Of a stretch of 64,000 nucleotides of DNA, positions 1-64,000 are shown piece by piece; the first letter of the stretch is position 1, and every line of letters begins with the position of its first letter. The stretch comes from Pseudomonadota bacterium (GTDB lineage Bacteria > Verrucomicrobiota > Verrucomicrobiia > Limisphaerales > SXTU01), in assembly GCA_009924135.1 (NCBI GenBank), contig RFSE01000002.1, positions 26,005-90,004 of the forward strand, in the 5' to 3' direction. The notes beneath the pieces were generated by a model. The model was given only the letters and a program-made list of their open reading frames with translations, ran no database searches and was not told the origin of the DNA. The position numbers were made by a program, and so were the translations under genes.

Positions 1-572
1 TTGAACAGGATGAAGTTGGGGAAGCGCGCCGCGAGTTCGGCCACCGTTTCCGGCGTCATCTCGTTTTGCGTGACCTGGGGGAGCTGGTAGAGCGCGGTGG
101 GAAAGCCGAGTTCGAGAATGCCGGCGAGCGCGTCGCGGATGGCTTCCTGCGGCAGGTCCGCGCCTTTCGGCGGGCAGACGGTGAAGGCAGTAGTGTTTCG
201 GGTTTCGGGTTTCGGGTTTCGGGCAGAAACTTCCCGGCCCCAATCACGTAAGACGGAATACGCATCACGCGCCTCCGTCTTCAGCACTCCGATGAGCAGA
301 TGCAGCCCCAATTGAGTTGTTTGCTCCAGCGCGAGTCCGAGCAGCTCCCGGATTTCCGCATCGGACATTTCCCAGCCGTCACCTGTGGAGCCGGGGATGA
401 GAAAGCCCTTCACATGCGGCGCGAGATGGCGCAGGTGAGCGGTGATGCGGGCGTGATCGAGGGAACCGTCGTCCCGATAGTGCGTGAGCAGCGGACACCA
501 GAGCGGCGGGATGCCGCGTGGGAAGAGGCGGGCGTGCCAGTCGGCGCGGGTCGCTGGAGGTTGCGGGCTCAT
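1..572 (-). CDS. DapA/N-acetylneuraminate lyase family protein, 3' end outside window
   Basis: This reading frame is missing from the ORF track because it runs off the left edge. Read from the ATG at 572 it gives MSPQPPATRADWHARLFPRG, then a TIM-barrel start with PGSTGDGWEMSDAE, which matches the (S/T)GE-type motif region of dihydrodipicolinate synthase/NAL class I aldolases. It continues with GFPTALYQLPQVTQNEMTPE. The Schiff-base lysine would lie beyond the window, so the substrate cannot be told; family members cleave or form 2-keto acids. The frame is open throughout and contains an in-frame heptanucleotide repeat encoding ARNPKPETRNT, an obvious insertion compared with the usual fold. No partner gene is visible upstream. 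Confidence 0.82.
   Translation of the reverse strand, partial: MSPQPPATRADWHARLFPRGIPPLWCPLLTHYRDDGSLDHARITAHLRHLAPHVKGFLIPGSTGDGWEMSDAEIRELLGLALEQTTQLGLHLLIGVLKTEARDAYSVLRDWGREVSARNPKPETRNTTAFTVCPPKGADLPQEAIRDALAGILELGFPTALYQLPQVTQNEMTPETVAELAARFPNFILF
195..222. repeat. Heptanucleotide tandem repeat (GTTTCGG)x4 inside a CDS
   Basis: Four perfect copies of GTTTCGG occur in tandem. They lie in the coding strand complement of the DapA-like gene, and the reading frame stays open through them (NPKPETRN-like peptide). Repeats of seven bases of this kind are known as STRR sequences in filamentous cyanobacteria. Four other loci in this window carry heptamers with different cores. Confidence 0.9.
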
Positions 573-590
573 CGTAGAAAAAGCATTTCA

Positions 591-710
591 GCCACAGATA
601 CACACAGATGAGCACAGATGGTAAACACTTTGGGCAGCTTGCTGCTGTCATCCGGCAGGTGAAGCCCGCTCACCGCGCAAAATCTGTGTCCATCTGTGTT
701 CATCTGTGGC
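591..710. repeat. Inverted repeat of CACAGATG-type units
   Basis: The left arm at 591-620 (gccacagatacacacagatg...) and the right arm at 681-710 (...ttcatctgtggc) are near-perfect reverse complements of about 30 bp, with about 60 bp between them. Each arm is itself a roughly 10-bp periodic repeat of CAGATG/CATCTG. It fills the 217-bp gap between the DapA-like gene and the MFS gene. Both flanking genes are transcribed leftward, so a folded RNA could act as a terminator, although no T-run follows. The same architecture recurs at 39257-39592 and 62657-62733 with different unit sequences. Confidence 0.85.
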
Positions 711-789
711 TTCCTGATTTGGCCGCGTTCCCACCTGCCGCCCTAAGGCTCGCGGGTCAATCCGCCTCCTGACCTCGGCGGCCGCGGGT

Positions 790-2502
790 TTAGTGCTTCT
801 CCTCGGCGGGCGGTTCGGGGAGCAGGAAGCTCAACCCCAGACCGATGGCGTAAACACCGGTACCGGTGATGGCGGCGGCCAGGGCGACTTGTTCGAAGGT
901 GTTGCCGGGCAGTTGCGGGGCGATGATGTTAGCGGTCAGGAACGCCGCTGAAGTGCCGATCATGCGGCCGCCCACGTTGGTGGCGAAGCTGCCACCGGTG
1001 CCCCGCAGGTGGATTGGGAAAATCTTCGGCAGGTATTCGCCGAAGTAGCTGAACTGCGCCACGGTAAGAAAGCCTGCCGCCGCCATGCCGAACTGGAACA
1101 GCCCCGGCTGGTCGCGGAAAAGCCATACGTAGGTCAGCGGGAAAATCAGCAGTCCCGGCACCTGGAACAGGCGCAGGAGCTTGCCCCGGCTCATCGCCAC
1201 CACGAGCAAGGCCGCGAGCACGATGCGCCCGCCCAAGCCACCCAGTTCCTGCCAGAGCTGCACGGTATTACCACGGGCCTTGATCGCCGTGTCGAACGGT
1301 TCTTGTTTCGCGCGGTTGTCACCGATGAGCTTAAGAATCTTCTCGCGCTCGATGATCGCCTTCTTTGTATCCGGTTTGCCTTCCGTAAGCTTGGTCAGGC
1401 TGGCGTCCAGTTCGGCGAATTTGTTGGTCGAGGCGGCAAACTGGGTTTTCAACTCCGCCTTCTTCTCGTCCGGGGTCGCCGGGTTTTCGATGCCGTTCCG
1501 CAGGCCGCGCTGGGCGATGCGCAGCTTCGCCCGGTTCGCGGCGAGTTCCAGCAGACCGGGGACTTCGCCGGTAACCTTGCGGAAGTCCACCATCGCGGTG
1601 TCCAGCTGCCTGTTGAGTTCCCTGGCCTCATCCTGCAGGGGCTTGAGCGACTTGCGCTGCTCGGCCAGATCGGCCAGGCCGGGGGCGACGCGCAGCGGAG
1701 TCATCTGCAACGCGCCAAAGGCCGCGCCGTAGGCACAGGCGGACAAGCCGGCTGTCACGAGCGTGATCTTGCGCAGACCGGGAGAGAAAAGTTCGCCGAA
1801 GCTCGGGCGTTTGAGCGTGCCGGACGCGCGGCCCTCGCGCCACACCTTCGATTCCGGCACGAACGGCAGCAACAGCGCGATGGGAATCGCCGGCAGGAAA
1901 CCGGTGAGCAGGGTGTACCGCCAGGTGGCGTGGGTGTTGAAGATCTCCGGCACGGGCAGCGCCGGCAGGTCGTTCGCGTGCGCCACGATCCAGACGTTGA
2001 TGCCCGTCACCACCAGGCCGCCGACGGACGCGAAAGCCTGCGTGTAGCCGAGGGCCATTTCCTTCATCCGCTTGTCCGGGAACAGCTCCGCCAGCCACGT
2101 GATCGCTGCAATGAACTCAACGCACACGCCGATGAACGTGGTGCAGCGGAAGAAGATGAAGACCGGCAGAGTGGTCGCAAACGCTGCCGCGCACGGCGAG
2201 AAGGCGTAGAGGAAGATGCTCGCCGCCATGATGGTCTTGCGCCCGAAGCGGTCGATGAGCCAGCCCCCCAGCAGGCCGAACGTGCCGCCACAGAGGGCGG
2301 TGAGCCACAGCAGGTTGCCGGTCCATTGCGTGACGACGGGATTGTTCGGCGGCAACGAGAGCAGCTCCGCAATCGCGGGGACGGCGACGAGGGGCGTCAT
2401 CAGCAGCTCGTAGGTGTCGAAAAGAAAGCCGATGCTGGCGATGGTGAGGATCAGCCACTCGGTCAGGCCGAGCTTCGGAGCGGGCGTCTGCGGAGAACTC
2501 AT
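790..2502 (-). CDS. MFS transporter with internal coiled-coil insertion
   Basis: The 570-aa protein has the usual N-terminal six-helix bundle (residues 15-215), with the loop 2/3 motif GGWLIDRFGRKT (residues 79-90) and a PESKVW stretch after helix 6 that recalls sugar-porter-type MFS. The C-terminal bundle starts near residue 425. Between the halves, residues about 272-420 are hydrophilic and rich in K/E/L heptads (LADLAEQRKSLKPLQDEAR...), predicted to be coiled coil and far longer than a normal MFS central loop. The substrate is unknown. The start at 2502 (MSSPQTPAPK) precedes the first helix directly. No operon partner is evident. Confidence 0.85.
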   Translation of the reverse strand: MSSPQTPAPKLGLTEWLILTIASIGFLFDTYELLMTPLVAVPAIAELLSLPPNNPVVTQWTGNLLWLTALCGGTFGLLGGWLIDRFGRKTIMAASIFLYAFSPCAAAFATTLPVFIFFRCTTFIGVCVEFIAAITWLAELFPDKRMKEMALGYTQAFASVGGLVVTGINVWIVAHANDLPALPVPEIFNTHATWRYTLLTGFLPAIPIALLLPFVPESKVWREGRASGTLKRPSFGELFSPGLRKITLVTAGLSACAYGAAFGALQMTPLRVAPGLADLAEQRKSLKPLQDEARELNRQLDTAMVDFRKVTGEVPGLLELAANRAKLRIAQRGLRNGIENPATPDEKKAELKTQFAASTNKFAELDASLTKLTEGKPDTKKAIIEREKILKLIGDNRAKQEPFDTAIKARGNTVQLWQELGGLGGRIVLAALLVVAMSRGKLLRLFQVPGLLIFPLTYVWLFRDQPGLFQFGMAAAGFLTVAQFSYFGEYLPKIFPIHLRGTGGSFATNVGGRMIGTSAAFLTANIIAPQLPGNTFEQVALAAAITGTGVYAIGLGLSFLLPEPPAEEKH

Positions 2503-2575
2503 GGTGCGGAATTGGACACGAGCCGGGCAGGCCGGACAAGGGTTTTGTTACGCACCCGTATTATTTTGCCGGGGC

Positions 2576-2601
2576 GCGGCTGGGGCGCGGAGACCAGCCG
2601 C
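2576..2601. repeat. GC-rich hairpin between MFS and DGQHR genes
   Basis: GCGGCTGG at 2576-2583 pairs perfectly with CCAGCCGC at 2594-2601 across a 10-nt loop. It lies in the 225-bp non-coding gap 2503-2727, downstream of the minus-strand DGQHR gene. No U-tract follows, so it may be a repetitive palindrome rather than an intrinsic terminator. I see nothing else coding in the gap. Confidence 0.45.
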
Positions 2602-2727
2602 AGCGGCTGCGCCTGGCTGGAGGCGTTAAGTCGTTATGCGCCCGCTCGGCGTTCCGACGTTGCTGCGGCTGATCCCGCGCCGAGCGGGACACAGCCGCGC
2701 TCCGGGAAAAAGCCGTCGTTCGTCCGT

Positions 2728-3876
2728 CTATTCTGCCGCCCGGGTGCGCTTGCGCAGACCGATGGCTACGGCGAGTTCCCGGTGGATGGTGGCGACGCGC
2801 TCGGTCTGGCCCTTGGCCGGGAAACGGGCGTAAAAGCCCTCGCTGAGGAAGCTGTCCGTCAGTTCCAGCCACGGGCTCAGCCGCTGTGCCCAACGCTCGG
2901 CCCGACCCTCGACCGGCAAGGGGTCTTGTGCGGTGAGTTCGGCGGCCACCCGGATGAGCGCCTTGAGCGTGACGGGCTTGGTGATCATCCAGTCCTTCTG
3001 GCCCCACTGGGCGCTCCACGTCTGGGCGGCGGCCCTGAGCAGGTCGCGCAGGGCGAGGTAGTAGCAGTACGCGTGATGCTTGGTGGCCCCGGCTTTCTGG
3101 ATGCCCGGCCATTCCTGGCGCACCCAGCGGTGGACTTCGTTGAACAGCTCGGCCTGGAGAATCCACTTCTCCTGCCGGCTGCGCCCGCCGAGGCGATTGA
3201 TGCGGTACCGCAGCGGGCTGTCCTCGGCGCGGTAGAGCTGTTCGGTGATGTCGGCGGCGAAACGGCGGTCCGGATCAGCCCAGGAGACCTTTTCGTAGAG
3301 GTCCACGAGATGGCTCTTGTTGATGCGGGTGGGCGTGGAATTGATGATGACGAACATCTCGGTGGCGAAGTCCTCGCTGCGGCCGTCGAAGATGATGCAG
3401 GGGACGCGGATGTTCTTCGCCTCCTCCGGGTGCGTGCGGGCGTAGAACTCCAGCGCGGCCAGGCGGTGCTGGCCGTCGATGATGAGATATTTCTCGTCCG
3501 GCTCGGTCAGTTGCCCGACCCCGCTGCCGTCCGACCAGGCAGTGAAAGGCAGGGACTGCGGGGTGAACAGCAGCACGGTGCCGGGAATAAGCGGTTGCGT
3601 GACGGCGGTCTCGTAGAAATTTCGGATGGCCTTGACCTTGGCGTGAGATAGATCGCGCTGGAAGGCCTGGTCGCTGCGTTCGACGCGGCCGATGAATTGG
3701 GCGACATCATCAGGATGCTCCGGAGGCGGCTCGGCGGCAATGGAGCCGGCTTCGTCGCCGTAATAACGGCTGATGAACCGGACCTTTTGGAGGAGCTGCT
3801 CTGGGGAGTAGGAGGCGAAGTAGAACAGGGCGTCCTTCTGGCGGATTTGGGTGGCGATCATGGTAAGCGAGTTCAT
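2728..3876 (-). CDS. DGQHR domain-containing protein
   Basis: The 382-aa protein contains the signature DGQHRLAALEFYAR, followed by IFDGRSEDFATEMFVIIN and STPTRINKSHLVDLYEKV. This is the DGQHR domain shared with DndB, the regulator of DNA phosphorothioation, and with orphan homologues of unknown role that have a ParB/Srx-like fold. No dndA/C/D/E, dpd or restriction gene lies nearby, so a DNA-modification role is not supported by context. The start at 3876 (MNSLTMIATQIRQKD) is followed six codons later by a second ATG that could also be used. The gene stands alone between the MFS gene and ffh. Confidence 0.8.
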   Translation of the reverse strand: MNSLTMIATQIRQKDALFYFASYSPEQLLQKVRFISRYYGDEAGSIAAEPPPEHPDDVAQFIGRVERSDQAFQRDLSHAKVKAIRNFYETAVTQPLIPGTVLLFTPQSLPFTAWSDGSGVGQLTEPDEKYLIIDGQHRLAALEFYARTHPEEAKNIRVPCIIFDGRSEDFATEMFVIINSTPTRINKSHLVDLYEKVSWADPDRRFAADITEQLYRAEDSPLRYRINRLGGRSRQEKWILQAELFNEVHRWVRQEWPGIQKAGATKHHAYCYYLALRDLLRAAAQTWSAQWGQKDWMITKPVTLKALIRVAAELTAQDPLPVEGRAERWAQRLSPWLELTDSFLSEGFYARFPAKGQTERVATIHRELAVAIGLRKRTRAAE

Positions 3877-4026
3877 GTGAGCGTTCAGGTTACGCTCCTA
3901 CTCTGACTGCTAGTGCGGCGGACCAGTAAAATCAACGTAAATTCAACGTTGAAAACGTGAAATGATTGGGGCCGGCGGATGCACGGGATGAATGAAGGCC
4001 GCCGTGGGCGGCTCGTCAGCGACAGT

Positions 4027-4092
4027 ATTCAGTGTTCAGTCATCGGTTCGATAACGACTGATGACTGATGACTGATGACTGAACACTGATTG
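4027..4092. repeat. Heptanucleotide repeat hairpin (GACTGAT family) downstream of ffh
   Basis: GACTGAT is repeated at 4056-4076 and continues as GACTGAA and CACTGAT to 4090. The segment 4027-4047 (attcagtgttcagtcatcgg) is the reverse complement of the right end of this array, so the whole element folds into an approximately 20-bp imperfect stem. It lies 13 bp beyond the ffh stop codon on the transcribed side and could double as a transcription end. The repeat shares the GTGTTCA word with the element at 36507. Confidence 0.85.
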
Positions 4093-4104
4093 CTTTCCCT
4101 CCGG

Positions 4105-5439
4105 TCACTTCATCCCCGGCATCCCGCCCATCTTGCCCATCATCTTCTGGAACTTGGACATCTTCTTCATCATCTGCTGCATCTGGGCGAACTGCTGGAG
4201 CAGCGTGTTGACCTCGGTGACAGTCACGCCGCTGCCCTTGGCGATGCGCTGACGACGTTTCGCGTTGAGCAGGTTCACGTTGCGGCGCTCCTGGGGAGTC
4301 ATGGCGCAGATGATGCCTTCCTTGCGGCGGAAGTCCTTCTCGGCCTTGCTGAAATCGGTGCCCTTCGCCATTTCGGCTCCGCCGGGCAGCATGCCCATGA
4401 TGTTCTCGAGCGGTCCCATTTTCTTCATTTCGCGGAGCTGCATGAGGAAGTCCTCCAGGTTGAACTGCCCCTTGCGCATCTTCTCTTCGAGCGCCATCGC
4501 GGAGTCCTGGTCAATCCGTTCGGCGGCTTTCTCGACGAGCGACACCACGTCACCCATGCCCAGGATGCGCTGGGCCATGCGCTCGGGATGGAACGGCTCG
4601 AAGTCATCCAGCTTCTCGCCCACACCCATGAACTTGATGGGCTTGCCGGTGACCTCCCGCAGGCTGAGGGCCGCGCCACCGCGCGCATCGCCGTCCAGCT
4701 TGGTGAGGATGGAGCCGGTGAGTTTGAGTGCCTGATCAAAATGCGTGGCGACGTTGACCGCCTCCTGGCCGGTGGCGGCGTCCAGTACGAGGAGAATTTC
4801 CTGCGGCTGGATGAGGTCACGGAGCCGGACGAGTTCCTGCACGAGCACCTCATCGATTTGGAGGCGGCCGGCGGTGTCGAAAATGATGACGTTGCGGCTC
4901 GTGAGCTTGGCGAGCTGCTGGGCGTCGCGCGCGATTTTCAACACGTCCGTCTCGCCGCGTTTCAGGAAGACCGGGACTTCGAGCTGTTTGCCCAGCGTCT
5001 CGAGCTGATCCATGGCGGCGGGCCGGTAAACGTCGCACGCCACCAGCAAGGGCTGGCGGCCCTGCTTTTTGAGCCAACTGGCGAGCTTGCCGGAGCTGGT
5101 GGTTTTGCCGGCACCGTGCAAACCGACCATCATGATGCACGTCGGACTGGCGGACAGATTGAGGGCGGAATTCTGCGAGCCGAGCAATGCGACCAGCTCG
5201 TCGCTGATGAGTTTGATGATCTGCTGGCCGGGATGGATGCTCTGGATGACCTGCTGGCCAAGGGCCTTTTCCTTCACGCGCTCGATGAAGTCGCGCGCGA
5301 CCTTGAAGTTTACGTCGGCGTCAAGCAGCGCCAGCCGCACGTCGCGAAGGGAGTCGCTGACGTTGGACTCGGAAATCTTGCCGAGGCCGCGGAGGTTGCG
5401 GAAGACGTTCTGGAGTTTGCCGGACAGCGAATCAAACAT
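4105..5439 (-). CDS. ffh: Signal recognition particle GTPase Ffh
   Basis: The SRP54 GTPase binds 4.5S RNA and signal peptides during co-translational membrane targeting. From the ATG at 5439 (MFDSLSGKLQNVFRNLRG) the protein is 444 aa, the normal Ffh length; the 520-aa frame in the ORF track adds 76 upstream residues that do not resemble any Ffh. Visible parts are the helical N domain, the G1 loop GLHGAGKTTSSGKLA, DVYRPAAMDQL, the G3 region DTAGR and the G4 motif TKLDGDARGG. A methionine-rich M domain follows, ending MMKKMSKFQKMMGKMGGMPGMK. It stands alone on the minus strand. The upstream 470 bp hold a pseudogene fragment on the opposite strand. Confidence 0.97.
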   Translation of the reverse strand: MFDSLSGKLQNVFRNLRGLGKISESNVSDSLRDVRLALLDADVNFKVARDFIERVKEKALGQQVIQSIHPGQQIIKLISDELVALLGSQNSALNLSASPTCIMMVGLHGAGKTTSSGKLASWLKKQGRQPLLVACDVYRPAAMDQLETLGKQLEVPVFLKRGETDVLKIARDAQQLAKLTSRNVIIFDTAGRLQIDEVLVQELVRLRDLIQPQEILLVLDAATGQEAVNVATHFDQALKLTGSILTKLDGDARGGAALSLREVTGKPIKFMGVGEKLDDFEPFHPERMAQRILGMGDVVSLVEKAAERIDQDSAMALEEKMRKGQFNLEDFLMQLREMKKMGPLENIMGMLPGGAEMAKGTDFSKAEKDFRRKEGIICAMTPQERRNVNLLNAKRRQRIAKGSGVTVTEVNTLLQQFAQMQQMMKKMSKFQKMMGKMGGMPGMK

Positions 5440-5477
5440 GGCGTGGATTCTGGTAAGCGGCGGGAAAACTGCCAGCC

Positions 5478-5822
5478 CTTTCGCGCGGGCGGCAGGTTTT
5501 GGTTTGCGGGACCGGTGGATTTTGCATCCTTCCGGCCATGCATGTGCTGCCGATCTTTTCCGGCGTCTTCCACATCTTCTCCGGTGGTCATTTGTTGCTG
5601 GCCGGGGCTGCCCGCCTGAAATCGACAAGGTGCTGACGCAGCGCGGGCTCAAGGCCCCCAATGTCATCCTGCTGCCCGACCGGCCGCCAAGCCCCGGCGA
5701 GTCGCAGGCCGAAGTATAATCTCCGCTCTACCACCACCGCTCCTTCGGCGGAAAACAAGACAAGGAAGAGCCGCTCCTCCTGCTGGCCAATGCCCGCCGT
5801 GTCCAAGCTGCACGGGACCCCC
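5478..5822 (+). pseudogene. Decayed copy of the 5' end of the MBL/cNMP fusion gene
   Basis: This stretch aligns over about 345 bp with 9103-9443: about 60 bp of upstream sequence plus the first roughly 95 codons of the gene at 9163. Its ATG at 5538 gives MHVLPIFSGVFHIFSGGH against MHVLPIFPGVFYISTGGH in the intact gene. Two extra bases near 5604 (gccggggctgcccgcc versus gccggctgtccgcc) break the frame, and a TAA follows the equivalent of GESQ. Homology ends after the CACGGGACC/GCGCGGGACC region. The remaining 5823-5913 has only a short open tail (YVINGACYFKHDLNFERPGD) that I do not recognise. The region is also the only space for an ffh promoter. Confidence 0.85.
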
Positions 5823-5913
5823 TTGAGCGGCGAACTACGTGATCAACGGAGCCTGCTACTTCAAGCACGACCTGAACTTCGAGCGCCCTGGTGACGCCGT
5901 CGATTAACTGCGT

Positions 5914-6864
5914 TCAGGCCGGGACCGTATTGCCACGTGTGGAGAGGGCGGCGAAGGATTTGAGCTTCTGGCGGAACGAGGCAACGACTTCCTCGATGAG
6001 CGGGTTGCCAAACCGCCGGGCCATGGTGATGGCGTAAAATCGCTCGGCCAGCCCGGGCACACGGATGAGCGTGCGGAGCTGGGGCGATTGCAGTTCCCGC
6101 TCGACGACGATGCTGGGCACCAGGGCCAGTCCGTGACCGGATAGTGCCAGCAGACGCAGCAGCGCCATGTCGTCCACCTCGGCCCGGATGTCGGGCTCGA
6201 GCCGCGCCCCGGCCAGCAACTGGTCGAAATCCGCGCGCACATGACTCTGGCGGGTGGGCAGCAACAACGGCACGCCCCGGAGCCAGGCCGGGAATTTGCT
6301 GCGGCCCGGGCGGACTTTCGTGCTGCCCGCCAGAAAGACCGGGGCCTCGCCGAGCAGATGGTTGTGAATCGTGTGTTCCTGGTCGGCTCGCAGCGGGATG
6401 TTGGAGAGCACCAGATCGAGCTTGTGCTCGTGCAACAGGCGCACCATTTCGGCCAGCCCGCCCGCCAGCACCGTCACCCGCGTGTCGCCGCGTTCCAGCA
6501 GCGGCTGGATGAAATCAAACTGGAGGTTCTTGGACAGCGGCCCGATGGCGCCGATGCGCAACTGCTTTTTCTCCTTCCCCGTCTGCCGGAGCCGGTCCAG
6601 CAATTCACGGTCGGTGGCGAAGATGGACTCGGCATGCTCGAAGGCGATGCGCCCGGCTTCGGTCAGGTGCAGTTGCCGGCTGCGTCGCTCGAAGAGCGGC
6701 TGGCCCAGCCAGCCTTCCAGTTCGCGCACCTGCTCGCTCAGGGTGGACTGGGAGACCCGCAGCACCTCTGCCGCCTGCGTCATGCTGCGATGCCGGGCGA
6801 TGACCCAGAAATGGCGCAGGTGGTGGTAGTTCAGCCAGGTCTGGCTGGGCTCTTCGTTTTTCAC
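5914..6864 (-). CDS. LysR-family transcriptional regulator, NhaR-like
   Basis: The sequence LNYHHLRHFWVIARHRSMTQAAEVLRVSQSTLSEQVRELE is the winged-helix DNA-binding domain typical of the NhaR branch of LysR regulators. A periplasmic-binding-protein-like effector domain follows (RIGAIGPLSKNLQFDFIQPLL and onward). The ORF track starts at a TTG at 6921, only 23 bp from the divergent carbonic anhydrase ATG. I prefer the GTG at 6864, which leaves about 80 bp for two promoters and places a perfect LysR-type palindrome just upstream. The N-terminus is therefore uncertain by 19 residues. The divergent position next to carbonic anhydrase, sbtA and sbtB suggests it controls inorganic-carbon uptake, possibly in response to Na+, pH or CO2 (inference). 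Confidence 0.85.
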   Translation of the reverse strand: MKNEEPSQTWLNYHHLRHFWVIARHRSMTQAAEVLRVSQSTLSEQVRELEGWLGQPLFERRSRQLHLTEAGRIAFEHAESIFATDRELLDRLRQTGKEKKQLRIGAIGPLSKNLQFDFIQPLLERGDTRVTVLAGGLAEMVRLLHEHKLDLVLSNIPLRADQEHTIHNHLLGEAPVFLAGSTKVRPGRSKFPAWLRGVPLLLPTRQSHVRADFDQLLAGARLEPDIRAEVDDMALLRLLALSGHGLALVPSIVVERELQSPQLRTLIRVPGLAERFYAITMARRFGNPLIEEVVASFRQKLKSFAALSTRGNTVPA

Positions 6865-6867
6865 ATG

Positions 6868-6884
6868 GTTCGGAATAACCGAAC
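6868..6884. promoter_or_regulatory. Putative LysR operator palindrome
   Basis: GTTCGGAATAACCGAAC is a perfect 6+6 inverted repeat with a 5-bp spacer. It contains the T-N11-A arrangement expected for LysR-type regulators. It lies between the lysR-like gene and the carbonic anhydrase gene, 3 bp upstream of the proposed GTG start of the regulator and 60 bp before the ATG of the divergent gene. This position suits both autorepression and activation of the carbon-uptake operon. Confidence 0.6.
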
Positions 6885-6944
6885 GATAGCATCGCAACAA
6901 TCTATTTTTCCATTCCTCCAACCAGACCTAGGTTGCGGCCGCAT

Positions 6945-7676
6945 ATGAAACAACTCATGCAAGGATTGACACCTCCTACCGGGGCGGCCCTGTTGCTCGC
7001 CCTCTCACTCCTGACCGCCGGCTGCCAGACCGGCGGGCACCCATCCGCCGTCGCACCGCCCACGCGAACCGAACAACAGGCAAGCACGCCCACCCAGGTG
7101 CGACAACGCCTGGCGGACGGCAACGCGCGCTACGTCGCAGGCACGCCGTTGGCGCGGGACTGGGCCACGGCCCGCACCGCCACGGCGGGCGGACAATTCC
7201 CCTACGCCGCCGTCTTAAGCTGCCTGGACTCCCGGACCTCGGCCGAAATCATTTTCGACCAGGGACACGGTGAGATTTTCAACGCCCGCGTGGCTGGCAA
7301 CATCCTGAATGACGATATCCTCGGCAGCTTGGAATTCGCCTGCCAGGTCGCGGGCGCGAAGCTCATTGCCGTGATTGGGCATACGGAATGCGGGGCGGTC
7401 AAGGGTGCGTGCAGCGGGGTACAGCTCGGGCATCTTACGGGCCTGCTGGAGCGCATCAAACCGGCTGTGACCGAGGTCAGCGGCGGGCAGTCGGTGGAGC
7501 CAGCCACCCAGCCACAGCTCGTCAACGCCGTGGCCGAGGCCAACGTCCGGCTCGTTTTGCGGCAGATTCGCGAGCGCAGCCTCGGGCTGCGCGCCCTGCT
7601 GGACGCCGGCAAAATCGGCCTCGTGGGCGGCCTTTATGAGCTGCACTCCGGCCGGGTCAACTTCCTGAACGAATAA
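6945..7676 (+). CDS. Lipoprotein beta-carbonic anhydrase
   Basis: The ATG at 6945 starts a lipoprotein signal peptide with lipobox LLTAGC (lipidated Cys27), so the mature enzyme should be membrane-anchored outside the cytoplasm. The beta-class zinc site is complete: Cys93 and the Asp95-Arg97 dyad in SCLDSR, then His146 and Cys149 in GHTECG. Length is 243 aa. It would interconvert CO2 and bicarbonate on the outer side of the inner membrane. It is followed 8 bp later by sbtA, then sbtB, so it probably feeds bicarbonate to the transporter. The ORF-track start at 6933 is an upstream TTG and is not needed. Confidence 0.92.
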   Translation: MKQLMQGLTPPTGAALLLALSLLTAGCQTGGHPSAVAPPTRTEQQASTPTQVRQRLADGNARYVAGTPLARDWATARTATAGGQFPYAAVLSCLDSRTSAEIIFDQGHGEIFNARVAGNILNDDILGSLEFACQVAGAKLIAVIGHTECGAVKGACSGVQLGHLTGLLERIKPAVTEVSGGQSVEPATQPQLVNAVAEANVRLVLRQIRERSLGLRALLDAGKIGLVGGLYELHSGRVNFLNE

Positions 7677-7684
7677 GCACCACC

Positions 7685-8665
7685 ATGGACCTCCTGCACG
7701 CCCTCAGTTCGAACTTGCTCTCGCCCGCCGTCCTGTTCTTCGCGCTCGGCCTGCTCGCCGCGCTGCTGAAGACCGACCTCAAATTCCCCGAAAGCCTGTA
7801 CGCCAGTCTGACGATTTACCTGCTCGTCGCCATCGGGTTCAAGGGCGGCGTCGCCATCAACGAAGCCGGCATTGGCAAGGTCTGGCTCCCGGCGCTGGCC
7901 GCCATGACGCTCGGTGCCCTCATCCCCCTCTGGACTTACCCGCTGCTGCGCTTCGGCGGGAAGTTCACGCCCGTGGACGCCGCCGCCATCGCAGCCCACT
8001 ACGGGTCCGTAAGTGCCGTGACGTTCATTGCAGCTACGAACTATCTGAAAGCCGTCAACCAGCCCTACGAAAGCTACGCCACGGCCTTTCTCGCCGTGAT
8101 GGAATCCCCCGCCATCCTGGTAGGCGTGGTGCTGGGCAAACTGGCCACCAGCCAGAGTGGACCGCCGGACCGGGCCGCCTTGAAGGCCGCGCTGCACGAA
8201 GCCATTTTCGGACGCAGCATCTTCCTGCTCGTCGGCGCGCTGGTCGTCGGAGCCTTGTGCGGCAAGCCGGGCATGGACAAGGTGGAGTCCTTCTTCGTCA
8301 CGCCCTTTCAAGGTGTGCTTGCGCTGTTTCTGCTGGAAATGGGGCTGGTCGCCGGACGGCGACTGGACGACCTGCGGAAGGTCGGGCCTTTCCTGCTCGG
8401 TTTTGGCGTGGTGATGCCGCTGCTACACGGTGCCCTGGGCGTGTATCTGGGCCGGTGCGCAGGCTTGGAACTCGGCGGCGCAACCTTGCTCGGCGTGCTC
8501 GCCGCGAGCGCCAGTTACATTGCCGCCCCGGCGGCCATCCGCATGTCGCTGCCGGAGGCGAACCCGACCTACTACCTCACCGCCTCGCTGGCCATCACCT
8601 TCCCGTTCAACATTACGCTCGGAATTCCGGTTTACTTCGCCCTGGCCCGCTGGCTTTACTCATGA
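7685..8665 (+). CDS. sbtA: Sodium-dependent bicarbonate transporter SbtA
   Basis: The 326-aa membrane protein has about ten hydrophobic segments and begins MDLLHALSSNLLSPAVLFFALG, then LLKTDLKFPESLYASLTIYLLVAIGFKGG. This is the conserved SbtA (DUF897) N-terminus. The family imports HCO3- with Na+ and is inhibited by the PII-like protein SbtB. The next gene overlaps its stop codon by 4 bp (ATGA) and encodes exactly such a protein. Together with the upstream secreted carbonic anhydrase it forms a three-gene inorganic-carbon uptake operon. Confidence 0.94.
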   Translation: MDLLHALSSNLLSPAVLFFALGLLAALLKTDLKFPESLYASLTIYLLVAIGFKGGVAINEAGIGKVWLPALAAMTLGALIPLWTYPLLRFGGKFTPVDAAAIAAHYGSVSAVTFIAATNYLKAVNQPYESYATAFLAVMESPAILVGVVLGKLATSQSGPPDRAALKAALHEAIFGRSIFLLVGALVVGALCGKPGMDKVESFFVTPFQGVLALFLLEMGLVAGRRLDDLRKVGPFLLGFGVVMPLLHGALGVYLGRCAGLELGGATLLGVLAASASYIAAPAAIRMSLPEANPTYYLTASLAITFPFNITLGIPVYFALARWLYS

Positions 8666-8970
8666 ACATGACCACGCACCCGATGAAACTAGTTACCATT
8701 GTCTGCGAATCCCACGCCCGCGAGGCCGTCACGAAACTCCTCCGGGAGACCGGTGCTCACGGGTGGACACTCTTCCCCGTGGAAGGTGACGGCGCGCATG
8801 GCAAACGTCCGGCGGACATCCCGGAGTTTGCCAATGTACAGATCGAAGTCATCGTGCCGCCGGAGGTGGCCAACGCCCTGATCGAACGGTTGGGCTGCGA
8901 ATTTTTCCCGCGCTATGCGATGATTGCCTTCGAGTCCGACGTACGCGTGCTGCGCCCGGGGAAGTTTTAA
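8662..8970 (+). CDS. sbtB: PII-like regulator SbtB
   Basis: The real gene is the last 103 codons of a longer ORF-track frame (8257..8970). It starts at the ATG that overlaps the sbtA stop. The 102-aa product contains KLVTIVCESHAREAVTKLLRE, a glycine-rich T-loop region (VEGDGAHGKRPADIPEF) and IEVIVPPEVANALIERLGCEFFPRYAMIAFESDVRVLRPGKF, a ferredoxin-like PII fold. SbtB binds adenine nucleotides including cAMP and plugs SbtA. The C-terminal redox R-loop with two cysteines seen in some cyanobacterial SbtB is absent here. ATGs at 8668 and 8683 are alternative starts. Confidence 0.88.
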   Translation: MNMTTHPMKLVTIVCESHAREAVTKLLRETGAHGWTLFPVEGDGAHGKRPADIPEFANVQIEVIVPPEVANALIERLGCEFFPRYAMIAFESDVRVLRPGKF

Positions 8971-8984
8971 CCCAAAGCAGGCGA

Positions 8985-9015
8985 GGGTGGCACGTGCCCG
9001 TGGCCTGAGCCACCC
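8985..9015 (+). terminator. Hairpin after the carbonic anhydrase-sbtAB operon
   Basis: GGGTGGC at 8985-8991 pairs with GCCACCC at 9009-9015, 15 bp after the sbtB stop. No clear T-tract follows, so it is a weak intrinsic-terminator candidate or an RNA-stabilising structure. The rest of 8971-9162 holds the leader shared with the pseudogene copy at 5478. Confidence 0.4.
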
Positions 9016-9162
9016 ACCGGCTTCACCGGTTCTCCCGCAGAGTTCGGGTTTTGCAAACCTTGTCCACAGTGGTAGCAACACCTGCAAGCAACTGGGCTGC
9101 GCACTTTTGCGCGGCGGCTGGTTTTGGTTTGCGGGTCCGGCGAATTTTTGCATCCTTACCTC

Positions 9163-11298
9163 ATGCATGTGCTGCCGATCTTTCCCGGCGTCTTCTACAT
9201 TTCCACCGGCGGCCACTCATTGCTGGCCGGCTGTCCGCCTGAAATCGTCAAGGTGCTGATGCAGCGCGGGCTCAAGGCCCCCAATGTCATCCTGTTGCCG
9301 GACCGGCCGGTGAGCCACGGCGAGTCACAGGTCGCCGTGGAGTTTCCGCTCTACCATCACCTCTTCTTCGGCGGCAAACAGCGCAAGGAGGAGCCGCTCC
9401 TGCTCCTGGGCAACGCCCGCCGCGTCCAGGCTGCGCGGGACCTCCTAGAATTGACGCTGTTCGGTCCCGACGCGAAACAGATGGAAGCGTGGGGCATGAC
9501 CGCGCAACAGGCGGATGAGCTGTCGAAGGAAACGCGCTCGTTCCAGCTCAAGGACAAGCAAGGCAAGGTCCTGCCCTTGGACGCCATGGTCACGACGCAG
9601 GTGCTGGGCGAGGAGGCGGTGAACCTGGGCTGGTGCATCGTCCGGCGCGTCGAGCCGAACCGGTTTGAAATCGCCGCTGAAGGCCACACCAAGATCATTG
9701 ATCTCACGCTGGATCAAGAACAGTCGCCGCCCTATCCGGTCAACACCGACCTGACGCCCGGCACGCTGATCAAGCTCGGCTTGGAAGTGCTCGGCGGCTC
9801 GACCGGCTTCAGCGCCACCCAGGCGTCGTCGGGCTTCGCGCTGTGTCACAACGGCAATTACATGCTGGTGGATGCCATCCCGTACATGAACGCCCACCTC
9901 CGGGCCCGGGGCATCGCCCGCAACCAGATCCACTCGATCTTCCTGAGCCACATCCACGACGACCACTGCAACCTGCTTTCCCTGCTCCAGTACAGCCGCC
10001 GGATCAACCTGCTGACGACCCCGCTCATCTACCGCATGATGCTGCGGAAGCTCGCCCTGTCGATGGATCACCCGGAGGAAAGCCTTCAAGAATACTTCAA
10101 CTTCATTCCCCTGGAGCCGGGTCGTGAGGAAAACTTCTTCGGTCTCCGGATCACCCCCTTCTATTCCAGCCACAGCATTCCGACCATTGGTGCGTATTTC
10201 GAGACGACGCACTCCGGGAAGGACTGCCGCATCATCTTCACCAGTGACACCCAGGCCCTGGCCGACCTCAAACGCCTCGAACGCAGCGGGGTCATCACGC
10301 AGGAACGTTACCAGCAGATCGCTGAACTCTACCGCCAGCCTGCCCAGCTCCTCCTGGCGGACGGCGGCGAAGGCTTGATCCACGGAAACCCGAATGACGC
10401 CAGCAATTCGCCGGCCGACCGCATCGTCTTCCTGCATCTGGACAGCCTCTCGGAGAAATTCCAGGCCCACTTCGGCACGGCAACCAGCGGCAAACGGTTC
10501 AACCTCCTGCACGGGGAAACGGATTACAACCTCACCCACACCATTGAATTCCTGCTCGAATACTTCCCGAGCATGCCGCCGATCTGGATTTCCAACCTGC
10601 TGGCCAACCAGCGCGTAATGAAGTACAACGCGGGGGACATCATCATCCGTGAAGGCATCCGGTCCGAGGGCTACGTTTACATGATTCTCACCGGCTACGC
10701 GCAGGTGATCCACCACGACGGCGAGCGTCGTCACCTGCTGGCCCAGATGGAAGCCGGCGAACTGATCGGTGAAATGGCCGTCATCATGGGCCACGGTCAA
10801 CGAAATGCCTCCGTGGTGGCGCTCAGCCCCATGACGGTCACGGCCTTCGCAGAAAGCTCCTTCCGCGAATTCATCCGCCACCAGCGGTGTGAAGCCCAGC
10901 TCCGGGCGCTCTGGCAAAAGCGCGAGCTACTGCAATCCTTCGCCTGCGTCCGCACGCTCCAGCAGCCGGTGCTGCGCGAGCTGGCGCGACTGGCCTCCTT
11001 GGAGAGCCTGCCCTCCGCCAACGGGCCGCGAAAATTCTCCACCTTCTGCCCGCCCGGCAGCCTCATGCTGCCGCTGGGCGAGGGGTTGGAAATCCAACGC
11101 GGCGGCGAGATCGAGATCGTCGAGCCCAACACCACGCCGGTGCATTGCGCGGCGGACATGGTGCTGCTGACGGAGGCGGAACTCCAATTCCTGCTCCTCG
11201 GTCCCGAGGCGGCAACGGAACTGCGGCAACGCATTCCCGCCTTCCGGTTCTTCTGGGAAGAAACGCTCGGACTGCCGCTGCCGCTGCCAGGCGCGTAG
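9163..11298 (+). CDS. Metallo-beta-lactamase fold protein with cyclic nucleotide-binding domain
   Basis: The ATG at 9163 gives 711 aa (MHVLPIFPGVFYISTGGH...); the track start 13 codons upstream is not needed. Residues 1-200 form an N-terminal region I cannot assign. Residues about 210-470 are a metallo-beta-lactamase fold with the zinc motif HIHDDH (263-268) and later SSHSIPTIGAYFE and FTSDTQ. Residues about 480-600 are a cNMP-binding/Crp-like sensor domain (YNAGDIIIREGIRSEGYVY, then GELIGEMAVIMG). The final 100 residues resemble a degenerate second sensor region. A hydrolase gated by cAMP or cGMP is a reasonable inference; the substrate is unknown. Part of its 5' end has been duplicated and has decayed at 5478. 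Confidence 0.85.
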   Translation: MHVLPIFPGVFYISTGGHSLLAGCPPEIVKVLMQRGLKAPNVILLPDRPVSHGESQVAVEFPLYHHLFFGGKQRKEEPLLLLGNARRVQAARDLLELTLFGPDAKQMEAWGMTAQQADELSKETRSFQLKDKQGKVLPLDAMVTTQVLGEEAVNLGWCIVRRVEPNRFEIAAEGHTKIIDLTLDQEQSPPYPVNTDLTPGTLIKLGLEVLGGSTGFSATQASSGFALCHNGNYMLVDAIPYMNAHLRARGIARNQIHSIFLSHIHDDHCNLLSLLQYSRRINLLTTPLIYRMMLRKLALSMDHPEESLQEYFNFIPLEPGREENFFGLRITPFYSSHSIPTIGAYFETTHSGKDCRIIFTSDTQALADLKRLERSGVITQERYQQIAELYRQPAQLLLADGGEGLIHGNPNDASNSPADRIVFLHLDSLSEKFQAHFGTATSGKRFNLLHGETDYNLTHTIEFLLEYFPSMPPIWISNLLANQRVMKYNAGDIIIREGIRSEGYVYMILTGYAQVIHHDGERRHLLAQMEAGELIGEMAVIMGHGQRNASVVALSPMTVTAFAESSFREFIRHQRCEAQLRALWQKRELLQSFACVRTLQQPVLRELARLASLESLPSANGPRKFSTFCPPGSLMLPLGEGLEIQRGGEIEIVEPNTTPVHCAADMVLLTEAELQFLLLGPEAATELRQRIPAFRFFWEETLGLPLPLPGA

Positions 11299-11386
11299 CG
11301 TCCGGTCCAATTGCCGCCCAGCAATTGGCAAGTCCCGGCGAGCCCGGCCCGGCGAACGTGAATGACGTTGGCGCAGAGGCCGGAAT

Positions 11387-12400
11387 ATGAATGCTACGCC
11401 TAACTTGACCGCCCCAACCTTGATGGACCACCGGGTGGATACGATTGCGCCTCCGATCCGGCTCCGCCGGTTGCTGGTACCGTTGGATTTTTCCGCCGCT
11501 TCGCTCCGGGCGTACCAATACGCGGTGGCGCTGGCCGGGTGTTTTGGCGGGGAACTGACCCTCCTCCACGTAGTGCCCCCGCCCGTGCTGCCCGAATGGG
11601 GATATGCCCACCTCGCGCACCGGGATGAGCTGCTCAAATCCGCCGCGGTTCGCAAGCTGGAGGATTTCGTGCGCACCCAGGGTCCAGCCGGTGAATGCGT
11701 CGGCGAGTTGCTGGTCCGCGCTGGTGACCCGCATTTGCAAATCCCCGAGGCAGCCCGGCAACTGCACGCCGACATTTTGGTCATCGCGACGCATGGAGAT
11801 TCCCCTTTGCCCCATTGCCTGCTCGGCAACACGGCGGAGGAGGTTGTCCGCCGGGCTCCCTGTCCCGTCTGGGTGGTGCCGGGCGTGACCAGCGAGGAAG
11901 CCGAACTTCAGCCCGCATTGTTTCCCCTCCGCCGCATCCTGGTGGGGACAGATTTCTCGGCCGAGTCCCGCAAGGCGCTGCGTTATGGCATTGCGCTGGC
12001 GCGGGAGTTTGATGCCACGCTGCATGTTGTCCATGTAGTGCCCACCGTGCTGCCGGCGGATGTCAGCCACCTCGCCGTGATCCTTCAGGAAGCCACCATG
12101 AAGGAAACAGCCCACCGTGAGCTGGCCCGGATGTATGCGGAGGAACTGCCCGCCGATGTGCCGGTGGTGATGACTGCGCTCTGTGGCAACCCGTTCCTCG
12201 AAATCGACATGGAAGCCCTGCGGGTCCGGGCGGGCTTGGTGGTTGTCTCCACGCACGGCCACACGGGGTTGCGCTACCTGCTGCTGGGCTGTACCGCTCA
12301 ACGGGTTGTACAGCACACTTCCGTCCCCGTGCTCGTGGTCCGCGATCAGGAACCGGAGTTCATCCCGTTGGGCAAGGTTGAAAAAGCGCTCCCGCAGTAA
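11387..12400 (+). CDS. Tandem universal stress protein (two UspA domains)
   Basis: The 337-aa protein carries two Usp domains, at residues about 25-165 and 180-325. Each opens with a beta strand ending in DFS (LLVPLDFSAASLRAYQYAV; ILVGTDFSAESRKALRYGI). Each closes with a glycine-rich segment: THGDSPLPHCLLGNTAEEVV in the first, THGHTGLRYLLLGCTAQRVV in the second. The second, with its G-2x-G-9x-G-(S/T)-like pattern, is the better candidate to bind ATP. It starts 88 bp after the MBL/cNMP gene on the same strand and may be co-transcribed with it. It converges on the methyltransferase gene 35 bp away. Confidence 0.9.
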   Translation: MNATPNLTAPTLMDHRVDTIAPPIRLRRLLVPLDFSAASLRAYQYAVALAGCFGGELTLLHVVPPPVLPEWGYAHLAHRDELLKSAAVRKLEDFVRTQGPAGECVGELLVRAGDPHLQIPEAARQLHADILVIATHGDSPLPHCLLGNTAEEVVRRAPCPVWVVPGVTSEEAELQPALFPLRRILVGTDFSAESRKALRYGIALAREFDATLHVVHVVPTVLPADVSHLAVILQEATMKETAHRELARMYAEELPADVPVVMTALCGNPFLEIDMEALRVRAGLVVVSTHGHTGLRYLLLGCTAQRVVQHTSVPVLVVRDQEPEFIPLGKVEKALPQ

Positions 12401-12435
12401 CCGGCAGTCACCCCTGAAAACAGCGGTTCATCGCC

Positions 12436-13749
12436 CTATTTCGCCGTGGGCTTCTCCGCCACCAGTTCAAAGCCCAGCAGGCTGGCCAACCGTTGCTCCC
12501 GCACGCCGTAACATACCGCGAGGTTCCTCACCCGGGCGGCCAGTTCCCCAAGATCCCCGCGCACCCGGCGCTTCACGGCGGCGATCATCAGGTTCTTCGC
12601 CGTGTGCTCGTTCGAAATGAATTCGAACACCTTTGTGTCGTAACCGGCCCATTCCAGCAAGGCGGCGCGCAGGGCGTCTGTCACGAACTCCGCCTCGCGC
12701 TCCAGCAGGATGCCATGGCGCAACGCAGCAGCCAGCGCGGGCGGCGGTACAAGTTGCGGCCGGAGTTCCCGGTGACAGCAGGGCGAGACCAGCAGCAGGC
12801 GCGCACCGGCTCCGATGCCTTGGGCCAGGGCGTCATCCGTCGCGGTGTTGCACGCGTGCAGGGCGATGAGCGCATCGGCCGCCTGGAGTTCAGTGCTGGC
12901 AATGGTGCCGGCCTGAAAGTGCAGATGCTCGAAATGGCACGCCCTTGCCACGCGGTTGCACTCCTCGACCAGTTCCGGGCGGGCCTCAATGCCTACCACC
13001 CGGCTGCCGGTGAAGAACAAATGTTCGAGCAACTGGCTCACCGCAAAGGTGAGGTAACCCTTGCCACAGCCCATGTCCACGATGGCCAGCGGGCGCTGGA
13101 TCAGCACAGTTTCGGACCGTTCCAACTCCGTCTGGCGACGCGCCCGGCGTTTCAGCCGCGCCTCTTCATCCAAGTCATCGCCGCCTTCCTCGGCCGCCAG
13201 CGGCACCATGGCGCCCTGGCCAAAGGCTTCCACCAGCAGCGGTCGCAGGACTTCAACGAACTGATTGATCTGGCGGAACTTGTCCGTCATCGCCTCCCGC
13301 ACCCGGCCGTCCGGCAGGGTTACGCCCAGTTCACGCAACCAGGGCTCGGAAGGCAGGATGCTGCGCGGCTTGGCGCGATCGTGTTCGAGGGGCGGCGCTT
13401 CTCCGTGGACGGGTTTGTGCAGCGAGATGCGGGCGGAACCGTCCTCGCGAAGGGTCAGTTCGGCTGTCCGCTCGGTGGTGAACAGGTTGGCACACAGAAA
13501 GGCGTCACTGAGCAGGTTCGCGATTTCCGTCAGGGTTTCCTCGTGTGTCAGGTTCTTGAAGATGTCCTTCGTTGCGTGCCGGTAGGTGAAGGAGACCCGC
13601 ATCCCGGCCTTCAACTGCACGGGCCGGAGGAACACGTTCTTCAAATCCGTCGAGGCATCGCGTGGCCGGCTGAGGGTGAGCTTGACGAAGATCCCACGCG
13701 AAAGCGCATCACGGAACAGGTCGAAGAGTTTGTCTTGGGCGGCAATCAT
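12436..13749 (-). CDS. Class I SAM-dependent methyltransferase (Methyltransf_32-like)
   Basis: The 437-aa protein has an N-terminal domain of about 210 residues with a DALSRGIFVKLTLSRPR start. A Rossmann methyltransferase domain follows, with motif I VDMGCGKGYLTFAVSQLL, ARPELVEECNR after strand 2, ALIALHACNTATDDAL and the distinctive LVSPCCHRELRPQL. The PCCH motif is typical of the Methyltransf_32 group, which includes proteins thought to act on RNA. The substrate is not deducible. It is divergent from eboE with about 160 bp between them. Confidence 0.82.
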   Translation of the reverse strand: MIAAQDKLFDLFRDALSRGIFVKLTLSRPRDASTDLKNVFLRPVQLKAGMRVSFTYRHATKDIFKNLTHEETLTEIANLLSDAFLCANLFTTERTAELTLREDGSARISLHKPVHGEAPPLEHDRAKPRSILPSEPWLRELGVTLPDGRVREAMTDKFRQINQFVEVLRPLLVEAFGQGAMVPLAAEEGGDDLDEEARLKRRARRQTELERSETVLIQRPLAIVDMGCGKGYLTFAVSQLLEHLFFTGSRVVGIEARPELVEECNRVARACHFEHLHFQAGTIASTELQAADALIALHACNTATDDALAQGIGAGARLLLVSPCCHRELRPQLVPPPALAAALRHGILLEREAEFVTDALRAALLEWAGYDTKVFEFISNEHTAKNLMIAAVKRRVRGDLGELAARVRNLAVCYGVREQRLASLLGFELVAEKPTAK

Positions 13750-13911
13750 GGTGGGGAGGCGGATTAAGTTTTAGAGCAAGATCAAGAGCAGGATGCGGAA
13801 GCCGTTCTTCTGGCCGGAATCCCACACCAAAGGCTACCCCTAATTTTAATCTCCGCCAAATTCCGGCGAAAGGCTGGCAGCTTGCACACCGAGTTGTTAC
13901 ACCTAGCCGCG

Positions 13912-15081
13912 ATGAAATTGAAGCACGGACTCCATCTGGCCTATTGCACCAACATCCACCGGGGTGAATCGTGGGGCCAGACCTTTGAATCGCTTCAGAA
14001 ATACGTCCTCGCTGTCCGCAACCGGCTGGGCACGAAATCACCCTATGCCATCGGCCTGCGGCTCGGGGCGGATGCGGCCCGGGAGCTGAGTGAACCCGCG
14101 ACGCTCACAGGGTTCCAGCGTTGGCTGGAGGCCGAGAACTGCTACGTTTTCACGATCAACGGCTTCCCCTACGGTCGCTTCCACGGAACCCGCGTTAAGG
14201 AGCAGGTCTATGCGCCGGACTGGACCATGCCGGAACGCGTGGCCTACACGAACCTGCTCTTCGACCTGCTCGGCGAAATCGTTCCGGCAGGCGTCGAGGG
14301 CAGCGTCAGCACCGTGCCGGTGTCGTTCAAGGAGTTCATCAAGAGCCCGGCGCAGGTGCGGGCGGCGCGCGAGAACCTTTGGAAGAGTGTCGAGCACATC
14401 GAGCGGGTCTCCCGGCGCACGGGCCGGACCCTCCATCTCGGGTTGGAACCGGAGCCGCTGTGCTATCTGGAAACCAGCGCGGAAGCCGTCGAGTTCATCG
14501 AACAGATGCGGGCTGACCGGCCGGGCGACCTGCGGCTTGATGAACATCTGGGGGTCAACTACGACTGCTGCCACCTCGCCCTTCAATACGAGTCGCCGCG
14601 CGAGGCATTGGGCCGCCTGCGACAGCACAAGATCAAGGTGAGCAAGCTGCACCTGAGCAATGCGCTCAAGGTGAAGCCTACCGCCGAGGTACGGCAGGCC
14701 CTGCGGTCCTTCGCGGATGAGGTGTATTTCCACCAGGTGCTGGCCCGTTCCGCCGACGGCACCATCAAGCGGCACAAGGATTTGGACGATGCGCTGGCCT
14801 TGCACAACCACCTGCCACCGGCGTTGACCGACGAGTGGCGCATCCACTTCCACATTCCGCTGCACTGTCCGCCCACGCCGCTGTTTGGCACGACGGCCGA
14901 CCACGTGCAGGGAGTGTTGGACGTGCTGAAGGAGACCCCGTCACTTTGTTCGCATCTGGAGATGGAGACCTACACCTGGGAAGTCATGCCGGCGGAGATG
15001 AAGAAACGCAACGTGGTGGACCAGCTCGTGGACGAATATCTCTGGACCATCGCTGAACTCGGCAAGCGCGGGCTGGCGTAA
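13912..15081 (+). CDS. eboE: Metabolite traffic protein EboE
   Basis: The ATG at 13912 gives 389 aa beginning MKLKHGLHLAYCTNIHRGESW, the characteristic EboE opening. The rest is a TIM-barrel of the sugar-phosphate isomerase/xylose isomerase type, with LGLEPEPLCYLET, VNYDCCHLALQYE and HFHIPLHCPPTPLFGTT supplying likely metal ligands (E, D, H). Ebo proteins help export or traffic secondary metabolites such as scytonemin precursors in cyanobacteria and ubiquinone-like compounds elsewhere. The usual neighbours eboA, eboB, eboC, eboD and eboF are not in this window, so it is an orphan. The 30 bp upstream TTG start in the track is not needed. Confidence 0.85.
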   Translation: MKLKHGLHLAYCTNIHRGESWGQTFESLQKYVLAVRNRLGTKSPYAIGLRLGADAARELSEPATLTGFQRWLEAENCYVFTINGFPYGRFHGTRVKEQVYAPDWTMPERVAYTNLLFDLLGEIVPAGVEGSVSTVPVSFKEFIKSPAQVRAARENLWKSVEHIERVSRRTGRTLHLGLEPEPLCYLETSAEAVEFIEQMRADRPGDLRLDEHLGVNYDCCHLALQYESPREALGRLRQHKIKVSKLHLSNALKVKPTAEVRQALRSFADEVYFHQVLARSADGTIKRHKDLDDALALHNHLPPALTDEWRIHFHIPLHCPPTPLFGTTADHVQGVLDVLKETPSLCSHLEMETYTWEVMPAEMKKRNVVDQLVDEYLWTIAELGKRGLA

Positions 15082-15211
15082 GCCGGTGCCCTGCGGCCGG
15101 AGCACGGGTGGTTTCCCATCTTGTTCATCCTGTCAAAGCTTCAGCACCCGGGTTGGCAGGGGAATTTGGGGCAAATAATTGAACCAGCGTGAACGCCGCG
15201 CTCCTTGCGCC

Positions 15212-15598
15212 TCAGCGCAGGCCGCCCATCACCACGACTTCGAAGATCACCAAGCCGGCCAACGCGAGCCAGAACAGCGATTCGCGCAACCGGTTGTTGG
15301 ATTGCCGGACCTCGCCCAGCCAGAACTGCAGCTTGGCCGCCCCGAGATCAATCACATCGCCGTTTCGCAGGACCAGTTCGTCAAACTCGGTACCGTTGAC
15401 GCTGGCCCGGCCCTGGCCGAGCCGGCGGAGCCGGAAACCATCGGGTACTTGAAAGTCGAGCTGGAGATGCTGTTCCCAAACGCCGGGATCGATGACCTGG
15501 AAGTCATCGCCACCGGCCCGGCCAATCGTGATCGGAAACCGGCTCGCCACAAACGCCGTTCCCGCCCGGCTGCCGTTGAGGACGCGGAGCTGGACCAT
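15212..15598 (-). CDS. Membrane-anchored FHA-domain protein
   Basis: The 128-aa protein is an FHA domain (LRVLNGSRAGTAFVASRFPITIGRAGGDDFQV, later ASVNGTEFDELVLRNGDVIDLGAAKLQF) followed by a single C-terminal membrane helix, LFWLALAGLVIFEVVVMGG. FHA domains bind phosphothreonine peptides; the GR...D and VNG motifs are present. Its ATG overlaps the stop codon of the Wza-like gene (TGATG), so it is translationally coupled to an exopolysaccharide export operon. A link between FHA signalling and capsule export is inferred from position only. Confidence 0.8.
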   Translation of the reverse strand: MVQLRVLNGSRAGTAFVASRFPITIGRAGGDDFQVIDPGVWEQHLQLDFQVPDGFRLRRLGQGRASVNGTEFDELVLRNGDVIDLGAAKLQFWLGEVRQSNNRLRESLFWLALAGLVIFEVVVMGGLR

Positions 15599-16206
15599 CA
15601 GAAGAAACGACGCGGGACGTAGATGCGGTCGCCCGGGAAGAGCGCGCGATCCAGCGACGGATTGTCAATGGCCGCCTTGCAATCCATCGTTTCCTTCAGG
15701 TCCCCCGTACGGGTGATCGTGACCTTGGTCTTGTCGCCGAACTCGCTGAAGTCACCGGCGGCAGCGATGGCTTTCAAAACGGTCAATCCCGGCGTATAAG
15801 GGTAGCGATTGGGCAGCTTCACAAAGCCGCCGACGTACACGAAACGTTCATCCTGTTTCACCGTCACCGTTATCTTCGTGTAATAATTCGGCACGTAGCG
15901 GGCGCGGATTTCCGCTTCGAGTTTCGACCGGGTCTTGCCAGCCGCGACAAAACTCTGGTCCAGATGCAGGGTGATTTTTCCGTCCTCGGAAATGACTGGA
16001 TCAGCCACCATGGGGCCGCCGGGAATATCAGCGAGGATCACCTGGATTTTTTCCCCCACGCGCAAAATATCGACGGAGTCAGCAGCGCCTGCCGCTGCGG
16101 CCGCGCCGCCAGCCGCCGACCGACCGCCCCCCGCAGAGGGGGTGTCGCACGCCATGGCGAAGCAGCAGGCGAACGCGATGGCGAGTAGTTTCCAAACGTT
16201 CTTCAT
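15598..16206 (-). CDS. Polysaccharide export lipoprotein (Wza/GumB family)
   Basis: Translation from the ATG at 16206 gives 202 aa with a lipoprotein signal peptide (KLLAIAFACCFAMAC). A Poly_export domain follows (LRVGEKIQVILADIPGG, ISEDGKITLHLDQSFVAAGKT, EIRARYVPNYYTKITVTVKQ), then a SLBB-like domain (FVYVGGFVKLPNRYPYTPGLTVLKAIAAAGDF). It ends with the typical GDRIYVPRRFF. It should form the outer-membrane or periplasmic part of the export channel that works with the Wzc-like kinase encoded 36 bp upstream. The length is short compared with E. coli Wza, closer to GumB-type proteins. Confidence 0.9.
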   Translation of the reverse strand: MKNVWKLLAIAFACCFAMACDTPSAGGGRSAAGGAAAAAGAADSVDILRVGEKIQVILADIPGGPMVADPVISEDGKITLHLDQSFVAAGKTRSKLEAEIRARYVPNYYTKITVTVKQDERFVYVGGFVKLPNRYPYTPGLTVLKAIAAAGDFSEFGDKTKVTITRTGDLKETMDCKAAIDNPSLDRALFPGDRIYVPRRFF

Positions 16207-16242
16207 GTTCAATACGGTGTCGGGTCGCAGCGGACGGGGCAA

Positions 16243-18432
16243 TCAGTATTTCGACTTAATCGACGCCGGGGCGTCGGTCGATACCGATGACTTGCGGCGT
16301 TCGGCCTTGCCGGTCGGCGCGCCGTTGGTGGGCGGCTCGTCGGCGTTGTTGTTACTGTGGTAGTGATAGCCGCTGTAGTAGTAGTACGACGAGTCGCTCG
16401 CGAGGTTGATGTTGTTGAGCACCACGCCGAGCAGGCGGCCGCCGACCTTGTCCACCATCTGGCGGGCGCGAATGGCCAGCGTCTGCGGGTACTTGCGGTA
16501 TTGGATGACGAGCAGGGAGAGGTCGGCACCGCTGGCCAGCACCGTGGCATCGCTGACACCCATGATGGGCGGGGCATCGAAGAAGACGAAGTCGTAGCGG
16601 CTCTTCGCGTCGGTGATGAAGTTCTTCATCTGGGCGGAATTCAGAATGCCCAGTGCACTGCTGGGCAGGCGACCGCTGGGGAGGAAGTGGAGGTTCGGCA
16701 GTGCGGTGGTCTGAACCACTTCCTCGAGCTTGTTCTGGCCGAGCAGGTAGTTGGTGAGTCCGAGCGAATTGGACAGGCCAAGGCGTTTGTGGAGGCTGGG
16801 GCGGCGGAGGTCGGAATCCACCAGCAGGACTTTGCTGCCGTTTTGTGCGAAGATGGTGGCGAGGTTTAGAACGGTGGTGGACTTGCCCTCGCCCGCACCG
16901 CCGCTGACCACGGTGATGGCGTTGGCATTCTCGTCCTTGCGGGTGAAGAGAATGTTCGTGCGCAACACGCGATAAGCTTCCGCATGCGGACTGTCCATGC
17001 CTTCTTCCAGCAGGGCGCCCACGTTCTGCGGGATCACGGCGAGGACCGGGGCCTGGAGGGCGCGTTCCACGTCGTCGATCGTCTTTACACTGGTATCGAG
17101 GTATTCGATGAAGAAGGCCAGTCCAATGCCCAGTATCAGCCCGACCAAGGCCCCCAGGGCGACATTGAGCTTCATCTTCGGGTAGGCGGCTTTGACCGCA
17201 GCCTCGGCAATATCGATGATGCGGACGGCGGAACTGCGTTTGATGACCTTGTCGATCTCCTCGACCTTGATCTTGGTATCCACGGTTTCGCGCAGGCGCA
17301 TCTGCCGGTCCAACTCTTCCCGGGCCTGCTGGTAGAGGCGTTTGTTGACGGCGAAATCAAGGTTTTTCTTCTTCTCCTCCTCCAGCTTCTGCGTGCGCTC
17401 GTCCACGGTCTTCTGTGTGGCTTTCAAGTCAGCCTCCAAGCCGAGCATGACTGCGGCGGTGCGTTTGTCCACCTGGTCGGAAAGTTCGGTGATCCCATCC
17501 TTCATGCGGACGTATTCCACGTTCAACGGTCCCAAATCCTTGCTCTTGCTGATAAATTCCTGGCGGGCCACGTTGAGTTTCTCCAGCCCGCGGTCCAGCA
17601 ACTCGTCCTTCTGGATGACGCCGATGGCATTGCGCAAATCCTCCTGCTTGAGCTTCTTCAATTCATCGAACCGGGTTTGCTGTCGCGTGAGCACGGTGCG
17701 TAGTGAGACCAGTTCATTATCGAGCTGGCGCAAAGTCTCGACATCCAGCGAGGTCATGCTGTTGCCACCTTCAAAAGTTACGACGATGCCCTTGTCCTTG
17801 AGCACCCAGTTGACATTGCTCTTGGCCAGCTCAACAAAACCGTCGTGTTCGGCCAGCTTGATTTTCAAGGTCTTGATGCCCTCGTCCACCAAGCGGGTGC
17901 GCAACTCGTCCCGGTTGGTCTTGTAAACCTCGGCGATCTTGTTGGCGATTTCCGCCGCCTCGGCCTTGTCCTTGCTGTAAACGTTGATCTCGATGATGCT
18001 GGTGTTACGGACATTTCGGGGATCAATGATCTTCTGGAGCATCTCAAAGGCCTTGAGCTTGGATTCGCCCAGCAGGTATTTCTGATTCCAGCGTTGCACC
18101 AGCTTCAGGTCGTCAATCACCTTGTAGAGCACTTCCTTCGATTGGATGATCTCAAACTGGGTCATCACGAAGTAGGGATCGTAGCCCATCTGGATTTGCT
18201 GCGGCGCGAGCGGGGAGATGTCGCTGGTGTCCTTCTGCACGTCCATGCGGACGGTGCTCATGAAGGTCGGCTCGATCCACTGGGTCAGGAGGGTGGTCGT
18301 GGTGACGACCAGCACGAACACCATGAAGATGATGAGCTTGCGCATCCGGATGATGCGCCAGTAGTCGAGGAAATGGAGTTTGTTCTCCGGGGTCCCGGAG
18401 CCTGAGTCAGCGTAAGAGGCAGCTGCGTCCAT
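16243..18432 (-). CDS. Polysaccharide co-polymerase / bacterial tyrosine kinase (Wzc type)
   Basis: The 729-aa protein has a cytoplasmic start, a TM helix (LIIFMVFVLVVTTTTLLTQW), a Wzz domain and a long periplasmic coiled coil. A second TM (NVALGALVGLILGIGLAFFIEYLD) and a C-terminal BY-kinase follow. The kinase shows Walker A SGGAGEGKSTTVLNLA, Walker A' VLLVDSDLRRP, Walker B-like FVFFDAPP and a tyrosine cluster SSYYYYSGYHYHS near the C-terminus, the expected autophosphorylation site. It would control chain length and export with the Wza-like lipoprotein. It is the second gene of the minus-strand set that begins with the outer-membrane barrel. Confidence 0.95.
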   Translation of the reverse strand: MDAAASYADSGSGTPENKLHFLDYWRIIRMRKLIIFMVFVLVVTTTTLLTQWIEPTFMSTVRMDVQKDTSDISPLAPQQIQMGYDPYFVMTQFEIIQSKEVLYKVIDDLKLVQRWNQKYLLGESKLKAFEMLQKIIDPRNVRNTSIIEINVYSKDKAEAAEIANKIAEVYKTNRDELRTRLVDEGIKTLKIKLAEHDGFVELAKSNVNWVLKDKGIVVTFEGGNSMTSLDVETLRQLDNELVSLRTVLTRQQTRFDELKKLKQEDLRNAIGVIQKDELLDRGLEKLNVARQEFISKSKDLGPLNVEYVRMKDGITELSDQVDKRTAAVMLGLEADLKATQKTVDERTQKLEEEKKKNLDFAVNKRLYQQAREELDRQMRLRETVDTKIKVEEIDKVIKRSSAVRIIDIAEAAVKAAYPKMKLNVALGALVGLILGIGLAFFIEYLDTSVKTIDDVERALQAPVLAVIPQNVGALLEEGMDSPHAEAYRVLRTNILFTRKDENANAITVVSGGAGEGKSTTVLNLATIFAQNGSKVLLVDSDLRRPSLHKRLGLSNSLGLTNYLLGQNKLEEVVQTTALPNLHFLPSGRLPSSALGILNSAQMKNFITDAKSRYDFVFFDAPPIMGVSDATVLASGADLSLLVIQYRKYPQTLAIRARQMVDKVGGRLLGVVLNNINLASDSSYYYYSGYHYHSNNNADEPPTNGAPTGKAERRKSSVSTDAPASIKSKY

Positions 18433-18498
18433 GTGTCAAAAATAAAAGGAGGCCAGAGTTCGCGCTCCAGCCTCCCTCGCGATTCAGCAAATCGTCAA

Positions 18499-19785
18499 TC
18501 AGTAAGATGCCCTAAGGCCGAGGTAAACCCGGTTGCGGTAGTAGCTCCGGCCCGCGAGGTCGGAATCCAGCCGGTCGTAGTTGTATCCGGCTTCCAAGGT
18601 CAAGAACTGCTGGAACTTCCACTCCAGATTGAAACCGGTGGTGAAGAGATTGTCAGACGCCGAGGGGCTGCGGTAATCCGAATGCTGGAATTGGGCCAGC
18701 AGGCTGCCTTTGAGGTCGGGCACGAACTCGTGGTTGAGCGAGCCATAGATCGTGGTGGCTTGCGCGTCCGCTGAAGTGGAAATGTCCGTGGTGATGCGGG
18801 CCACGCGGACGCCGAGTTGAAGGGAGCTGTTCGGCAGATAATCCCATGTACCGTTGGCATCCACATACGGACTGACTTGGGAACGCTGGAACGGAGCCTC
18901 TGCGGGCACCAGCGCAGCCAGCGCGGCGTCGGCCGATGCGGCATTGGGATACTCGACATACTGGAGACCAACGCGCCCGTTCACCCGCAACTCCTGGGTG
19001 AACTTGTGGCTCATACCGGTGAAGAAATAGTGTGACTGGCTGTCGCGCGCTTCCGGCAGCACCGTTCCCACGATGTAATCCTTGCTGGTGGACTCGGTCA
19101 TGCCGAAGGAATAGCCCAGCAACAGCTCCGTCCCCGTTTCATCAAAGATCCGGTAGCGACCAACCAGGCTGAAAAGGTGTTCAACCCGGTCAAGCAAGGC
19201 GGACCGGGACCCCACTCCACCCTTGCTCGAGTTGTCCTCCTGGTAATCGTAGTAGGTGTTCGCGTAACTCGCTTCACCGGACCAGCGTTCAATAATGTCG
19301 TCCCAAGTATGCTTCACCTGAAAGTTGTTACGGAGGTTGGTGCCATCCGTGCGGCTGAAAGTGGAGGCCAGTCCGGGGTCCAGCACGCCGGGTTCCTGGG
19401 CAACGGCGAAGGAGTCCGTCACGTTCAAGGTCTGCTTTTCGGTAAAACGATGCGTGAAATCAGCCCCGAAATCGAAGCTGTGGTCAGCCGACCCGGACGT
19501 GCGATCCTCATAGTAGCGCATCCCGTAGCGCGAACTGAGGTTTAGCGACGTCTGGCCCCAGTCCAGCTTGTAGAAACCGGACGGGCTGAGTTCCAAGCCC
19601 CAGCTCGACCGCTTGGTCGGGGCACCCGGTGCCACCGCCTGGGACGGCGAAGTGGTGTAGTTGTCGTCGTAAAAGGTACGAACGCTTGCCGTGACGTTCC
19701 ATGGCTTGCCATCCTGTGCCAGCGCGGGCTGCACAGCTACCGCACCCAGCACAGCCGCTCCCGTTGTCGCAATGATCCGATTCAT
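18499..19785 (-). CDS. Outer-membrane beta-barrel protein of exopolysaccharide locus
   Basis: The 428-aa protein has a Sec signal peptide (MNRIIATTGAAVLGAVAVQPALAQ) and then alternating polar and aromatic strands, ending in RNRVYLGLRASY with a terminal aromatic residue as in BAM-inserted barrels. It resembles the BBP2/OMP_b-brl_2-type proteins encoded with exopolysaccharide export genes in PVC and proteobacterial genomes. It is the first gene of the set followed by the Wzc- and Wza-like genes, so a role in secretion across the outer membrane is likely but not proven. Confidence 0.8.
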   Translation of the reverse strand: MNRIIATTGAAVLGAVAVQPALAQDGKPWNVTASVRTFYDDNYTTSPSQAVAPGAPTKRSSWGLELSPSGFYKLDWGQTSLNLSSRYGMRYYEDRTSGSADHSFDFGADFTHRFTEKQTLNVTDSFAVAQEPGVLDPGLASTFSRTDGTNLRNNFQVKHTWDDIIERWSGEASYANTYYDYQEDNSSKGGVGSRSALLDRVEHLFSLVGRYRIFDETGTELLLGYSFGMTESTSKDYIVGTVLPEARDSQSHYFFTGMSHKFTQELRVNGRVGLQYVEYPNAASADAALAALVPAEAPFQRSQVSPYVDANGTWDYLPNSSLQLGVRVARITTDISTSADAQATTIYGSLNHEFVPDLKGSLLAQFQHSDYRSPSASDNLFTTGFNLEWKFQQFLTLEAGYNYDRLDSDLAGRSYYRNRVYLGLRASY

Positions 19786-19869
19786 AAGACCTTAGTGCCC
19801 GTGTTTCCCACTGAAATTTCGCCGCCTTGGTAAGGGATTACCCCCCGCAGGTCAACGCTATTCTCAACC

Positions 19870-20733
19870 TCATTTCGTAAAAACCGCCCGCCGTCGGGCC
19901 GCCTCGCGTACCCGTTCCAAAATCACCTCGGCCAGCAACGGCTCGGTGCCGATGCTGGCAGCGTACCAGAGGCGTTTTCCCTGCTTTTCAGTGGGATTCC
20001 GCCAGGTCGGCTGGCCGCTGCGGAAGCGCGCCTGCACCACGTCCGCCGGCTCGCCCAGCATCATCGGGATGTCTTCGTAGGAATGCAGGCCGTCGCTGAT
20101 GAAGAAAGGCACCATGATGAGATTCCGCACGGCGGCAATGTTCCAGCAACCGCCGATCCGGGGCTCTTCCTCCATGAAAGCCGGGTGCACCTCCGCATAA
20201 ACGCCCTGCGCCCGGATCAATTCCACCTGCCGTTCGATGGCCTTGCGGGAGTTTTCATTGTTCCCGGTGCCATGCCCGGCGATGAACAGTGCCGTGTCCG
20301 CCGGACGCGGCGCGGCGGGAAACGGATGGCGTTCCACCACCTCCCGGGCGCGGGCCAGAAGCACGTTGGGCATGCTCGGATGCGTCCCGACCGGTCCGCA
20401 GTAGTGCAGGGTCTGCCCGCCGCGCTGCTGGATGCGGGGGAAGTCCGCCTGGCCGTTCTGACAGAAGCCCAGTTCGCGGGGAATGACCTGTTCGGTGAAG
20501 TAGCCTTCACTAATGAACAGCGGCACGATGAACACCCGGGGAGCAAAAACTCCGCGCAGCACCCCGCTCACGCCCGGTTCTTCCTTCCAGAAGCATTCGA
20601 CCACCTGCGCGAACCCGCCCCGGCGACGCAATTCGTCGGCGTGTTGGTGGGTGGGGGCGGCGGATTCCGCGTTCAACGTCGAGCCGTGCCCCACGAGCAC
20701 CAGTGCCGCGTCTTGATAAGAGTCATTTGCCAC
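19870..20733 (-). CDS. CbiX/SirB-type chelatase, two-domain
   Basis: The ORF-track frame of 651 aa runs far upstream through the antisense of an ABC gene; the real protein is its C-terminal 287 residues from the GTG at 20733 (ANDSYQDAALVLVGHGST). It contains two CbiX domains, with LVLVGHGSTLNAESAAPTHQ and LFIAGHGTGNNENSRK as the metal-binding strands. VPLFISEGYFTEQVIPRELG and VPFFISDGLHSYEDIPMMLG are the repeated second histidine/glutamate regions. The family inserts cobalt or iron into sirohydrochlorin. No tetrapyrrole genes lie nearby. It is divergent from the ABC transporter with about 85 bp between the starts. Confidence 0.85.
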   Translation of the reverse strand: MANDSYQDAALVLVGHGSTLNAESAAPTHQHADELRRRGGFAQVVECFWKEEPGVSGVLRGVFAPRVFIVPLFISEGYFTEQVIPRELGFCQNGQADFPRIQQRGGQTLHYCGPVGTHPSMPNVLLARAREVVERHPFPAAPRPADTALFIAGHGTGNNENSRKAIERQVELIRAQGVYAEVHPAFMEEEPRIGGCWNIAAVRNLIMVPFFISDGLHSYEDIPMMLGEPADVVQARFRSGQPTWRNPTEKQGKRLWYAASIGTEPLLAEVILERVREAARRRAVFTK

Positions 20734-20817
20734 GCCCCATGAGTAGCGTGAAAACCCGCGAAGCCAAGTGCGAACCGGTCTTCTTTCGCCTTGCCAACCC
20801 GCCACCCCCGCCGCGAA

Positions 20818-21792
20818 ATGGGCGCAACCGTGACTCCTCCGCCGCTGCTCGCCGAAACGAAACGCCCCGCTGTCCGGCTCACGAACGTCACCAAGACCTT
20901 CGGCCCGCACACGGCGGTCAACCAGCTCTCCCTGTCCGTCCCCACCGGCTGCACCTACGGCTTCATCGGCCCCAACGGCTCCGGCAAGACCACCACCATC
21001 CGCATCCTCCTCCATATCTTCCACCCGGATTCCGGCGAGGTGGAGGTGCTGGGCGAGCGGAGCACCCGGGCGGCCAACGACCGCATCGGCTACCTGCCCG
21101 AGGAACGCGGCCTCTACAAGAAGATGACCGTCCGCCGCGTGCTGGCCTACTACGCCGCGCTCAAGGGCATGAGCGGGGCCGATGCCGCCGGCGAGATCAA
21201 GAGGTGGCTCGCAAAAATGGGCCTCACCGAATGGGCCGACAAGAAGGTCGAGGCGCTCTCCAAGGGCATGGCGCAGAAGATCCAGTTCATCGCTGCCGTC
21301 ATCGCCCGGCCCCAGCTGCTGATTCTCGACGAACCGTTTTCCGGCCTCGACCCAGTCAATCTTGAGGTCCTGCGGGCCGCCATCCTCGAACTGCGCGCGG
21401 CGGGCACCACCGTCATATTCAGCACGCACGACATGGCGATGGCTGAGACCATGTGTGACTTCATCTTCATGATCTACCGGGGCAACAAGGTGCTCGACGG
21501 CACGCTGGCCGACATCCAGCGGAGCTACGGCGAAGACACCGTGCGGGTGAACTGCACCGGTGGCGCGGACCTCCTGCGCAGCCTGCCGGGTGTCGAGCTG
21601 GTGCGCGATCTCGGCCAGTCCCAGGAACTGCGCCACCCCGATCCTCAGGCCCTGCTGCGTGAGCTGGCGGCCCGCTCGACCGTCCGGCACTTCGAGGTCT
21701 GCCAGCCCTCGCTGCACGACATCTTCATCCGCATCGCCAAGCCGGACTTGCAGGAGATGAAACTGCCGAAAACGACGGGAGGCGGGTCGTGA
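20818..21792 (+). CDS. ABC transporter ATP-binding protein (Nat/DUF4162 type)
   Basis: The ATG at 20818 gives 324 aa. Walker A GPNGSGKTTTIRILL, a Q-loop-like region with YLPEERGLYKKMTV, a degenerate signature LSKGMAQKIQF and Walker B LLILDEPFSGLDPVN are all present. The C-terminal extension (SYGEDTVRVNCTGGADLLRSL) is a DUF4162-like domain seen in exporters such as NatA. Its membrane partner is probably the ABC-2 permease at 23232, now separated by a PhyH-like gene and a VapBC module. Substrate unknown. Confidence 0.9.
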   Translation: MGATVTPPPLLAETKRPAVRLTNVTKTFGPHTAVNQLSLSVPTGCTYGFIGPNGSGKTTTIRILLHIFHPDSGEVEVLGERSTRAANDRIGYLPEERGLYKKMTVRRVLAYYAALKGMSGADAAGEIKRWLAKMGLTEWADKKVEALSKGMAQKIQFIAAVIARPQLLILDEPFSGLDPVNLEVLRAAILELRAAGTTVIFSTHDMAMAETMCDFIFMIYRGNKVLDGTLADIQRSYGEDTVRVNCTGGADLLRSLPGVELVRDLGQSQELRHPDPQALLRELAARSTVRHFEVCQPSLHDIFIRIAKPDLQEMKLPKTTGGGS

Positions 21793-22508
21793 TGGATTAC
21801 CACGTCGAACCGCATGGGTTTGCATTCTGCCGACAGGTAATGGAACCGCCGGGGTTGAACCGGTTTACCGAGCTGCTCGGCCCGGTCACGGGCGCAGGCC
21901 GGCGCGGGCTGCTGCGCGAAGCTGCCGTCGCGGAATTGGCCCGTTCGGAAGGGTTGCTTGCCCTGGTGCGCCCGCACGTCCCGGCTGAACCCTTGCCGGT
22001 GCGGGCCATTTACTTCGACAAAAGTCCCGAAGCCAACTGGCTTGTCGCCTGGCATCAGGACCTGACGCTCGCGGTCCGCGCGCGCGCCGAAGTGCCTGGG
22101 TTTGGTCCCTGGAGCACCAAGGAAGGTGTGCCGCACGTCCAGCCGCCCATGGCGTTGCTCGAACAGATGCTCGCCGTCCGTCTGCACTTCGATGACGCGG
22201 ACGAGGTCAACGGTGCCTTGCGGGTGATGCCGGAGACGCATCGTCTGGGCCGGCTGTCTGCTGAATCCATCCAAACCTTCCGATCAAGCCGGCCTGAAGT
22301 CCTGTGTGCGGCGGCCGCCGGGGATGCGCTGCTGATGCGTCCGTTGCTGCTGCATGCGTCGGGGCGTTCCACCAGCCCCCGACACCGCCGGGTGCTGCAT
22401 TTGGAATACGCCGGGTTTCAGTTGCCGCCGGAACTTGAGTGGAACGAAGCCGCCGTGCCGGATCGCCGCGCTAACTCGTTGAACAAGCCGACGGGAGGCG
22501 AATCGTGA
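21792..22508 (+). CDS. Phytanoyl-CoA dioxygenase (PhyH)-like protein
   Basis: The start codon overlaps the preceding stop by one base (TGATG). The 238-aa product has the Fe(II)/2-oxoglutarate facial triad of PhyH enzymes: His and Asp in WHQDLTLAVRAR, the distal His in LLLHASGRS, and Arg in the same region for 2-oxoglutarate. PPMALLEQMLAVRLHFDDAD and NGALRVMPETH also fit the family. It would hydroxylate an unknown substrate. Translational coupling to an exporter ATPase suggests both act on the same compound, which is an inference. Confidence 0.8.
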   Translation: MDYHVEPHGFAFCRQVMEPPGLNRFTELLGPVTGAGRRGLLREAAVAELARSEGLLALVRPHVPAEPLPVRAIYFDKSPEANWLVAWHQDLTLAVRARAEVPGFGPWSTKEGVPHVQPPMALLEQMLAVRLHFDDADEVNGALRVMPETHRLGRLSAESIQTFRSSRPEVLCAAAAGDALLMRPLLLHASGRSTSPRHRRVLHLEYAGFQLPPELEWNEAAVPDRRANSLNKPTGGES

Positions 22509-22528
22509 GCCGGCCCGATCAAGCCACG

Positions 22529-22954
22529 CTATTCTCCGGCCGGCAGGACCAGCCGGAATCGTTCGTGTCCATTGAAGCGGAACGTCGAAAAGCCCCGGCA
22601 GTCCAGCGTCAAAAAGTCGGCCACGTCAGTTTGTTGCGCCAGCAGGACGAGCGTGGCATCCGCAACGTCCATCGGGGTGTCTGCATATTTGCGCATCAGG
22701 AACGCGGCCAGTTCGAGATCAGGCAAGTCGGTGCATTCATGGATCTGCGTCTGGCTCTGGCGGAGAAAGCGGACCAGCGCATCCGGGCCGCCGACAGTAT
22801 CCTGTACGAAGTGCATGACTTCCACGATCACCGCGCTCGTTTTGCGCAATTGGCCGTCAAATGCCTCCAACATGTCCGCACACCGCTCATGGTTTGGGTC
22901 GGCCGTGTCGAGAAAGGCAATCAGCGGCCCGGAATCCAGCAGCCGGCAGGTCAT
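22529..22954 (-). CDS. PIN-domain toxin (VapC-like)
   Basis: The 141-aa PIN-domain protein begins MTCRLLDSGPLIAFLDTADPNHERC. Acidic residues at D7, the conserved Glu after TSAVIVE, and Asp residues in DTPMDVADATLVLLAQQ and LTLDCRGF form the expected Mg2+-dependent RNase site. Its ATG overlaps the stop of the antitoxin by 4 bp. The module lies on the strand opposite to the ABC transporter genes on either side. Confidence 0.88.
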   Translation of the reverse strand: MTCRLLDSGPLIAFLDTADPNHERCADMLEAFDGQLRKTSAVIVEVMHFVQDTVGGPDALVRFLRQSQTQIHECTDLPDLELAAFLMRKYADTPMDVADATLVLLAQQTDVADFLTLDCRGFSTFRFNGHERFRLVLPAGE

Positions 22955-23184
22955 GGTCGCCAGTTTCGTTCCCGGATTTTTTCACGCCAGGGATCGTCAC
23001 ACGTGCGGGGCAGGCGCAGCACGCCACGCAAGTTGGCGATCCGCTTGCCGAACGGCTCGGGATTCACCTCGCGGTTGAGGGCCTGCCTGACCACTTCCGC
23101 TTCTGACACCTTTAGCGCCACGGCCCGCGCCCGCAGTTTCCGGCGCAGCGCGCCATCCAGTCGCAACGTCAAAGTGGCATCCAT
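22951..23184 (-). CDS. Ribbon-helix-helix antitoxin (VapB-like)
   Basis: From the ATG at 23184 the 77-aa product starts MDATLTLRLDGALRRKLRARAVALKVSEAEVVRQAL, an Arc/CopG-type ribbon-helix-helix with its basic N-terminal strand. A C-terminal tail follows that would occupy the toxin. It is translationally coupled to the PIN toxin downstream (ATGA overlap). The promoter must lie in the 47 bp before the divergent permease start. It presumably autoregulates the pair. Confidence 0.85.
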   Translation of the reverse strand: MDATLTLRLDGALRRKLRARAVALKVSEAEVVRQALNREVNPEPFGKRIANLRGVLRLPRTCDDPWREKIRERNWRP

Positions 23185-23231
23185 GACTCCAGTGTAAGAC
23201 AAGACGTGCCGTCTGCAAGACCTCTCTCCCC

Positions 23232-24578
23232 ATGAACAAAGTCCGGCGCGTCGCCATCACCGAATATCTCAACGCCGTGCGCAGCAAGGCGTTCATCATC
23301 GGCGTGCTGATGCTGCCCGTCATCATGGCCGCCTCGGTGGCCGTGCAGGTTTTCGCCCAGAAGAAGACCGATCTCACCCCGCGCCGTTTTGCCGTGCTCG
23401 ACCGCTCCGGCCAGCTCTATGCAACGCTCGCGGCCAAGGCCCAGGCGCGCAATGCCTGGCTCCACACCAACGAGGCCTCCGTTTCCGTGGAGATGAAAGG
23501 GCAACGGCTGAAGATGGACCTGCCCAAGCAGCCTGAGTTTGTGCCCGAGGAATTCAAACCCGCGGGCGACGATGACAAGTCCGCCGAACTCCAGCTCTCC
23601 GAACGGGTGCGGCGGAAGGAGCTTTTCGCCTTCGTCATCATCGGAAAGAACGTGCTCACGCGCGGGGCCACCAACCAGACGGAACTGCTCTACCACACCC
23701 AGACGCCGACCTTCCAGGAGCTGCCCAACTGGCTCGACAACACGCTCAACGCGGAGATTCGCGAGCGCCGTTTCACCGCTGCCGGCGTGGATTCCCAGCA
23801 GGTCCGGCTCCTCTCGCAGGCCGTCCCCTTGCAACGCCTCGGCCTCGCGGAGAAGAAGACCAGCGGCGAAGTCGTCGCGGCCAAGCGTGACAATCCCATC
23901 GCCACCCACGCCGTGCCCATCGGCGCGATGATGCTCCTCTTCATGACCGTGATGAGCAGTGCGCCCGCGCTGCTCAATACCGTGCTGGAGGAGAAGATGG
24001 CCAAGATTTCCGAGGTGCTGCTCGCCAGCGTGTCGCCCTTCCAGCTCATGCTCGGCAAGCTTTTGGGCACCGTGATGGTTTCCTTCACGCTCTCGACCAT
24101 TTACCTCGTGGGAGTGTCGTGGATGCTGTGGAAGTTTGACCAGCTCGATAACGTGCCGGTCCATCTCTTCGCCTGGTTCTTCGTGTTCCAATTGCTGGCC
24201 CTGCTGATCTTCGGCTCCATGTTCATTGCCGTGGGGGCGGCGTGCAGCGAAATCCGGGACGCGCAAAACCTGATGATGCCGGTGATGATGACCATCATGC
24301 TCCCGATGATGACCTGGATGGCGGTGCTGCAATCCCCCACCAGCACGTTCTCCCGCGCGCTCTCGCTGTTCCCGCCGGCCACGCCGCTCATCATGTTCCT
24401 GCGCCTCGCCATTCCGCCCGGTCCGGCCTGGTGGGAAGTGGCGCTGGGCATCGTCCTGACCACGCTCTTCATGCTCGGCTGCGTCTGGGCCAGCGCGAAG
24501 ATCTTCCGCATCGGCATCCTCTCGCAGGGTCAGGCTCCGAGCCTGCCGAAGCTGGTGACGTGGGTCTTTTCCAAATAA
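23232..24578 (+). CDS. ABC-2 type permease (NatB-like)
   Basis: The 448-aa membrane protein has an N-terminal helix (KAFIIGVLMLPVIMAASVAVQVF) and a large extracytoplasmic domain (residues about 45-235). A block of five to six helices follows (PIGAMMLLFMTVMSSAPALLN, LLGTVMVSFTLSTIYLVGVS, LMMPVMMTIMLPMMTWMAVL and others). EEKMAKISEVLLASVSPFQLMLGK is the hallmark ABC-2/NatB cytoplasmic loop. It should pair with the ATPase gene at 20818. Its present separation from that gene by a toxin-antitoxin module is unusual. Confidence 0.9.
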   Translation: MNKVRRVAITEYLNAVRSKAFIIGVLMLPVIMAASVAVQVFAQKKTDLTPRRFAVLDRSGQLYATLAAKAQARNAWLHTNEASVSVEMKGQRLKMDLPKQPEFVPEEFKPAGDDDKSAELQLSERVRRKELFAFVIIGKNVLTRGATNQTELLYHTQTPTFQELPNWLDNTLNAEIRERRFTAAGVDSQQVRLLSQAVPLQRLGLAEKKTSGEVVAAKRDNPIATHAVPIGAMMLLFMTVMSSAPALLNTVLEEKMAKISEVLLASVSPFQLMLGKLLGTVMVSFTLSTIYLVGVSWMLWKFDQLDNVPVHLFAWFFVFQLLALLIFGSMFIAVGAACSEIRDAQNLMMPVMMTIMLPMMTWMAVLQSPTSTFSRALSLFPPATPLIMFLRLAIPPGPAWWEVALGIVLTTLFMLGCVWASAKIFRIGILSQGQAPSLPKLVTWVFSK

Positions 24579-24625
24579 CGAACCAGCCTTGGCCTGAACC
24601 CTCCCTTGCCCTACTCTGCGCCCAC

Positions 24626-25405
24626 ATGAAACGCCGCGACTTCTTGAAAACCTCTGTCACTGCTTCCGCCACGGCCGCCACGACCCTCGCCGCCTCCGCT
24701 GCCGCCCCGTCCGGCCCGGAGTATTACGAACTGCGCACCTGGTCGCTCAAGGCTGCCAAACAGGCCTTGCTCGACACCTACCTGCGTCAGGCCTTGCTGC
24801 CCGCGCTGATCCGGTTCGGTCTGGGGCCGGTGGGTTGCTTCGTTGAACTGCAGCCCAACGACGAGGTGAAGGTGCATGCGCTCATCACCTACTCCTCGCC
24901 CGAGCAGTTCGCCACGCTCTCCGCCCGCCTCGCCGGGGATGCCGCCTACCAGCAGGCTGGTGCGGAATATCTGAACGCCAAGGCCAGCGACCCGGTTTAC
25001 TCACGCATCGAAAGCTCGTTCATGGCCGCCATCGAAGGCCTGCCCAAGCTGGTGAAGCCCGACCCAACCAAGTCGCGCCTGTTCAACCTCCGCATCTACG
25101 AGAGCCACAACGAACGCGCCGGCAAGAAGAAGATCGAGATGTTCAACCGCGGCGAGCTGGCCATCTTCAAGCGCACCGGCCTCACGCCGGTGATGTTTGC
25201 CGAGACCCTGAGCGGCACGCTGATGCCGAACCTCACCTACCTGCTCGTCTTCCCCGATGACGACACCCGCAAGAAGGCCTGGGACACGTTTCGTGCGGAC
25301 CCCGAATGGCTCAAGCTCAAGGCCGTCCCGGAATACGCCGACAAGGAAATCGTCCTGAAAGTGACCAACCGCCTGCTCACGCCGACACCGTATTCGGAGC
25401 TTTAA
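24626..25405 (+). CDS. Secreted NIPSNAP family protein
   Basis: The ATG at 24626 gives 259 aa with a Tat-like signal MKRRDFLKTSVTASATAATTLAASAAA. Two NIPSNAP (dimeric alpha-beta barrel) domains follow, opening YYELRTWSLKAAKQALLDTYL and LFNLRIYESHNERAGKKKIEMF. Family members in PVC bacteria are common periplasmic proteins of unknown function. The twin-arginine element is RR within MKRRDF rather than a full SRRxFLK. It follows the permease gene by 47 bp on the same strand. Confidence 0.88.
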   Translation: MKRRDFLKTSVTASATAATTLAASAAAPSGPEYYELRTWSLKAAKQALLDTYLRQALLPALIRFGLGPVGCFVELQPNDEVKVHALITYSSPEQFATLSARLAGDAAYQQAGAEYLNAKASDPVYSRIESSFMAAIEGLPKLVKPDPTKSRLFNLRIYESHNERAGKKKIEMFNRGELAIFKRTGLTPVMFAETLSGTLMPNLTYLLVFPDDDTRKKAWDTFRADPEWLKLKAVPEYADKEIVLKVTNRLLTPTPYSEL

Positions 25406-25828
25406 TCCGCAGGGCTAACAAATCAGCTCGAACATCGAAGTCGGGATCACGGGCAGAGTGGCCGAAGCACCGCACCGGAGTTCCCTCTCCCCTCAACGGG
25501 AAGAGGGTTAGGGGTGAGGAGCAGCGGGCGGACGCGTTCGTGGATTTGACCACGCAATCCGAACGGCGAAGGCGAGTGGAGTCTCCTCTTCCACCACTTC
25601 AAAATCTCCGTCGTTCACAGTGATGGGCGCAAAAACTTCCGGTTCAGTTTTTTGGCCGGCTGCCGATGACCTGCATGGCAGCGCTTTGCCGTCGGCATCG
25701 TTTTGGTGTATGGGTCAGATGGTCCCGGCGACGAACGGCCACCCCGCGCGGGGTGAACCGGGGTCACGGTTTTCTGGGTTGCACCGGGTCAAGCAGCCAG
25801 TGGACAGTCCAGTCAGTAAGGATTCGCA
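25406..25828. other. Non-coding gap before H-NOX gene
   Basis: This 423-bp stretch holds one palindromic repeat (25483-25519, listed separately) and no frame I would call a gene; the short ORFs listed there have no recognisable sequence. The last 100 bp before the H-NOX start must hold its promoter. I cannot identify -35/-10 boxes with confidence. Confidence 0.5.
25483..25519. repeat. Partial copy of CCCTCACC/GGGAGAGGG palindromic repeat
   Basis: CCCTCTCCCCTCAACGGGAAG, continuing AGGGTTAGGGGTGAGG, folds as CCCTCTCCC against GGGAAGAGGG and keeps the distal GGGGTGAGG half of the element whose full perfect form is at 39418-39470. The left distal arm is missing. Palindromes of this consensus are dispersed in many bacterial genomes in a REP-like manner. 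Confidence 0.7.
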
Positions 25829-26389
25829 ATGTACGGAATGGTAAACAAAGCGGTGGAAGAAATGGTCGTCCTGCATCACGGCGAGGCCGTGTGGGAACAG
25901 ATCAAGACCAAAGCCGGCGTGGACGTGGAAGTCTTCATGAGCAACGAAAGTTACTCGGATGACATCACGTACAACCTGGTCGGCGCGGCGAGCGAGGTGC
26001 TCAAGGTGCCGGCCGAGCAAATCCTCATCGGCTTTGGCGAGCACTGGGTGCTGCACACGGCGCAGGAGGGCTATGGCGGGCTGATGTCGGCGGCGGGCAA
26101 GTCGCTCCCCGAGTTTCTCCAGAACCTGCCGGACTTTCATTCGCGGGTCTCGATGATTTTCCCGCATTTGCAACCGCCGCGCTTCCGCTGCACCGATTAC
26201 ACGGACCGGTCCCTGAAGCTCCATTATTACTCGCACCGGCCGGGGCTGGCTCCGTTCGTGGTGGGGTTGATGCAGGGGTTGGGCAAGATGTTCCGGACGC
26301 CAGTTACGGTACGTCTCGTCGAAGCCAAAGCCAGCGGGGCCGACCACGATGTCTTTGAGGTGACCTGGCAGGCGGCCCCGGCTCCATGA
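25829..26389 (+). CDS. H-NOX haem-based nitric oxide sensor
   Basis: The 186-aa protein starts MYGMVNKAVEEMVVLHHGE, the conserved H-NOX (HNOB) N-terminus. His104 in LPDFHSRVSMIFP is the expected proximal haem ligand, and Tyr133-x-Ser135-x-Arg137 (YYSHR) is the YxSxR propionate-binding motif. The distal tyrosine used by O2-binding H-NOX proteins is not evident in the GLMQGLGKMF region, so NO selectivity is likely (inference). Its stop overlaps the start of a hybrid kinase bearing an H-NOX-associated domain by 4 bp, the classical H-NOX/HNOBA kinase arrangement. Confidence 0.94.
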   Translation: MYGMVNKAVEEMVVLHHGEAVWEQIKTKAGVDVEVFMSNESYSDDITYNLVGAASEVLKVPAEQILIGFGEHWVLHTAQEGYGGLMSAAGKSLPEFLQNLPDFHSRVSMIFPHLQPPRFRCTDYTDRSLKLHYYSHRPGLAPFVVGLMQGLGKMFRTPVTVRLVEAKASGADHDVFEVTWQAAPAP

Positions 26390-29300
26390 GCGCGGCGGAC
26401 CAACCAACAGTCCCGGTCATCAGCCTGCCACCCGGGCAGTTCGCGGAGGCATTTCCGTTTCACCTCGCGTTTGATCGGGAGCTGAAACTGATCCAGGCCG
26501 GTTCAACCCTGCGGCGCCTATGTCCGGATGTTCAACCCGGCGCGGCACTGGCCCAAACTTTTCGTCCCCTCCGGCCCGAAGGGCAGATCACACTGGCGTG
26601 GGTGCTGGACCACCGGCTCCGATTCTTCCTGCTGGAACACCAATCGACCAACCTCAAATTGCGGGGCCAGTTCATTTTGCTGCCCGGTGAGGAGACGCTG
26701 CTGTTCCTCGGCTCACCGTGGTTTACTGACGCCTCGGAAATCGCCGAGCGGGGGCTGCGCTTCGAGGATTTTGCCATCCACGACCCGGTCGTGGACATGC
26801 TGCAGGTGTTTCAGGCGAGCAAGGTGGCCCTGGCGGACGCGAAAAAGCTGGCGGCCAAGCTCACCAACCAGCGTGCAGAACTGCGTTCCGCGAACGAACG
26901 GCTGCAGGTGCAGGACGCCGAAGCCCGCAAACTGGCGCTGATTGCAGCGCGCACCGACAACGCGGTGGTCCTTACCGACGCCGCCGGTGTCATCGTATGG
27001 GTAAACGAAGGGTTTACCCGCCTGACCGGCTATTCACCGGAGGAGGTGACCGGCAAAAAGCCGGGCACAGTCCTGCAAGGACCCGGCACCGATCCCGACA
27101 CGGTGCGCCGCATTGGCGAACGGCTCCGTCACGGTCTGGGGTTCAGCGAGGAAATTCTCAATTACCGCAAGGACGGCAGCAGCTACTGGCTGTCCGTCGA
27201 GGTGCAGCCCATCTACGACGACCAGGGGAAGCTGACCAACTTCATGGCGATCGAGACGGACATCACCGCCCGCCGGGCGACGCAGCACAGCCTGGCCATG
27301 AAGCTGGAAGTTTCCCACGTGCTGACGGAGGCCAACAATCTGGCGACCGCCATGCCGCGCATCCTGCAGGCCGTCTGCGAACACCTCGACTGGCACGTGG
27401 GCTTGCTGTGGCGCGTCACGGGCCGGCGGCTTCGTTTCGTGGATGTCTGGCACCCGCCTACCATCAGCGTGGCGAACTTTGTCAGCCATAGCCGGTCCCT
27501 GCAGTTTGACCGGGACACGGGCTTGCCAGGCCGGGTCTGGACAACGGGCAAGCCGGTCTGGATTGCCGACCTGGAGCGGGATATCGATGCGCCTCGCAGT
27601 TCCGTGGCGGGGAAGGCGGGGCTGCGGGCTGCCTTTGCTTTCCCGGTGATGGTCCATGGGGAGGTGTGGGGCGTAATGGAGTTCTTCAACCGCAACATCG
27701 AGGAGCCGGACCGGACGTTGCTGCAAACCTTCTCCGCGATTGGCGACCAGCTTGGGGAATTCATCGTCCGGCGCGAAGCGGAGGAGACGTTGCGGGCCAC
27801 CAGCACGCTCCAACGCGCCATTCTGGAGGGCGCGAATTATGCCATCATCTCCGCCTCACCGCAGGGGATCATTCAGACGTTTAATTCCACTGCAGAACGA
27901 TTGCTGGGCTATTCGAGCGAAGAACTGGTGGGAAAACTGACTCCCGCCTTGTTCCACGATCCCGCTGAAGTGGCCGCACGGGCGGCGGAACTTTCGCGCG
28001 AACTGGGACGCACTATCGAGCCCGGATTCGAAGCGTTTGTGGCCAAGGCACAGTTGGGCAAACCCGATGAGCGCGAGTGGACTTACATCCACAAGGACGG
28101 CAACCGATTCCCGGTATTGTTGTCCATCACGGCGTTGTTCAACGAGCAGAACCGGGTGACCGGTTATCTGGGGGTGGCCTCGGATATCACGGTGCGAAAA
28201 CAGGCCGAGCGCGAGGTCAAATTGCAAAAGACCTATCTGGAACTGCTGCTGGACCAATCCCCCGTGGCGGTGGCGGTGCTGGACAATGAGGATCGCGTCC
28301 TGCGAATCAACCACGCCTTCTCCCGCCTGTTTGGATACGAATTTAGCGAGGCGGCGGGACGCCCGATCAATAATCTGGTGGCTCCCCCCACCATGCGGGA
28401 GGAAGTGGCTCAAGTTTCAGCCCGGGGACTGGCGGGTGAGCGGCTTGATTTTGAGACGATCCGCCAAGCAAAGGACGGAAGCCTGCGCAACGTGCGGCTG
28501 CTCGGCCAGCATATCGTGGTGGACGGAAAGAAAGTGGCCAGTCTGGCGACCTACATTGATGTCTCCGCCCAAAAGCAGGTGGAAGCGGACCTGATCAAAG
28601 CCCGGGAAGCAGCCGAGGCCGCCAACCGCGCCAAGAGCGAATTTCTGGCGGTCATGAGCCACGAAATCCGCACGCCCATGAATGCCGTCCTGGGCATGAC
28701 CAGCCTGCTGCTGGAGACCCGGCTGGACAAGCGGCAGAGCGAACTGGCCCACGCCGTGTCCCGCAGTGGCGCGGCGCTGTTGGAGATCATCAATGACATA
28801 TTGGACTTCTCCAAAATTGAAACCGGAGAGCAGTTCGAAATTGAAAACCTGGCGTTCCACATGCCTGACCTCGTCAACGGCGTGCTGCAGATGCTCCGCC
28901 CGCGCGCGGAGGACAAGGGCATTGGTCTGACCGTCGCGGTGGCCCCCGAGGTGGCCGGCACCGTCCTAGGTGACGCGGGCCGGTTGCGGCAGGTGCTGGT
29001 CAATCTGGTCAGCAACGGGATCAAATTCACGGACAAGGGCAGTGTCACCATCAAGGCCCGGCGTCTGGGCTCTGAGTCACAACAGGTACGGGTGCGCTTC
29101 GAGGTCACCGACACGGGCATTGGCATTGCGGCAGCTAATCAGGGACGGTTGTTCCAGCCCTTTGTGCAGGTGGATAGCAGTGCCACCCGGCGACGGGGAG
29201 GCACCGGTCTGGGGTTGGTGATCTCCAAGCGGATCGTGGAACGCATGGGCGGGACCATCGGCGTGGATTCGGAACTCGGACGCGGCGCAACCTTTTGGTT

Positions 29301-30168
29301 CGAACTCAACCTGGGAGCCGGACTTTTGGTGGAGGCGGCTCCGAGCGAACCGGCACCGCCGCCTGCGGGACTGATCAAACCGCCCGGGTCCTTGCGGATC
29401 TTGGTGGCCGAAGACCATGAGACCAACCGGCAACTGGTGGCAATGATGCTGGAAAGCCTGGGCTATCTCCCCGCCTTTGTCGGCAACGGTCTGGAAGCGG
29501 TCGAGGCCGCCGAAAATCCGGGTTACGAGATCATCCTCATGGACTGTCAGATGCCCGAAATGGACGGTTTCGATGCCGCCCGGGAGATCCGGCGGCGCGA
29601 AGTCAGCCGCGGCGTGCCGGCAAGCCAGCGGGCTCGCATCATCGCCCTTACCGCAAATGCCTTGAAGGGGGACCGGGAGCGCTGTCTGAGCGCCGGCATG
29701 GACAGTTACCTCAGCAAACCCTTCACCCGGAAGGAACTCCTCGAGTGCATTACTGCCGTGGTGCAGGCAAAGCCGCAGGAGCACCCGGCTGCAACCCCCA
29801 AGCCGGTACCGACGGAACGCATCCTGGATGTGGGCCGCATCAACAATCTTTGCGCGGAGATCGGCGTGCGCGGAGTGTTGGGGGTCGTCAACGATTTCAC
29901 GGCCAGCCTGCCAGCGCGGGTGGCGGAGATCGAAGCCCACGCCAAGGCCGGAAGGCTGGAAGAACTGGCCCGGATTGCCCACTCGGTTCAAGGCGTTGGC
30001 TATTCCCTCGGGCTGGCAAGCTTCGCCACCCGGTTGCTGTTTTTGGAACAAGATGCCCGGGCGGGCGACACGGCGGCGGTGGCCTCGGCCCTTGGCCCGT
30101 TGCGACGGAGCTTGGAATCGGCCCTGACGGCGCTAAGACAGTGGGCAGTTGAACACAAGAACAAGTGA
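26386..30168 (+). CDS. Hybrid histidine kinase with HNOBA, PAS, GAF, receiver and HPt domains
   Basis: In this 1260-aa cytosolic protein, residues about 20-150 match the H-NOX-associated (HNOBA) domain (FPFHLAFDRELKLIQAGSTL ... SPWFTDASEIAERGLRFEDF). Next come a short coiled coil, PAS (TDAAGVIVWVNEGFTRLTGY), GAF (LLWRVTGRRLRFVDVW), two more PAS domains and HisKA with phospho-His in MSHEIRTPMNAVLG. HATPase_c (LVSNGIKFTDKG, GTGLGLVISKRIVERMGG), a receiver (ILVAEDHETNRQL, DCQMPEMDG) and a C-terminal HPt (ARIAHSVQGVGYSLG) complete it. It likely senses NO through the adjacent H-NOX and relays phosphate to an output not visible here. No DNA-binding regulator is present in the cluster. Confidence 0.93.
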   Translation: MSAADQPTVPVISLPPGQFAEAFPFHLAFDRELKLIQAGSTLRRLCPDVQPGAALAQTFRPLRPEGQITLAWVLDHRLRFFLLEHQSTNLKLRGQFILLPGEETLLFLGSPWFTDASEIAERGLRFEDFAIHDPVVDMLQVFQASKVALADAKKLAAKLTNQRAELRSANERLQVQDAEARKLALIAARTDNAVVLTDAAGVIVWVNEGFTRLTGYSPEEVTGKKPGTVLQGPGTDPDTVRRIGERLRHGLGFSEEILNYRKDGSSYWLSVEVQPIYDDQGKLTNFMAIETDITARRATQHSLAMKLEVSHVLTEANNLATAMPRILQAVCEHLDWHVGLLWRVTGRRLRFVDVWHPPTISVANFVSHSRSLQFDRDTGLPGRVWTTGKPVWIADLERDIDAPRSSVAGKAGLRAAFAFPVMVHGEVWGVMEFFNRNIEEPDRTLLQTFSAIGDQLGEFIVRREAEETLRATSTLQRAILEGANYAIISASPQGIIQTFNSTAERLLGYSSEELVGKLTPALFHDPAEVAARAAELSRELGRTIEPGFEAFVAKAQLGKPDEREWTYIHKDGNRFPVLLSITALFNEQNRVTGYLGVASDITVRKQAEREVKLQKTYLELLLDQSPVAVAVLDNEDRVLRINHAFSRLFGYEFSEAAGRPINNLVAPPTMREEVAQVSARGLAGERLDFETIRQAKDGSLRNVRLLGQHIVVDGKKVASLATYIDVSAQKQVEADLIKAREAAEAANRAKSEFLAVMSHEIRTPMNAVLGMTSLLLETRLDKRQSELAHAVSRSGAALLEIINDILDFSKIETGEQFEIENLAFHMPDLVNGVLQMLRPRAEDKGIGLTVAVAPEVAGTVLGDAGRLRQVLVNLVSNGIKFTDKGSVTIKARRLGSESQQVRVRFEVTDTGIGIAAANQGRLFQPFVQVDSSATRRRGGTGLGLVISKRIVERMGGTIGVDSELGRGATFWFELNLGAGLLVEAAPSEPAPPPAGLIKPPGSLRILVAEDHETNRQLVAMMLESLGYLPAFVGNGLEAVEAAENPGYEIILMDCQMPEMDGFDAAREIRRREVSRGVPASQRARIIALTANALKGDRERCLSAGMDSYLSKPFTRKELLECITAVVQAKPQEHPAATPKPVPTERILDVGRINNLCAEIGVRGVLGVVNDFTASLPARVAEIEAHAKAGRLEELARIAHSVQGVGYSLGLASFATRLLFLEQDARAGDTAAVASALGPLRRSLESALTALRQWAVEHKNK

Positions 30169-30250
30169 ACCTTCCCCCCACTGACTGGTTGCCGACCACC
30201 GCACGCGCAAGCGCCCCGACGGAGGCTGCACTTTCATTTTCCATCCACGC

Positions 30251-32168
30251 ATGAGCTCCGAAACCCCACCACCACCGGCCGCGCCAACAAAGGTGCGCCT
30301 GGAATTCGTCATTGCCCTGCTGGGAGGTTTTGCGGCGGCCTTGATGTTCTACTCGCTCAGTTCCGTGCGCGGACAGGACGAGCGGCATCTGGAACTCCTC
30401 ACTCATGCCAGTGAAATTCAACAACGCATCGTCGTGGCCCATCTTTGGATGGAGCAAAAGGCCGCCAACAAGGCTTCGGCCCGCCCTGATCGGGAGACGC
30501 TGGCCAACCTGGACGAAGCGATCAAACTCGCAACCGGACTCCGGGACGAACCCCAGATGTGGGGTGTCCCTTCATTCGGCTGGCTGGCGGGGGGGGAAGA
30601 CGGTCCGCATGGAACTGGGGGGATTCGTGGACCGGATCGCGGAGCTGCGCAAGCTTGCCGAGCTGCGGCTGCAGCAACCCCGGGACATCGCGGCGAGCGC
30701 TGATGCAACGGTGAAATTCGACGAGGCCTTGACGGTCATCTTGAAGGAGGCGCATGACATCAGCGACTCCGTCCAGGCCGTGGTGGACCGCGACCGGGTC
30801 AGTTCAGCGCGCCTGCAACTGGTGGTGCTCATCGTACTGCTGGTGCTCTTCGCCGGGATCATTCTGCTCGTGCTTCAGAAGCGCCAGGCGGACCGGGTTC
30901 GCCAGGCGGAACTGGAGCAAAATGTCGCGGACCGCACCCTGCAGTTGAGCGATGCGAACGAACAGCTGGCGCGGGCCACATGGCTGCTCCGTGAAGCCAA
31001 CACCAAGCTGTCCAGCGCCGCCCGGCACAAGGACGAATTCCTGGCTTCCATGAGCCACGAACTGCGTACGCCGCTCAACGCCATTCTCGGTTTCACGGAA
31101 TTGATGCTGGAAGGTGTCCAGGGCCCGGTGAATGAAAAGCAGGCCAAATCATTGCAGGCGGTCGATGAAAGCGGCCGGCATCTGCTGGCCCTCATCAACG
31201 ATATTCTGGATCTGTCCAAGATTGAGGCCGGCCAGGAAAAGCTGGCCATCGAAAGCACGGTCATCGCCGAGGTGTGCGAAGGTTCCCTGCGATTCGTCCG
31301 CCAGACGGCGTCGAAAAAGAAGATCAACATCAGCACCCGCATCGATCCCGCTCTCGACGCTTTGCCGGCGGATGAACGGAGGCTCCGGCAGATCCTCATC
31401 AACCTGCTCGGCAACGCGGTGAAGTTCACCCCGGATGGCGGGCGGGTAGGCCTCGAAGTCGCTCACGATGCGGATGGCATGGTGCGATTCACGGTGTGGG
31501 ACACAGGCATCGGGATTTCCGATGAAGATCAGGCCAAGCTCTTCAAGTCGTTCGTGCAAATCGACAGCAAGTTGACCCGCCAATACGGCGGGACCGGTTT
31601 GGGCCTCGCGCTGGTGAAACGGCTCACCGAGATGCATGGCGGCCGGGTGGCTTTGGAAAGCGAGCCGGACAAGGGCAGCCGTTTCTCGGTGTTTTTGCCT
31701 TTGAAGCAAAGTCCGCCCGCCGAATCTGGGGCGTCTGAGCTGATCGGGGTGGATGGATTGAATTATCCGGAGCTTCGTCTGCGGAACCCGCTCGTCCTCG
31801 TCGTCGAAGACCGCCCGGTCATGCAGGCCATGGTGTCGGAATTCCTGTCAGCCCTGGGCTGCCGGATGATCTTTGCCGGGGATGGTGAGGCGGCGCTGAC
31901 CGAGGCGGCGAGGTCCCGGCCCGCCATTGTACTCATGGATGTCAAACTGCCCGGCAGCATTGACGGGCTTGAAACTACCCGGCGGCTGAAAGGCTCCCTC
32001 GCAACGACCGGCATCCCGGTCTTCGCCTTGACCGCCCAGGCCATGTCAGGTGACCGGGAGAAATGCCTGGCGGCCGGTGCCGACGAATATTTAAGCAAGC
32101 CCGTGAACCTCAAGGAATTGGCCGGACTGATTGAGCGCTACGTCGTCCGCAGTGGTAATGCCCCATGA
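30251..32168 (+). pseudogene. Membrane hybrid histidine kinase, frameshifted in a G8 run
   Basis: Two ORF-track frames form one protein. The first (from the ATG at 30251) encodes a TM helix (FVIALLGGFAAALMFYSL) and the start of a periplasmic sensor up to PSFGWLAGG. The second carries GGKTVRMELGGFVDRIAELR, a second TM (LVVLIVLLVLFAGIILLVL), HisKA (MSHELRTPLNAILGF), HATPase_c (GTGLGLALVKRLTEMHGG) and a receiver ending in LKELAGLIERYVVRSGNAP. They join if one G is removed from the eight-G run at 30589-30596. This may be a sequencing error, phase variation, slippage or real decay. The stop overlaps the next start by 4 bp. Confidence 0.8.
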
Positions 32169-33634
32169 CTCCGGCGCCCCCCAATATTTCTGAACGCACC
32201 AGCCCGCTCGTCCTGATCGTGGATGACGAACCCCGCGGCCGCGATCTGCTGGAGGCCTTGCTCCGGCCACTGGGCTGCCGCCTGGAGTTTGCCACTGATG
32301 GCCGGCAGGCCTATAACCGGACCGTGGCGCTTCAGCCGGACCTGGTGCTGCTTGACGTGATGATGCCGGAGCTGGACGGGTTCGAAGTCTGCCGTCTGAT
32401 CCGGGCCAATCCGCTGGTGGCGGAAGTGCCCGTGGTGATGGTGACCGCCCTGGATGATCGGGGCTCCCGGCTGGCCGGGATTCAGGCCGGAGCTGACGAC
32501 TTTCTCAACAAACCCATCGAGGGTGTGGAGGTCCGGGCCCGGGTGACCACCATCACCCGCTTGAACCGTTACCGCCGGCTCCAGACCGAGCGCAACAAGT
32601 TCAGCTTCATCGCCGAGACCTCGCCGGATGGTTATTGCGTTGTGAACCATGACGATGAACTGACCTATGCCAATGCGCAGGCGCGCCGCCGCCTTGGGCT
32701 GACGCCTGAGGATTCGCTGGCGGGAAAGTTCTTCACCAAACTGGCCCACGAACACTACCGGCTGGAACCGGTCAGCAACTGGTCAAACTGGGCCCGGCAA
32801 AAAGCAGCTTCCCCGCTGTACATGGTGCGGACCACTGCGGCCGGAGAAGCGTTGCTTTGGCTGGAGGTGGATGAGCTGCCGTTACCCGACGGCCAGGGCC
32901 GGCTCTTGCGCCTGCACGACATCACCGAGCCGCTCACCAACCAACGCGATATCTGGAAATTCCACAAGGCGGTGTCGCACAAACTCAGGACTCCATTGAA
33001 CGGCCTGTGCGGGCCGCTGGAGTTGCTGGTGACAACGGAGGCTTCCGTACCCTTCGCCGAGGTCACGGACCTGGCCCAAATAGCGCTGGAGTCGGCCAAT
33101 CGGTTTGAGAAGCAGATCAGTGAAGTCCTGAATTTCGTGGCCCCGCCGGCCACGGTCCGCGCCCCCAGCACCACGGCGATGGCCAGCCTGCCCACACTGC
33201 TGCGGCCGATTCAGGTGAACCTGGGCATCCTATTTGTGGACCTGGACCTGCCGGCGGAACTGCGAACCCACTGTGTGCCGCTCCCGGAAGCCGCCTTGGA
33301 AGTAATCCTGGCGGAACTGCTCGAAAATGCCCGGAAATTCCACCCGCGTCACCAGCCCAAAATCACGATCAAGGTGACCCGCGGTGACGGCGGGTGGCTG
33401 GCGATTCAGGTGGCCGATGATGGCCTGACGTTGAGTCCCGGCGAGCTGGAATTGGTCTGGACGCCTTACTATCAGGTCGAGAAAAACCTCACCGGCGAAG
33501 TGGACGGCATGGGCTTGGGCTTGCCGATGATCGCCTCCCTGATCTGGGAGGCGGGCGGTTCATGCCGCATGTCAAACCGCCCGGCGGGGGCTGGAGTAAT
33601 CGTGGAATTAGTTTTACCCTCTGTCCCGCAATGA
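32165..33634 (+). CDS. Receiver-PAS-histidine kinase
   Basis: The 489-aa protein has an N-terminal receiver (LIVDDEPRGRDLLEAL, LLDVMMPELDGFEVC, K in NKPIEG) and a PAS domain (FIAETSPDGYCVVNHDDELT). A dimerisation domain with candidate phospho-His in HKAVSHKLRTPLNGLCGP and a HATPase-like domain (LAELLENARKFHPRHQPK, GMGLGLPMIASLIWEAGG) follow. The kinase half is divergent but keeps N, G1 and G2 box residues. It overlaps both neighbours by 4 bp and is probably translationally coupled in the H-NOX operon. It could accept phosphate from the hybrid kinases upstream. Confidence 0.88.
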   Translation: MTPAPPNISERTSPLVLIVDDEPRGRDLLEALLRPLGCRLEFATDGRQAYNRTVALQPDLVLLDVMMPELDGFEVCRLIRANPLVAEVPVVMVTALDDRGSRLAGIQAGADDFLNKPIEGVEVRARVTTITRLNRYRRLQTERNKFSFIAETSPDGYCVVNHDDELTYANAQARRRLGLTPEDSLAGKFFTKLAHEHYRLEPVSNWSNWARQKAASPLYMVRTTAAGEALLWLEVDELPLPDGQGRLLRLHDITEPLTNQRDIWKFHKAVSHKLRTPLNGLCGPLELLVTTEASVPFAEVTDLAQIALESANRFEKQISEVLNFVAPPATVRAPSTTAMASLPTLLRPIQVNLGILFVDLDLPAELRTHCVPLPEAALEVILAELLENARKFHPRHQPKITIKVTRGDGGWLAIQVADDGLTLSPGELELVWTPYYQVEKNLTGEVDGMGLGLPMIASLIWEAGGSCRMSNRPAGAGVIVELVLPSVPQ

Positions 33635-35519
33635 ATACCGCCCCCAGCACCATCCTCGTGGTGGATGACGAGCCCCGTGGCCGCCAATTGCTCGAGGAAC
33701 TCCTCACACCTCACGGATACCGGCTCCTGTTTGCGAGCAACGGTCAGGAAGCCCTCGCCCTGGCGACCGCCCACACCCCGGATCTGGTCCTGCTGGACGT
33801 GATGATGCCCGGCGTGGACGGGTTTGAAGTGTGCCGGCGGTTGCGCGCGAACCCGCAGCTCCGCGAAATCCCGGTCATCATGCTCACGGCCTTGGATGAT
33901 CGTGAATCCCGCCTGCAGGGCCTGGCCGCCGGGGCGGACAATTTTCTCACCAAGCCGTTTGATCAAATCGAGCTGCGCACCCGCGTGGCCACCATCACCC
34001 GGCTCAACCGCTACCGGCTGCTGCTGGCGGAACGGGAACGCTTCGCCCAGGCAATCGACGGTGCGCCCGACGGCATCCTGATCGTGGATGACAGTTTTCA
34101 AATCCGGCTGGCGAACCCGGCCGCCCAGCAGATGTTCCGGGCCGAAGCCACGCGGCCCTTGCTGGATGAACCGCTCGCAAAACGGGTCAGCCTGGACGCG
34201 GCCGTGCTCGAACAGTTGAAGGAATTGATGCGCGGAGGCCTGGCGCCTTTCCAGTTTGTCGCCAACGGCCTCCAACCCAATTCCGTACGGTTTCCAATCG
34301 AGGCCTCAGCCAGCCGGTTACCTGGGCGGATAAACCGGCGCTGCAAATCCACTTGCGCGACGTCACCGAGAAGCGACAGTTGGAGGAGCAGTTTCTCCGG
34401 GTCCAGCGGCTGCAGGGGTTGGGCACCCTGGCGGGCGGGGTCGCCCACGATCTGAACAACATCCTCGCGCCCATGCTCAACATCGCGGACCTCCTCGAGG
34501 ATGTGCTGGCGGACCGGCCGGAGGCGAAGTTCCTGAAGCTGATGAAGAACTCGGTCCAGCGCGGCTCCGGGCTGGTCAAACAGATTCTCGCTTTCGCGCG
34601 GGGAACGGGCGGGGAGCGGCAGCCCATTCCTCCACGCTACGCATTGAATGAAATCCGACGCATCCTGAGCCAGACCTTGCCGAAGAACATTATCATCCGC
34701 ACGGACTGCCCGCCCGAGACTCCCCCGCTGTTTGCCGACCCCACGCATCTGCATCAGATGTTGATGAACCTCTGCGTCAACGCCCGCGACGCCATGCCCC
34801 AGGGTGGACAACTCAAGATTTCCGCCGCCGTCCGCGAAGTGTCCCCCGACCAAGCCGCCCAGTGGACCGATGCCAAACCCGGCTCTTGGGTGGTGTTGAG
34901 CGTCTCGGACACCGGCACGGGAATCCCTCCTGAAGTTCAACGCCGGCTCGGCGAGGCCTTCTTCACCACCAAACCAGTGGGCCTGGGCACCGGCCTTGGT
35001 TTGTCCACCGTGTTCAGCATCGTGAAAAGTCACGGTGGCTTCTGACGGATGCACACCAAACCGGGCGAAGGCACCACCTTCGAACTCTATCTGCCGATCG
35101 CCGCCGAGAGCGTGGTCGCCACGATGCCGACTCTCCGGGAACCTCCCCGCGGTCAGGGCGAACTGATCCTGGTGGCCGATGACGAGGCCGCCATCTTGGA
35201 AATCAACCGCGCCACGCTGGGTTGTTACGGGTATCGGACCGTATGCGCCCGTGATGGAGCGGAGGCGGTAGCGCTGTTCTGTCAGCAGCCCGATGACATC
35301 AGTCTCGTGATCATCGATTCCCAGATGCCCTTCATGGATGGCCCCGCCGTTTTGCAGGCGCTCCGCAAAGTGCGGCCCCATGTGAAATGCGTGCTCACGA
35401 GCGCGAGTGAAATCAAATCAGCCTTCCCCACGGACGGCCCCCTGCCGCCATTCCTGGCCAAGCCCTTTACCAGCGGCCAACTGCTAGAAGTCCTGGATCG
35501 GGAATTGCACAGTTCCTGA
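33631..35519 (+). pseudogene. Receiver-PAS-kinase-receiver protein with frameshift and in-frame TGA
   Basis: The ATG at 33631 starts a receiver (ILVVDDEPRGRQLLEELL, LLDVMMPGVDGFEVC) and a PAS domain, closely paralogous to the preceding gene. Near 34314 the frame shifts: adding one C to gccagccgg restores ASPVTWADKPALQIHLRDVTE and leads into the kinase (GGVAHDLNNILAPMLN, DTGTGIPPEVQRRLGEAFFTTKP). After KSHGGF a TGA at 35043-35045 interrupts an otherwise continuous frame, RMHTKPGEGTTFELYLPI, that ends in a second receiver (LVADDEAAILEINRA, DSQMPFMDGPAVLQAL). Two independent lesions argue for decay more than one sequencing error would. The three pieces appear as separate ORFs in the track. Confidence 0.8.
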
Positions 35520-35620
35520 GCGCTGATCAACGGCTCAGGATACGTGCTCGCCTGACCATTGAGCGCAGGAATAACGGAGTCCGAACAACTGTAGCCGAAA
35601 CCTTTAGGTTGCGGCGTGCA

Positions 35621-35635
35621 GGCAAAGGTTTTGCC
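35621..35635. terminator. Short hairpin between convergent genes
   Basis: GGCAAA and TTTGCC form a 6-bp stem with a 3-nt loop, between the 3' ends of the kinase cluster (plus) and the ferredoxin gene (minus). It could terminate either transcript. Evidence is structural only and weak, with no long T-tract. Confidence 0.3.
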
Positions 35636-35641
35636 AGGGGC

Positions 35642-36499
35642 CTACTTGGCCGCATTGGCCGCCAGTGCCGCCTGAGCTTTGGCCTTCGCCTCCTCCGCGC
35701 GACGCATGATTTCCTCGGGCGAGGGCAGGCTCATCAGGACTTCCGCCGGAATGTCACCGGCGGCGCTGGCGAGCTTGGTGAGGCACTTCTGGCGCTCGGC
35801 CAGGGCCTTCTTGTCGTCGCGCTCCTTGCTGAAGCGGGCCTTGGCGGCGTCACTGCGCAGGCGGAGCTGGGAATAGACATCGCCGCCGAGCAGCGAGGAG
35901 ATGTCGATCTTCATCTTCTCCTTGCCCATGTCCGAGTCCTGCACCACGTCGCCGTTGATGGGGCCGGCCTTGTACTTCGGGAACATGATCGCGGCCTCGG
36001 GACAGACGCGCGAGCAGGCGGGACAGTTGGTTTTGCAGTTGTCGTGGTTCTGCGCCTGAATCTTGTTCTGCTCGTCCACGCCATAGACGCCGAAGAGGCA
36101 GAAGCTCAGGCACTGCATGCAGTTCGTACAGCGGTCGTAATCGATGACCGGGAACCACGGCTTCCACTCGCCGTGCCGCGCGGCGCCGGTCTCGGCCTGC
36201 ACGGCTTCGGCGGTCCGGGCAATGCGCGTGGCATCAAGCCCGGTGATGTCTTGAAACCGCACGCTGGTCCCGGCGGTCACACCCTCCGCTTCCGGGGTGC
36301 GCCCGGCGAACTGCCCGAGCACGAGCAACGACCCGCGCTCATGCGGCGCGACGCGTCCCCCCGCGACGGCGCGGGTGACGGCAAAGCCCTTCTCCAGCAA
36401 CGCCGTCAGCGCGGCGAAGCGGTCGGTGTCAGCGAGCGGCGGGGCATCGGCGCCCTCGTAGAGGACGACGCGGAGGGTGGAGGAGGATGTGAGCGACAT
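35642..36499 (-). CDS. 4Fe-4S ferredoxin-type protein with N-terminal domain
   Basis: The 285-aa protein has a 130-residue N-terminal region of unknown fold (SLTSSSTLRVVLYEGADAPP...). A two-cluster ferredoxin segment follows: CTNCMQCLSFCLFGVY, then CKTNCPACSRVCPEAAIMFP. The latter has a modified spacing (C-x3-C-x2-C-x3-C-P). The C-terminal 90 residues are charged and helical (RAEEAKAKAQAALAANAAK). It presumably transfers electrons to an unseen partner. The 5' end of this gene has a decayed duplicate at 37421-37490. The small cysteine-bearing protein at 37510 lies upstream on the same strand and was probably adjacent before the toxin-antitoxin genes intervened. Confidence 0.75.
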   Translation of the reverse strand: MSLTSSSTLRVVLYEGADAPPLADTDRFAALTALLEKGFAVTRAVAGGRVAPHERGSLLVLGQFAGRTPEAEGVTAGTSVRFQDITGLDATRIARTAEAVQAETGAARHGEWKPWFPVIDYDRCTNCMQCLSFCLFGVYGVDEQNKIQAQNHDNCKTNCPACSRVCPEAAIMFPKYKAGPINGDVVQDSDMGKEKMKIDISSLLGGDVYSQLRLRSDAAKARFSKERDDKKALAERQKCLTKLASAAGDIPAEVLMSLPSPEEIMRRAEEAKAKAQAALAANAAK

Positions 36500-36506
36500 G
36501 GCGGAA

Positions 36507-36541
36507 GTGTTCAGTAATTAGTGTTCAGTGTCCAGTTACTC
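36507..36541. repeat. Heptanucleotide repeat (GTGTTCA family) at ferredoxin/TA junction
   Basis: GTGTTCA, GTAATTA, GTGTTCA, GTGTCCA and GTTACTC follow one another in steps of exactly seven bases. The element lies between the ferredoxin start codon and the last bases of the broken PIN toxin gene. The word GTGTTCAGT also occurs in the heptamer hairpin at 4027. Confidence 0.75.
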
Positions 36542-36549
36542 GCCACGCG

Positions 36550-36910
36550 TCAAGGTTCGTAGAAGCGGGCAAACCCCTTGGCTCGCAAGCCTTGTTTCAG
36601 TTCCAGATCTTCTGTCCACAAGCGACCGCCAAGGTGGAGCGTGAGTGCGACGTAAGGAGTATCCTTCTCATCCACACCTAGACAAAGCTGCTGGGCTTCC
36701 ATCCAGGTACCGATGGCGATGTTGGCTTCGGCGATAAACTCAATGCGGGTCACCAGCGTGTGCAGGGCCTCCAGCAATTCGTCTTCGCCCACGCGGGCTG
36801 TAAAACAGAACGACCGCCGAGGGACTTAGCCGGTCACGCAAATCACCACGCCCGGCGGCCAGCGCTTTGAAGGCGAGATTGGCGTCCACCACGACGCGCT
36901 CCGCTTTCAT
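36550..36910 (-). pseudogene. PIN-domain toxin remnant (internal deletion and frameshift)
   Basis: The N-terminal half, from the ATG at 36910, reads MKAERVVVDANLAFKALAAG ... SAVVLFYSPR. The C-terminal half, in another frame, reads VGEDELLEALHTLVTRIEFI ... VDEKDTPYVALTLHLGG ... RLWTEDLELKQGL, a PIN domain with both its acidic clusters. Between FYSPR and GEDE the expected helical segment with the conserved Glu is missing and the frame changes. I read this as a deletion of roughly 20 codons. The ATG overlaps the antitoxin stop by 4 bp. The toxin is almost certainly inactive. Confidence 0.75.
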
Positions 36911-37125
36911 GGCGCGGTCTTGATAAACCGATCCTTGTTTGCCGCCCACCAGTCCGACTTGATTTCCTCCGCCAGCCGCCCGGCCTCCGCTTCGTCCAAC
37001 CCGCTCCGGCGGGTGATGGCTTCCAACCGCAACCAGTCCAAAAACGTGTTAAGCCGGTCGGCTGGCACATCATCCTTCGGGATGGTGACGCACACGGCTT
37101 GGTCGGTGGCCTCGACGGTTATCAT
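36907..37125 (-). CDS. Antitoxin-like small protein paired with PIN remnant
   Basis: The 72-aa protein is MITVEATDQAVCVTIPKDDV ... LNTFLDWLRLEAITRRSGLD ... AEEIKSDWWAANKDRFIKTAP. The short beta start, a helical middle and the toxin-binding tail fit the small antitoxins that precede PIN toxins of this type. It overlaps the toxin start by 4 bp. With the toxin broken it may be a leftover or act in trans. Confidence 0.65.
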   Translation of the reverse strand: MITVEATDQAVCVTIPKDDVPADRLNTFLDWLRLEAITRRSGLDEAEAGRLAEEIKSDWWAANKDRFIKTAP

Positions 37126-37129
37126 GAGA

Positions 37130-37357
37130 TTAAGCTCCGCTGTTCGCGGCTTGAAAGCAAGGCTCCGTTCCCATCTCCGTGAGCACGGCCAGCACTTGCG
37201 AGCGTTTTACGCTGGGAAAGCCGTCCAAAAAAAACTCGATGGAATCACCCGCCTTGAGGTGATCGAATAAACTCTGCACCGGCACGCGCGTACCCTTGAA
37301 AACCAGCGTGCCGCCTAGAATCTCCGGATCGGAATGATAGGCGCGGTCTTTTTTCAT
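37130..37357 (-). CDS. DUF433 domain antitoxin-like protein
   Basis: The ATG at 37357 gives 75 aa: KKDRAYHSDPEILGGTLVFKGTRVPVQSLFDHLKAG ... EFFLDGFPSVKRSQVLAVL. The I(L)GGxxxxxGTRVPV and FPxxxxxQVxAVL motifs define DUF433 (a winged-helix antitoxin usually followed by a DUF5615 PIN-like toxin). No DUF5615 gene follows; instead the AbrB/PIN-type pair begins 4 bp later. It is therefore an antitoxin without its own toxin. Confidence 0.8.
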   Translation of the reverse strand: MKKDRAYHSDPEILGGTLVFKGTRVPVQSLFDHLKAGDSIEFFLDGFPSVKRSQVLAVLTEMGTEPCFQAANSGA

Positions 37358-37420
37358 GCGCACAAGGTAGTCTCCAACCCGAGACCAAGCAATACTGGCA
37401 ACTCAAAGGGCTGAGGACTC

Positions 37421-37490
37421 ACGAACGACGGGGCATCGGTGCCCTCGCAGTAAAGAACGTGGAGAGCGGAGGACGAGGTCAGGCTCAAGG
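37421..37490 (-). pseudogene. Remnant duplicate of ferredoxin gene 5' end
   Basis: Over 70 ungapped bases this segment aligns with 36432-36501, the first 23 codons of the ferredoxin gene. It translates (L)SLTSSSALHVLYCEGTDAP against MSLTSSSTLRVVLYEGADAP. The start ATG has become TTG. It ends 19 bp from the stop of the upstream gene at 37510. The copy marks the other side of the toxin-antitoxin insertion. Confidence 0.75.
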
Positions 37491-37509
37491 GATAAAAACG
37501 TTTACCCAG

Positions 37510-37902
37510 TCAAGCGGCGGCCTTCGGGGCATCGGTGGCGGTGACTTTCCCTCTCGGCAAGTTCGCCTTCACCTCACCATCGAAGAGCGAGGTGCAGACT
37601 TCGTCGGCGCTTTGCACGCGCATGTTGAGGACTTCGGCGGTGTCGAGCGGCAGGTCGGCCTTGGCGGTGTGGAAAAGCCACTTCACGGCGCGCGGGAAAC
37701 AGGCGGCGATCTTCACCGGTCCACCGTCCGCCAGTCGCTTGAGCGACGGGTCCTGCCGGGCGCTCATCTCGCAGAGGTCGGCCACGGCGTCGAAGGCCAC
37801 ACCGGAGTCGGAAAGCTTTTGCAGGACCGCCGCCTTGACCTCCGGCGGGACGACCTGGGCGTACTGGCAGTGACAATAAAGAATGCGCGGTGCGGCTGAC
37901 AT
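37510..37902 (-). CDS. Small redox-associated protein (HdrA-N-terminal-like)
   Basis: From the ATG at 37902 the 130-aa product begins MSAAPRILYCHCQYAQVVPP. It has conserved cysteines in YCHC, DLCEMSARQDPSL and KIAACFPRAVKWLFHTA. The C-H-C ... DLC ... AACFPRAVKWLF layout resembles N-terminal pieces of heterodisulfide reductase A-like proteins that sit beside ferredoxins (tentative). A short alanine-rich tail follows. Its natural partner is probably the ferredoxin downstream. No membrane signal is visible. Confidence 0.6.
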   Translation of the reverse strand: MSAAPRILYCHCQYAQVVPPEVKAAVLQKLSDSGVAFDAVADLCEMSARQDPSLKRLADGGPVKIAACFPRAVKWLFHTAKADLPLDTAEVLNMRVQSADEVCTSLFDGEVKANLPRGKVTATDAPKAAA

Positions 37903-37920
37903 GTTGCTGGCGGGTGGTAG

Positions 37921-37962
37921 GGTCTTGGGTCTGAGGTCTGGGGTCTGGGGTCTGGCGTCTGG
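37921..37962. repeat. Heptanucleotide repeat (GGTCTGG family)
   Basis: The triplet TCT recurs six times exactly seven bases apart in ggtcttgggtctgaggtctg and the following bases, giving six imperfect heptamers. It lies upstream of the small redox protein gene and downstream of the PQQ-propeller gene. Confidence 0.85.
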
Positions 37963-38000
37963 GGAGGAGGGAGACGCCTTGCGGCGTGTCCGGCGTGGGG

Positions 38001-39212
38001 TTACTTGCCGCTTACGTCCACGGCGAGCAGTTCGCCCGGGGTGTTGCGCACGTAGATGTGGCCGTTGGCCAGCACCGGGGCGGTCCAGCACTTCTTGCCG
38101 AGGACCTGCGCACGGGCGAGGGCGTTAAAGCCTTTCGGCGAGGCCGCGACGATGACCAGCTCGCCGGTCTCGCTGAACACGATCAGCTTCCCGTCCGCCG
38201 CCGTGAGCGAGCCAATGCCGAGGCCTTTCTGCGACCACTTGGTCTCGCCGGTCTGCCAGTCGAGGCAGCGCAGTTCGCCGCCCGCTTTGCCAGCCTGGCC
38301 GTGGAAGGTGTAGAGATGTCCGCCCAGCACGACGCCCGCGTTGAACTGCGTCCAGGTCTCGGTTTTCCACGCGGCAACTGGTTCGCCGTCGCGGAGGTTC
38401 AGCTTCGTGGCGAGCGTGTTCTCACCGGAAAGCAGGACGGCTCCGTCCTGGATCAGCGGCGCACCGGCGTTGGTGTCGTAGCTGGAAGTGAACTTACGGG
38501 TCCAGCGCACCTTGCCGGTCGCCACCTCCACGGCAGCACACTCGCGATGGCTGAGGATGGCGACGCACCGGGTGCCGTCGAGATCGAACGGGATCGGTGT
38601 GGCGTAGGCGGCGGAGGCCTTGCCGTTCTGCCAGACGACCTTGCCCGTGGCCTTGTCGAGCGCGGTGCCCTGGCTGCCAACATTGAGAATGACGAGCTTG
38701 CCCTCAACGAGCGGCGACCCGGCGAAACCCCACTCGGGCACTTCGACGCCGAGTTCGGCGACGAGCTGCTTCTGGTAAACGACTTTGCCCGTCGCCAGTT
38801 CGAGGCAGAAAAAGTCGCCCTGCCGGCTGAGCTGATAAACGCGGTCACCGTCAATCGTCGGCGTGCCGGTCGTGCCGCCTTCGAAGTACTTGTTGCCCAG
38901 CGGGGCGGCATAACTGTGCTTCCACAATTCCTTGCCGGTCGCAGCATCCAGACAGACGAGCGTGTCCTGACCCTTCGCGTGACCGTCGTGTCCGGTGGCG
39001 ATGACCTTGCCGCCACTGACCACGACGGAGGAAAAACCCAGGCCCACCTTGGCGCGCCACGCCACCTTTGGACCGTCCGCAGACCAGGTGGAGGACCAAC
39101 CGGTTTCGCGGGAAGCACCGTTCAAGTCCGGGCCGCGAAACCTCGGCCAGTCGACGGCCTGAGTGGTGACAATGGTGGCGGCGAGCAGTGAAAGGCAGAG
39201 GACGGAACGCAT
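38001..39212 (-). CDS. Secreted PQQ-like beta-propeller protein
   Basis: The 403-aa protein has a signal peptide (MRSVLCLSLLAATIVTTQAVDWPRFRGPD) and an eight-bladed propeller built of PQQ/BamB-like repeats such as LVCLDAATGKELWKHSY, FCLELATGKVVYQKQL, GTALDKATGKVVWQ and AAVEVATGKVRWTRKF. The DWPRFRGP start is very common in Planctomycetes and Verrucomicrobia proteins of this type. No enzymatic residues can be assigned. It may bind partners or carbohydrates in the periplasm. It stands alone, flanked by repeats on both sides. Confidence 0.88.
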   Translation of the reverse strand: MRSVLCLSLLAATIVTTQAVDWPRFRGPDLNGASRETGWSSTWSADGPKVAWRAKVGLGFSSVVVSGGKVIATGHDGHAKGQDTLVCLDAATGKELWKHSYAAPLGNKYFEGGTTGTPTIDGDRVYQLSRQGDFFCLELATGKVVYQKQLVAELGVEVPEWGFAGSPLVEGKLVILNVGSQGTALDKATGKVVWQNGKASAAYATPIPFDLDGTRCVAILSHRECAAVEVATGKVRWTRKFTSSYDTNAGAPLIQDGAVLLSGENTLATKLNLRDGEPVAAWKTETWTQFNAGVVLGGHLYTFHGQAGKAGGELRCLDWQTGETKWSQKGLGIGSLTAADGKLIVFSETGELVIVAASPKGFNALARAQVLGKKCWTAPVLANGHIYVRNTPGELLAVDVSGK

Positions 39213-39256
39213 GTTCTGAGCTTGGCCGGAAGCAATACGGAGTCAAGGCAGGCGTC

Positions 39257-39592
39257 GTGAACCACCGAGGCACAGAGAACACAGAGAAGGAATCAGGAAA
39301 GCAGGAAAGAAGGAATAAAGGACCGCTTTGACTTCTGGCGCAGCTTTGTCTCTTGTAGGCGTAATGCTAACAGCGGAACAGGTTAGGTAAAATTCAGCGT
39401 GCTGAAAAGGGTAGCCGTTCTCCCTCACCCCGGCCCTCTCCCAGCGGGAGAGGGCCGGGGTGAGGGAGAAATCGTTCATTGGTTCAAATCGGGGATTCCG
39501 CCAGAGCGTTCCAGTAATTGGTCTGAGGTTTCATTACTGCCTTCCTGCCTTCCTGATTCATCTCTGTGTCCTCTGTGCCTCTGTGGTTCACC
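39257..39592. repeat. Large inverted repeat of CACAGAGG-type units enclosing a 25-bp palindrome
   Basis: The left arm, from about 39257 (gtgaaccaccgaggcacaga...), and the right arm, ending about 39592 (...ggcacagagg on the complement), are reverse complements over about 50 bp including the aatcaggaa and gcaggaa tails. Between them lies the perfect hairpin at 39418-39470. The element fills the 375-bp gap between two minus-strand genes, and its right arm touches the lhgO stop codon. No gene is visible within. Confidence 0.85.
39418..39470. repeat. Perfect 25-bp palindrome of the CCCTCACC/GGGAGAGGG family
   Basis: The left arm TTCTCCCTCACCCCGGCCCT (continuing CTCCC) is followed by loop AGC and its exact reverse complement. 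It is the full form of the element partly present at 25483. Predicted RNA or cruciform stability is very high. It lies downstream of lhgO on the minus strand and could also serve as a transcription barrier. Confidence 0.9.
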
Positions 39593-40784
39593 CCTTCACC
39601 ACGAGCCGCGCGATTTCCTCACCGATGGCCAGCGAAGCTGTCGCGGCCGGGCTGGGAGCGTTGAGGACATGGAGCGCCCGAGGCCGCGCGACCAGGCAGA
39701 AATCCTGCACGAGCGTGCCGTCCGGCGACATCGCCTGCGCCCGCACTCCCGCACCGCCCGGCTCCAGATCGTCCTCCCGGATTTCGGGGACCAACCGTTG
39801 GAGGGACTGGCAGAACAGCTCTTTGCTGAAACTGCGTTTGATCTCCTCCCAGCTCATGCGCTGGTGTTTGCCGAGGAAGTTCCACAGGCCCTCGAAGGTC
39901 ACCGCGTCCAGCAGGTCGGCAACATTCAGGTCCGTCTTCGTATAGCCCTCGCGGGCGAAGGCCAGCACGGCGTTGGGGCCCGCCTCGATGCCCCCATGGA
40001 TCATCCGCGTGTAATGCACGCCGAGGAACGGGAACTGCGGATCGGGCACCGGATAGATCAGGTGGCGCACGAGCGACTCACGTTCTTTCTTGAGCTGATA
40101 GTATTCGCCGCGAAAGGGGACGATCCGCACGTCGCGCTGCTCGCCGGCCAGCTCGCTCACCCGGTCACTATACAGGCCGGCGCACGTCACGAGATACGTG
40201 CCTTCAAATTCGCCGGCCGTCGTCTCCGCCACCCAGCCGGTGGAACTCTCGCGCAAGGCCGTGACGCGTGCGGAAGTCACCACCCGGTTCCCCGCCTTGG
40301 TAATGAGTTCCAGCATCGTGGCGCAGACCCGCGCATAGTCCACGATGCCTTCCTGCGGCACGTGCAACGCGGCGACCCCGCCGACATGCGGCTCGATCTC
40401 ACGCATCTGCTCCGGCCCCAGCCAGCGCAGACCAGCCAGCCCGTTCTGCGTGCCGCGCTCCTGCAAATTTTTCAGCCGCGCAACCTCAGTCTCGTCCACG
40501 GCCACCACGAGCTTGCCGCAAACGTCATGGGGAATCGCGTGCTCGTGGCAAAACTCGGTCATCTCCGCGACCCCGCTGACGGCGAGGCGGGCCTTGAGCG
40601 AGCCGGGTTTGTAGTAAAGTCCGCAGTGGAGCACGCCGCTGTTGTGCGTGCTCTGGTGACGGCCCACGCCCGGCTCCTTTTCGAGGACGGTGATGCGCGC
40701 GTCAGGGAGCTTGCGCGCGAGTTTGATGGCGGTCGCCATGCCCACAATGCCGCCGCCGATGATGAGAAAGTGTTGGTCAGCCAC
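39588..40784 (-). CDS. lhgO: L-2-hydroxyglutarate oxidase
   Basis: The 398-aa FAD enzyme has an N-terminal dinucleotide-binding motif IIGGGIVGMATAIKLARKLP. The family-specific QSTHNSGVLHCGLYYKPGSLKA follows, then YLVTCAGLYSDRVSEL and the C-terminal VLNAPSPAATASLAIGEEIA. These match LhgO (YgaF), which oxidises L-2-hydroxyglutarate to 2-oxoglutarate and passes electrons to the membrane quinone pool. Length is normal. It is a single gene with no obvious operon partner. Confidence 0.93.
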   Translation of the reverse strand: MADQHFLIIGGGIVGMATAIKLARKLPDARITVLEKEPGVGRHQSTHNSGVLHCGLYYKPGSLKARLAVSGVAEMTEFCHEHAIPHDVCGKLVVAVDETEVARLKNLQERGTQNGLAGLRWLGPEQMREIEPHVGGVAALHVPQEGIVDYARVCATMLELITKAGNRVVTSARVTALRESSTGWVAETTAGEFEGTYLVTCAGLYSDRVSELAGEQRDVRIVPFRGEYYQLKKERESLVRHLIYPVPDPQFPFLGVHYTRMIHGGIEAGPNAVLAFAREGYTKTDLNVADLLDAVTFEGLWNFLGKHQRMSWEEIKRSFSKELFCQSLQRLVPEIREDDLEPGGAGVRAQAMSPDGTLVQDFCLVARPRALHVLNAPSPAATASLAIGEEIARLVVKG

Positions 40785-40889
40785 AACGCGTGAAGGGTGA
40801 GAGTACGCGGGCAGGCTGGCAAGTGCTCACCCGGCAGATTCATCGATCCCCTGCCCTGCTTCTCGGCCTCACCCGTCGGGCATCTTCGT

Positions 40890-40913
40890 CAGACACGATT
40901 GTTCACGTGTCTG
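40890..40913 (-). terminator. Hairpin downstream of the DUF1552/DUF1592 cluster
   Basis: CAGACACG and CGTGTCTG form a perfect 8-bp stem with an 8-nt loop, about 115 bp beyond the last stop codon of the minus-strand cluster. No T-run follows, so termination is uncertain. The remainder of 40785-41027 shows nothing coding and includes the lhgO promoter. Confidence 0.35.
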
Positions 40914-41027
40914 GCATCTCCCTCGCTTTCGCGGTGCCAGTGACCGCGGGCGGAGGGATCGCACTTAGTCCAAGCTAACGCGGACTGCCACTTGAAGGGA
41001 CGCGTCGCACCCAAGACCAGACTCGAT

Positions 41028-42323
41028 TCAAGCAGCGGACCGCAATTCCGACAGCGCCCCCGTGCTGCTGCCAAAGCGGGCCGTCTCGATACCGGCGTGT
41101 TGCAGCATGCGCACAAACAGATTCGACATCGGAGTGTTTTTCTTCCGGTCGAAGGCGAGATGGCCGGGATGCTTGAAGCCGCCACCGGCGAAGATGACAG
41201 GCAGATTGTCAGACGAGTGCGCGGAGGCATCGCCAAGATTGCTGACGAAGAGGATCTGGGTGCGGTCTAGGAGCGGGCGGCCGTTTTCATCCGCAGCGAC
41301 CAGCTTGTCGAGGAAGCCGCCGAAGTTCCGGTATTCCTTCTCTTCGTAGCGCGCGAGCTGCTCGATCTTCGCTGGGTCCTTGCCGTGGTGTGAGGCGTCG
41401 TGATGGCCGATGGCGAGGTCAGGCTGGTTGGTCTGGTTGTGCTCGCCCAGACCGAGCACGACGAGGCGGGTGGAATCGGTCTGCAAGGCGAGCTGCACCA
41501 GCATGAACCATTGTTGCTGGCCGGCGACCCAGTGATCGGCCTTCTCGAACTCGCGCACCATCGCGGGAACTTTGGGCTTCGGTTTCGCCGCCCAGGCCTG
41601 ATCCTGCTGCAGGAAGCCCTCGGCCTCGCGGATCGAGTTGGTGAGCAGGTCCAGGCGGTCGCGGTCGGCCCCGCCGAGTTCACGGTTCAAAGATTTCAAC
41701 TGGCCGCGCACGCCATCAAGGATGCTCTGACCGTTCGCCAGGCGCTTCATCTCGCGGGTGACTTCCTCGGGCGTGCCATCCATGAAGAGGCGCCGGAAGA
41801 GCCGGGCACGGTTGTTCTCGAACGGCGTAGGCACACCCTTCTCGTTCCACGAGAGCGAGGCGCAGTTTGCCGTGTTGAGCACGAGGTGCGGTACCCGCGT
41901 CTCCGCCCCGATGCGCTGCGCGACGAACTGGTCGAGCGAGATGCTGTTGTGAATGTCGTCCGCGCGCTTGATGCCCTCCGGCGCGACGCCGGTAAAGATG
42001 GCGGACTCGGTGTGGTGCGAGTTCGGATAGCCCACATGCCCCATGCCGGAGATGACGGTGAAACGTCCCCGATGCGGCTCCAGCAACTTCAGGTAGCGTG
42101 TGGCCTCATAGTCGGGACCAGCCTTTTCCGGAAACAGGAAGGGGTAATAAGTCCCCAGCGGCCGGTGGATGAGCACCATGCGCTGCGGCTGGAGCGCCTT
42201 CGCCAACGCCTTGGACTCCGCACCAACGACCACCGGCAGCATGGCATCGAGAAGCGGCAGCGAAAGCGACACGGCGCCCGCACGGAGGAACGTACGGCGA
42301 TCAAGACAACGCGCGTTAAGCAT
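41028..42323 (-). CDS. DUF1552 domain-containing protein (copy 1)
   Basis: The ATG at 42323 gives 431 aa with a Tat-like start LDRRTFLRAGAVSLSLPLLDAMLP. The DUF1552 fold follows: ALQPQRMVLIHRPLGTYYPFLFP, VISGMGHVGYPNSHHTESAIFTG, QTDSTRLVVLGLGEHNQTNQ, FVSNLGDASAHSSDNLPVIFAGGG. The fold is alkaline-phosphatase/sulfatase-related (DUF1501-like), but the catalytic residues are not established. It is the last gene of the eight-gene cluster. It differs strongly from the second DUF1552 copy at 49649, so the two are not a recent duplication. Confidence 0.88.
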   Translation of the reverse strand: MLNARCLDRRTFLRAGAVSLSLPLLDAMLPVVVGAESKALAKALQPQRMVLIHRPLGTYYPFLFPEKAGPDYEATRYLKLLEPHRGRFTVISGMGHVGYPNSHHTESAIFTGVAPEGIKRADDIHNSISLDQFVAQRIGAETRVPHLVLNTANCASLSWNEKGVPTPFENNRARLFRRLFMDGTPEEVTREMKRLANGQSILDGVRGQLKSLNRELGGADRDRLDLLTNSIREAEGFLQQDQAWAAKPKPKVPAMVREFEKADHWVAGQQQWFMLVQLALQTDSTRLVVLGLGEHNQTNQPDLAIGHHDASHHGKDPAKIEQLARYEEKEYRNFGGFLDKLVAADENGRPLLDRTQILFVSNLGDASAHSSDNLPVIFAGGGFKHPGHLAFDRKKNTPMSNLFVRMLQHAGIETARFGSSTGALSELRSAA

Positions 42324-42452
42324 GGGGAATGGATGGTAGAGGTGGAGGATTTGGCAAGGGAATTTGGGGCACAAGAATGGGAGGACAAAATTCCATTGCC
42401 CTAAATTCCTCTGCCCAATCTCGGGTAGAATTGTGTCCAGTTGATTCTGTCT

Positions 42453-44930
42453 TCATTTGCTGAGAAATACCGGGCTTTGCACCACGGCATGGACGAGCGC
42501 ACGGAAGCCGTGGTGCTGCTGGCGTACGTCAGTCACAATTGGTTCGACCACGGCGCGGTCGGCGAACTGGATGTCCGCGCCGGTGGCGTAGGTGAGGAGT
42601 TTTTGTGCCAGGTTGCGAGTGAGCTGGTCTGGGTCGCGCAAGAGCAGGCGCTTGTAGTCGTCAATGTTGGCAAAGGCCTGGCCGGCGGCGGTTTCGCCGG
42701 CGGGCTCGACGGGCCGGGCGAGCCAGACTTTCTTGCCCGGATAATTGGCCAGTTCCGCGTAGTCGCCCCCCTTGGGCGGCGGCTGCTTCACGCGGTAACG
42801 CTCGCGCCAGCCACCCACGACATCGAAGTTCTCCAGAGCAAACCCCGGCGGGTCGATGTGGACATGACACGAGGCGCACACGGCCACGTTCTTGTGCTTG
42901 TCCAATTGCTCACGTAGCGTCGTCGCGCCGCGAATGTCTGGCTCGATGGCGGCCACATCGGCGGGCGGAGGCGGAGGCGGTTTGCCGATGATCCGTTCCA
43001 ACATCCACGCGCCGCGCTTCACGGGCGAGGTGTAGGTGGCGTTGGTGGTGAGCTTGAGCAAGCTGGCGTGCGTGATGAGCCCGCCACGATGCGAACCAGA
43101 CGGGAGATTCACGCGGCACAGCTCCAGCCCAAGCACACCGGGCAGGCCGTAATGCTTCGCCAGCCGGGCGTTGAGGAAGGTCCAGTCCGAGTGAACGAAC
43201 GCGCTGGTGGGCAGGTCGTGGGCGAGCACCTCGGCAAAGAACTTCGTCGTCTCCAGCGGCATGGACCACGCGAGCAGGTCGTCGTATTCCAAGTAGAGCG
43301 CGTCGGGTTTCATGTCCTGAAACTTGCGCAGATCCAGCCACTGGCCGGTGAAGCCGGTGATGAACCGTTGCGCCTTCGGGTCCTTGAGCAACCGCTCCGT
43401 CTGCGCCCGCAGGTTCGCCGGCTTGAGCAACTCGCCCTTCGCCGCGAGCGCGGTCAGTTCGTCATCCGGGAGCGAATTCCACAGCAACCGCGCCAGTCGC
43501 GCCGCCACGGCAAAGTCATCGAGCCGCCCGGGCTTCTCGACGTAGAGCAGGAAGTGCGGCGAGCAAAGCGCGGCCTTGTACCCGGCGCGCATCGCCTCGC
43601 CGAAGCGCTCGCCCTGATCGAGCTGCTCGTGGACGAAGCGCACGAAGTAAGCCACGGTATCCTCGCTCACCGGCCGGCGAAAGGCGCGCGGCAGGAAGGC
43701 GCGCAACAGCCGCTCCGCATCGGCTTTCGGTTCCCGCGAGACGGGCGAGAGCGGGTACTTGGAATACTCGCCGGGGACGGACCATTTCTTCCAGTCGTCG
43801 CGGACCGGCTTGCCGGCGAGCGTGTCATCAAGGTAGCGGGAGGGCACCTGCGGCAGATCACCGAAGAGGCGCGCATAACCCACGCCCGCATCCAGCGGAC
43901 CTTCAAGTTCGATCCAATCCACCGCCAGTCCGGGGCCTTTGAAGTCGTCGCCGACCGGTTCGCCGTTGCGCTGCTTTTTCAGATCCTGAAAAAAAGTCAG
44001 GTCCAGGCCTTCGAGATAGACCTGCTCACCCGCCGGAAGCGCAGCCTCCACTTCCACGACCCGCGCACGGTCCGCTGGCGCATCGAAGTGGTCGAGCACG
44101 TGCTGGAGTTTTTCGTGGGCGAAACGGTCGGAACTGATTTTACCAACCAGCATCGGGATGGACTTGCCGTCGGTGTTCACCGCCCGGACGGACGCGCGGA
44201 TGCGATAGCGGCCCGGCGCGGGCGTGGGCGGCGTGGTGACACTGCCATGTTTGTAGAGCCGCGCGCATAACACGATGGTGTCTCCTTCGAACCGCACGAA
44301 CGGCGCGGTGCCCTCGCGATTGGGCTTGGGCCGGCTGTCGAGGAACTGCCGGCCAGTCCAGCGCCGCACGGCATTCGTCAGCGGCCACGCGGGCAGCGCG
44401 GCTGCCAGCGCCCGGTCTGCCGCCTCCTGATAACGCACCAGATGCGTGGCGGAAGTCTCCAACGCGCTGCTGACCTTATCGAAGCCCGCCGCCCCGTTGT
44501 CTTCCGGCAACAGATCTTTGAGCGGCGCGGTGATGCCGAGCAGGTCATGCACCGTGTGCTCGTATTCCGTGCGGTTCATCCGCCGCACCACGACGCGGCC
44601 CGCCGCCTGCTGGCGGGCGGCGGACGCCGTGTGAAGTTCCGTGCCGAGCGATTTTAAGAACGCGCCGCGTTCCTCCGGAGCAGGCTGCGTACTTTTCTTC
44701 GGCGGCATCTCGCCCTTCGCCAGGCGGTCGAACAACTTTTCCCAGATTGCGAAGGACTTGGGCGTGCTCCAGTTGGGTTGAAGCGCAACCAGGTCCAACC
44801 CGCCCTTCTTGGTGTCCGCGTCATGGCACTCGATGCAATGCGCTTTAATAAACGCGGCCGGTGTTGCCGCAGCAGAAGCGGTACAGACGACCGCAATCAA
44901 GACGAAGCAATTTAGGGCAAAGCGCTTCAT
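42453..44930 (-). CDS. DUF1592-type secreted di-haem protein (copy C)
   Basis: The ATG at 44930 gives 825 aa with signal peptide MKRFALNCFVLIAVVCTASA. A cytochrome c motif CIECHD follows with EMPPKKSTQP, then DUF1587, DUF1595, DUF1592, DUF1588 and DUF1585 in the usual order (VRRMNRTEYEHTVHDLLGIT; LPRAFRRPVSEDTVAYFVRF; SFGRNT-like SHRGGLITHASLLKLTTNATYTSPVKRG; VCASCHVHIDPPGFALENFD). CASCH is a second haem site. The N-terminal haem plus a large periplasmic body suggests electron transfer linked to degradation of complex substrates. It is the most divergent of three such proteins here. Confidence 0.88.
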   Translation of the reverse strand: MKRFALNCFVLIAVVCTASAAATPAAFIKAHCIECHDADTKKGGLDLVALQPNWSTPKSFAIWEKLFDRLAKGEMPPKKSTQPAPEERGAFLKSLGTELHTASAARQQAAGRVVVRRMNRTEYEHTVHDLLGITAPLKDLLPEDNGAAGFDKVSSALETSATHLVRYQEAADRALAAALPAWPLTNAVRRWTGRQFLDSRPKPNREGTAPFVRFEGDTIVLCARLYKHGSVTTPPTPAPGRYRIRASVRAVNTDGKSIPMLVGKISSDRFAHEKLQHVLDHFDAPADRARVVEVEAALPAGEQVYLEGLDLTFFQDLKKQRNGEPVGDDFKGPGLAVDWIELEGPLDAGVGYARLFGDLPQVPSRYLDDTLAGKPVRDDWKKWSVPGEYSKYPLSPVSREPKADAERLLRAFLPRAFRRPVSEDTVAYFVRFVHEQLDQGERFGEAMRAGYKAALCSPHFLLYVEKPGRLDDFAVAARLARLLWNSLPDDELTALAAKGELLKPANLRAQTERLLKDPKAQRFITGFTGQWLDLRKFQDMKPDALYLEYDDLLAWSMPLETTKFFAEVLAHDLPTSAFVHSDWTFLNARLAKHYGLPGVLGLELCRVNLPSGSHRGGLITHASLLKLTTNATYTSPVKRGAWMLERIIGKPPPPPPADVAAIEPDIRGATTLREQLDKHKNVAVCASCHVHIDPPGFALENFDVVGGWRERYRVKQPPPKGGDYAELANYPGKKVWLARPVEPAGETAAGQAFANIDDYKRLLLRDPDQLTRNLAQKLLTYATGADIQFADRAVVEPIVTDVRQQHHGFRALVHAVVQSPVFLSK

Positions 44931-44961
44931 GTATTTCCAAATTTCGTGCATCCTCAATTGA

Positions 44962-46113
44962 TTACCGGTCCTCCATGAACTTCACCCGCTCCTCAGAGGG
45001 GATGGTCACGAATTTCCAAGTGTCGCACTTCACGCGGATGATGCGGCCGGGGCGGTAGCCGTCGAGCAGTTCGGCGAACTTCATCCGGATCTGGATGCCG
45101 CTGCTGCCGGGCGGCGGGTTCGGCGTTTCCTTCCACTCGACCACCTGGCCGATCTTCTTGTCGCTGCGATGAAACCAAGTGCGCAGGGTCTTCTCGGCGA
45201 CCGCCACGCCGTAGCCTTTGTCCTGCGTGGTCTTGAGGTCGTCGTAGAGCGATTGATCCATGCCGCCGAAGAGCGTGAGGGTGACGAGGCCGCCGCCAAA
45301 GTCGAAGTTCTCCACGGCATCAATCCAGCCGGGCAACCAGCGTTGACGTTGGAAGAGTACGTGCCGACGCCGCTGGTGTTCCGTGGCGGCCTGGCGGGCC
45401 GCATCATCCAGCCAGAGGTCGGAGACCGTGAACTCCTTGTCGCGCCAGCCCTGCGACCAGGTGAGATTGAGCTGGACCGTGGTGTCGGGCGCGACGTCCT
45501 TCAACTCGACCCGCGTGCGGCCTTTCCAAACCCGGGTGACATTGTCGATGTCGATGATGTAGGGCTTGTTGATGCCATCCTTCGCCATGGTTCCCGTCGG
45601 GGTCACGTTCAACTTGCCCTTGGCTTCATCGACCGAAACCACCTTCCAAGCCTGGCCCCGGCGCTGGTAAAAACTGAAGTCATCTTCGAGCGAGAGGCCG
45701 TGGTTGTATTTGATTTCATATTTCTCCTGGCTCTTGGGCAACGGCGGGATGGTCTTCTCCTCACCCGGCGGCGGCACGAAAAAGTATCCGTGCAGGTGCG
45801 TGCCGATGGGAATGTCGCGCAGCTCCGCAGGTGCGCCGTTGAACCAGCACATGGCATACGGCAGCAGGGCGAACGAATGCAGCGCGCCGGATTGATAACG
45901 GTCGTGCGGCTCATTGCCATCAATGCGCAACGCGCCGCGCCGGTTGGCGGGATCAAGCACCACCAGTTCGCCGGACAAGTAGTGACCTGAGTCGGGCGGC
46001 GGAAACTGGCCGGGCTGGGGAATGTGGTCGGCGGCGGAAACGGAGTGTGCCAGCGGTGACATGGCAGCACCGAGACCAAGCAGATGGAGGAACTGGCGGC
46101 GGGAAAGTTTCAT
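44962..46113 (-). CDS. Unrecognised secreted protein, paralogue family A (member 1)
   Basis: The 383-aa protein has a Tat-like signal KLSRRQFLHLLGLGAAMSPLAHSVSA. The mature part opens PQPGQFPPPDSGHYLSGELVV, then has DIPIGTHLHGYFFVPPPGEE, NHGLSLEDDFSFYQRRGQAW, TRVWKGRTRVELKD and VTLTLFGGMDQSLYDDL. It ends PSEERVKFMEDR. I do not recognise the family. A second member at 48510 shares all these blocks. Both lie directly upstream of a DUF1592 gene in transcription order, so it is likely a partner or accessory of that haem protein. The lack of cysteines argues against a haem or Fe-S role. Confidence 0.75.
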   Translation of the reverse strand: MKLSRRQFLHLLGLGAAMSPLAHSVSAADHIPQPGQFPPPDSGHYLSGELVVLDPANRRGALRIDGNEPHDRYQSGALHSFALLPYAMCWFNGAPAELRDIPIGTHLHGYFFVPPPGEEKTIPPLPKSQEKYEIKYNHGLSLEDDFSFYQRRGQAWKVVSVDEAKGKLNVTPTGTMAKDGINKPYIIDIDNVTRVWKGRTRVELKDVAPDTTVQLNLTWSQGWRDKEFTVSDLWLDDAARQAATEHQRRRHVLFQRQRWLPGWIDAVENFDFGGGLVTLTLFGGMDQSLYDDLKTTQDKGYGVAVAEKTLRTWFHRSDKKIGQVVEWKETPNPPPGSSGIQIRMKFAELLDGYRPGRIIRVKCDTWKFVTIPSEERVKFMEDR

Positions 46114-46136
46114 TTCTTGATGTGCTCGGAACGGAC

Positions 46137-48470
46137 CTACCTTTTCTGAAACAACTCAGACAGCACCAGCCGTTCGATGACCGGCTTGAGGCGGTAGTCC
46201 TCCGCTTTGCAATCGCGGGCAATGGTGCGCAACGCCGTTGCATCGTCCGAAGTCATCGCACGGCGCAGGGCGAAGGTGGCGAGCTGCTCGACAAACGCCT
46301 CGGAAAAGCGGTCAAGGTCCTGCACGAGCAACTGCTTGAAGGATTCCGGGCCGTCATAGGCACGACCATCGGGCAGCTTGCCGCTCGCGTTCACGGGAGG
46401 ATTTGCGCCCTGCCCGGACTTCATGGCCTCTTCCGTGCGCCAGCGCCCGATGGCGTCAAAATTGTCGAAAGCAAAACCGAGCGGGTCGATGCGCTGGTGG
46501 CAGGCGGCGCAGTTGGCGTGGGTCGAGTGCGCCTCGAGTTGCTGGCGGATGGTCGCCTTGGGTTTGTTGCTGGGCGTGGGTTCCAGCGGATCGACATTGG
46601 GCGGCGGTGGCGGCGGCGTTTTGGCAAAAACGGCTTCCGACACCCACACGCCACGGTGCACCGGCCGATGCCGCGTGCCGTCAGAGGTAAGCATGAGCAC
46701 GCTGGCGTGCGTGAGCAGGCCGCCCCGATGATCCTCCGGACGCAAGGTCACGCGCTGGAACGAAGACGCTGCGGGAGGCGGCATCTGGTAATGCATGGCG
46801 AGCCGTGCGTTCAACATGGTCCAGTCCGACGCGAGGAATTCACGCAGGGACAAGTTCCGCGCGAAGACCTCCGTGAAATAGCTGACCGATTCCAGCACCA
46901 TGCTTTGTTCAAGCCACTTGTCGTAGTCGGGGAAAAGCTCGGTATCCGGCGGAAAGACGCCGACCTTGTGAAGCTGCAGCCATTGCTTCGGGAACGCGTC
47001 GGTGAACCGCTTGATCTTCGGGTCGGCAAACATGCGGGCGACCTGGGCTCGCAGCACCGCCGGTTCGTGGAGCTTGCCCGCTTGTGCGGCGGCAGCCAGT
47101 TCGCTGTCCGGCATCGAACCCCAGAGGAAGTAGGACAGGCGCGAGGCGAGTTCCCAGTCGTTGACCTGGGCGCGGCGCTGCTTGGCTGAGCCTTCTTCGA
47201 GGTAATAAAAGTTCTTCGCGGTAAGCACCCCGATCATGCCGGCGAGATACGCGGAACGGAACTTTTCGCCCGCCGCCAGCTCACCCGCGATGACCTTCAT
47301 GAAGCGCTCGATATCCGCATCTGCAACTGGCCGCCGCCAGGCGCGCGTGGCGAACTGTTTCAGACATTCGCGCGCTTCGGCGAGGTCGCCGGCCTTGGTG
47401 GGAAAGAGGCCTTCGCGCTTTTTCTGATCGGCTTCGGTGAGAATGGGGCCCTCCCACTCCACCCAGTCCACGATCAGGAGCGGAAAGATCGAACGACCTT
47501 CCTCGTCGAGCAGCTTGTAGGTCTTTGGCGCGACGTTTTTAAGGTCGTTCAGACTGGAGAACGGCATGGAGCTGATGTTCGGGGTCTGACCGTCGGAGAG
47601 CATGCCCGGGGCTTCGTTCAACAGGTCGAGGCTGCCCTCGGGGAGAAACGTCTCGATCTCCACGACGGTCGGCTTGCCCTCGGGGGCCTGCACGTCCTGG
47701 CCGGTGATGGAACGTTTCAATCCGTGATGCCATACGGCCAGATGCGGCAACCGGCCCTTGAACGAAGGCACGGCACTGAGCTGGACGCGGATGCGATAAA
47801 GTCCCGGTGCCGTGGCGCGCAAGTTGCCGCGCCGATGCCCCGGCGCGATCAACCAGCGGGTGCCAGGCGCAGCTTCGCTCCGACCCTTGCCCGCCTTCGC
47901 CGGCGACTCGGGGAAGGCCCGGTCCAGCACGGTCTCGGCGGCCTTGAAGTAGCGGTCCACATGCGATGGCGAGAGCGACAACATCGAGCCGATGCGCTCG
48001 AAGCCGTGCCAGCGCGGGTCTTCGTTGAAAGCACCAGGCGCATCCACATCGAAGTAAACGCCAAGCAGGTCGTAAACCGTGTGGCCGTATTCCTCGCGGC
48101 TCAACCGGTAGTGCGCCACTGGCCCGCGCTTGGCCATGCGGGCCGCCTCGCCCTCCTTGAGACGCGAGGAAATCCAGTCCACGACCGGCCCCAGCTCGAC
48201 CGCCTTGGGCTGCGGTTCCTTCTTGGGCGGCATCTCGCGGGTGCTGATGCGGAACAAAACCTCGGCCCAGCGCTGGGCCTCCACCGGGTCCGTGAAATCT
48301 GCCGACAGCTTGTCCACGCGGAACTCGCCCTTCTGCTGCTTCTCGCCGTGGCAACGGAGGCAATGGTCGGCGAAGAAAGCCTTGGTCGGGGACTCGGCGG
48401 CGAATGCTGGGGCGGCCCAGCCGAAACCGGCGGCCAGACCGACGGCAAACCAACGTAACTTTAAGTTCAT
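46137..48470 (-). CDS. DUF1592-type secreted di-haem protein (copy B)
   Basis: The ATG at 48470 gives 777 aa with signal peptide LRWFAVGLAAGFGWAAPAFA. A haem site CLRCHGEKQQKGEF and REMPPKKEPQPKAVELG follow. The DUF1587-DUF1585 architecture has DPRWHGFERIGSMLSLSPSH, RPEDHRGGLLTHASVLMLTS and a second haem site CAACHQRIDPLGFAFDNFD. It is closely related to copy A at 51027 along its whole length (the last 200 residues are nearly superimposable) and much less to copy C. It lies 22 bp downstream of nothing but its own paralogue-A partner and is likely in one transcript. Confidence 0.9.
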   Translation of the reverse strand: MNLKLRWFAVGLAAGFGWAAPAFAAESPTKAFFADHCLRCHGEKQQKGEFRVDKLSADFTDPVEAQRWAEVLFRISTREMPPKKEPQPKAVELGPVVDWISSRLKEGEAARMAKRGPVAHYRLSREEYGHTVYDLLGVYFDVDAPGAFNEDPRWHGFERIGSMLSLSPSHVDRYFKAAETVLDRAFPESPAKAGKGRSEAAPGTRWLIAPGHRRGNLRATAPGLYRIRVQLSAVPSFKGRLPHLAVWHHGLKRSITGQDVQAPEGKPTVVEIETFLPEGSLDLLNEAPGMLSDGQTPNISSMPFSSLNDLKNVAPKTYKLLDEEGRSIFPLLIVDWVEWEGPILTEADQKKREGLFPTKAGDLAEARECLKQFATRAWRRPVADADIERFMKVIAGELAAGEKFRSAYLAGMIGVLTAKNFYYLEEGSAKQRRAQVNDWELASRLSYFLWGSMPDSELAAAAQAGKLHEPAVLRAQVARMFADPKIKRFTDAFPKQWLQLHKVGVFPPDTELFPDYDKWLEQSMVLESVSYFTEVFARNLSLREFLASDWTMLNARLAMHYQMPPPAASSFQRVTLRPEDHRGGLLTHASVLMLTSDGTRHRPVHRGVWVSEAVFAKTPPPPPPNVDPLEPTPSNKPKATIRQQLEAHSTHANCAACHQRIDPLGFAFDNFDAIGRWRTEEAMKSGQGANPPVNASGKLPDGRAYDGPESFKQLLVQDLDRFSEAFVEQLATFALRRAMTSDDATALRTIARDCKAEDYRLKPVIERLVLSELFQKR

Positions 48471-48509
48471 CTCGGAGAAAAATGCAGGCATGGCAAGCGG
48501 CCCCGTTGA

Positions 48510-49652
48510 TTAACGGTCATCGAAGTTCTTCACGCGTTCCTCGGGCGGCAGCTTCACATTGGGAAAGCCGCTGGGGCGAAAGCGGACGATCCGGCCGGGG
48601 CGAAATCCCTCCAGCAGTTCGTTCAGTTGCACCCGCAGTTGCAGGCCGCTGCTACCGGATGGCGGATTCGGCAGATCCTTGACCCCGACCACCGAGCCGC
48701 CCTTGTTATCATGCTCCTGCCACCAACTACGCAGGGTCGGTTCTGCGGCAGCGATGGCGGCACTTTTGGCCGTCCGCGCCCGCTCGTATAACGTCGGGTC
48801 CATGCCGCCAAAGAGCGTGACGGTGACGATGCCCTTGCCGCCGGGCTGATGCTCGACGTTATCCACCCACCCAGCCAGCCACCGGTGCAACTGATGCCGG
48901 ATGTGAATCTGTCGCTGCTGCTCCGTGGCGAGCTTGCGGCTGTCCTCGTCGAGCCAGACATCCGCCACCTGAAGCTGGCCGTTCTTCCAGTCGGGAGCCC
49001 ACGTGAAGTTCAACTGGACGGACTGGTCCGCAGCGAGGTCTTCCAGTTCGCCCGCCGCCCGGCCCTTCCACACACGGGTGGAGCGGTCCATTTCAAAAGT
49101 CTGCTCGCCTTTTAACCCGTCGGCATCCGCCTTGCCCGTCGCCACGATCCTGAGCTTGCCCGCCTTCACGTCAGCCGACGTGATTTTCCAAGCCCGGCCG
49201 CGTCGCAGATAAAAGCTGAAGTCATCCTCCAGCGAGAGCGCATGGGTGTATTTGACCCCATACCGCGAATTCTTCTCCGGAGGCGGGATCGATTTGTCAT
49301 CTGCCGGCGGCAGGACGAAATACCCGTGGAGCAAAGTGCCGATGGGAATGTCCCGCAGCTCCGCCGGTGCGCCGTGATGGCTGATCGTGCCGTAGGGCAG
49401 GAGCGCGAAGCGGTGTGATGGTGCCGAGTGATACCGGTCGTCCACGCCATCACCCACGAACCGGATGGCCCCGCGGCGGTTCACGTGATCCACGGAGATC
49501 AGTTCACCGGCGAAATAATGGCCAACATTCGGCGGGGGAAACTGGCCGGGCTGCGGAACGAACTCAGACTTCTCCTGTCCGCCCGCATAATGTGCGAGCA
49601 GACAAACCGTGAACGTCAGAATGCAGCGCAGGTCTTGAGCAACCGCCCTCAA
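48510..49652 (-). CDS. Unrecognised secreted protein, paralogue family A (member 2)
   Basis: The 380-aa protein shares with member 1 the blocks PQPGQFPPP, GHYFAGELISVDHVNRRGA, DIPIGTLLHGYFVLPP, HALSLEDDFSFYLRRGRAW, STRVWKGRAAGELED and TLFGGMDPTLYERA, and the ending LPPEERVKNFDDR. The N-terminus (CILTFTVCLLAHYAGGQ) is a Sec-like signal instead of a Tat one. The apparent start is a TTG at 49652 whose TTGA overlaps the stop of the preceding DUF1552 gene, implying translational coupling. Function unknown. Confidence 0.72.
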   Translation of the reverse strand: MRAVAQDLRCILTFTVCLLAHYAGGQEKSEFVPQPGQFPPPNVGHYFAGELISVDHVNRRGAIRFVGDGVDDRYHSAPSHRFALLPYGTISHHGAPAELRDIPIGTLLHGYFVLPPADDKSIPPPEKNSRYGVKYTHALSLEDDFSFYLRRGRAWKITSADVKAGKLRIVATGKADADGLKGEQTFEMDRSTRVWKGRAAGELEDLAADQSVQLNFTWAPDWKNGQLQVADVWLDEDSRKLATEQQRQIHIRHQLHRWLAGWVDNVEHQPGGKGIVTVTLFGGMDPTLYERARTAKSAAIAAAEPTLRSWWQEHDNKGGSVVGVKDLPNPPSGSSGLQLRVQLNELLEGFRPGRIVRFRPSGFPNVKLPPEERVKNFDDR

Positions 49653-51001
49653 GCCGACACCTCCGAGACGATGCCCAGGCTGTCGGCGAACTTCTCGGTC
49701 TTCACGTTCATTTTTTGCGCCATCGTCAACAGCAGGTTGCTCAGGCGCGCCTTTTCGTTCACCGGCTTGAAGTGGATGGCCGGGTGTTTGTCGTAGCCTT
49801 TAAACTCGGGCACGAGGTTGAAGTCCACATGCCGTCCATGTTTGAGCCCGAGCTTGGTGCCGCCCGCGAGGATGAGCGGCAGGCTGGCGTTGCCGTGGCT
49901 GTGCCCGTAGGCCATGCCGCTGCCGTAGAGCGCCATGGTCGTGTTGATCAGCGGGCCGTCGGCGTCCGACACTTCCTTCAAACGGCCGATGAAGTAGCTG
50001 AACTGCGCGATGTTGAACGCGTCGCTCTCCATGAGCTGGCGCATCAGATCGGGGTTGCCGTTGTGATGCGAAAGCGAGTGGCGGTCCTGCTTGATGCCGA
50101 TTTCCGGCACCGCCGGCCCCTGCCCTTCCAAGCCGGTGGCAAAAGTAGCCACGCGCGTCATGTCCGTCTGGAACGCCAGCACAATGATGTCGTACATCGT
50201 ACGGAGGTAGTCGCCGAGCATCTGGAGTGAGATGTCGCGGTTGAGCTTCGAGTGGATGGACGGCTCGATCTTCGGGCGCGGCGTATCGAGCCACTTGTCT
50301 GAACGTTCGGTGCGGATTTCCACCTCGCGCACGGCGGTGAGGTATTGTTCCAACCGGCCCTTGTCTTCGTTGCCCAACTGGCCGCTGAGACTGCGTGCCT
50401 CGTCCAGAACGGCGTCAATGATGCTGCCGCGCCGTTGATAACCCCGGCGTTGCTTGGCGATGCCACCCTTCGGATCTTCGAACAACTCGCGGAAGGCCAG
50501 GCCGGGGCTGAACGTGGCCGGCAATTGGATGCCATCGGGATTCACCGCCAGCGAGCCCCCCTGATTGCTCAGTTCCAGGGAGGAATAACGGGTGATCGGC
50601 GCGGTCACCTGGGCCATGAGCTGATCGACGGAAATGGTGTTGCGCACCGACTGCCCGATCTTGCCACCCGTCAGCCAGATGCTCTGGCAGTTGTGATGGT
50701 TGCCCAGGCCGTTGGGATGGTGCAGGCCGCTGAACGGCGTGACGACGTCACGATGCGGCTCCAACGATACGAGCGGCTTGGATAACTTGTAGTCGGGACC
50801 GGCCTCCTTGATCTGGTAGTCGGCGGTGCAGACGCCGTTGGGCAGATAGATGAAAACACTGCGCCGCGCCTTGAGCGCCGGGTCTGCCGTCGCCGCGCGG
50901 AGCGGTTGCATGCAGTCCAGAAACGGCAGGGCCATCGTGACGCCGAGGCCCTTGAGCGCATGCCGTCGGGTAAGCAACCAGTTTTGGCGGGGAACATTCA
51001 T
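49649..51001 (-). CDS. DUF1552 domain-containing protein (copy 2)
   Basis: The 450-aa protein has a Tat-like start WLLTRRHALKGLGVTMALPFLDCM. The DUF1552 blocks are SVFIYLPNGVCTADYQIKEAGPDY, PFSGLHHPNGLGNHHNCQSIWLTGG, QTDMTRVATFATGLEGQGP, MALYGSGMAYGHSHGNASLPLILAGG and a C-terminal LLLTMAQKMNVKTEKFADSLG. It sits between DUF1592 copy A and the family A member 2. Its gene order (DUF1592, then DUF1552) matches the other end of the cluster. Confidence 0.9.
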   Translation of the reverse strand: MNVPRQNWLLTRRHALKGLGVTMALPFLDCMQPLRAATADPALKARRSVFIYLPNGVCTADYQIKEAGPDYKLSKPLVSLEPHRDVVTPFSGLHHPNGLGNHHNCQSIWLTGGKIGQSVRNTISVDQLMAQVTAPITRYSSLELSNQGGSLAVNPDGIQLPATFSPGLAFRELFEDPKGGIAKQRRGYQRRGSIIDAVLDEARSLSGQLGNEDKGRLEQYLTAVREVEIRTERSDKWLDTPRPKIEPSIHSKLNRDISLQMLGDYLRTMYDIIVLAFQTDMTRVATFATGLEGQGPAVPEIGIKQDRHSLSHHNGNPDLMRQLMESDAFNIAQFSYFIGRLKEVSDADGPLINTTMALYGSGMAYGHSHGNASLPLILAGGTKLGLKHGRHVDFNLVPEFKGYDKHPAIHFKPVNEKARLSNLLLTMAQKMNVKTEKFADSLGIVSEVSA

Positions 51002-51026
51002 GGCAGTATATTGTCTGAGTTGGACG

Positions 51027-53426
51027 CTAGCGCTTCTGAAAAAAGTCGGACAGGACGAAGGCTTCCAGCGTGGCCTGGAGTTTGTATTCGTTCCGGCCCG
51101 CAGCCGAAGCCACGGCCTTCAACGCAGCAGCATCGTCAATGGTCATCGCGCGGCGGAGAGCAAACGTGGCGAGTTGCTCCACAAACGCCTCGGCGAACCG
51201 GTCCAGGTCCTGCACCAGCAGTTGTTTGAACGCCTCCGGCCCGTCGTAGGCACGGCCATCCACCAGCTTCCCGCCGGCGTTCACCGGTGGATTGGCTCCC
51301 TTGCCCGCCGTCACCCGTTCCTCGGTGCGCCATTGGCCAACCGCATCGTAGTTGTCGAAAGCGAAGCCCAACGGGTCAATCCGCTGATGGCATGCCGCAC
51401 ACGTGGCGTGCGTCGCGTGCGCTTCGAGCTGCTGGCGGACGGTGGCTTTCGGTTTGTCGCTGGGGGTCGTTTCGAGCGGGTCGACATTGGGTGGCGGCGG
51501 TGGCGGCGTTTTGCCAAAGATGGCTTCCGACACCCACACGCCGCGATGCACCGGCCGATGCCGCGTGCCATCGGAGGTGAGCATCAGGATGCCCGCCTGC
51601 GTGAGCAACCCGCCCCGATGATCCTCCGGCCGGAGCGCGACGCGCTGGAAACCCGACGCCTTCAGCGGCGGAAGCTGGTAGTGCTCGGCCAGACGTGGGT
51701 TGACCATGGTCCAGTCAGAACTCAGGAACTCACGCAGCGACCGGTTTTGGTTGAACACTTCGCTGAAAAAGGCGACCGACTCCAGCACCATGCTTTGCTC
51801 CAGCCATTTGTCGTAGTCGGGATACAACTTCGGGTCCGGCGGGAACATCCCGACCTTGTGCAGTTGCAACCACTGGCGCGGAAACGCCCCGGTAAAGCGC
51901 TTGATTTTGGGGTCGGCCAACATCCGCCTGAACTGCGCACGCAAGGTGTCCGGTTCGTGCAACCTGCCCGCTTGCGCCGTGGTGAATAGTTCCTCGTCCG
52001 GCAGTGAGCCCCAGAGTAAGAACGACAAGCGTGCGGCCAATTCCCAGTCGTTCACCCGGTCCCGCCGCTGCGTGGCTGAGCCCTCTTCGAGGTAATAGAA
52101 ATTCTTGGACGTGAGGATGCCCACCATGGCCGCACGGTAGGCCGCGCGGAACTTCTCCCCGGCTGCCAGTTCGCGCTCGATCACCTTCACATACCGCTCC
52201 AACTCGGCCTCGGTCACCGGCCTCCGCCAGGCACGGGTGGCCAGCCGCTGGAGACAAAGGCGCGCTTCCGCAAGGTCGCCGTCCTTCTTGGGCACCAAGC
52301 CATCGCGCTTCTTCAAATCGCCTTCGCTGACAAGCGGACCTTCCCACTCGACCCAATCCACCATCAGCATCGGGTAAAGCGGCTGACGATCGTCGTCGAA
52401 CAACTTGTAGCCGGTCGGGTTCAGGCGGCGCATGTCCCGCGTGCTGGTGAAAACGCTGCCGCCCCCGTTAAGCACGTTGAGCGTGTGGTTGCCGACCTCG
52501 CTGAACACCGGCGGCACCTCATGCACCAGGTCGTACCCACCCGGTGAAAGGTCGGCTTCGAACTCGATCACGATGGGCTGGTCCTCGGGTGCGAGGATGT
52601 CCTGATCGTACACCGAGCGCTTCAACTGCTGATGCCACAGCGAGAGGTGCGGCGTGCGCCCTCCGGGCGGGCGCAGCCCACTCAACTGGATGCGCACGCG
52701 GTATGTCCCCGGCAGCGTGGTGGTCATGGCGTGCCGCCGGTTGGCCGGCCACATGGGCCAGCGCACGCGGTTGGTAACGCCTTGTTCGTCCATCCACTTT
52801 TCGCGCCGTTCGTTGGCGTCCCGCCGGATCTTCGTGGTTTTGACCGGCTGCTCGGGAAACGCCCGCTCCAGCACCGTCTCCGCCGCCTTGAAATACCGGT
52901 CCACATGCGAAGGTGAGAGCGACAACATCGAGCCGATCCGCTCGAAACCGTGCCAGCGCGGGTCCTCGTTGAACGCCCCGGGCAGGTTCACGTCGAAATG
53001 CACCCCGAGAAGGTCAGAGACGGTGTGGGCGTATTCGTCCCGGCTCAGTCGGTAATGGGCCACCGGCCCGCGTTTGGCCATGCGCGTCGCCTCACCTTCA
53101 TTGAGACGGGTGGAAATCCAATCGACGGCCTTGCCCAGTTCAGCGGACGTGGGTTGGGGTTCCTTCTTCGGCGGCATCTCGCGGGAGTTGATGCGGTAGA
53201 GTACCTCACCCCAGCGTTGCGCGTTCGCGAGACCGGCGAAATCGGCGGGCAGTTGGTCCACCCGGAAGTCCCCTTTCGCCTGCTTCTCCCCGTGGCAACG
53301 GACGCAGTGATCGGCGAAAAACGCCTTGGTCGGAAGTTCTGCTGCGAGAGCGACGTACGGAGCGAGGCACGCAAGCATGGCGAGTCCGATCTGCTTGAGT
53401 AAAAAGCTAGGAGAACTGGCCTTCAT
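51027..53426 (-). CDS. DUF1592-type secreted di-haem protein (copy A)
   Basis: The ATG at 53426 gives 799 aa with signal peptide LLKQIGLAMLACLAPYVALA. The haem site CVRCHGEKQAKGDFRVDQL is followed by REMPPKKEPQPTSAELGKAV. It then carries the same domain series as copy B, including DPRWHGFERIGSMLSLSPSH, RPEDHRGGLLTQAGILMLTS and the second site CAACHQRIDPLGFAFDNYD. It begins 51 bp downstream of the DUF1501 gene. The close similarity to copy B and the shared partner families indicate local duplication. Confidence 0.9.
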   Translation of the reverse strand: MKASSPSFLLKQIGLAMLACLAPYVALAAELPTKAFFADHCVRCHGEKQAKGDFRVDQLPADFAGLANAQRWGEVLYRINSREMPPKKEPQPTSAELGKAVDWISTRLNEGEATRMAKRGPVAHYRLSRDEYAHTVSDLLGVHFDVNLPGAFNEDPRWHGFERIGSMLSLSPSHVDRYFKAAETVLERAFPEQPVKTTKIRRDANERREKWMDEQGVTNRVRWPMWPANRRHAMTTTLPGTYRVRIQLSGLRPPGGRTPHLSLWHQQLKRSVYDQDILAPEDQPIVIEFEADLSPGGYDLVHEVPPVFSEVGNHTLNVLNGGGSVFTSTRDMRRLNPTGYKLFDDDRQPLYPMLMVDWVEWEGPLVSEGDLKKRDGLVPKKDGDLAEARLCLQRLATRAWRRPVTEAELERYVKVIERELAAGEKFRAAYRAAMVGILTSKNFYYLEEGSATQRRDRVNDWELAARLSFLLWGSLPDEELFTTAQAGRLHEPDTLRAQFRRMLADPKIKRFTGAFPRQWLQLHKVGMFPPDPKLYPDYDKWLEQSMVLESVAFFSEVFNQNRSLREFLSSDWTMVNPRLAEHYQLPPLKASGFQRVALRPEDHRGGLLTQAGILMLTSDGTRHRPVHRGVWVSEAIFGKTPPPPPPNVDPLETTPSDKPKATVRQQLEAHATHATCAACHQRIDPLGFAFDNYDAVGQWRTEERVTAGKGANPPVNAGGKLVDGRAYDGPEAFKQLLVQDLDRFAEAFVEQLATFALRRAMTIDDAAALKAVASAAGRNEYKLQATLEAFVLSDFFQKR

Positions 53427-53477
53427 GCACCCACGAACCAACGACTCAAAAGTTTCGCAAACACCCCGCGCGTTTCG

Positions 53478-54803
53478 TCATCCGAACAGCTCCGTCACGA
53501 GCCGCCCTTCGTCGAGGATGCTCACCGGGCGGCCGTCCGGGGTGTGGATTTCACCGCGCGGGTCGAGGCCAAGACTGTCGTAGATGGTCCACGCCACATC
53601 GGCGGGCTTCACCGGCGTGTCAGTCACGAAGGCCCCGGTGCGGTCCGTTGCGCCCACGACCTTGCCACGCGCGACGCCCGCGCCCGCGAAGAGCAGGCTG
53701 GCCGCCTGGCCCCAGTGATCGCGGCCGGTGTCCTTGTTGATCTTCGGCGACCGGCCGAACTCGCCCATGCACACGACCAGCGTGTCCTTCAGCAGACCAT
53801 GGGCATCCATGTCATGGATGAAAGTCGAGAAACCCTGGTCGAACTCGGGCAGCTTCTTGTCGAGGCTCGTAAATATCTTCGCGTGATGGTCCCAGCCGCC
53901 GTAATTCACGGTCACGAACCGGACCCCGTGCTGCACCAGCCGGCGTGCGAGCAACACGCTCTGGCCGAAGGTGTTGCGTCCGTAGTCGTCGCGCAGTTTG
54001 TCTGTCTCCTGCTCGATGGCAAAGGCGTCCTGCGCATCGCGGGAAAGCACCATCTCGGCGGCGCGCTGCTGGAACTCACCGTAGGTGGCAAGCTGGTCGT
54101 TGCCCTCGACGCGTTTGGCAAGGTTGTCCACGGCGGCCAGCAGGGACTTGCGACGCACCGCGTTCTCGCGCTTCACCTCGGCGGGCAGCGCCAGGTCGCG
54201 GACCTTGAAGTTCTCCGCGTTCGGATCGCCGGCCTTGAAGGATTCGCAACGACCGCCGAGGAACGCGCTCTTGCCCAGTTCCCAGGTGAAGGAGGGATTG
54301 CGCGGCACCGCCACGTAGGGCGGCATCACCCCGCTGAAACCGGTGCGCTGCGCCACCACGGCACCCATCGCCGGATAATCGCCGAAGGCCGAGCCGAACC
54401 GGCCCGAGAGCACCCAGTTGGTGGCGGTCTCATGGTGGTCGTTGTTGTGCGCCCCGGAGCGGACCAGCGTGAGCTTGTCCATCGTCTTCGCCATCTTGGG
54501 CAGCAACTCGCCCACGTGCAGGCCGGGGACGTTCGTGGGAATTTCGGTGTACTTGCCGCGCACCTCGGACGAAGCCTCCGGCTTCAGGTCGAAGCTGTCG
54601 TGATGCGAGAGTCCGCCGCCGAGATAGACGAGCACGACGGACTTGGCGCGGGCCTTCTTGTCCGTGCCGGCCGCCTGCTCCGCTGCGAGAAGCGAGGATA
54701 ACGAAAGACCCAGTGGCGCAAGCGCGCCGACGCGCAGGAAGTCCCGGCGCGCCCAGCCGTTACAAAAGCGGTGCGGATTCGGATTGAGCTGGATGTCGAG
54801 CAT
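53478..54803 (-). CDS. DUF1501 domain-containing protein
   Basis: The 441-aa protein begins MLDIQLNPNPHRFCNGWARRDFLRVGALAPLGLSLSSLLA, a DUF1501 start with a Tat signal. Sulfatase/phosphatase-like blocks follow: VVLVYLGGGLSHHDSFDLKPEA, LVRSGAHNNDHHETATNWVL, FVTVNYGGWDHHAKIF, VVCMGEFGRSPKINKDTGRDHWGQA and LGLDPRGEIHTPDGRPV. Members are abundant in PVC bacteria, normally beside DUF1549/DUF1553 or DUF1592 cytochromes. It is the first gene of the eight-gene minus-strand cluster. The 295 bp upstream (54804-55098) should contain the promoter; I see no gene there. Confidence 0.92.
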   Translation of the reverse strand: MLDIQLNPNPHRFCNGWARRDFLRVGALAPLGLSLSSLLAAEQAAGTDKKARAKSVVLVYLGGGLSHHDSFDLKPEASSEVRGKYTEIPTNVPGLHVGELLPKMAKTMDKLTLVRSGAHNNDHHETATNWVLSGRFGSAFGDYPAMGAVVAQRTGFSGVMPPYVAVPRNPSFTWELGKSAFLGGRCESFKAGDPNAENFKVRDLALPAEVKRENAVRRKSLLAAVDNLAKRVEGNDQLATYGEFQQRAAEMVLSRDAQDAFAIEQETDKLRDDYGRNTFGQSVLLARRLVQHGVRFVTVNYGGWDHHAKIFTSLDKKLPEFDQGFSTFIHDMDAHGLLKDTLVVCMGEFGRSPKINKDTGRDHWGQAASLLFAGAGVARGKVVGATDRTGAFVTDTPVKPADVAWTIYDSLGLDPRGEIHTPDGRPVSILDEGRLVTELFG

Positions 54804-55098
54804 GGCGGTAAACTGGCTGGGAAAGTGGACGGGCGGACGGCGCGGTTATTCGCGCGGCCGACGGCACCCTTCGGAGCAAACGGATTTTCCCCTCGGCCAT
54901 CACCCGCTGGGTGAAGACCCTGCGCGCTGCTGATCAGTGCAGGTTAGTGCGGGTCAGCGGTTTAACTGGCGGCCCTTCTGCTTCAATTGCAGAACCCAAC
55001 TTGATTCGCAACCTGAAGGTCGCGACTACGAACCGGCGTGGTTCCGGTGCTTGTCAGAGGGCGAATCCGGAACGCTTTTTCCCAACCAACCGCGCGGG

Positions 55099-56184
55099 CT
55101 ACGGCTCGGCCAATCGCACACGATAAAAGCGACGCGGCAAGGGGAGCGGCGCGGCGTCCAGCACGTCAAACGCACCGTCCGGCGCGCTGTTCGTTGCCAA
55201 GGACGTCCACTGCGTCAGATTCGTCGAGACTTCGATGGCGTTGCTCGTGGCTTGTTCGGCCTGCACTTGGAAGCGCAGTTGTCCGTCTATCTGGCGCGTG
55301 ACGGCGAGCACAGCGGGCACTCCCACGGGGGCCTCGCCACTGATCTGGTAGTTGTCGAAGACCAGGTAATTGTCCCCTGCCTTGCCCACCGTGCGGATGG
55401 CCCAGACGGCGTCGATGTCCCCGAGGTTCAGTGCGTTGGTCTTGGTGGTCAGCGGGAGCGGCGCAGTCAGCGACACGCCATCCAGCGCGGCCATCCAGCG
55501 GTTGCGCCGGATGTTCATGGTGATGGCGAGTTCGTGTACGGCACCGCGCGTGAACTGGTAGCCGGTCGCGACGAAGCCCTGGGCGTCATCCAGATTGTAG
55601 TTGATGCCGGTGGTCGAGTTGTCGAAGTCCAGGGTGAAGAGCCGCGCGCCGTTCGTGTTGTAGATGCTCCAGCGGAAGTCGTCGCGGTTGGTGGAGGTGG
55701 AATCCGCCACGAGCATTGTCACCGAGAACGTGAGCACGGCCAGGTTGGTGGGCACGGGCGCGAGGTTCACAGGCCGCCAGACGTTGAAGAACTCGGTGGC
55801 ATCCGGCGGGGTAAAGCCAATGAAGGCAGACTGTCCAGCCCCGGGGATGAAGTTGGTGACGATGCCATTGCCACCCGTGCCTTCATGCACCCAGTTGTTC
55901 TGTCCGCTCAACGGGGCGTTCGTGGTGTATCCCTCAAACCCTTCGAATCCGGTGCGGTAGATGAGCGTGGCGGCGGAAACGGGCAGCAGGTTCAGCAGCA
56001 TCAGGACCCATAACAATGTTTCCCCGGACAGATGCCGGCCTCTCCCCCGGAGACGAATCCCTTCACCTCTCGACGCGGACAGGGCCAAGTTGAAGGGGGC
56101 GTCCGCCGGTGGCATTCGCCCGCCAACCGGCGCACTCGCCATCCATCCGGACGCTTTCATTGCTTTACCCACATTTGATTTCAT
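55099..56184 (-). CDS. Secreted beta-sandwich (LamG-like) protein
   Basis: The 361-aa frame contains a hydrophobic segment, LLWVLMLLNLLPVSAAT (about residue 57-73). This looks like a signal peptide, so the true start may be internal and the first 50 residues spurious. The mature part begins LIYRTGFEGFEGYTTNAPLSGQNNW and has jelly-roll features (FNVWRPVNLAP, IYNTNGARLFTLDFDN, NYLVFDNYQISGEAP). It ends in a verrucomicrobial C-terminal repeat (LRFQVQAEQATSNAIEVSTNLTQWTSL ... FYRVRLAEP). Exported, perhaps cell-surface; ligand unknown. Confidence 0.7.
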   Translation of the reverse strand: MKSNVGKAMKASGWMASAPVGGRMPPADAPFNLALSASRGEGIRLRGRGRHLSGETLLWVLMLLNLLPVSAATLIYRTGFEGFEGYTTNAPLSGQNNWVHEGTGGNGIVTNFIPGAGQSAFIGFTPPDATEFFNVWRPVNLAPVPTNLAVLTFSVTMLVADSTSTNRDDFRWSIYNTNGARLFTLDFDNSTTGINYNLDDAQGFVATGYQFTRGAVHELAITMNIRRNRWMAALDGVSLTAPLPLTTKTNALNLGDIDAVWAIRTVGKAGDNYLVFDNYQISGEAPVGVPAVLAVTRQIDGQLRFQVQAEQATSNAIEVSTNLTQWTSLATNSAPDGAFDVLDAAPLPLPRRFYRVRLAEP

Positions 56185-56218
56185 CCCCCTGCCCTCCGTG
56201 TATTGAAGGGAGCGGGTA

Positions 56219-57667
56219 TTACGCCGTCGCTTTTGCGGCGGCGAGGTCGTTGCGGCGGTCGGCCATGCTCTTGAAGAACTCGTAGCCTTCGCGGACGCGG
56301 CGGACGCAGACGTCCTTGTCCTCCAGCATCGTCTGAATGATGCGCAGGACGGGCTTGGTCCGCAGGTAGTAGCGGTGGTAGAAGCGCTCGACGCTCTCGA
56401 AGATTTCCTCCTTCGTACAGCCGGGATACGCCAGCGTGCTCTGCTGGAGGCCGTCGTCTTCCACGAGGTCGGTCTTGTCCTTTTTCACGAACCAGCCGTT
56501 GAGCTTGGCCTGTTCGTAGAGTTCGGTGCCGGGATACGGTGCGGCGAGGGAGACTTGCAGGCTGAAGACATCGAGTTCCTCCGCGAACCGGATGGTCTGC
56601 TCGATGGTTTCGCGCGTCTCGACGGGCAGGCCGAGGATGAAGGTGCCGTGAATCACCACGCCCGCCTTGTGGCAGTCCTTGGTGAAGCGGCGCATCTCGT
56701 CGGTGGTGACGCCCTTCTTGATGCGCGTGAGGGTGTCGTCGTTGCCGCTCTCGTAGCCGACGAGGAAGAGGCGGAGGCCGTTGTCCTTGAAGCTCTTGAT
56801 GGTGTCGTAATCGAGGTTCGCGCGGCTGTTGCAGGACCAGTCCACGCTGAGCGGGCCGAGCTTCTTCGCGATCTCGCGGGCGCGCGGGAGGTTGGCGGTA
56901 AAGGTGTCGTCATCGAAGAAGAACTCCCGGACCTGCGGGAAGACCTTCTTCATGTAGGCCATCTCGTCCGCGACGTTTTGCGCGCTGCGGACGCGGTATT
57001 TGTGCCCGCCGATGGTCTGCGGCCAGAGGCAGAAGGTGCACTGCGCCGGGCAGCCCCGGCCCGTGTACATGCTGACGTAGGGATGCTGGAGGTAGCCGAT
57101 GAAATACTTCTCGATGTCGAGGTCGCGCTGGTACACGTCGGCCACCCACGGGAGGGTGTCCATGTCGGCGATCATCTCGCGTTCGGGGTTGTGTTTGATT
57201 TTGCCTTCGTCGTCCCGGTAGGAGAGGCCCTTGATGCTGGCGAGGTCGCGGCCTTCGGCGACTTCCTTGCAGGTGAAGTCGAACTCCTTGCGCCCGACCC
57301 AGTCAATGGCCCACGAGGCCTTGAGCGTCTCGGCGGGCAGGACCATCGCGTGCGCGCCGACGAAACCGATCTTCGTGGCGGGCTTCTGCTGCTTGATGGC
57401 CTCGGCGACGCGGCAGTCGTTCTTCAGCGAGGGCGTGGAAGTGTTGATGATGACATGGTCGTAGCCCTTGGCGATGCGCAGGCATTCCTCGACGCCGATG
57501 TTGTGGGGCGGGCAGTCGAGCAGCCGCGAGCCGGGCACGAGGGCGGCGGGCTGGGCGAGCCAGGTGGGATACCAGTAGCTGGTGACCTCGCGCCGGGCCT
57601 GGTAGCGCGCGCCGGCACCACCGTCAAAGCCGTCGAAGGAGGGCGGGGAGAGGAAGAGGGTGCTCAT
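56219..57667 (-). CDS. hpnJ: Hopanoid-associated radical SAM protein HpnJ
   Basis: The 482-aa protein has a B12-binding-like N-terminal Rossmann domain (residues 1-170) and then a radical SAM domain with CX3CX2C in GRGCPAQCTFCLWPQ. SPPSFDGFDGGAGARYQARREV at the start and GLPVETRETIEQTIRFAEELD are typical of HpnJ. HpnJ is needed to form the cyclitol ether head group of bacteriohopanetetrol. It lies on the same strand as hpnH but is separated from it by an MNT/HEPN pair and a heptanucleotide repeat. Confidence 0.92.
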   Translation of the reverse strand: MSTLFLSPPSFDGFDGGAGARYQARREVTSYWYPTWLAQPAALVPGSRLLDCPPHNIGVEECLRIAKGYDHVIINTSTPSLKNDCRVAEAIKQQKPATKIGFVGAHAMVLPAETLKASWAIDWVGRKEFDFTCKEVAEGRDLASIKGLSYRDDEGKIKHNPEREMIADMDTLPWVADVYQRDLDIEKYFIGYLQHPYVSMYTGRGCPAQCTFCLWPQTIGGHKYRVRSAQNVADEMAYMKKVFPQVREFFFDDDTFTANLPRAREIAKKLGPLSVDWSCNSRANLDYDTIKSFKDNGLRLFLVGYESGNDDTLTRIKKGVTTDEMRRFTKDCHKAGVVIHGTFILGLPVETRETIEQTIRFAEELDVFSLQVSLAAPYPGTELYEQAKLNGWFVKKDKTDLVEDDGLQQSTLAYPGCTKEEIFESVERFYHRYYLRTKPVLRIIQTMLEDKDVCVRRVREGYEFFKSMADRRNDLAAAKATA

Positions 57668-57673
57668 TGGGAA

Positions 57674-57708
57674 GGAGTCAGGAGTCGGAAGTCAGAAGTT
57701 AGAAGTCA
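57674..57708. repeat. Heptanucleotide repeat (GAAGTCA family) at hpnJ/HEPN junction
   Basis: GGAGTCA, GGAGTCG, GAAGTCA, GAAGTTA and GAAGTCA follow without gaps. The element starts 7 bp before the hpnJ start codon (on its upstream side) and ends 25 bp from the HEPN stop. Its position exactly at the edge of the MNT/HEPN module parallels the repeat at 36507. Confidence 0.85.
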
Positions 57709-57732
57709 ATTGGCGGATGGCGCGGGGAAGAA

Positions 57733-58128
57733 CTACGGGAGGCTTCGCTGAATGAGTTCGATCAGCAGTCCCACATCACGCCGATGCGTGTCGTAATCGG
57801 CTCCCAAGTCGGTCCAATCGCCACCCGGATAATGCTGAGCGAAAAACTCCTGCGTCAGATCGTCGGACACGGTTCGAAACTGCATGAATGCCGGGCCATA
57901 AACAATAGCTTCCTTTAGCAAGTGGACCAAATCGTGAGTTTTCTGAAGCTTCCAGCCACGTGCGATCAGATAGCCCATGAGGTATCGCTCGGCCGCCTCT
58001 TGTAGTAATTCGAGCCCGGATGGGGTGGTGCCTTCCATGGACCAGAGAACATCAGCTGCTCTCAATCGGTCCCCGGCAAGGTAAAACCAGTCCGCCGGAT
58101 CCGCTTCGGAGGACTGTTTACGCTGCAT
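57733..58128 (-). CDS. HEPN domain protein
   Basis: The ATG at 58128 gives 131 aa (MQRKQSSEADPADWFYLAGD). RLRAADVLWSMEGTTPSGLELLQEAAERYLMGYLIARGW and KLQKTHDLVHLLKEAI are the HEPN four-helix bundle with its THDL motif. The first 73 codons of the track ORF overlap the MNT gene antisense-free in another frame and are excluded. It overlaps the end of the MNT gene by 11 bp. MNT/HEPN pairs are toxin-antitoxin systems in which the nucleotidyltransferase modifies the HEPN toxin. Confidence 0.85.
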   Translation of the reverse strand: MQRKQSSEADPADWFYLAGDRLRAADVLWSMEGTTPSGLELLQEAAERYLMGYLIARGWKLQKTHDLVHLLKEAIVYGPAFMQFRTVSDDLTQEFFAQHYPGGDWTDLGADYDTHRRDVGLLIELIQRSLP

Positions 58129-58540
58129 AAACTTCCAGCCCTTTGCCGATGATTTCTTCGTAAAAAGGACTATGCGCCGCAACCCGTTCAGCGATCCGGG
58201 CGGAGGTCTTGGCCAGAATTGTGAAGGCCGGGCGATCCGCTGGCACATCCCAGAGCGAATGCAAAATCTCCTTTGTGCCCCGGTTCTCCGAGGGCATGTC
58301 ATCCCGGACCACGAGGATGTCCACGTCGCTGTCCCAGCGCGGTTCACCGTAAATCTGGCTGCCGAAGATGATGATCTTCCGGGGATGAAACCGCTCGACG
58401 ATATGGCTCAAGTACGGCTCCACGCGATGCGCGATGCGATGCACCGGATAGCGCGGGTCGTGCAAGGCCGGGAAACGCGTCCCCGCCGGGGCCGACGGGA
58501 CGACTGCCGGGCGCACTTCGTTGGTGGCATCGGCGTCCAT
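58118..58540 (-). CDS. MNT-type nucleotidyltransferase (antitoxin)
   Basis: The ATG at 58540 gives 140 aa. The core IIIFGSQIYGEPRWDSDVDILVV is the minimal nucleotidyltransferase motif GSxxxGxxxxxSDxDxxV with both catalytic Asp residues. The N-terminal 40 residues are an unusual proline-rich lead (VRPAVVPSAPAGTRFPALHD). It precedes and overlaps the HEPN gene. The gene begins 17 bp from the hpnH stop, so the module reads in the same direction as the hopanoid genes. Confidence 0.85.
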   Translation of the reverse strand: MDADATNEVRPAVVPSAPAGTRFPALHDPRYPVHRIAHRVEPYLSHIVERFHPRKIIIFGSQIYGEPRWDSDVDILVVRDDMPSENRGTKEILHSLWDVPADRPAFTILAKTSARIAERVAAHSPFYEEIIGKGLEVYAA

Positions 58541-58557
58541 CGCGCGCACAGAAGTGA

Positions 58558-60000
58558 CTACTCCGTCTTCGACGTGACCGAGCCGTTGGCCTTGATCTTG
58601 GCCAGCAGGTCGTCGCGCTGGGAAGTGTCACCGGAGCCGCAGCCGCCACCGGCGGCCGGGGTGGCGTGGGTGTGTTCCTCTTCCTTGCGGGAGAAGGCAC
58701 CACGGGCGCTGGCAGCGGGATTGATCGCGGCCTTGGCCTCGGCGAGGTGCCCCTTGCCGATGGTCACGCCGTTGTAGGCGCGCTTCTCCAGCTCCGGGGT
58801 CGCGGCGAAAGGCTTGGGCCGGGCGCCGAAGTTGTACTTCATGTTGATCCAGCTATCGCGCGGCTTGTCGCTGAGCGCGCCGCTCGGATCGTAGCCGCAG
58901 TGGACCATGCAGTGCTCGCAACGCGGGTCGCGTGCCACGCCGTCCACCACGCCGTACTTCTCCCAGACCACCTTGCCGAGCATCTCGGCGTAGGTCGGAT
59001 AATGACCGTCGGTCATCAGGTAGCACGGCGCTTTCCAGCCCTTGACGTTGTAGGTCGGGATGGCCCACGCGGTGCAGGTCAGCTCGCGCTTGCCGGCGAG
59101 GAACTCCTGATACACCGGCGTGCCGAAGATGGTGAAGAGCTGGCCCCATTCCTCGATCTTGGCGAACTTCTTCCGCGTCATGTCGCGGGTGAGGAAGAAC
59201 TCCTTGGGATCGCGGCCGAGGCGCTTGACCATGTCCTTCTTGGCGGCGTCGTAATCGTAGCCGGGCGAAATCGTGTGGCCGTCCACGTCGAGGGAGCTGA
59301 GGAACTTGAACATGTCCTCCAGCTCCTGCACGTCGGTTTCCTTGTAAACGGTCGTATTCGTCGCGGTCTGATACCCGAGAATCTTGGCCATCTTGATGGC
59401 GGCGACGCATTCCTTGAAGACGCCCTCGCGCTCGACGATGAGGTCGTGGGTGAATTCCAGGCCGTCCACGTGGACGTTCCAATACATCCACTTGCTGGGC
59501 TTGATGACCACCTTGGCCTTGGCGGCGGCATCGGCATGGCGGATGGCTTCGGCTTCCTTCTCGGTGATGAGCTTGGCGTCCAGCAGCTTCTGCATGCGCT
59601 TTTCGTGCACGGGATTCGCCGCGTCGTAAACAGTGGCAAAGTACTCGCGCATCTTTTTCCGCATGAAGACGCCGTTGGTGCAGATGTAAATGATGCGGCC
59701 CTGCTCGCGCAGCCCGGCCACCAGCTCCTCGATCTTCGGGTAGATCAACGGCTCACCGCCGCAGATGGAGACCATCGGTGCGTCGCAATCCTGCGCAGCC
59801 CCGAGACATTGCTCCAGCGGCACCATGTCCTTGAGCGAGGTGGAATACTCGCGGATGCGCCCGCACCCGGTGCACGTGAGGTTGCACGTGTGCAACGGCT
59901 CCAACTGGAGGACCATGGCGAACTTGGGAGCCCGCTTGATCATCTTGTGTTTGACGATGTGGCTGGCGATCTTGACCGTCAGCGCGAGTGGGAAGCGCAT
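58558..60000 (-). CDS. hpnH: Adenosyl-hopene transferase HpnH, with insertion
   Basis: HpnH attaches the 5'-deoxyadenosyl radical to diploptene, giving adenosylhopane. The radical SAM motif is CNLTCTGC (C39, C43, C46) in LQLEPLHTCNLTCTGCGRIR. VSICGGEPLIYPKIEELVAGL, YICTNGVFMRKK, HVDGLEFTHDLIVEREGVF and HTISPGYDYDAAK are family hallmarks. At 480 aa it is about 100 longer than typical HpnH. Residues about 118-168 (a charged, helical insertion) and a C-terminal extension with CGSGDTSQRDDLLAKIKANG account for this. A short lipoprotein gene lies 4 bp upstream. Confidence 0.93.
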   Translation of the reverse strand: MRFPLALTVKIASHIVKHKMIKRAPKFAMVLQLEPLHTCNLTCTGCGRIREYSTSLKDMVPLEQCLGAAQDCDAPMVSICGGEPLIYPKIEELVAGLREQGRIIYICTNGVFMRKKMREYFATVYDAANPVHEKRMQKLLDAKLITEKEAEAIRHADAAAKAKVVIKPSKWMYWNVHVDGLEFTHDLIVEREGVFKECVAAIKMAKILGYQTATNTTVYKETDVQELEDMFKFLSSLDVDGHTISPGYDYDAAKKDMVKRLGRDPKEFFLTRDMTRKKFAKIEEWGQLFTIFGTPVYQEFLAGKRELTCTAWAIPTYNVKGWKAPCYLMTDGHYPTYAEMLGKVVWEKYGVVDGVARDPRCEHCMVHCGYDPSGALSDKPRDSWINMKYNFGARPKPFAATPELEKRAYNGVTIGKGHLAEAKAAINPAASARGAFSRKEEEHTHATPAAGGGCGSGDTSQRDDLLAKIKANGSVTSKTE

Positions 60001-60004
60001 GGGA

Positions 60005-60220
60005 TTATTGGACTGAGGCGACCTGTGAGACCTTCAGCTGGCCCGGAATCGCCCCGTCCGCAGGGACAGGCGGGGCGGTCTGGAGCAGCTTCGGAACGCC
60101 CGGCAACAGGAACGTGGCGGGCGATACCGACTGCGAAGTACGGAAACCGCCGCAGCCAGCCGTCCCGATGACCAGCATCGGGAGGATTGCCAACAGCGAC
60201 CGTTTCCAACTAAAACGCAT
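60005..60220 (-). CDS. Small lipoprotein upstream of hpnH
   Basis: The ATG at 60220 gives 71 aa with a lipobox: LLAILPMLVIGTAGCGGFRTS. The remainder is proline-rich (GVPKLLQTAPPVPADGAIPG) without a domain I recognise. Its stop lies 4 bp before the hpnH start, so it may be the first gene of the hopanoid operon. Only 11 bp separate its start from the divergent TPR gene. Confidence 0.6.
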   Translation of the reverse strand: MRFSWKRSLLAILPMLVIGTAGCGGFRTSQSVSPATFLLPGVPKLLQTAPPVPADGAIPGQLKVSQVASVQ

Positions 60221-60231
60221 TGCAGCAATAT

Positions 60232-61050
60232 ATGGCGCAAGTCCTCCGAATCGCAACGCCTATTTCCGCCCTCGCCGGCGGACTGGCCGTGCTGCTGTTG
60301 GGCCTCGCGTACGGGGCTCGCGCGGCGACGCCGCCCCCCGCCAAGCCACCGGGGGACATTCCGCTGGCCTCGTTCTCCCCCAAGTTTGCCGAATCGGCCG
60401 AGCGCCAGCTCGTCGCCGCCCGGAAGAAGTATCAGGCTGACACCAACGTCGTGACCGCCGCCTGGGAGCTGGGCAAGGCCTGCTTCTGGCGGGGCGAGTT
60501 TGCCGCCTCGGACGAGGAACGCGCCCGGCTGGCCAACGAAGGCATCGCCGTTTGCCGCCCCTTGGTCATCAGTGCCCCAGCCCTGCCCGAGGGCCACTAT
60601 TACCTCGCCATGAACCTCGGCCAGCTCGCCCGGACCAAGTGGCTCGACGCCCTGGGCATCGTCAAGGAACTGGAGCGCAACCTCGAACTCGCCGATGGCA
60701 TGGCACCCCGGCTGGATTACGCCGGCCCGGCCCGCTGTCTCGGCCAGCTCTACCGCGACGCCCCCGGCTGGCCCATCAGCGTGGGTAATCGTACCAAAGC
60801 CCGCAAACACCTGCTACGCGCCCTCGAACTGTCCCCGGAATTCCCCGAGAACCGCCTCAACCTCATCGAGACCTGGATCGAGTGGAAGGAGAAGAAGCTC
60901 CTGCAACCCGAACTCGACGCCCTGGCCGAATTGCTGCCCAAGGCCCGCAAACAATTCACCGGCGAGGAATGGGCCGCCTACTGGGACGACTGGGACCGGC
61001 GCTGGAAAGAGGTGCAAGCCCAGTCCGCTGAATTGTTGCGGAAGAAGTAG
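60232..61050 (+). CDS. Secreted TatT-like TPR protein
   Basis: The ATG at 60232 gives 272 aa with signal peptide ISALAGGLAVLLLGLAYGARA. Helical repeats follow: WELGKACFWRGEFA, LPEGHYYLAMNLGQLARTKWLDALG and DYAGPARCLGQLYRDAPGWPISVGNRTKARKHLLRALELSPEFPENRLNLIETWIE. This matches the TatT family of periplasmic TPR proteins, first noted next to TRAP transporters. No TRAP gene is nearby. It is divergent from the lipoprotein/hpnH genes with only 11 bp between start codons. Confidence 0.75.
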   Translation: MAQVLRIATPISALAGGLAVLLLGLAYGARAATPPPAKPPGDIPLASFSPKFAESAERQLVAARKKYQADTNVVTAAWELGKACFWRGEFAASDEERARLANEGIAVCRPLVISAPALPEGHYYLAMNLGQLARTKWLDALGIVKELERNLELADGMAPRLDYAGPARCLGQLYRDAPGWPISVGNRTKARKHLLRALELSPEFPENRLNLIETWIEWKEKKLLQPELDALAELLPKARKQFTGEEWAAYWDDWDRRWKEVQAQSAELLRKK

Positions 61051-61166
61051 CGTGTCGTGGGGCGGAAGCTGCGATTAAGAGTTAGGATTCATCGCTTATC
61101 CCCCATCCAACGGCAGAAGCCAGGCCGTCGCCGCAGCCTGGCTCCTCGCACTTCACCCGGCCACAC

Positions 61167-62387
61167 TCAGAGCGAGTGCAGGAATTCGAGTAGTTGCTGT
61201 TTCTGCGCCGGCGTCAGTTGCAGGTAGCGGCCCTTGGCGACGGCGGCCTCGCCGTCGTGGGCGCGGATGGCCTGATCCACCGTTTCAGCCCGGCCGTCGT
61301 GCAGGAAGAACGGGTTGCCCCGCAGGCCCCACAGCGGCGGGGTCTTCATCTCCCGCGGGCCGGCGGCGGACTGCGCGATGCCATCACCGAGCGTGCCCAT
61401 GTCGTGCAACAGCAGGTCCGAATAGAGCGGCACGGTCTTGTTGTTGAGCGCGGCCACCGGACTGGTGCCGGTGGTAAACGACGGCGTGTGACAAACCGCG
61501 CAGCCCGCCTGCGAGAACAAGGTCTGGCCCGCCTGCGCCGCCGCCGTCAAAGCCAGCGCGGGCGGCGCGCCCAGCAACCGCATGAAGTCCGCCACGCGAT
61601 CCACGTCCCCCTTGCCGGTCGCATCGACCACGTCTTCCGGGTCCGCCACCGTGTCAAAGAGGTGCAGCACATTCGTGTTGCCGTTGGGCGCGATGTCATG
61701 CGGGAAGAACCGGCTCGTGATGCCCATTTCGTTCAGGTACGCATCCGCCGCGAACGAGAGCAGCGTGGCATGCTGCGCCTTCCAGCCAAACCGGCCCACG
61801 CGGGGCTGGCCGCTGGCCACATCCGTGATGGTGGCGATCTTGCCCTTCACCCCGTCCGGCTTGGCAAGCTGCGCATTCTGCCGGATGACGCTGTCCGGGA
61901 TGGCTTCGATCAACCCGAGCCCGAACAACGGCGTGGTGCGCCGGTGCGCGATGACGTTGGCCTCGGGCGGGATCACTTCACGCACGGCCGGATTGATCGA
62001 GAACTGATGGAGCAGCGTCCCGCCCTTTGCCGTGAGCGGATCGAACACCCCGTTCACGCTGCGGCCGTACCGCGTCACCGTGATCCGGCTGCTGCCCCCC
62101 ACGGCGGGCTCGTGGTGACACGCCACGCACGAGACATTGTTGAACACCGGCCCCAGCCCGCTGGCGATCGTCTCGGGCTGCACGAAATCGTTGCGTCCGT
62201 CCACGAACACCTGCAACTCGGTCAGCGACAGCCCCGGCAGCGGATCGCCGAACTGCGGCACGAGCGGCGGCGGCGGCGGCGGGCCGCCGCGCCGGGGGGC
62301 AGGAAGCTGGGCGGAGGCCGGGAGGCTGCTGGCAACCAGCAACGCGACAGCGAGGGAACGGGCCACGAATAGGAGCGGGTGTTTCAT
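61167..62387 (-). CDS. Di-haem oxidoreductase, DUF1111 family
   Basis: The ATG at 62387 gives 406 aa with signal peptide LLFVARSLAVALLVASSLPASA. Two haem sites are present: CVACHHEPAVGGSSRITVTRYG and CAVCHTPSFTTG. Blocks such as GLGPVFNNVSCVACH, PLFGLGLIEAIPDSVI, LYSDLLLHDMGTLGDGIAQ and TPPLWGLRGNPFFLHDGRAETV identify the DUF1111 (DHOR/thiol oxidoreductase-like) family, related to MauG/CcpA. Substrate unknown; probably periplasmic. It is not in an operon. Confidence 0.9.
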   Translation of the reverse strand: MKHPLLFVARSLAVALLVASSLPASAQLPAPRRGGPPPPPPLVPQFGDPLPGLSLTELQVFVDGRNDFVQPETIASGLGPVFNNVSCVACHHEPAVGGSSRITVTRYGRSVNGVFDPLTAKGGTLLHQFSINPAVREVIPPEANVIAHRRTTPLFGLGLIEAIPDSVIRQNAQLAKPDGVKGKIATITDVASGQPRVGRFGWKAQHATLLSFAADAYLNEMGITSRFFPHDIAPNGNTNVLHLFDTVADPEDVVDATGKGDVDRVADFMRLLGAPPALALTAAAQAGQTLFSQAGCAVCHTPSFTTGTSPVAALNNKTVPLYSDLLLHDMGTLGDGIAQSAAGPREMKTPPLWGLRGNPFFLHDGRAETVDQAIRAHDGEAAVAKGRYLQLTPAQKQQLLEFLHSL

Positions 62388-62889
62388 AACAGACGGAGGT
62401 TTTGTGTTTGTTGATGGACCGACTTTCATTGCCGTGAACTTGGCAGCTGTTTGTTAAGGAATGATTTAGGAAACAGAAAAACTGCTTACCTACAGTAAAA
62501 ACCTGAATGCTCTGCAATTACCTTGGAAAACAGGGCAACGAACCACCTCTGCCGCGGGAGCACCGTTCTGGGGAAAAGCATCCTTCACCGCCTCCAACGC
62601 GTGGACTCATGCCGGACACCTTGCCGGCCAACTGACCCTTGATTCCGGAAGCGAAGAACCACGGATAAACACCGATGAACACCGATGAAAACGATGGCTA
62701 ATTCGCCTTTCCCATCCGTGTTCATCCGTGGTCGAACCGAGATTTTGCAGTTTGAAAGGAAATTGTTCCGCCTCGGTACCTGTGACTGGCAGGAACGGCT
62801 GGCTCGACGGCGTTCCAGACCATGTTCAGATGCGGGTGAAAACATGGAACCTGCAGGGAGGCCGACGTGAACCTTCAGTAATTTTCGAG
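62388..62889. other. Non-coding gap before tRNA-Ser
   Basis: This roughly 500-bp stretch holds an inverted repeat (62657-62733, listed separately) and the promoter of the DUF1111 gene. None of the short frames listed there has recognisable sequence. I see no transposase or other mobile-element gene in it. Confidence 0.5.
62657..62733. repeat. Inverted repeat of ACCGATGA/CATCCGTG-type units
   Basis: The left arm, aaccacggataaacaccgat and following at 62657-62687, is complementary to the right arm, cccatccgtgttcatccgtg and following at 62711-62733. It has the same design as the elements at 591-710 and 39257-39592: an about 30-bp arm, internal roughly 10-bp periodicity and a short spacer. Unit sequences differ among the three. 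Confidence 0.8.
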
Positions 62890-62979
62890 TGGCGGAAGGG
62901 GAGGGATTCGAACCCCCGGTAGGGTTGCCCCTACTCCTGATTTCGAGTCAGGTGCCTTTAACCACTCAGCCACCCTTCC
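62890..62979 (-). tRNA. tRNA-Ser (anticodon CGA)
   Basis: The minus strand reads GGAAGGGTGGCTGAGTGG ... CCTGACTCGAAATCAGG ... a long variable arm ... GGTTCGAATCCC ... CCCTTCCGCCA. Acceptor, D, anticodon (loop CTCGAAA) and T arms pair, the class II variable arm is present, and CCA is encoded. The ORF-track frame 62889..63947 reads through it antisense. Confidence 0.95.
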
Positions 62980-63059
62980 TGCCGTTCAGCTACAACGACT
63001 TACGTCGCAAATGGAACCTTCAACTTGACCGTTTGATACTGCAATCTGATACTGGTTGC

Positions 63060-63947
63060 GTGAAACACACAGAGCGCAACCCGGCAACGCCTGCCGCGTC
63101 GAAATCGTGGCAGAAGACGCCGTATGCAAACTTGATCCGTTACGTTCCATCTGGCGCGTATTTTGCGAGGATTCGTGTCGGCGGCAAGCTGATTCGCCAA
63201 AGCCTCAAGACCGAAGTGCTTTCCGTCGCCAAGCTCCGCCTCGGTGATTTGGAAAAACAAGAGCGGTCCAGCCTGGAGGCGCAAGCGAAGCTCGGGGAGG
63301 GCAATGCCGCTGTTCGCGAACTGGTGAACCTGTGGCGCGAGCGGATGGAATCGGACCACTCAGTGAAGCCTCGGACCAAGACCTATTACGAGGAGCGCTT
63401 GGCTGCCCTGCTCAAAAGCTGGCCCAGCCTGTCGGCAATGGACGTGCGAAAAGTTAGCGCGCAGGATTGTGAGCAATGGGCCGGGAAGTATGCCAAGCAG
63501 GCCAGCCCATCGAGCTTCAACAACACGATTGGCCTGCTACGTCGGATGTTCGACTTGGCGATTGAACGCGGGCTTCGCTACGGCAACCCGGCAGCAGATT
63601 TGAAACGGGTGCGCGTGAGGGCCAAGGAACTCACCTTGCCGGGACACGATCAATTCATCGCGCTGGTGGCTGAGATTCGCAGCGTGCCGTTTGGTCCGGG
63701 ACTCGCAAGCGCGGACCTCGTCGAGTTTCTCGCCTATGGCGGGTTTCGTAAAGGGGAAGCGTCGCATGTCACCTGGGCTGACTGCGATTTTAAGCGGAGC
63801 GAAATACTAGTGCGGGGTGACGCGGACACCGGTACGAAGAATAGCGAGATGCGCCGTGTACCGATGATTCCCGACATGGTGCGGCTTCTGGAACGTCTGC
63901 GTGCCGCTCGGCCTGAGGATTCCGTCGAGACTGCTGTGATGCTGTAA
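63060..63947 (+). pseudogene. Truncated tyrosine recombinase (phage-type integrase) beside tRNA-Ser
   Basis: The GTG at 63060 gives about 295 aa: an Arm-like start (YANLIRYVPSGAYFARIRVGGKLIRQSLKTE), a SAM-like core-binding domain (TYYEERLAALLKSWPSLSAM) and the first part of the catalytic domain. The first Arg is in YGGFRKGEASHVTWADCD and the beta-hairpin Lys in DTGTKNSEMRRVPMIP. It ends at VETAVML*, before the HxxR box and the Tyr nucleophile, so it cannot recombine. Location immediately 3' of a tRNA gene is classical for an integrated element. Sequence after the stop (63948-64000) contains repeats suggestive of an insertion-sequence end, a possible cause of the truncation. Confidence 0.8.
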
Positions 63948-63954
63948 GCGGCGG

Positions 63955-63987
63955 TCGAAAAGTGCGGCGGGTGGCGCTCGAAAAGTG
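63955..63987. repeat. Direct repeats TCGAAAAGTG, possible insertion-sequence terminus
   Basis: TCGAAAAGTG occurs at 63955-63964 and 63978-63987, 23 bp apart, and is followed by AGACAC. Multiple short direct repeats with a GAAAAGTG core near the ends are typical of IS21-like elements. The window stops before any transposase could be seen, so this is tentative. Confidence 0.4.
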
Positions 63988-64000
63988 AGACACCTTCCGG

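Follow-up and report, generated by a model that had tools for sequence, protein, structure and literature searches.

A metallo-beta-lactamase domain and a cyclic-nucleotide sensor in one chain

What does a bacterial protein do that joins the HIHDDH metal site of a metallo-beta-lactamase (MBL) to a Crp-like sensor? This question is raised by the open reading frame at 9163–11298 on the + strand of the 64,000-nucleotide stretch of DNA analyzed here (the window), whose source assembly comprises 6.7 Mb in 490 contigs. Running from an ATG at 9163 to a stop codon ending at 11298, the frame is a genuine gene and encodes 711 amino acids. Pfam models placed cNMP_binding at residues 486–573 (E 1.3e-15), Lactamase_B_2 at residues 234–368 (E 1.1e-6) and Lactamase_B at residues 229–398 (E 6.4e-6), each above its curated cut-off. 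The first-pass annotation had read an HIHDDH MBL enzyme and a Crp-like sensor in one protein, and this reading holds: both domains pass their Pfam cut-offs and both are conserved in homologues. The plan of the family is longer than these two domains, comprising a pseudo-MBL domain, an MBL domain and two cyclic-nucleotide-binding domains (CNB-A and CNB-B), the second of which is decayed in the window protein. An AlphaFold model of the whole chain, built on an alignment of 24 homologues, reached a pLDDT of 88.7 and a pTM of 0.90, and its Foldseek matches comprise MBLs of the YhfI/Apyc1 type, PKA regulatory subunits with tandem CNB domains, and ELAC2 (668 columns).

Full-length homologues sharing 32–88% identity occur in Verrucomicrobiota and Spirochaetota, a spread over two phyla that places the combination of domains far beyond chance. 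Congeners are 77–88% identical and other Verrucomicrobiota ~60–65%, while many Spirochaetota, Leptospiraceae included, stand at ~32–39%. The invariance counts given below refer to 24 aligned homologues from these two phyla; the Verrucomicrobiota relatives are mostly MAGs, one of them from Limisphaerales. Within its own phylum the gene is patchy, being found only in the window genome and in G121 among 289 sampled genomes when a match had to extend beyond the widespread MBL and CNB domains. The G121 copy (L010/L068) belongs to a divergent member of the phylum, is 26–28% identical and has its C-terminal part split. Two further copies are interrupted, one in a Methylococcaceae MAG by a single stop after residue ~190 (L091) and one in G345 that is broken into three frames (L067/L084); these are either pseudogenes or assembly errors.

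The N-terminal domain resembles an inactive MBL fold

The first 200 residues (9163–9762, + strand) had been described as matching no recognized family. At the level of sequence that description stands: a Pfam scan of residues 1–200 gave no family match, and a profile of the domain searched against the sequences of solved structures returned nothing. The predicted structure does not bear it out. Modeled alone, residues 1–202 gave a pLDDT of 85.7 and a pTM of 0.80, and their order of strands (E) and helices (H), namely E2–7, E10–15, E18–22, H28–34, E42–44, H60–69, E79–83, H85–100 and then strands, recurs in the MBL domain (E205–211, E224–229, E232–236, H242–248, E256–260, H272–277, E281–285, H287–301 and then strands). 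When the isolated domain was compared with the PDB by Foldseek, the matches shown were all of MBL fold (best E 2.9e-5, TMq up to 0.52) and included 1zkp, Apyc1, YhfI, ELAC1, PqqB and RNase Z.

The HxHxDH motif is absent from this domain in all 24 homologues, and for this reason we term it a pseudo-domain rather than an MBL enzyme. Its invariant residues lie elsewhere: GCPPE (23–27), PD (46–47), Q56 and EFPLY (60–64). From the model, the region thus looks like a dead MBL-fold domain placed ahead of a live one. We had also considered that a comparison of the two profiles might prove an internal duplication and dropped this idea: hhalign aligned the N-domain and MBL-domain profiles in the same register as that found by eye, with E 0.035–0.1, a score equaled by 8 of 100 shuffles and so not significant, and the MBL assignment of the N-domain therefore rests on predicted structure. 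As a hypothesis, for which the alignment is too uncertain, E60 might correspond to E74 of Apyc1, which acts in trans.

The catalytic and sensor domains point to a regulated phosphodiesterase

The catalytic MBL domain spans residues 205–462 (9775–10548, + strand; PF12706, PF00753) and carries its HIHDDH metal-binding motif at residues 263–268 (9949–9966, + strand). This motif is invariant, as are all eight candidate metal ligands (H263, H265, D267, H268, H337, D362, H407 and H425; 24/24), and it reads SHIHDDH in the window protein and THIHDDH in some homologues. 'Atypical class-II' phosphodiesterases (PDEs) of the Rv1339 type are defined by a [T/S]HxHxDH signature together with PF12706 (PMC9293780), and the window protein has both, the Pfam model scoring 28.9 bits against a cut-off of 27. 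Searched against the sequences of solved structures, the profile of the MBL domain ranked Apyc1 structures first to third (E 6e-6 to 2e-4), the remaining matches of the six being 1zkp, ELAC1 and YhfI. Half of the members (12/24) also match the Pfam family Anti-Pycsar_Apyc1, and every member matches both NF041851, a model for a cyclic-nucleotide-degrading PDE, and RNase Z models. The window protein reaches 22.5 bits against the NF041851 equivalog cut-off of 400 bits, and it accordingly lies outside that equivalog family, as a distant relative only. Taken together, fold, motif and nearest relatives support membership in the class II PDEs.

The sensor domain CNB-A occupies residues 486–573 (10618–10881, + strand) and scores 57.5 bits against PF00027, for which the cut-off is 27.5; it matches structures of CRP, PKG and PKA regulatory subunits. 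Alignment with CRP placed its phosphate-binding cassette at residues 536–549, GEMAVIMGHGQRNA (10768–10809, + strand), with E537 opposite Glu72 and R547 opposite Arg82, which in CRP hold the ribose and the phosphate of cAMP. All 24 homologues have R547; at position 537, Glu occurs in 22 of them and Asp in the remaining 2, so that the Glu/Arg pair required of a cyclic-nucleotide cassette is present in CNB-A, and the loss of nucleotide-contacting Arg and Glu residues that the first-pass annotation had named as refuting evidence was not seen. R547 is followed by Asn throughout Verrucomicrobiota and by Ser or Thr in Spirochaetota; binders of cAMP usually have Ser, Thr or Ala there. The C-terminal ~120 residues (~590–711; 10930–11295, + strand) form a second CNB domain, CNB-B, which aligned with the CNB-A profile at E 3.6e-10 (hhalign). 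Most Spirochaetota homologues keep a CNB-B cassette with Glu and Arg and no Verrucomicrobiota member does: CNB-B has decayed, with loss of its ligand site, in the window lineage.

Could the chain be an MBL hydrolase regulated by cyclic nucleotides that acts on something other than a cyclic mononucleotide, such as an RNA end, a nucleotide diphosphate, a lactone or a cyclic dinucleotide? MBL folds are promiscuous in evolution, Foldseek matches include PhnP-like and RNase Z structures, and RNase Z profiles are the NCBIfam models that score best on the MBL domain: taking the best member for each, they reached 2e-13 and 7.6e-12 on this domain as against 2.2e-9 for NF041851; on the window protein, the RNase Z and NF041851 models all fall far below their curated cut-offs. 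Set against this, cyclic-nucleotide PDEs are the nearest solved sequences, and RNase Z itself was rejected as the identity of the protein. The PxKxRN loop is not present, its place being taken by SATQAS in the window protein and, in some spirochaetes, by PTKPCS; the flexible arm, or exosite, between the motif III His and the motif IV Asp is missing, since H337 and D362 are 25 residues apart where the equivalent spacing in B. subtilis RNase Z is about 70; the RNase_Z model aligned over its first half only (13–153 of 302); and three other loci of the genome are better matches to the RNase Z model. We consider a different substrate unlikely on this evidence, if still to be reckoned with. We find it more improbable still that CNB-A senses a ligand other than cAMP or cGMP, or is merely a structural or dimerization domain. 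Folds of the CNB/Crp type often bind other ligands, the Asn after R547 departs from the usual residue, and CNB-B has already decayed in this lineage; against these points weigh the cassette, whose Glu/Asp and Arg are kept in 24/24, and the clear margin of CNB-A over the Pfam cut-off with its matches to known nucleotide-binding regulators.

A model for feed-forward removal of a cyclic nucleotide

We propose that the protein is probably a cytosolic phosphodiesterase of class II (MBL fold) that both acts on cyclic nucleotides and is gated by them; most likely, rising levels of cAMP or a similar messenger would lead this enzyme to break the messenger down. In this proposal, CNB-A would bind cAMP or another cNMP through its Glu/Arg cassette, the resulting conformational change would be relayed to the adjoining MBL domain, and the di-metal HIHDDH site would then hydrolyze cAMP or cNMP, a feed-forward loop that clears the messenger, like that of Dictyostelium GbpA and GbpB. 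The pseudo-MBL domain would most likely stand in for the second protomer of the homodimeric class II PDEs (Apyc1, YhfI) and help to shape the active site, much like the dead N-terminal domain of long RNase Z (ELAC2). The full-length superpositions with ELAC2 (Foldseek) have a high rmsd of 10–21 Angstrom, which leaves this placing tentative. CNB-B may be a former second sensor or coupling domain of the family. The substrate, the ligand, the direction of regulation and the role of the pseudo-domain are what we infer here. As to a source of messenger, eight matches to class III cyclases were found in the genome, and at least three of these bear the Lys/Asp pair of adenylate cyclases; against a cAMP reading, the G121 genome gave no class III cyclase match. 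The three predicted adenylate cyclases L105, L106 and L107 have what appears, on reading the sequence, to be response-regulator receiver sequence upstream.

The nearest precedent by domain order is the pair of Dictyostelium enzymes GbpA and GbpB, in which an MBL domain is followed by two CNB domains and cyclic nucleotides activate cyclic-nucleotide hydrolysis (PMC11988041). With this precedent and the kept cassette, the earlier suggestion that a cyclic nucleotide directly controls the MBL hydrolase finds support as an inference. The likeness lies in the order of an MBL and two CNB domains in one chain; the Gbp enzymes are cytosolic and cyclic-nucleotide-activated, properties in which the window protein is likened to them by analogy. 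Whereas they are eukaryotic and characterized, the window protein has a decayed CNB-B and a pseudo-MBL N-domain before its MBL–CNB–CNB series. The Apyc1/YhfI/Rv1339-type PDEs are its nearest MBL relatives by profile and by Foldseek, and share PF12706 and [T/S]HxHxDH; unlike the window chain, which would hold two MBL-fold units (one dead) plus CNB domains, they are single-domain proteins of ~250 aa, sensorless, and homodimers where solved. Long-form RNase Z (ELAC2, Trz1) likewise sets a dead N-terminal MBL before an active one in a single chain, and bacteria and archaea have short RNase Z only (PMC11649783); the long form differs in being a eukaryotic tRNA nuclease with an exosite and a PxKxRN loop and with no CNB domain. 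In Bdellovibrio Bd1971 a cAMP sensor also controls a nucleotide phosphodiesterase within one bacterial protein, although that protein has an EAL catalytic domain, c-di-GMP as its substrate and no MBL domain (PMC6717892).

A bolder version of the proposal, which we advance tentatively as somewhat doubtful, is a bacterial 'long-form' class II PDE: a single-chain pseudo-dimer in which the dead MBL completes the live active site, gated through tandem CNB domains by cAMP in a feed-forward manner, and perhaps a prokaryotic counterpart of GbpA/GbpB. As far as we found in the literature, the MBL plus CNB architecture is known experimentally only from the slime-mould enzymes, and no known bacterial cAMP phosphodiesterase has a built-in sensor through which its own messenger switches it on. 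If true, spirochaetes (Leptospiraceae included) and Verrucomicrobiota would have a cAMP phosphodiesterase with the GbpA/GbpB domain plan, and bacteria would offer a case of the dead-plus-live MBL pair described for eukaryotic long RNase Z; what had been an N-domain of unknown family becomes concretely testable.

A carbonic anhydrase and bicarbonate transporter cassette was inserted beside the gene

The gene lies directly downstream of an SbtB-like gene, and the first-pass annotation had paired the two as candidate cAMP-responsive proteins encoded side by side. The adjacency is real. The SbtB-like gene stands at the right-hand end of a cassette at 5827–9096 that is absent from the sister-species locus and contains a LysR-family regulator (5914–6921, − strand; PF03466, PF00126), a beta-carbonic anhydrase (6948–7676, + strand; PF00484, and NF011765 above cut-off), the bicarbonate transporter SbtA (7685–8665, + strand; PF05982, 395 bits) and the SbtB-like PII protein (8668–8970, + strand; PF00543, 68 bits). 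The sister species, the closest one found (G292, L061), has ffh (4105–5439, − strand in the window) and the 9163-type gene as divergent neighbors 97 bp apart, and we take this layout, as found in L061, to be ancestral. The tandem universal stress protein gene downstream of the gene (11387–12400, + strand; PF00582) is kept in several congeners (L061, L063, L064), and in L061 the same methyltransferase and UxaE-like genes, both tentatively named, follow it. Window positions 4105–5817 match L061 6131–7842 and positions 9120–13750 match L061 7522–12130; the two matching blocks overlap by 321 bp in L061, and therefore ~3.3 kb was inserted in the window with duplication at the flanks. The cassette thus came to lie beside the gene through a lineage-specific insertion.

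The left border of the cassette is marked by a dead stub of ~360 bp (5469–5826, + strand) that adjoins ffh and carries, in collinear blocks, a copy of the gene's first ~97 codons and of the sequence that precedes them. It is 85% identical to 9229–9449 over 221 nt and contains indels and an in-frame TAA; an identity of only 85% to the right copy means that it is not an assembly duplicate. The first-pass annotation had mentioned neither this truncated 5′-end copy (~5469–5826) nor the decayed second CNB at residues ~590–711.

A functional link between the neighbors did not survive the comparison. That the gene and SbtAB form one inorganic-carbon regulon answering a single cAMP signal is highly improbable: the genes are adjacent on the same strand in the window genome and Synechocystis SbtB binds cAMP (PMC10117731), and yet the cassette is a lineage-specific insertion with a duplicated boundary that lies at another locus in G292 (L123, 86% nucleotide identity), and at other related loci sbtAB was not found next to the gene as far as the flanks reach. 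The survey of co-occurrence with sbtAB that had been suggested showed no association among 58 relatives, SbtA being present in 3 of the 8 that carry the gene and in 11 of the 50 that do not (Fisher p = 0.38). Nor does the local SbtB-like protein have the C-terminal CGPEGC redox loop (R-loop cysteines) described for cyanobacterial SbtB (PMC10117731). We therefore dropped the SbtB–cAMP partnership, on the insertion seen in the sister-species comparison and the absent co-occurrence. No conserved partner gene was found in the neighborhoods of Spirochaetota and other Verrucomicrobiota homologues.

Several smaller features complete the picture of the window. Positions 8900–9400 contain no promoter-like site and one terminator-like site, no more than shuffles give. 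Elsewhere among the relatives, SbtA–SbtB either has neither the cassette's LysR nor its carbonic anhydrase within the reach of the flanks, or is accompanied by a LysR (L125) or a carbonic anhydrase (L127) that is more distantly related. Downstream of ffh, at 4023–4088, lie short repeats (ACTGATGACTGATGACTGAACACTG plus an inverted arm) that may form a terminator hairpin; the genome contains the 25-mer a single time. The sole Rfam match within the window is a tRNA gene at 62893–62979 on the − strand.
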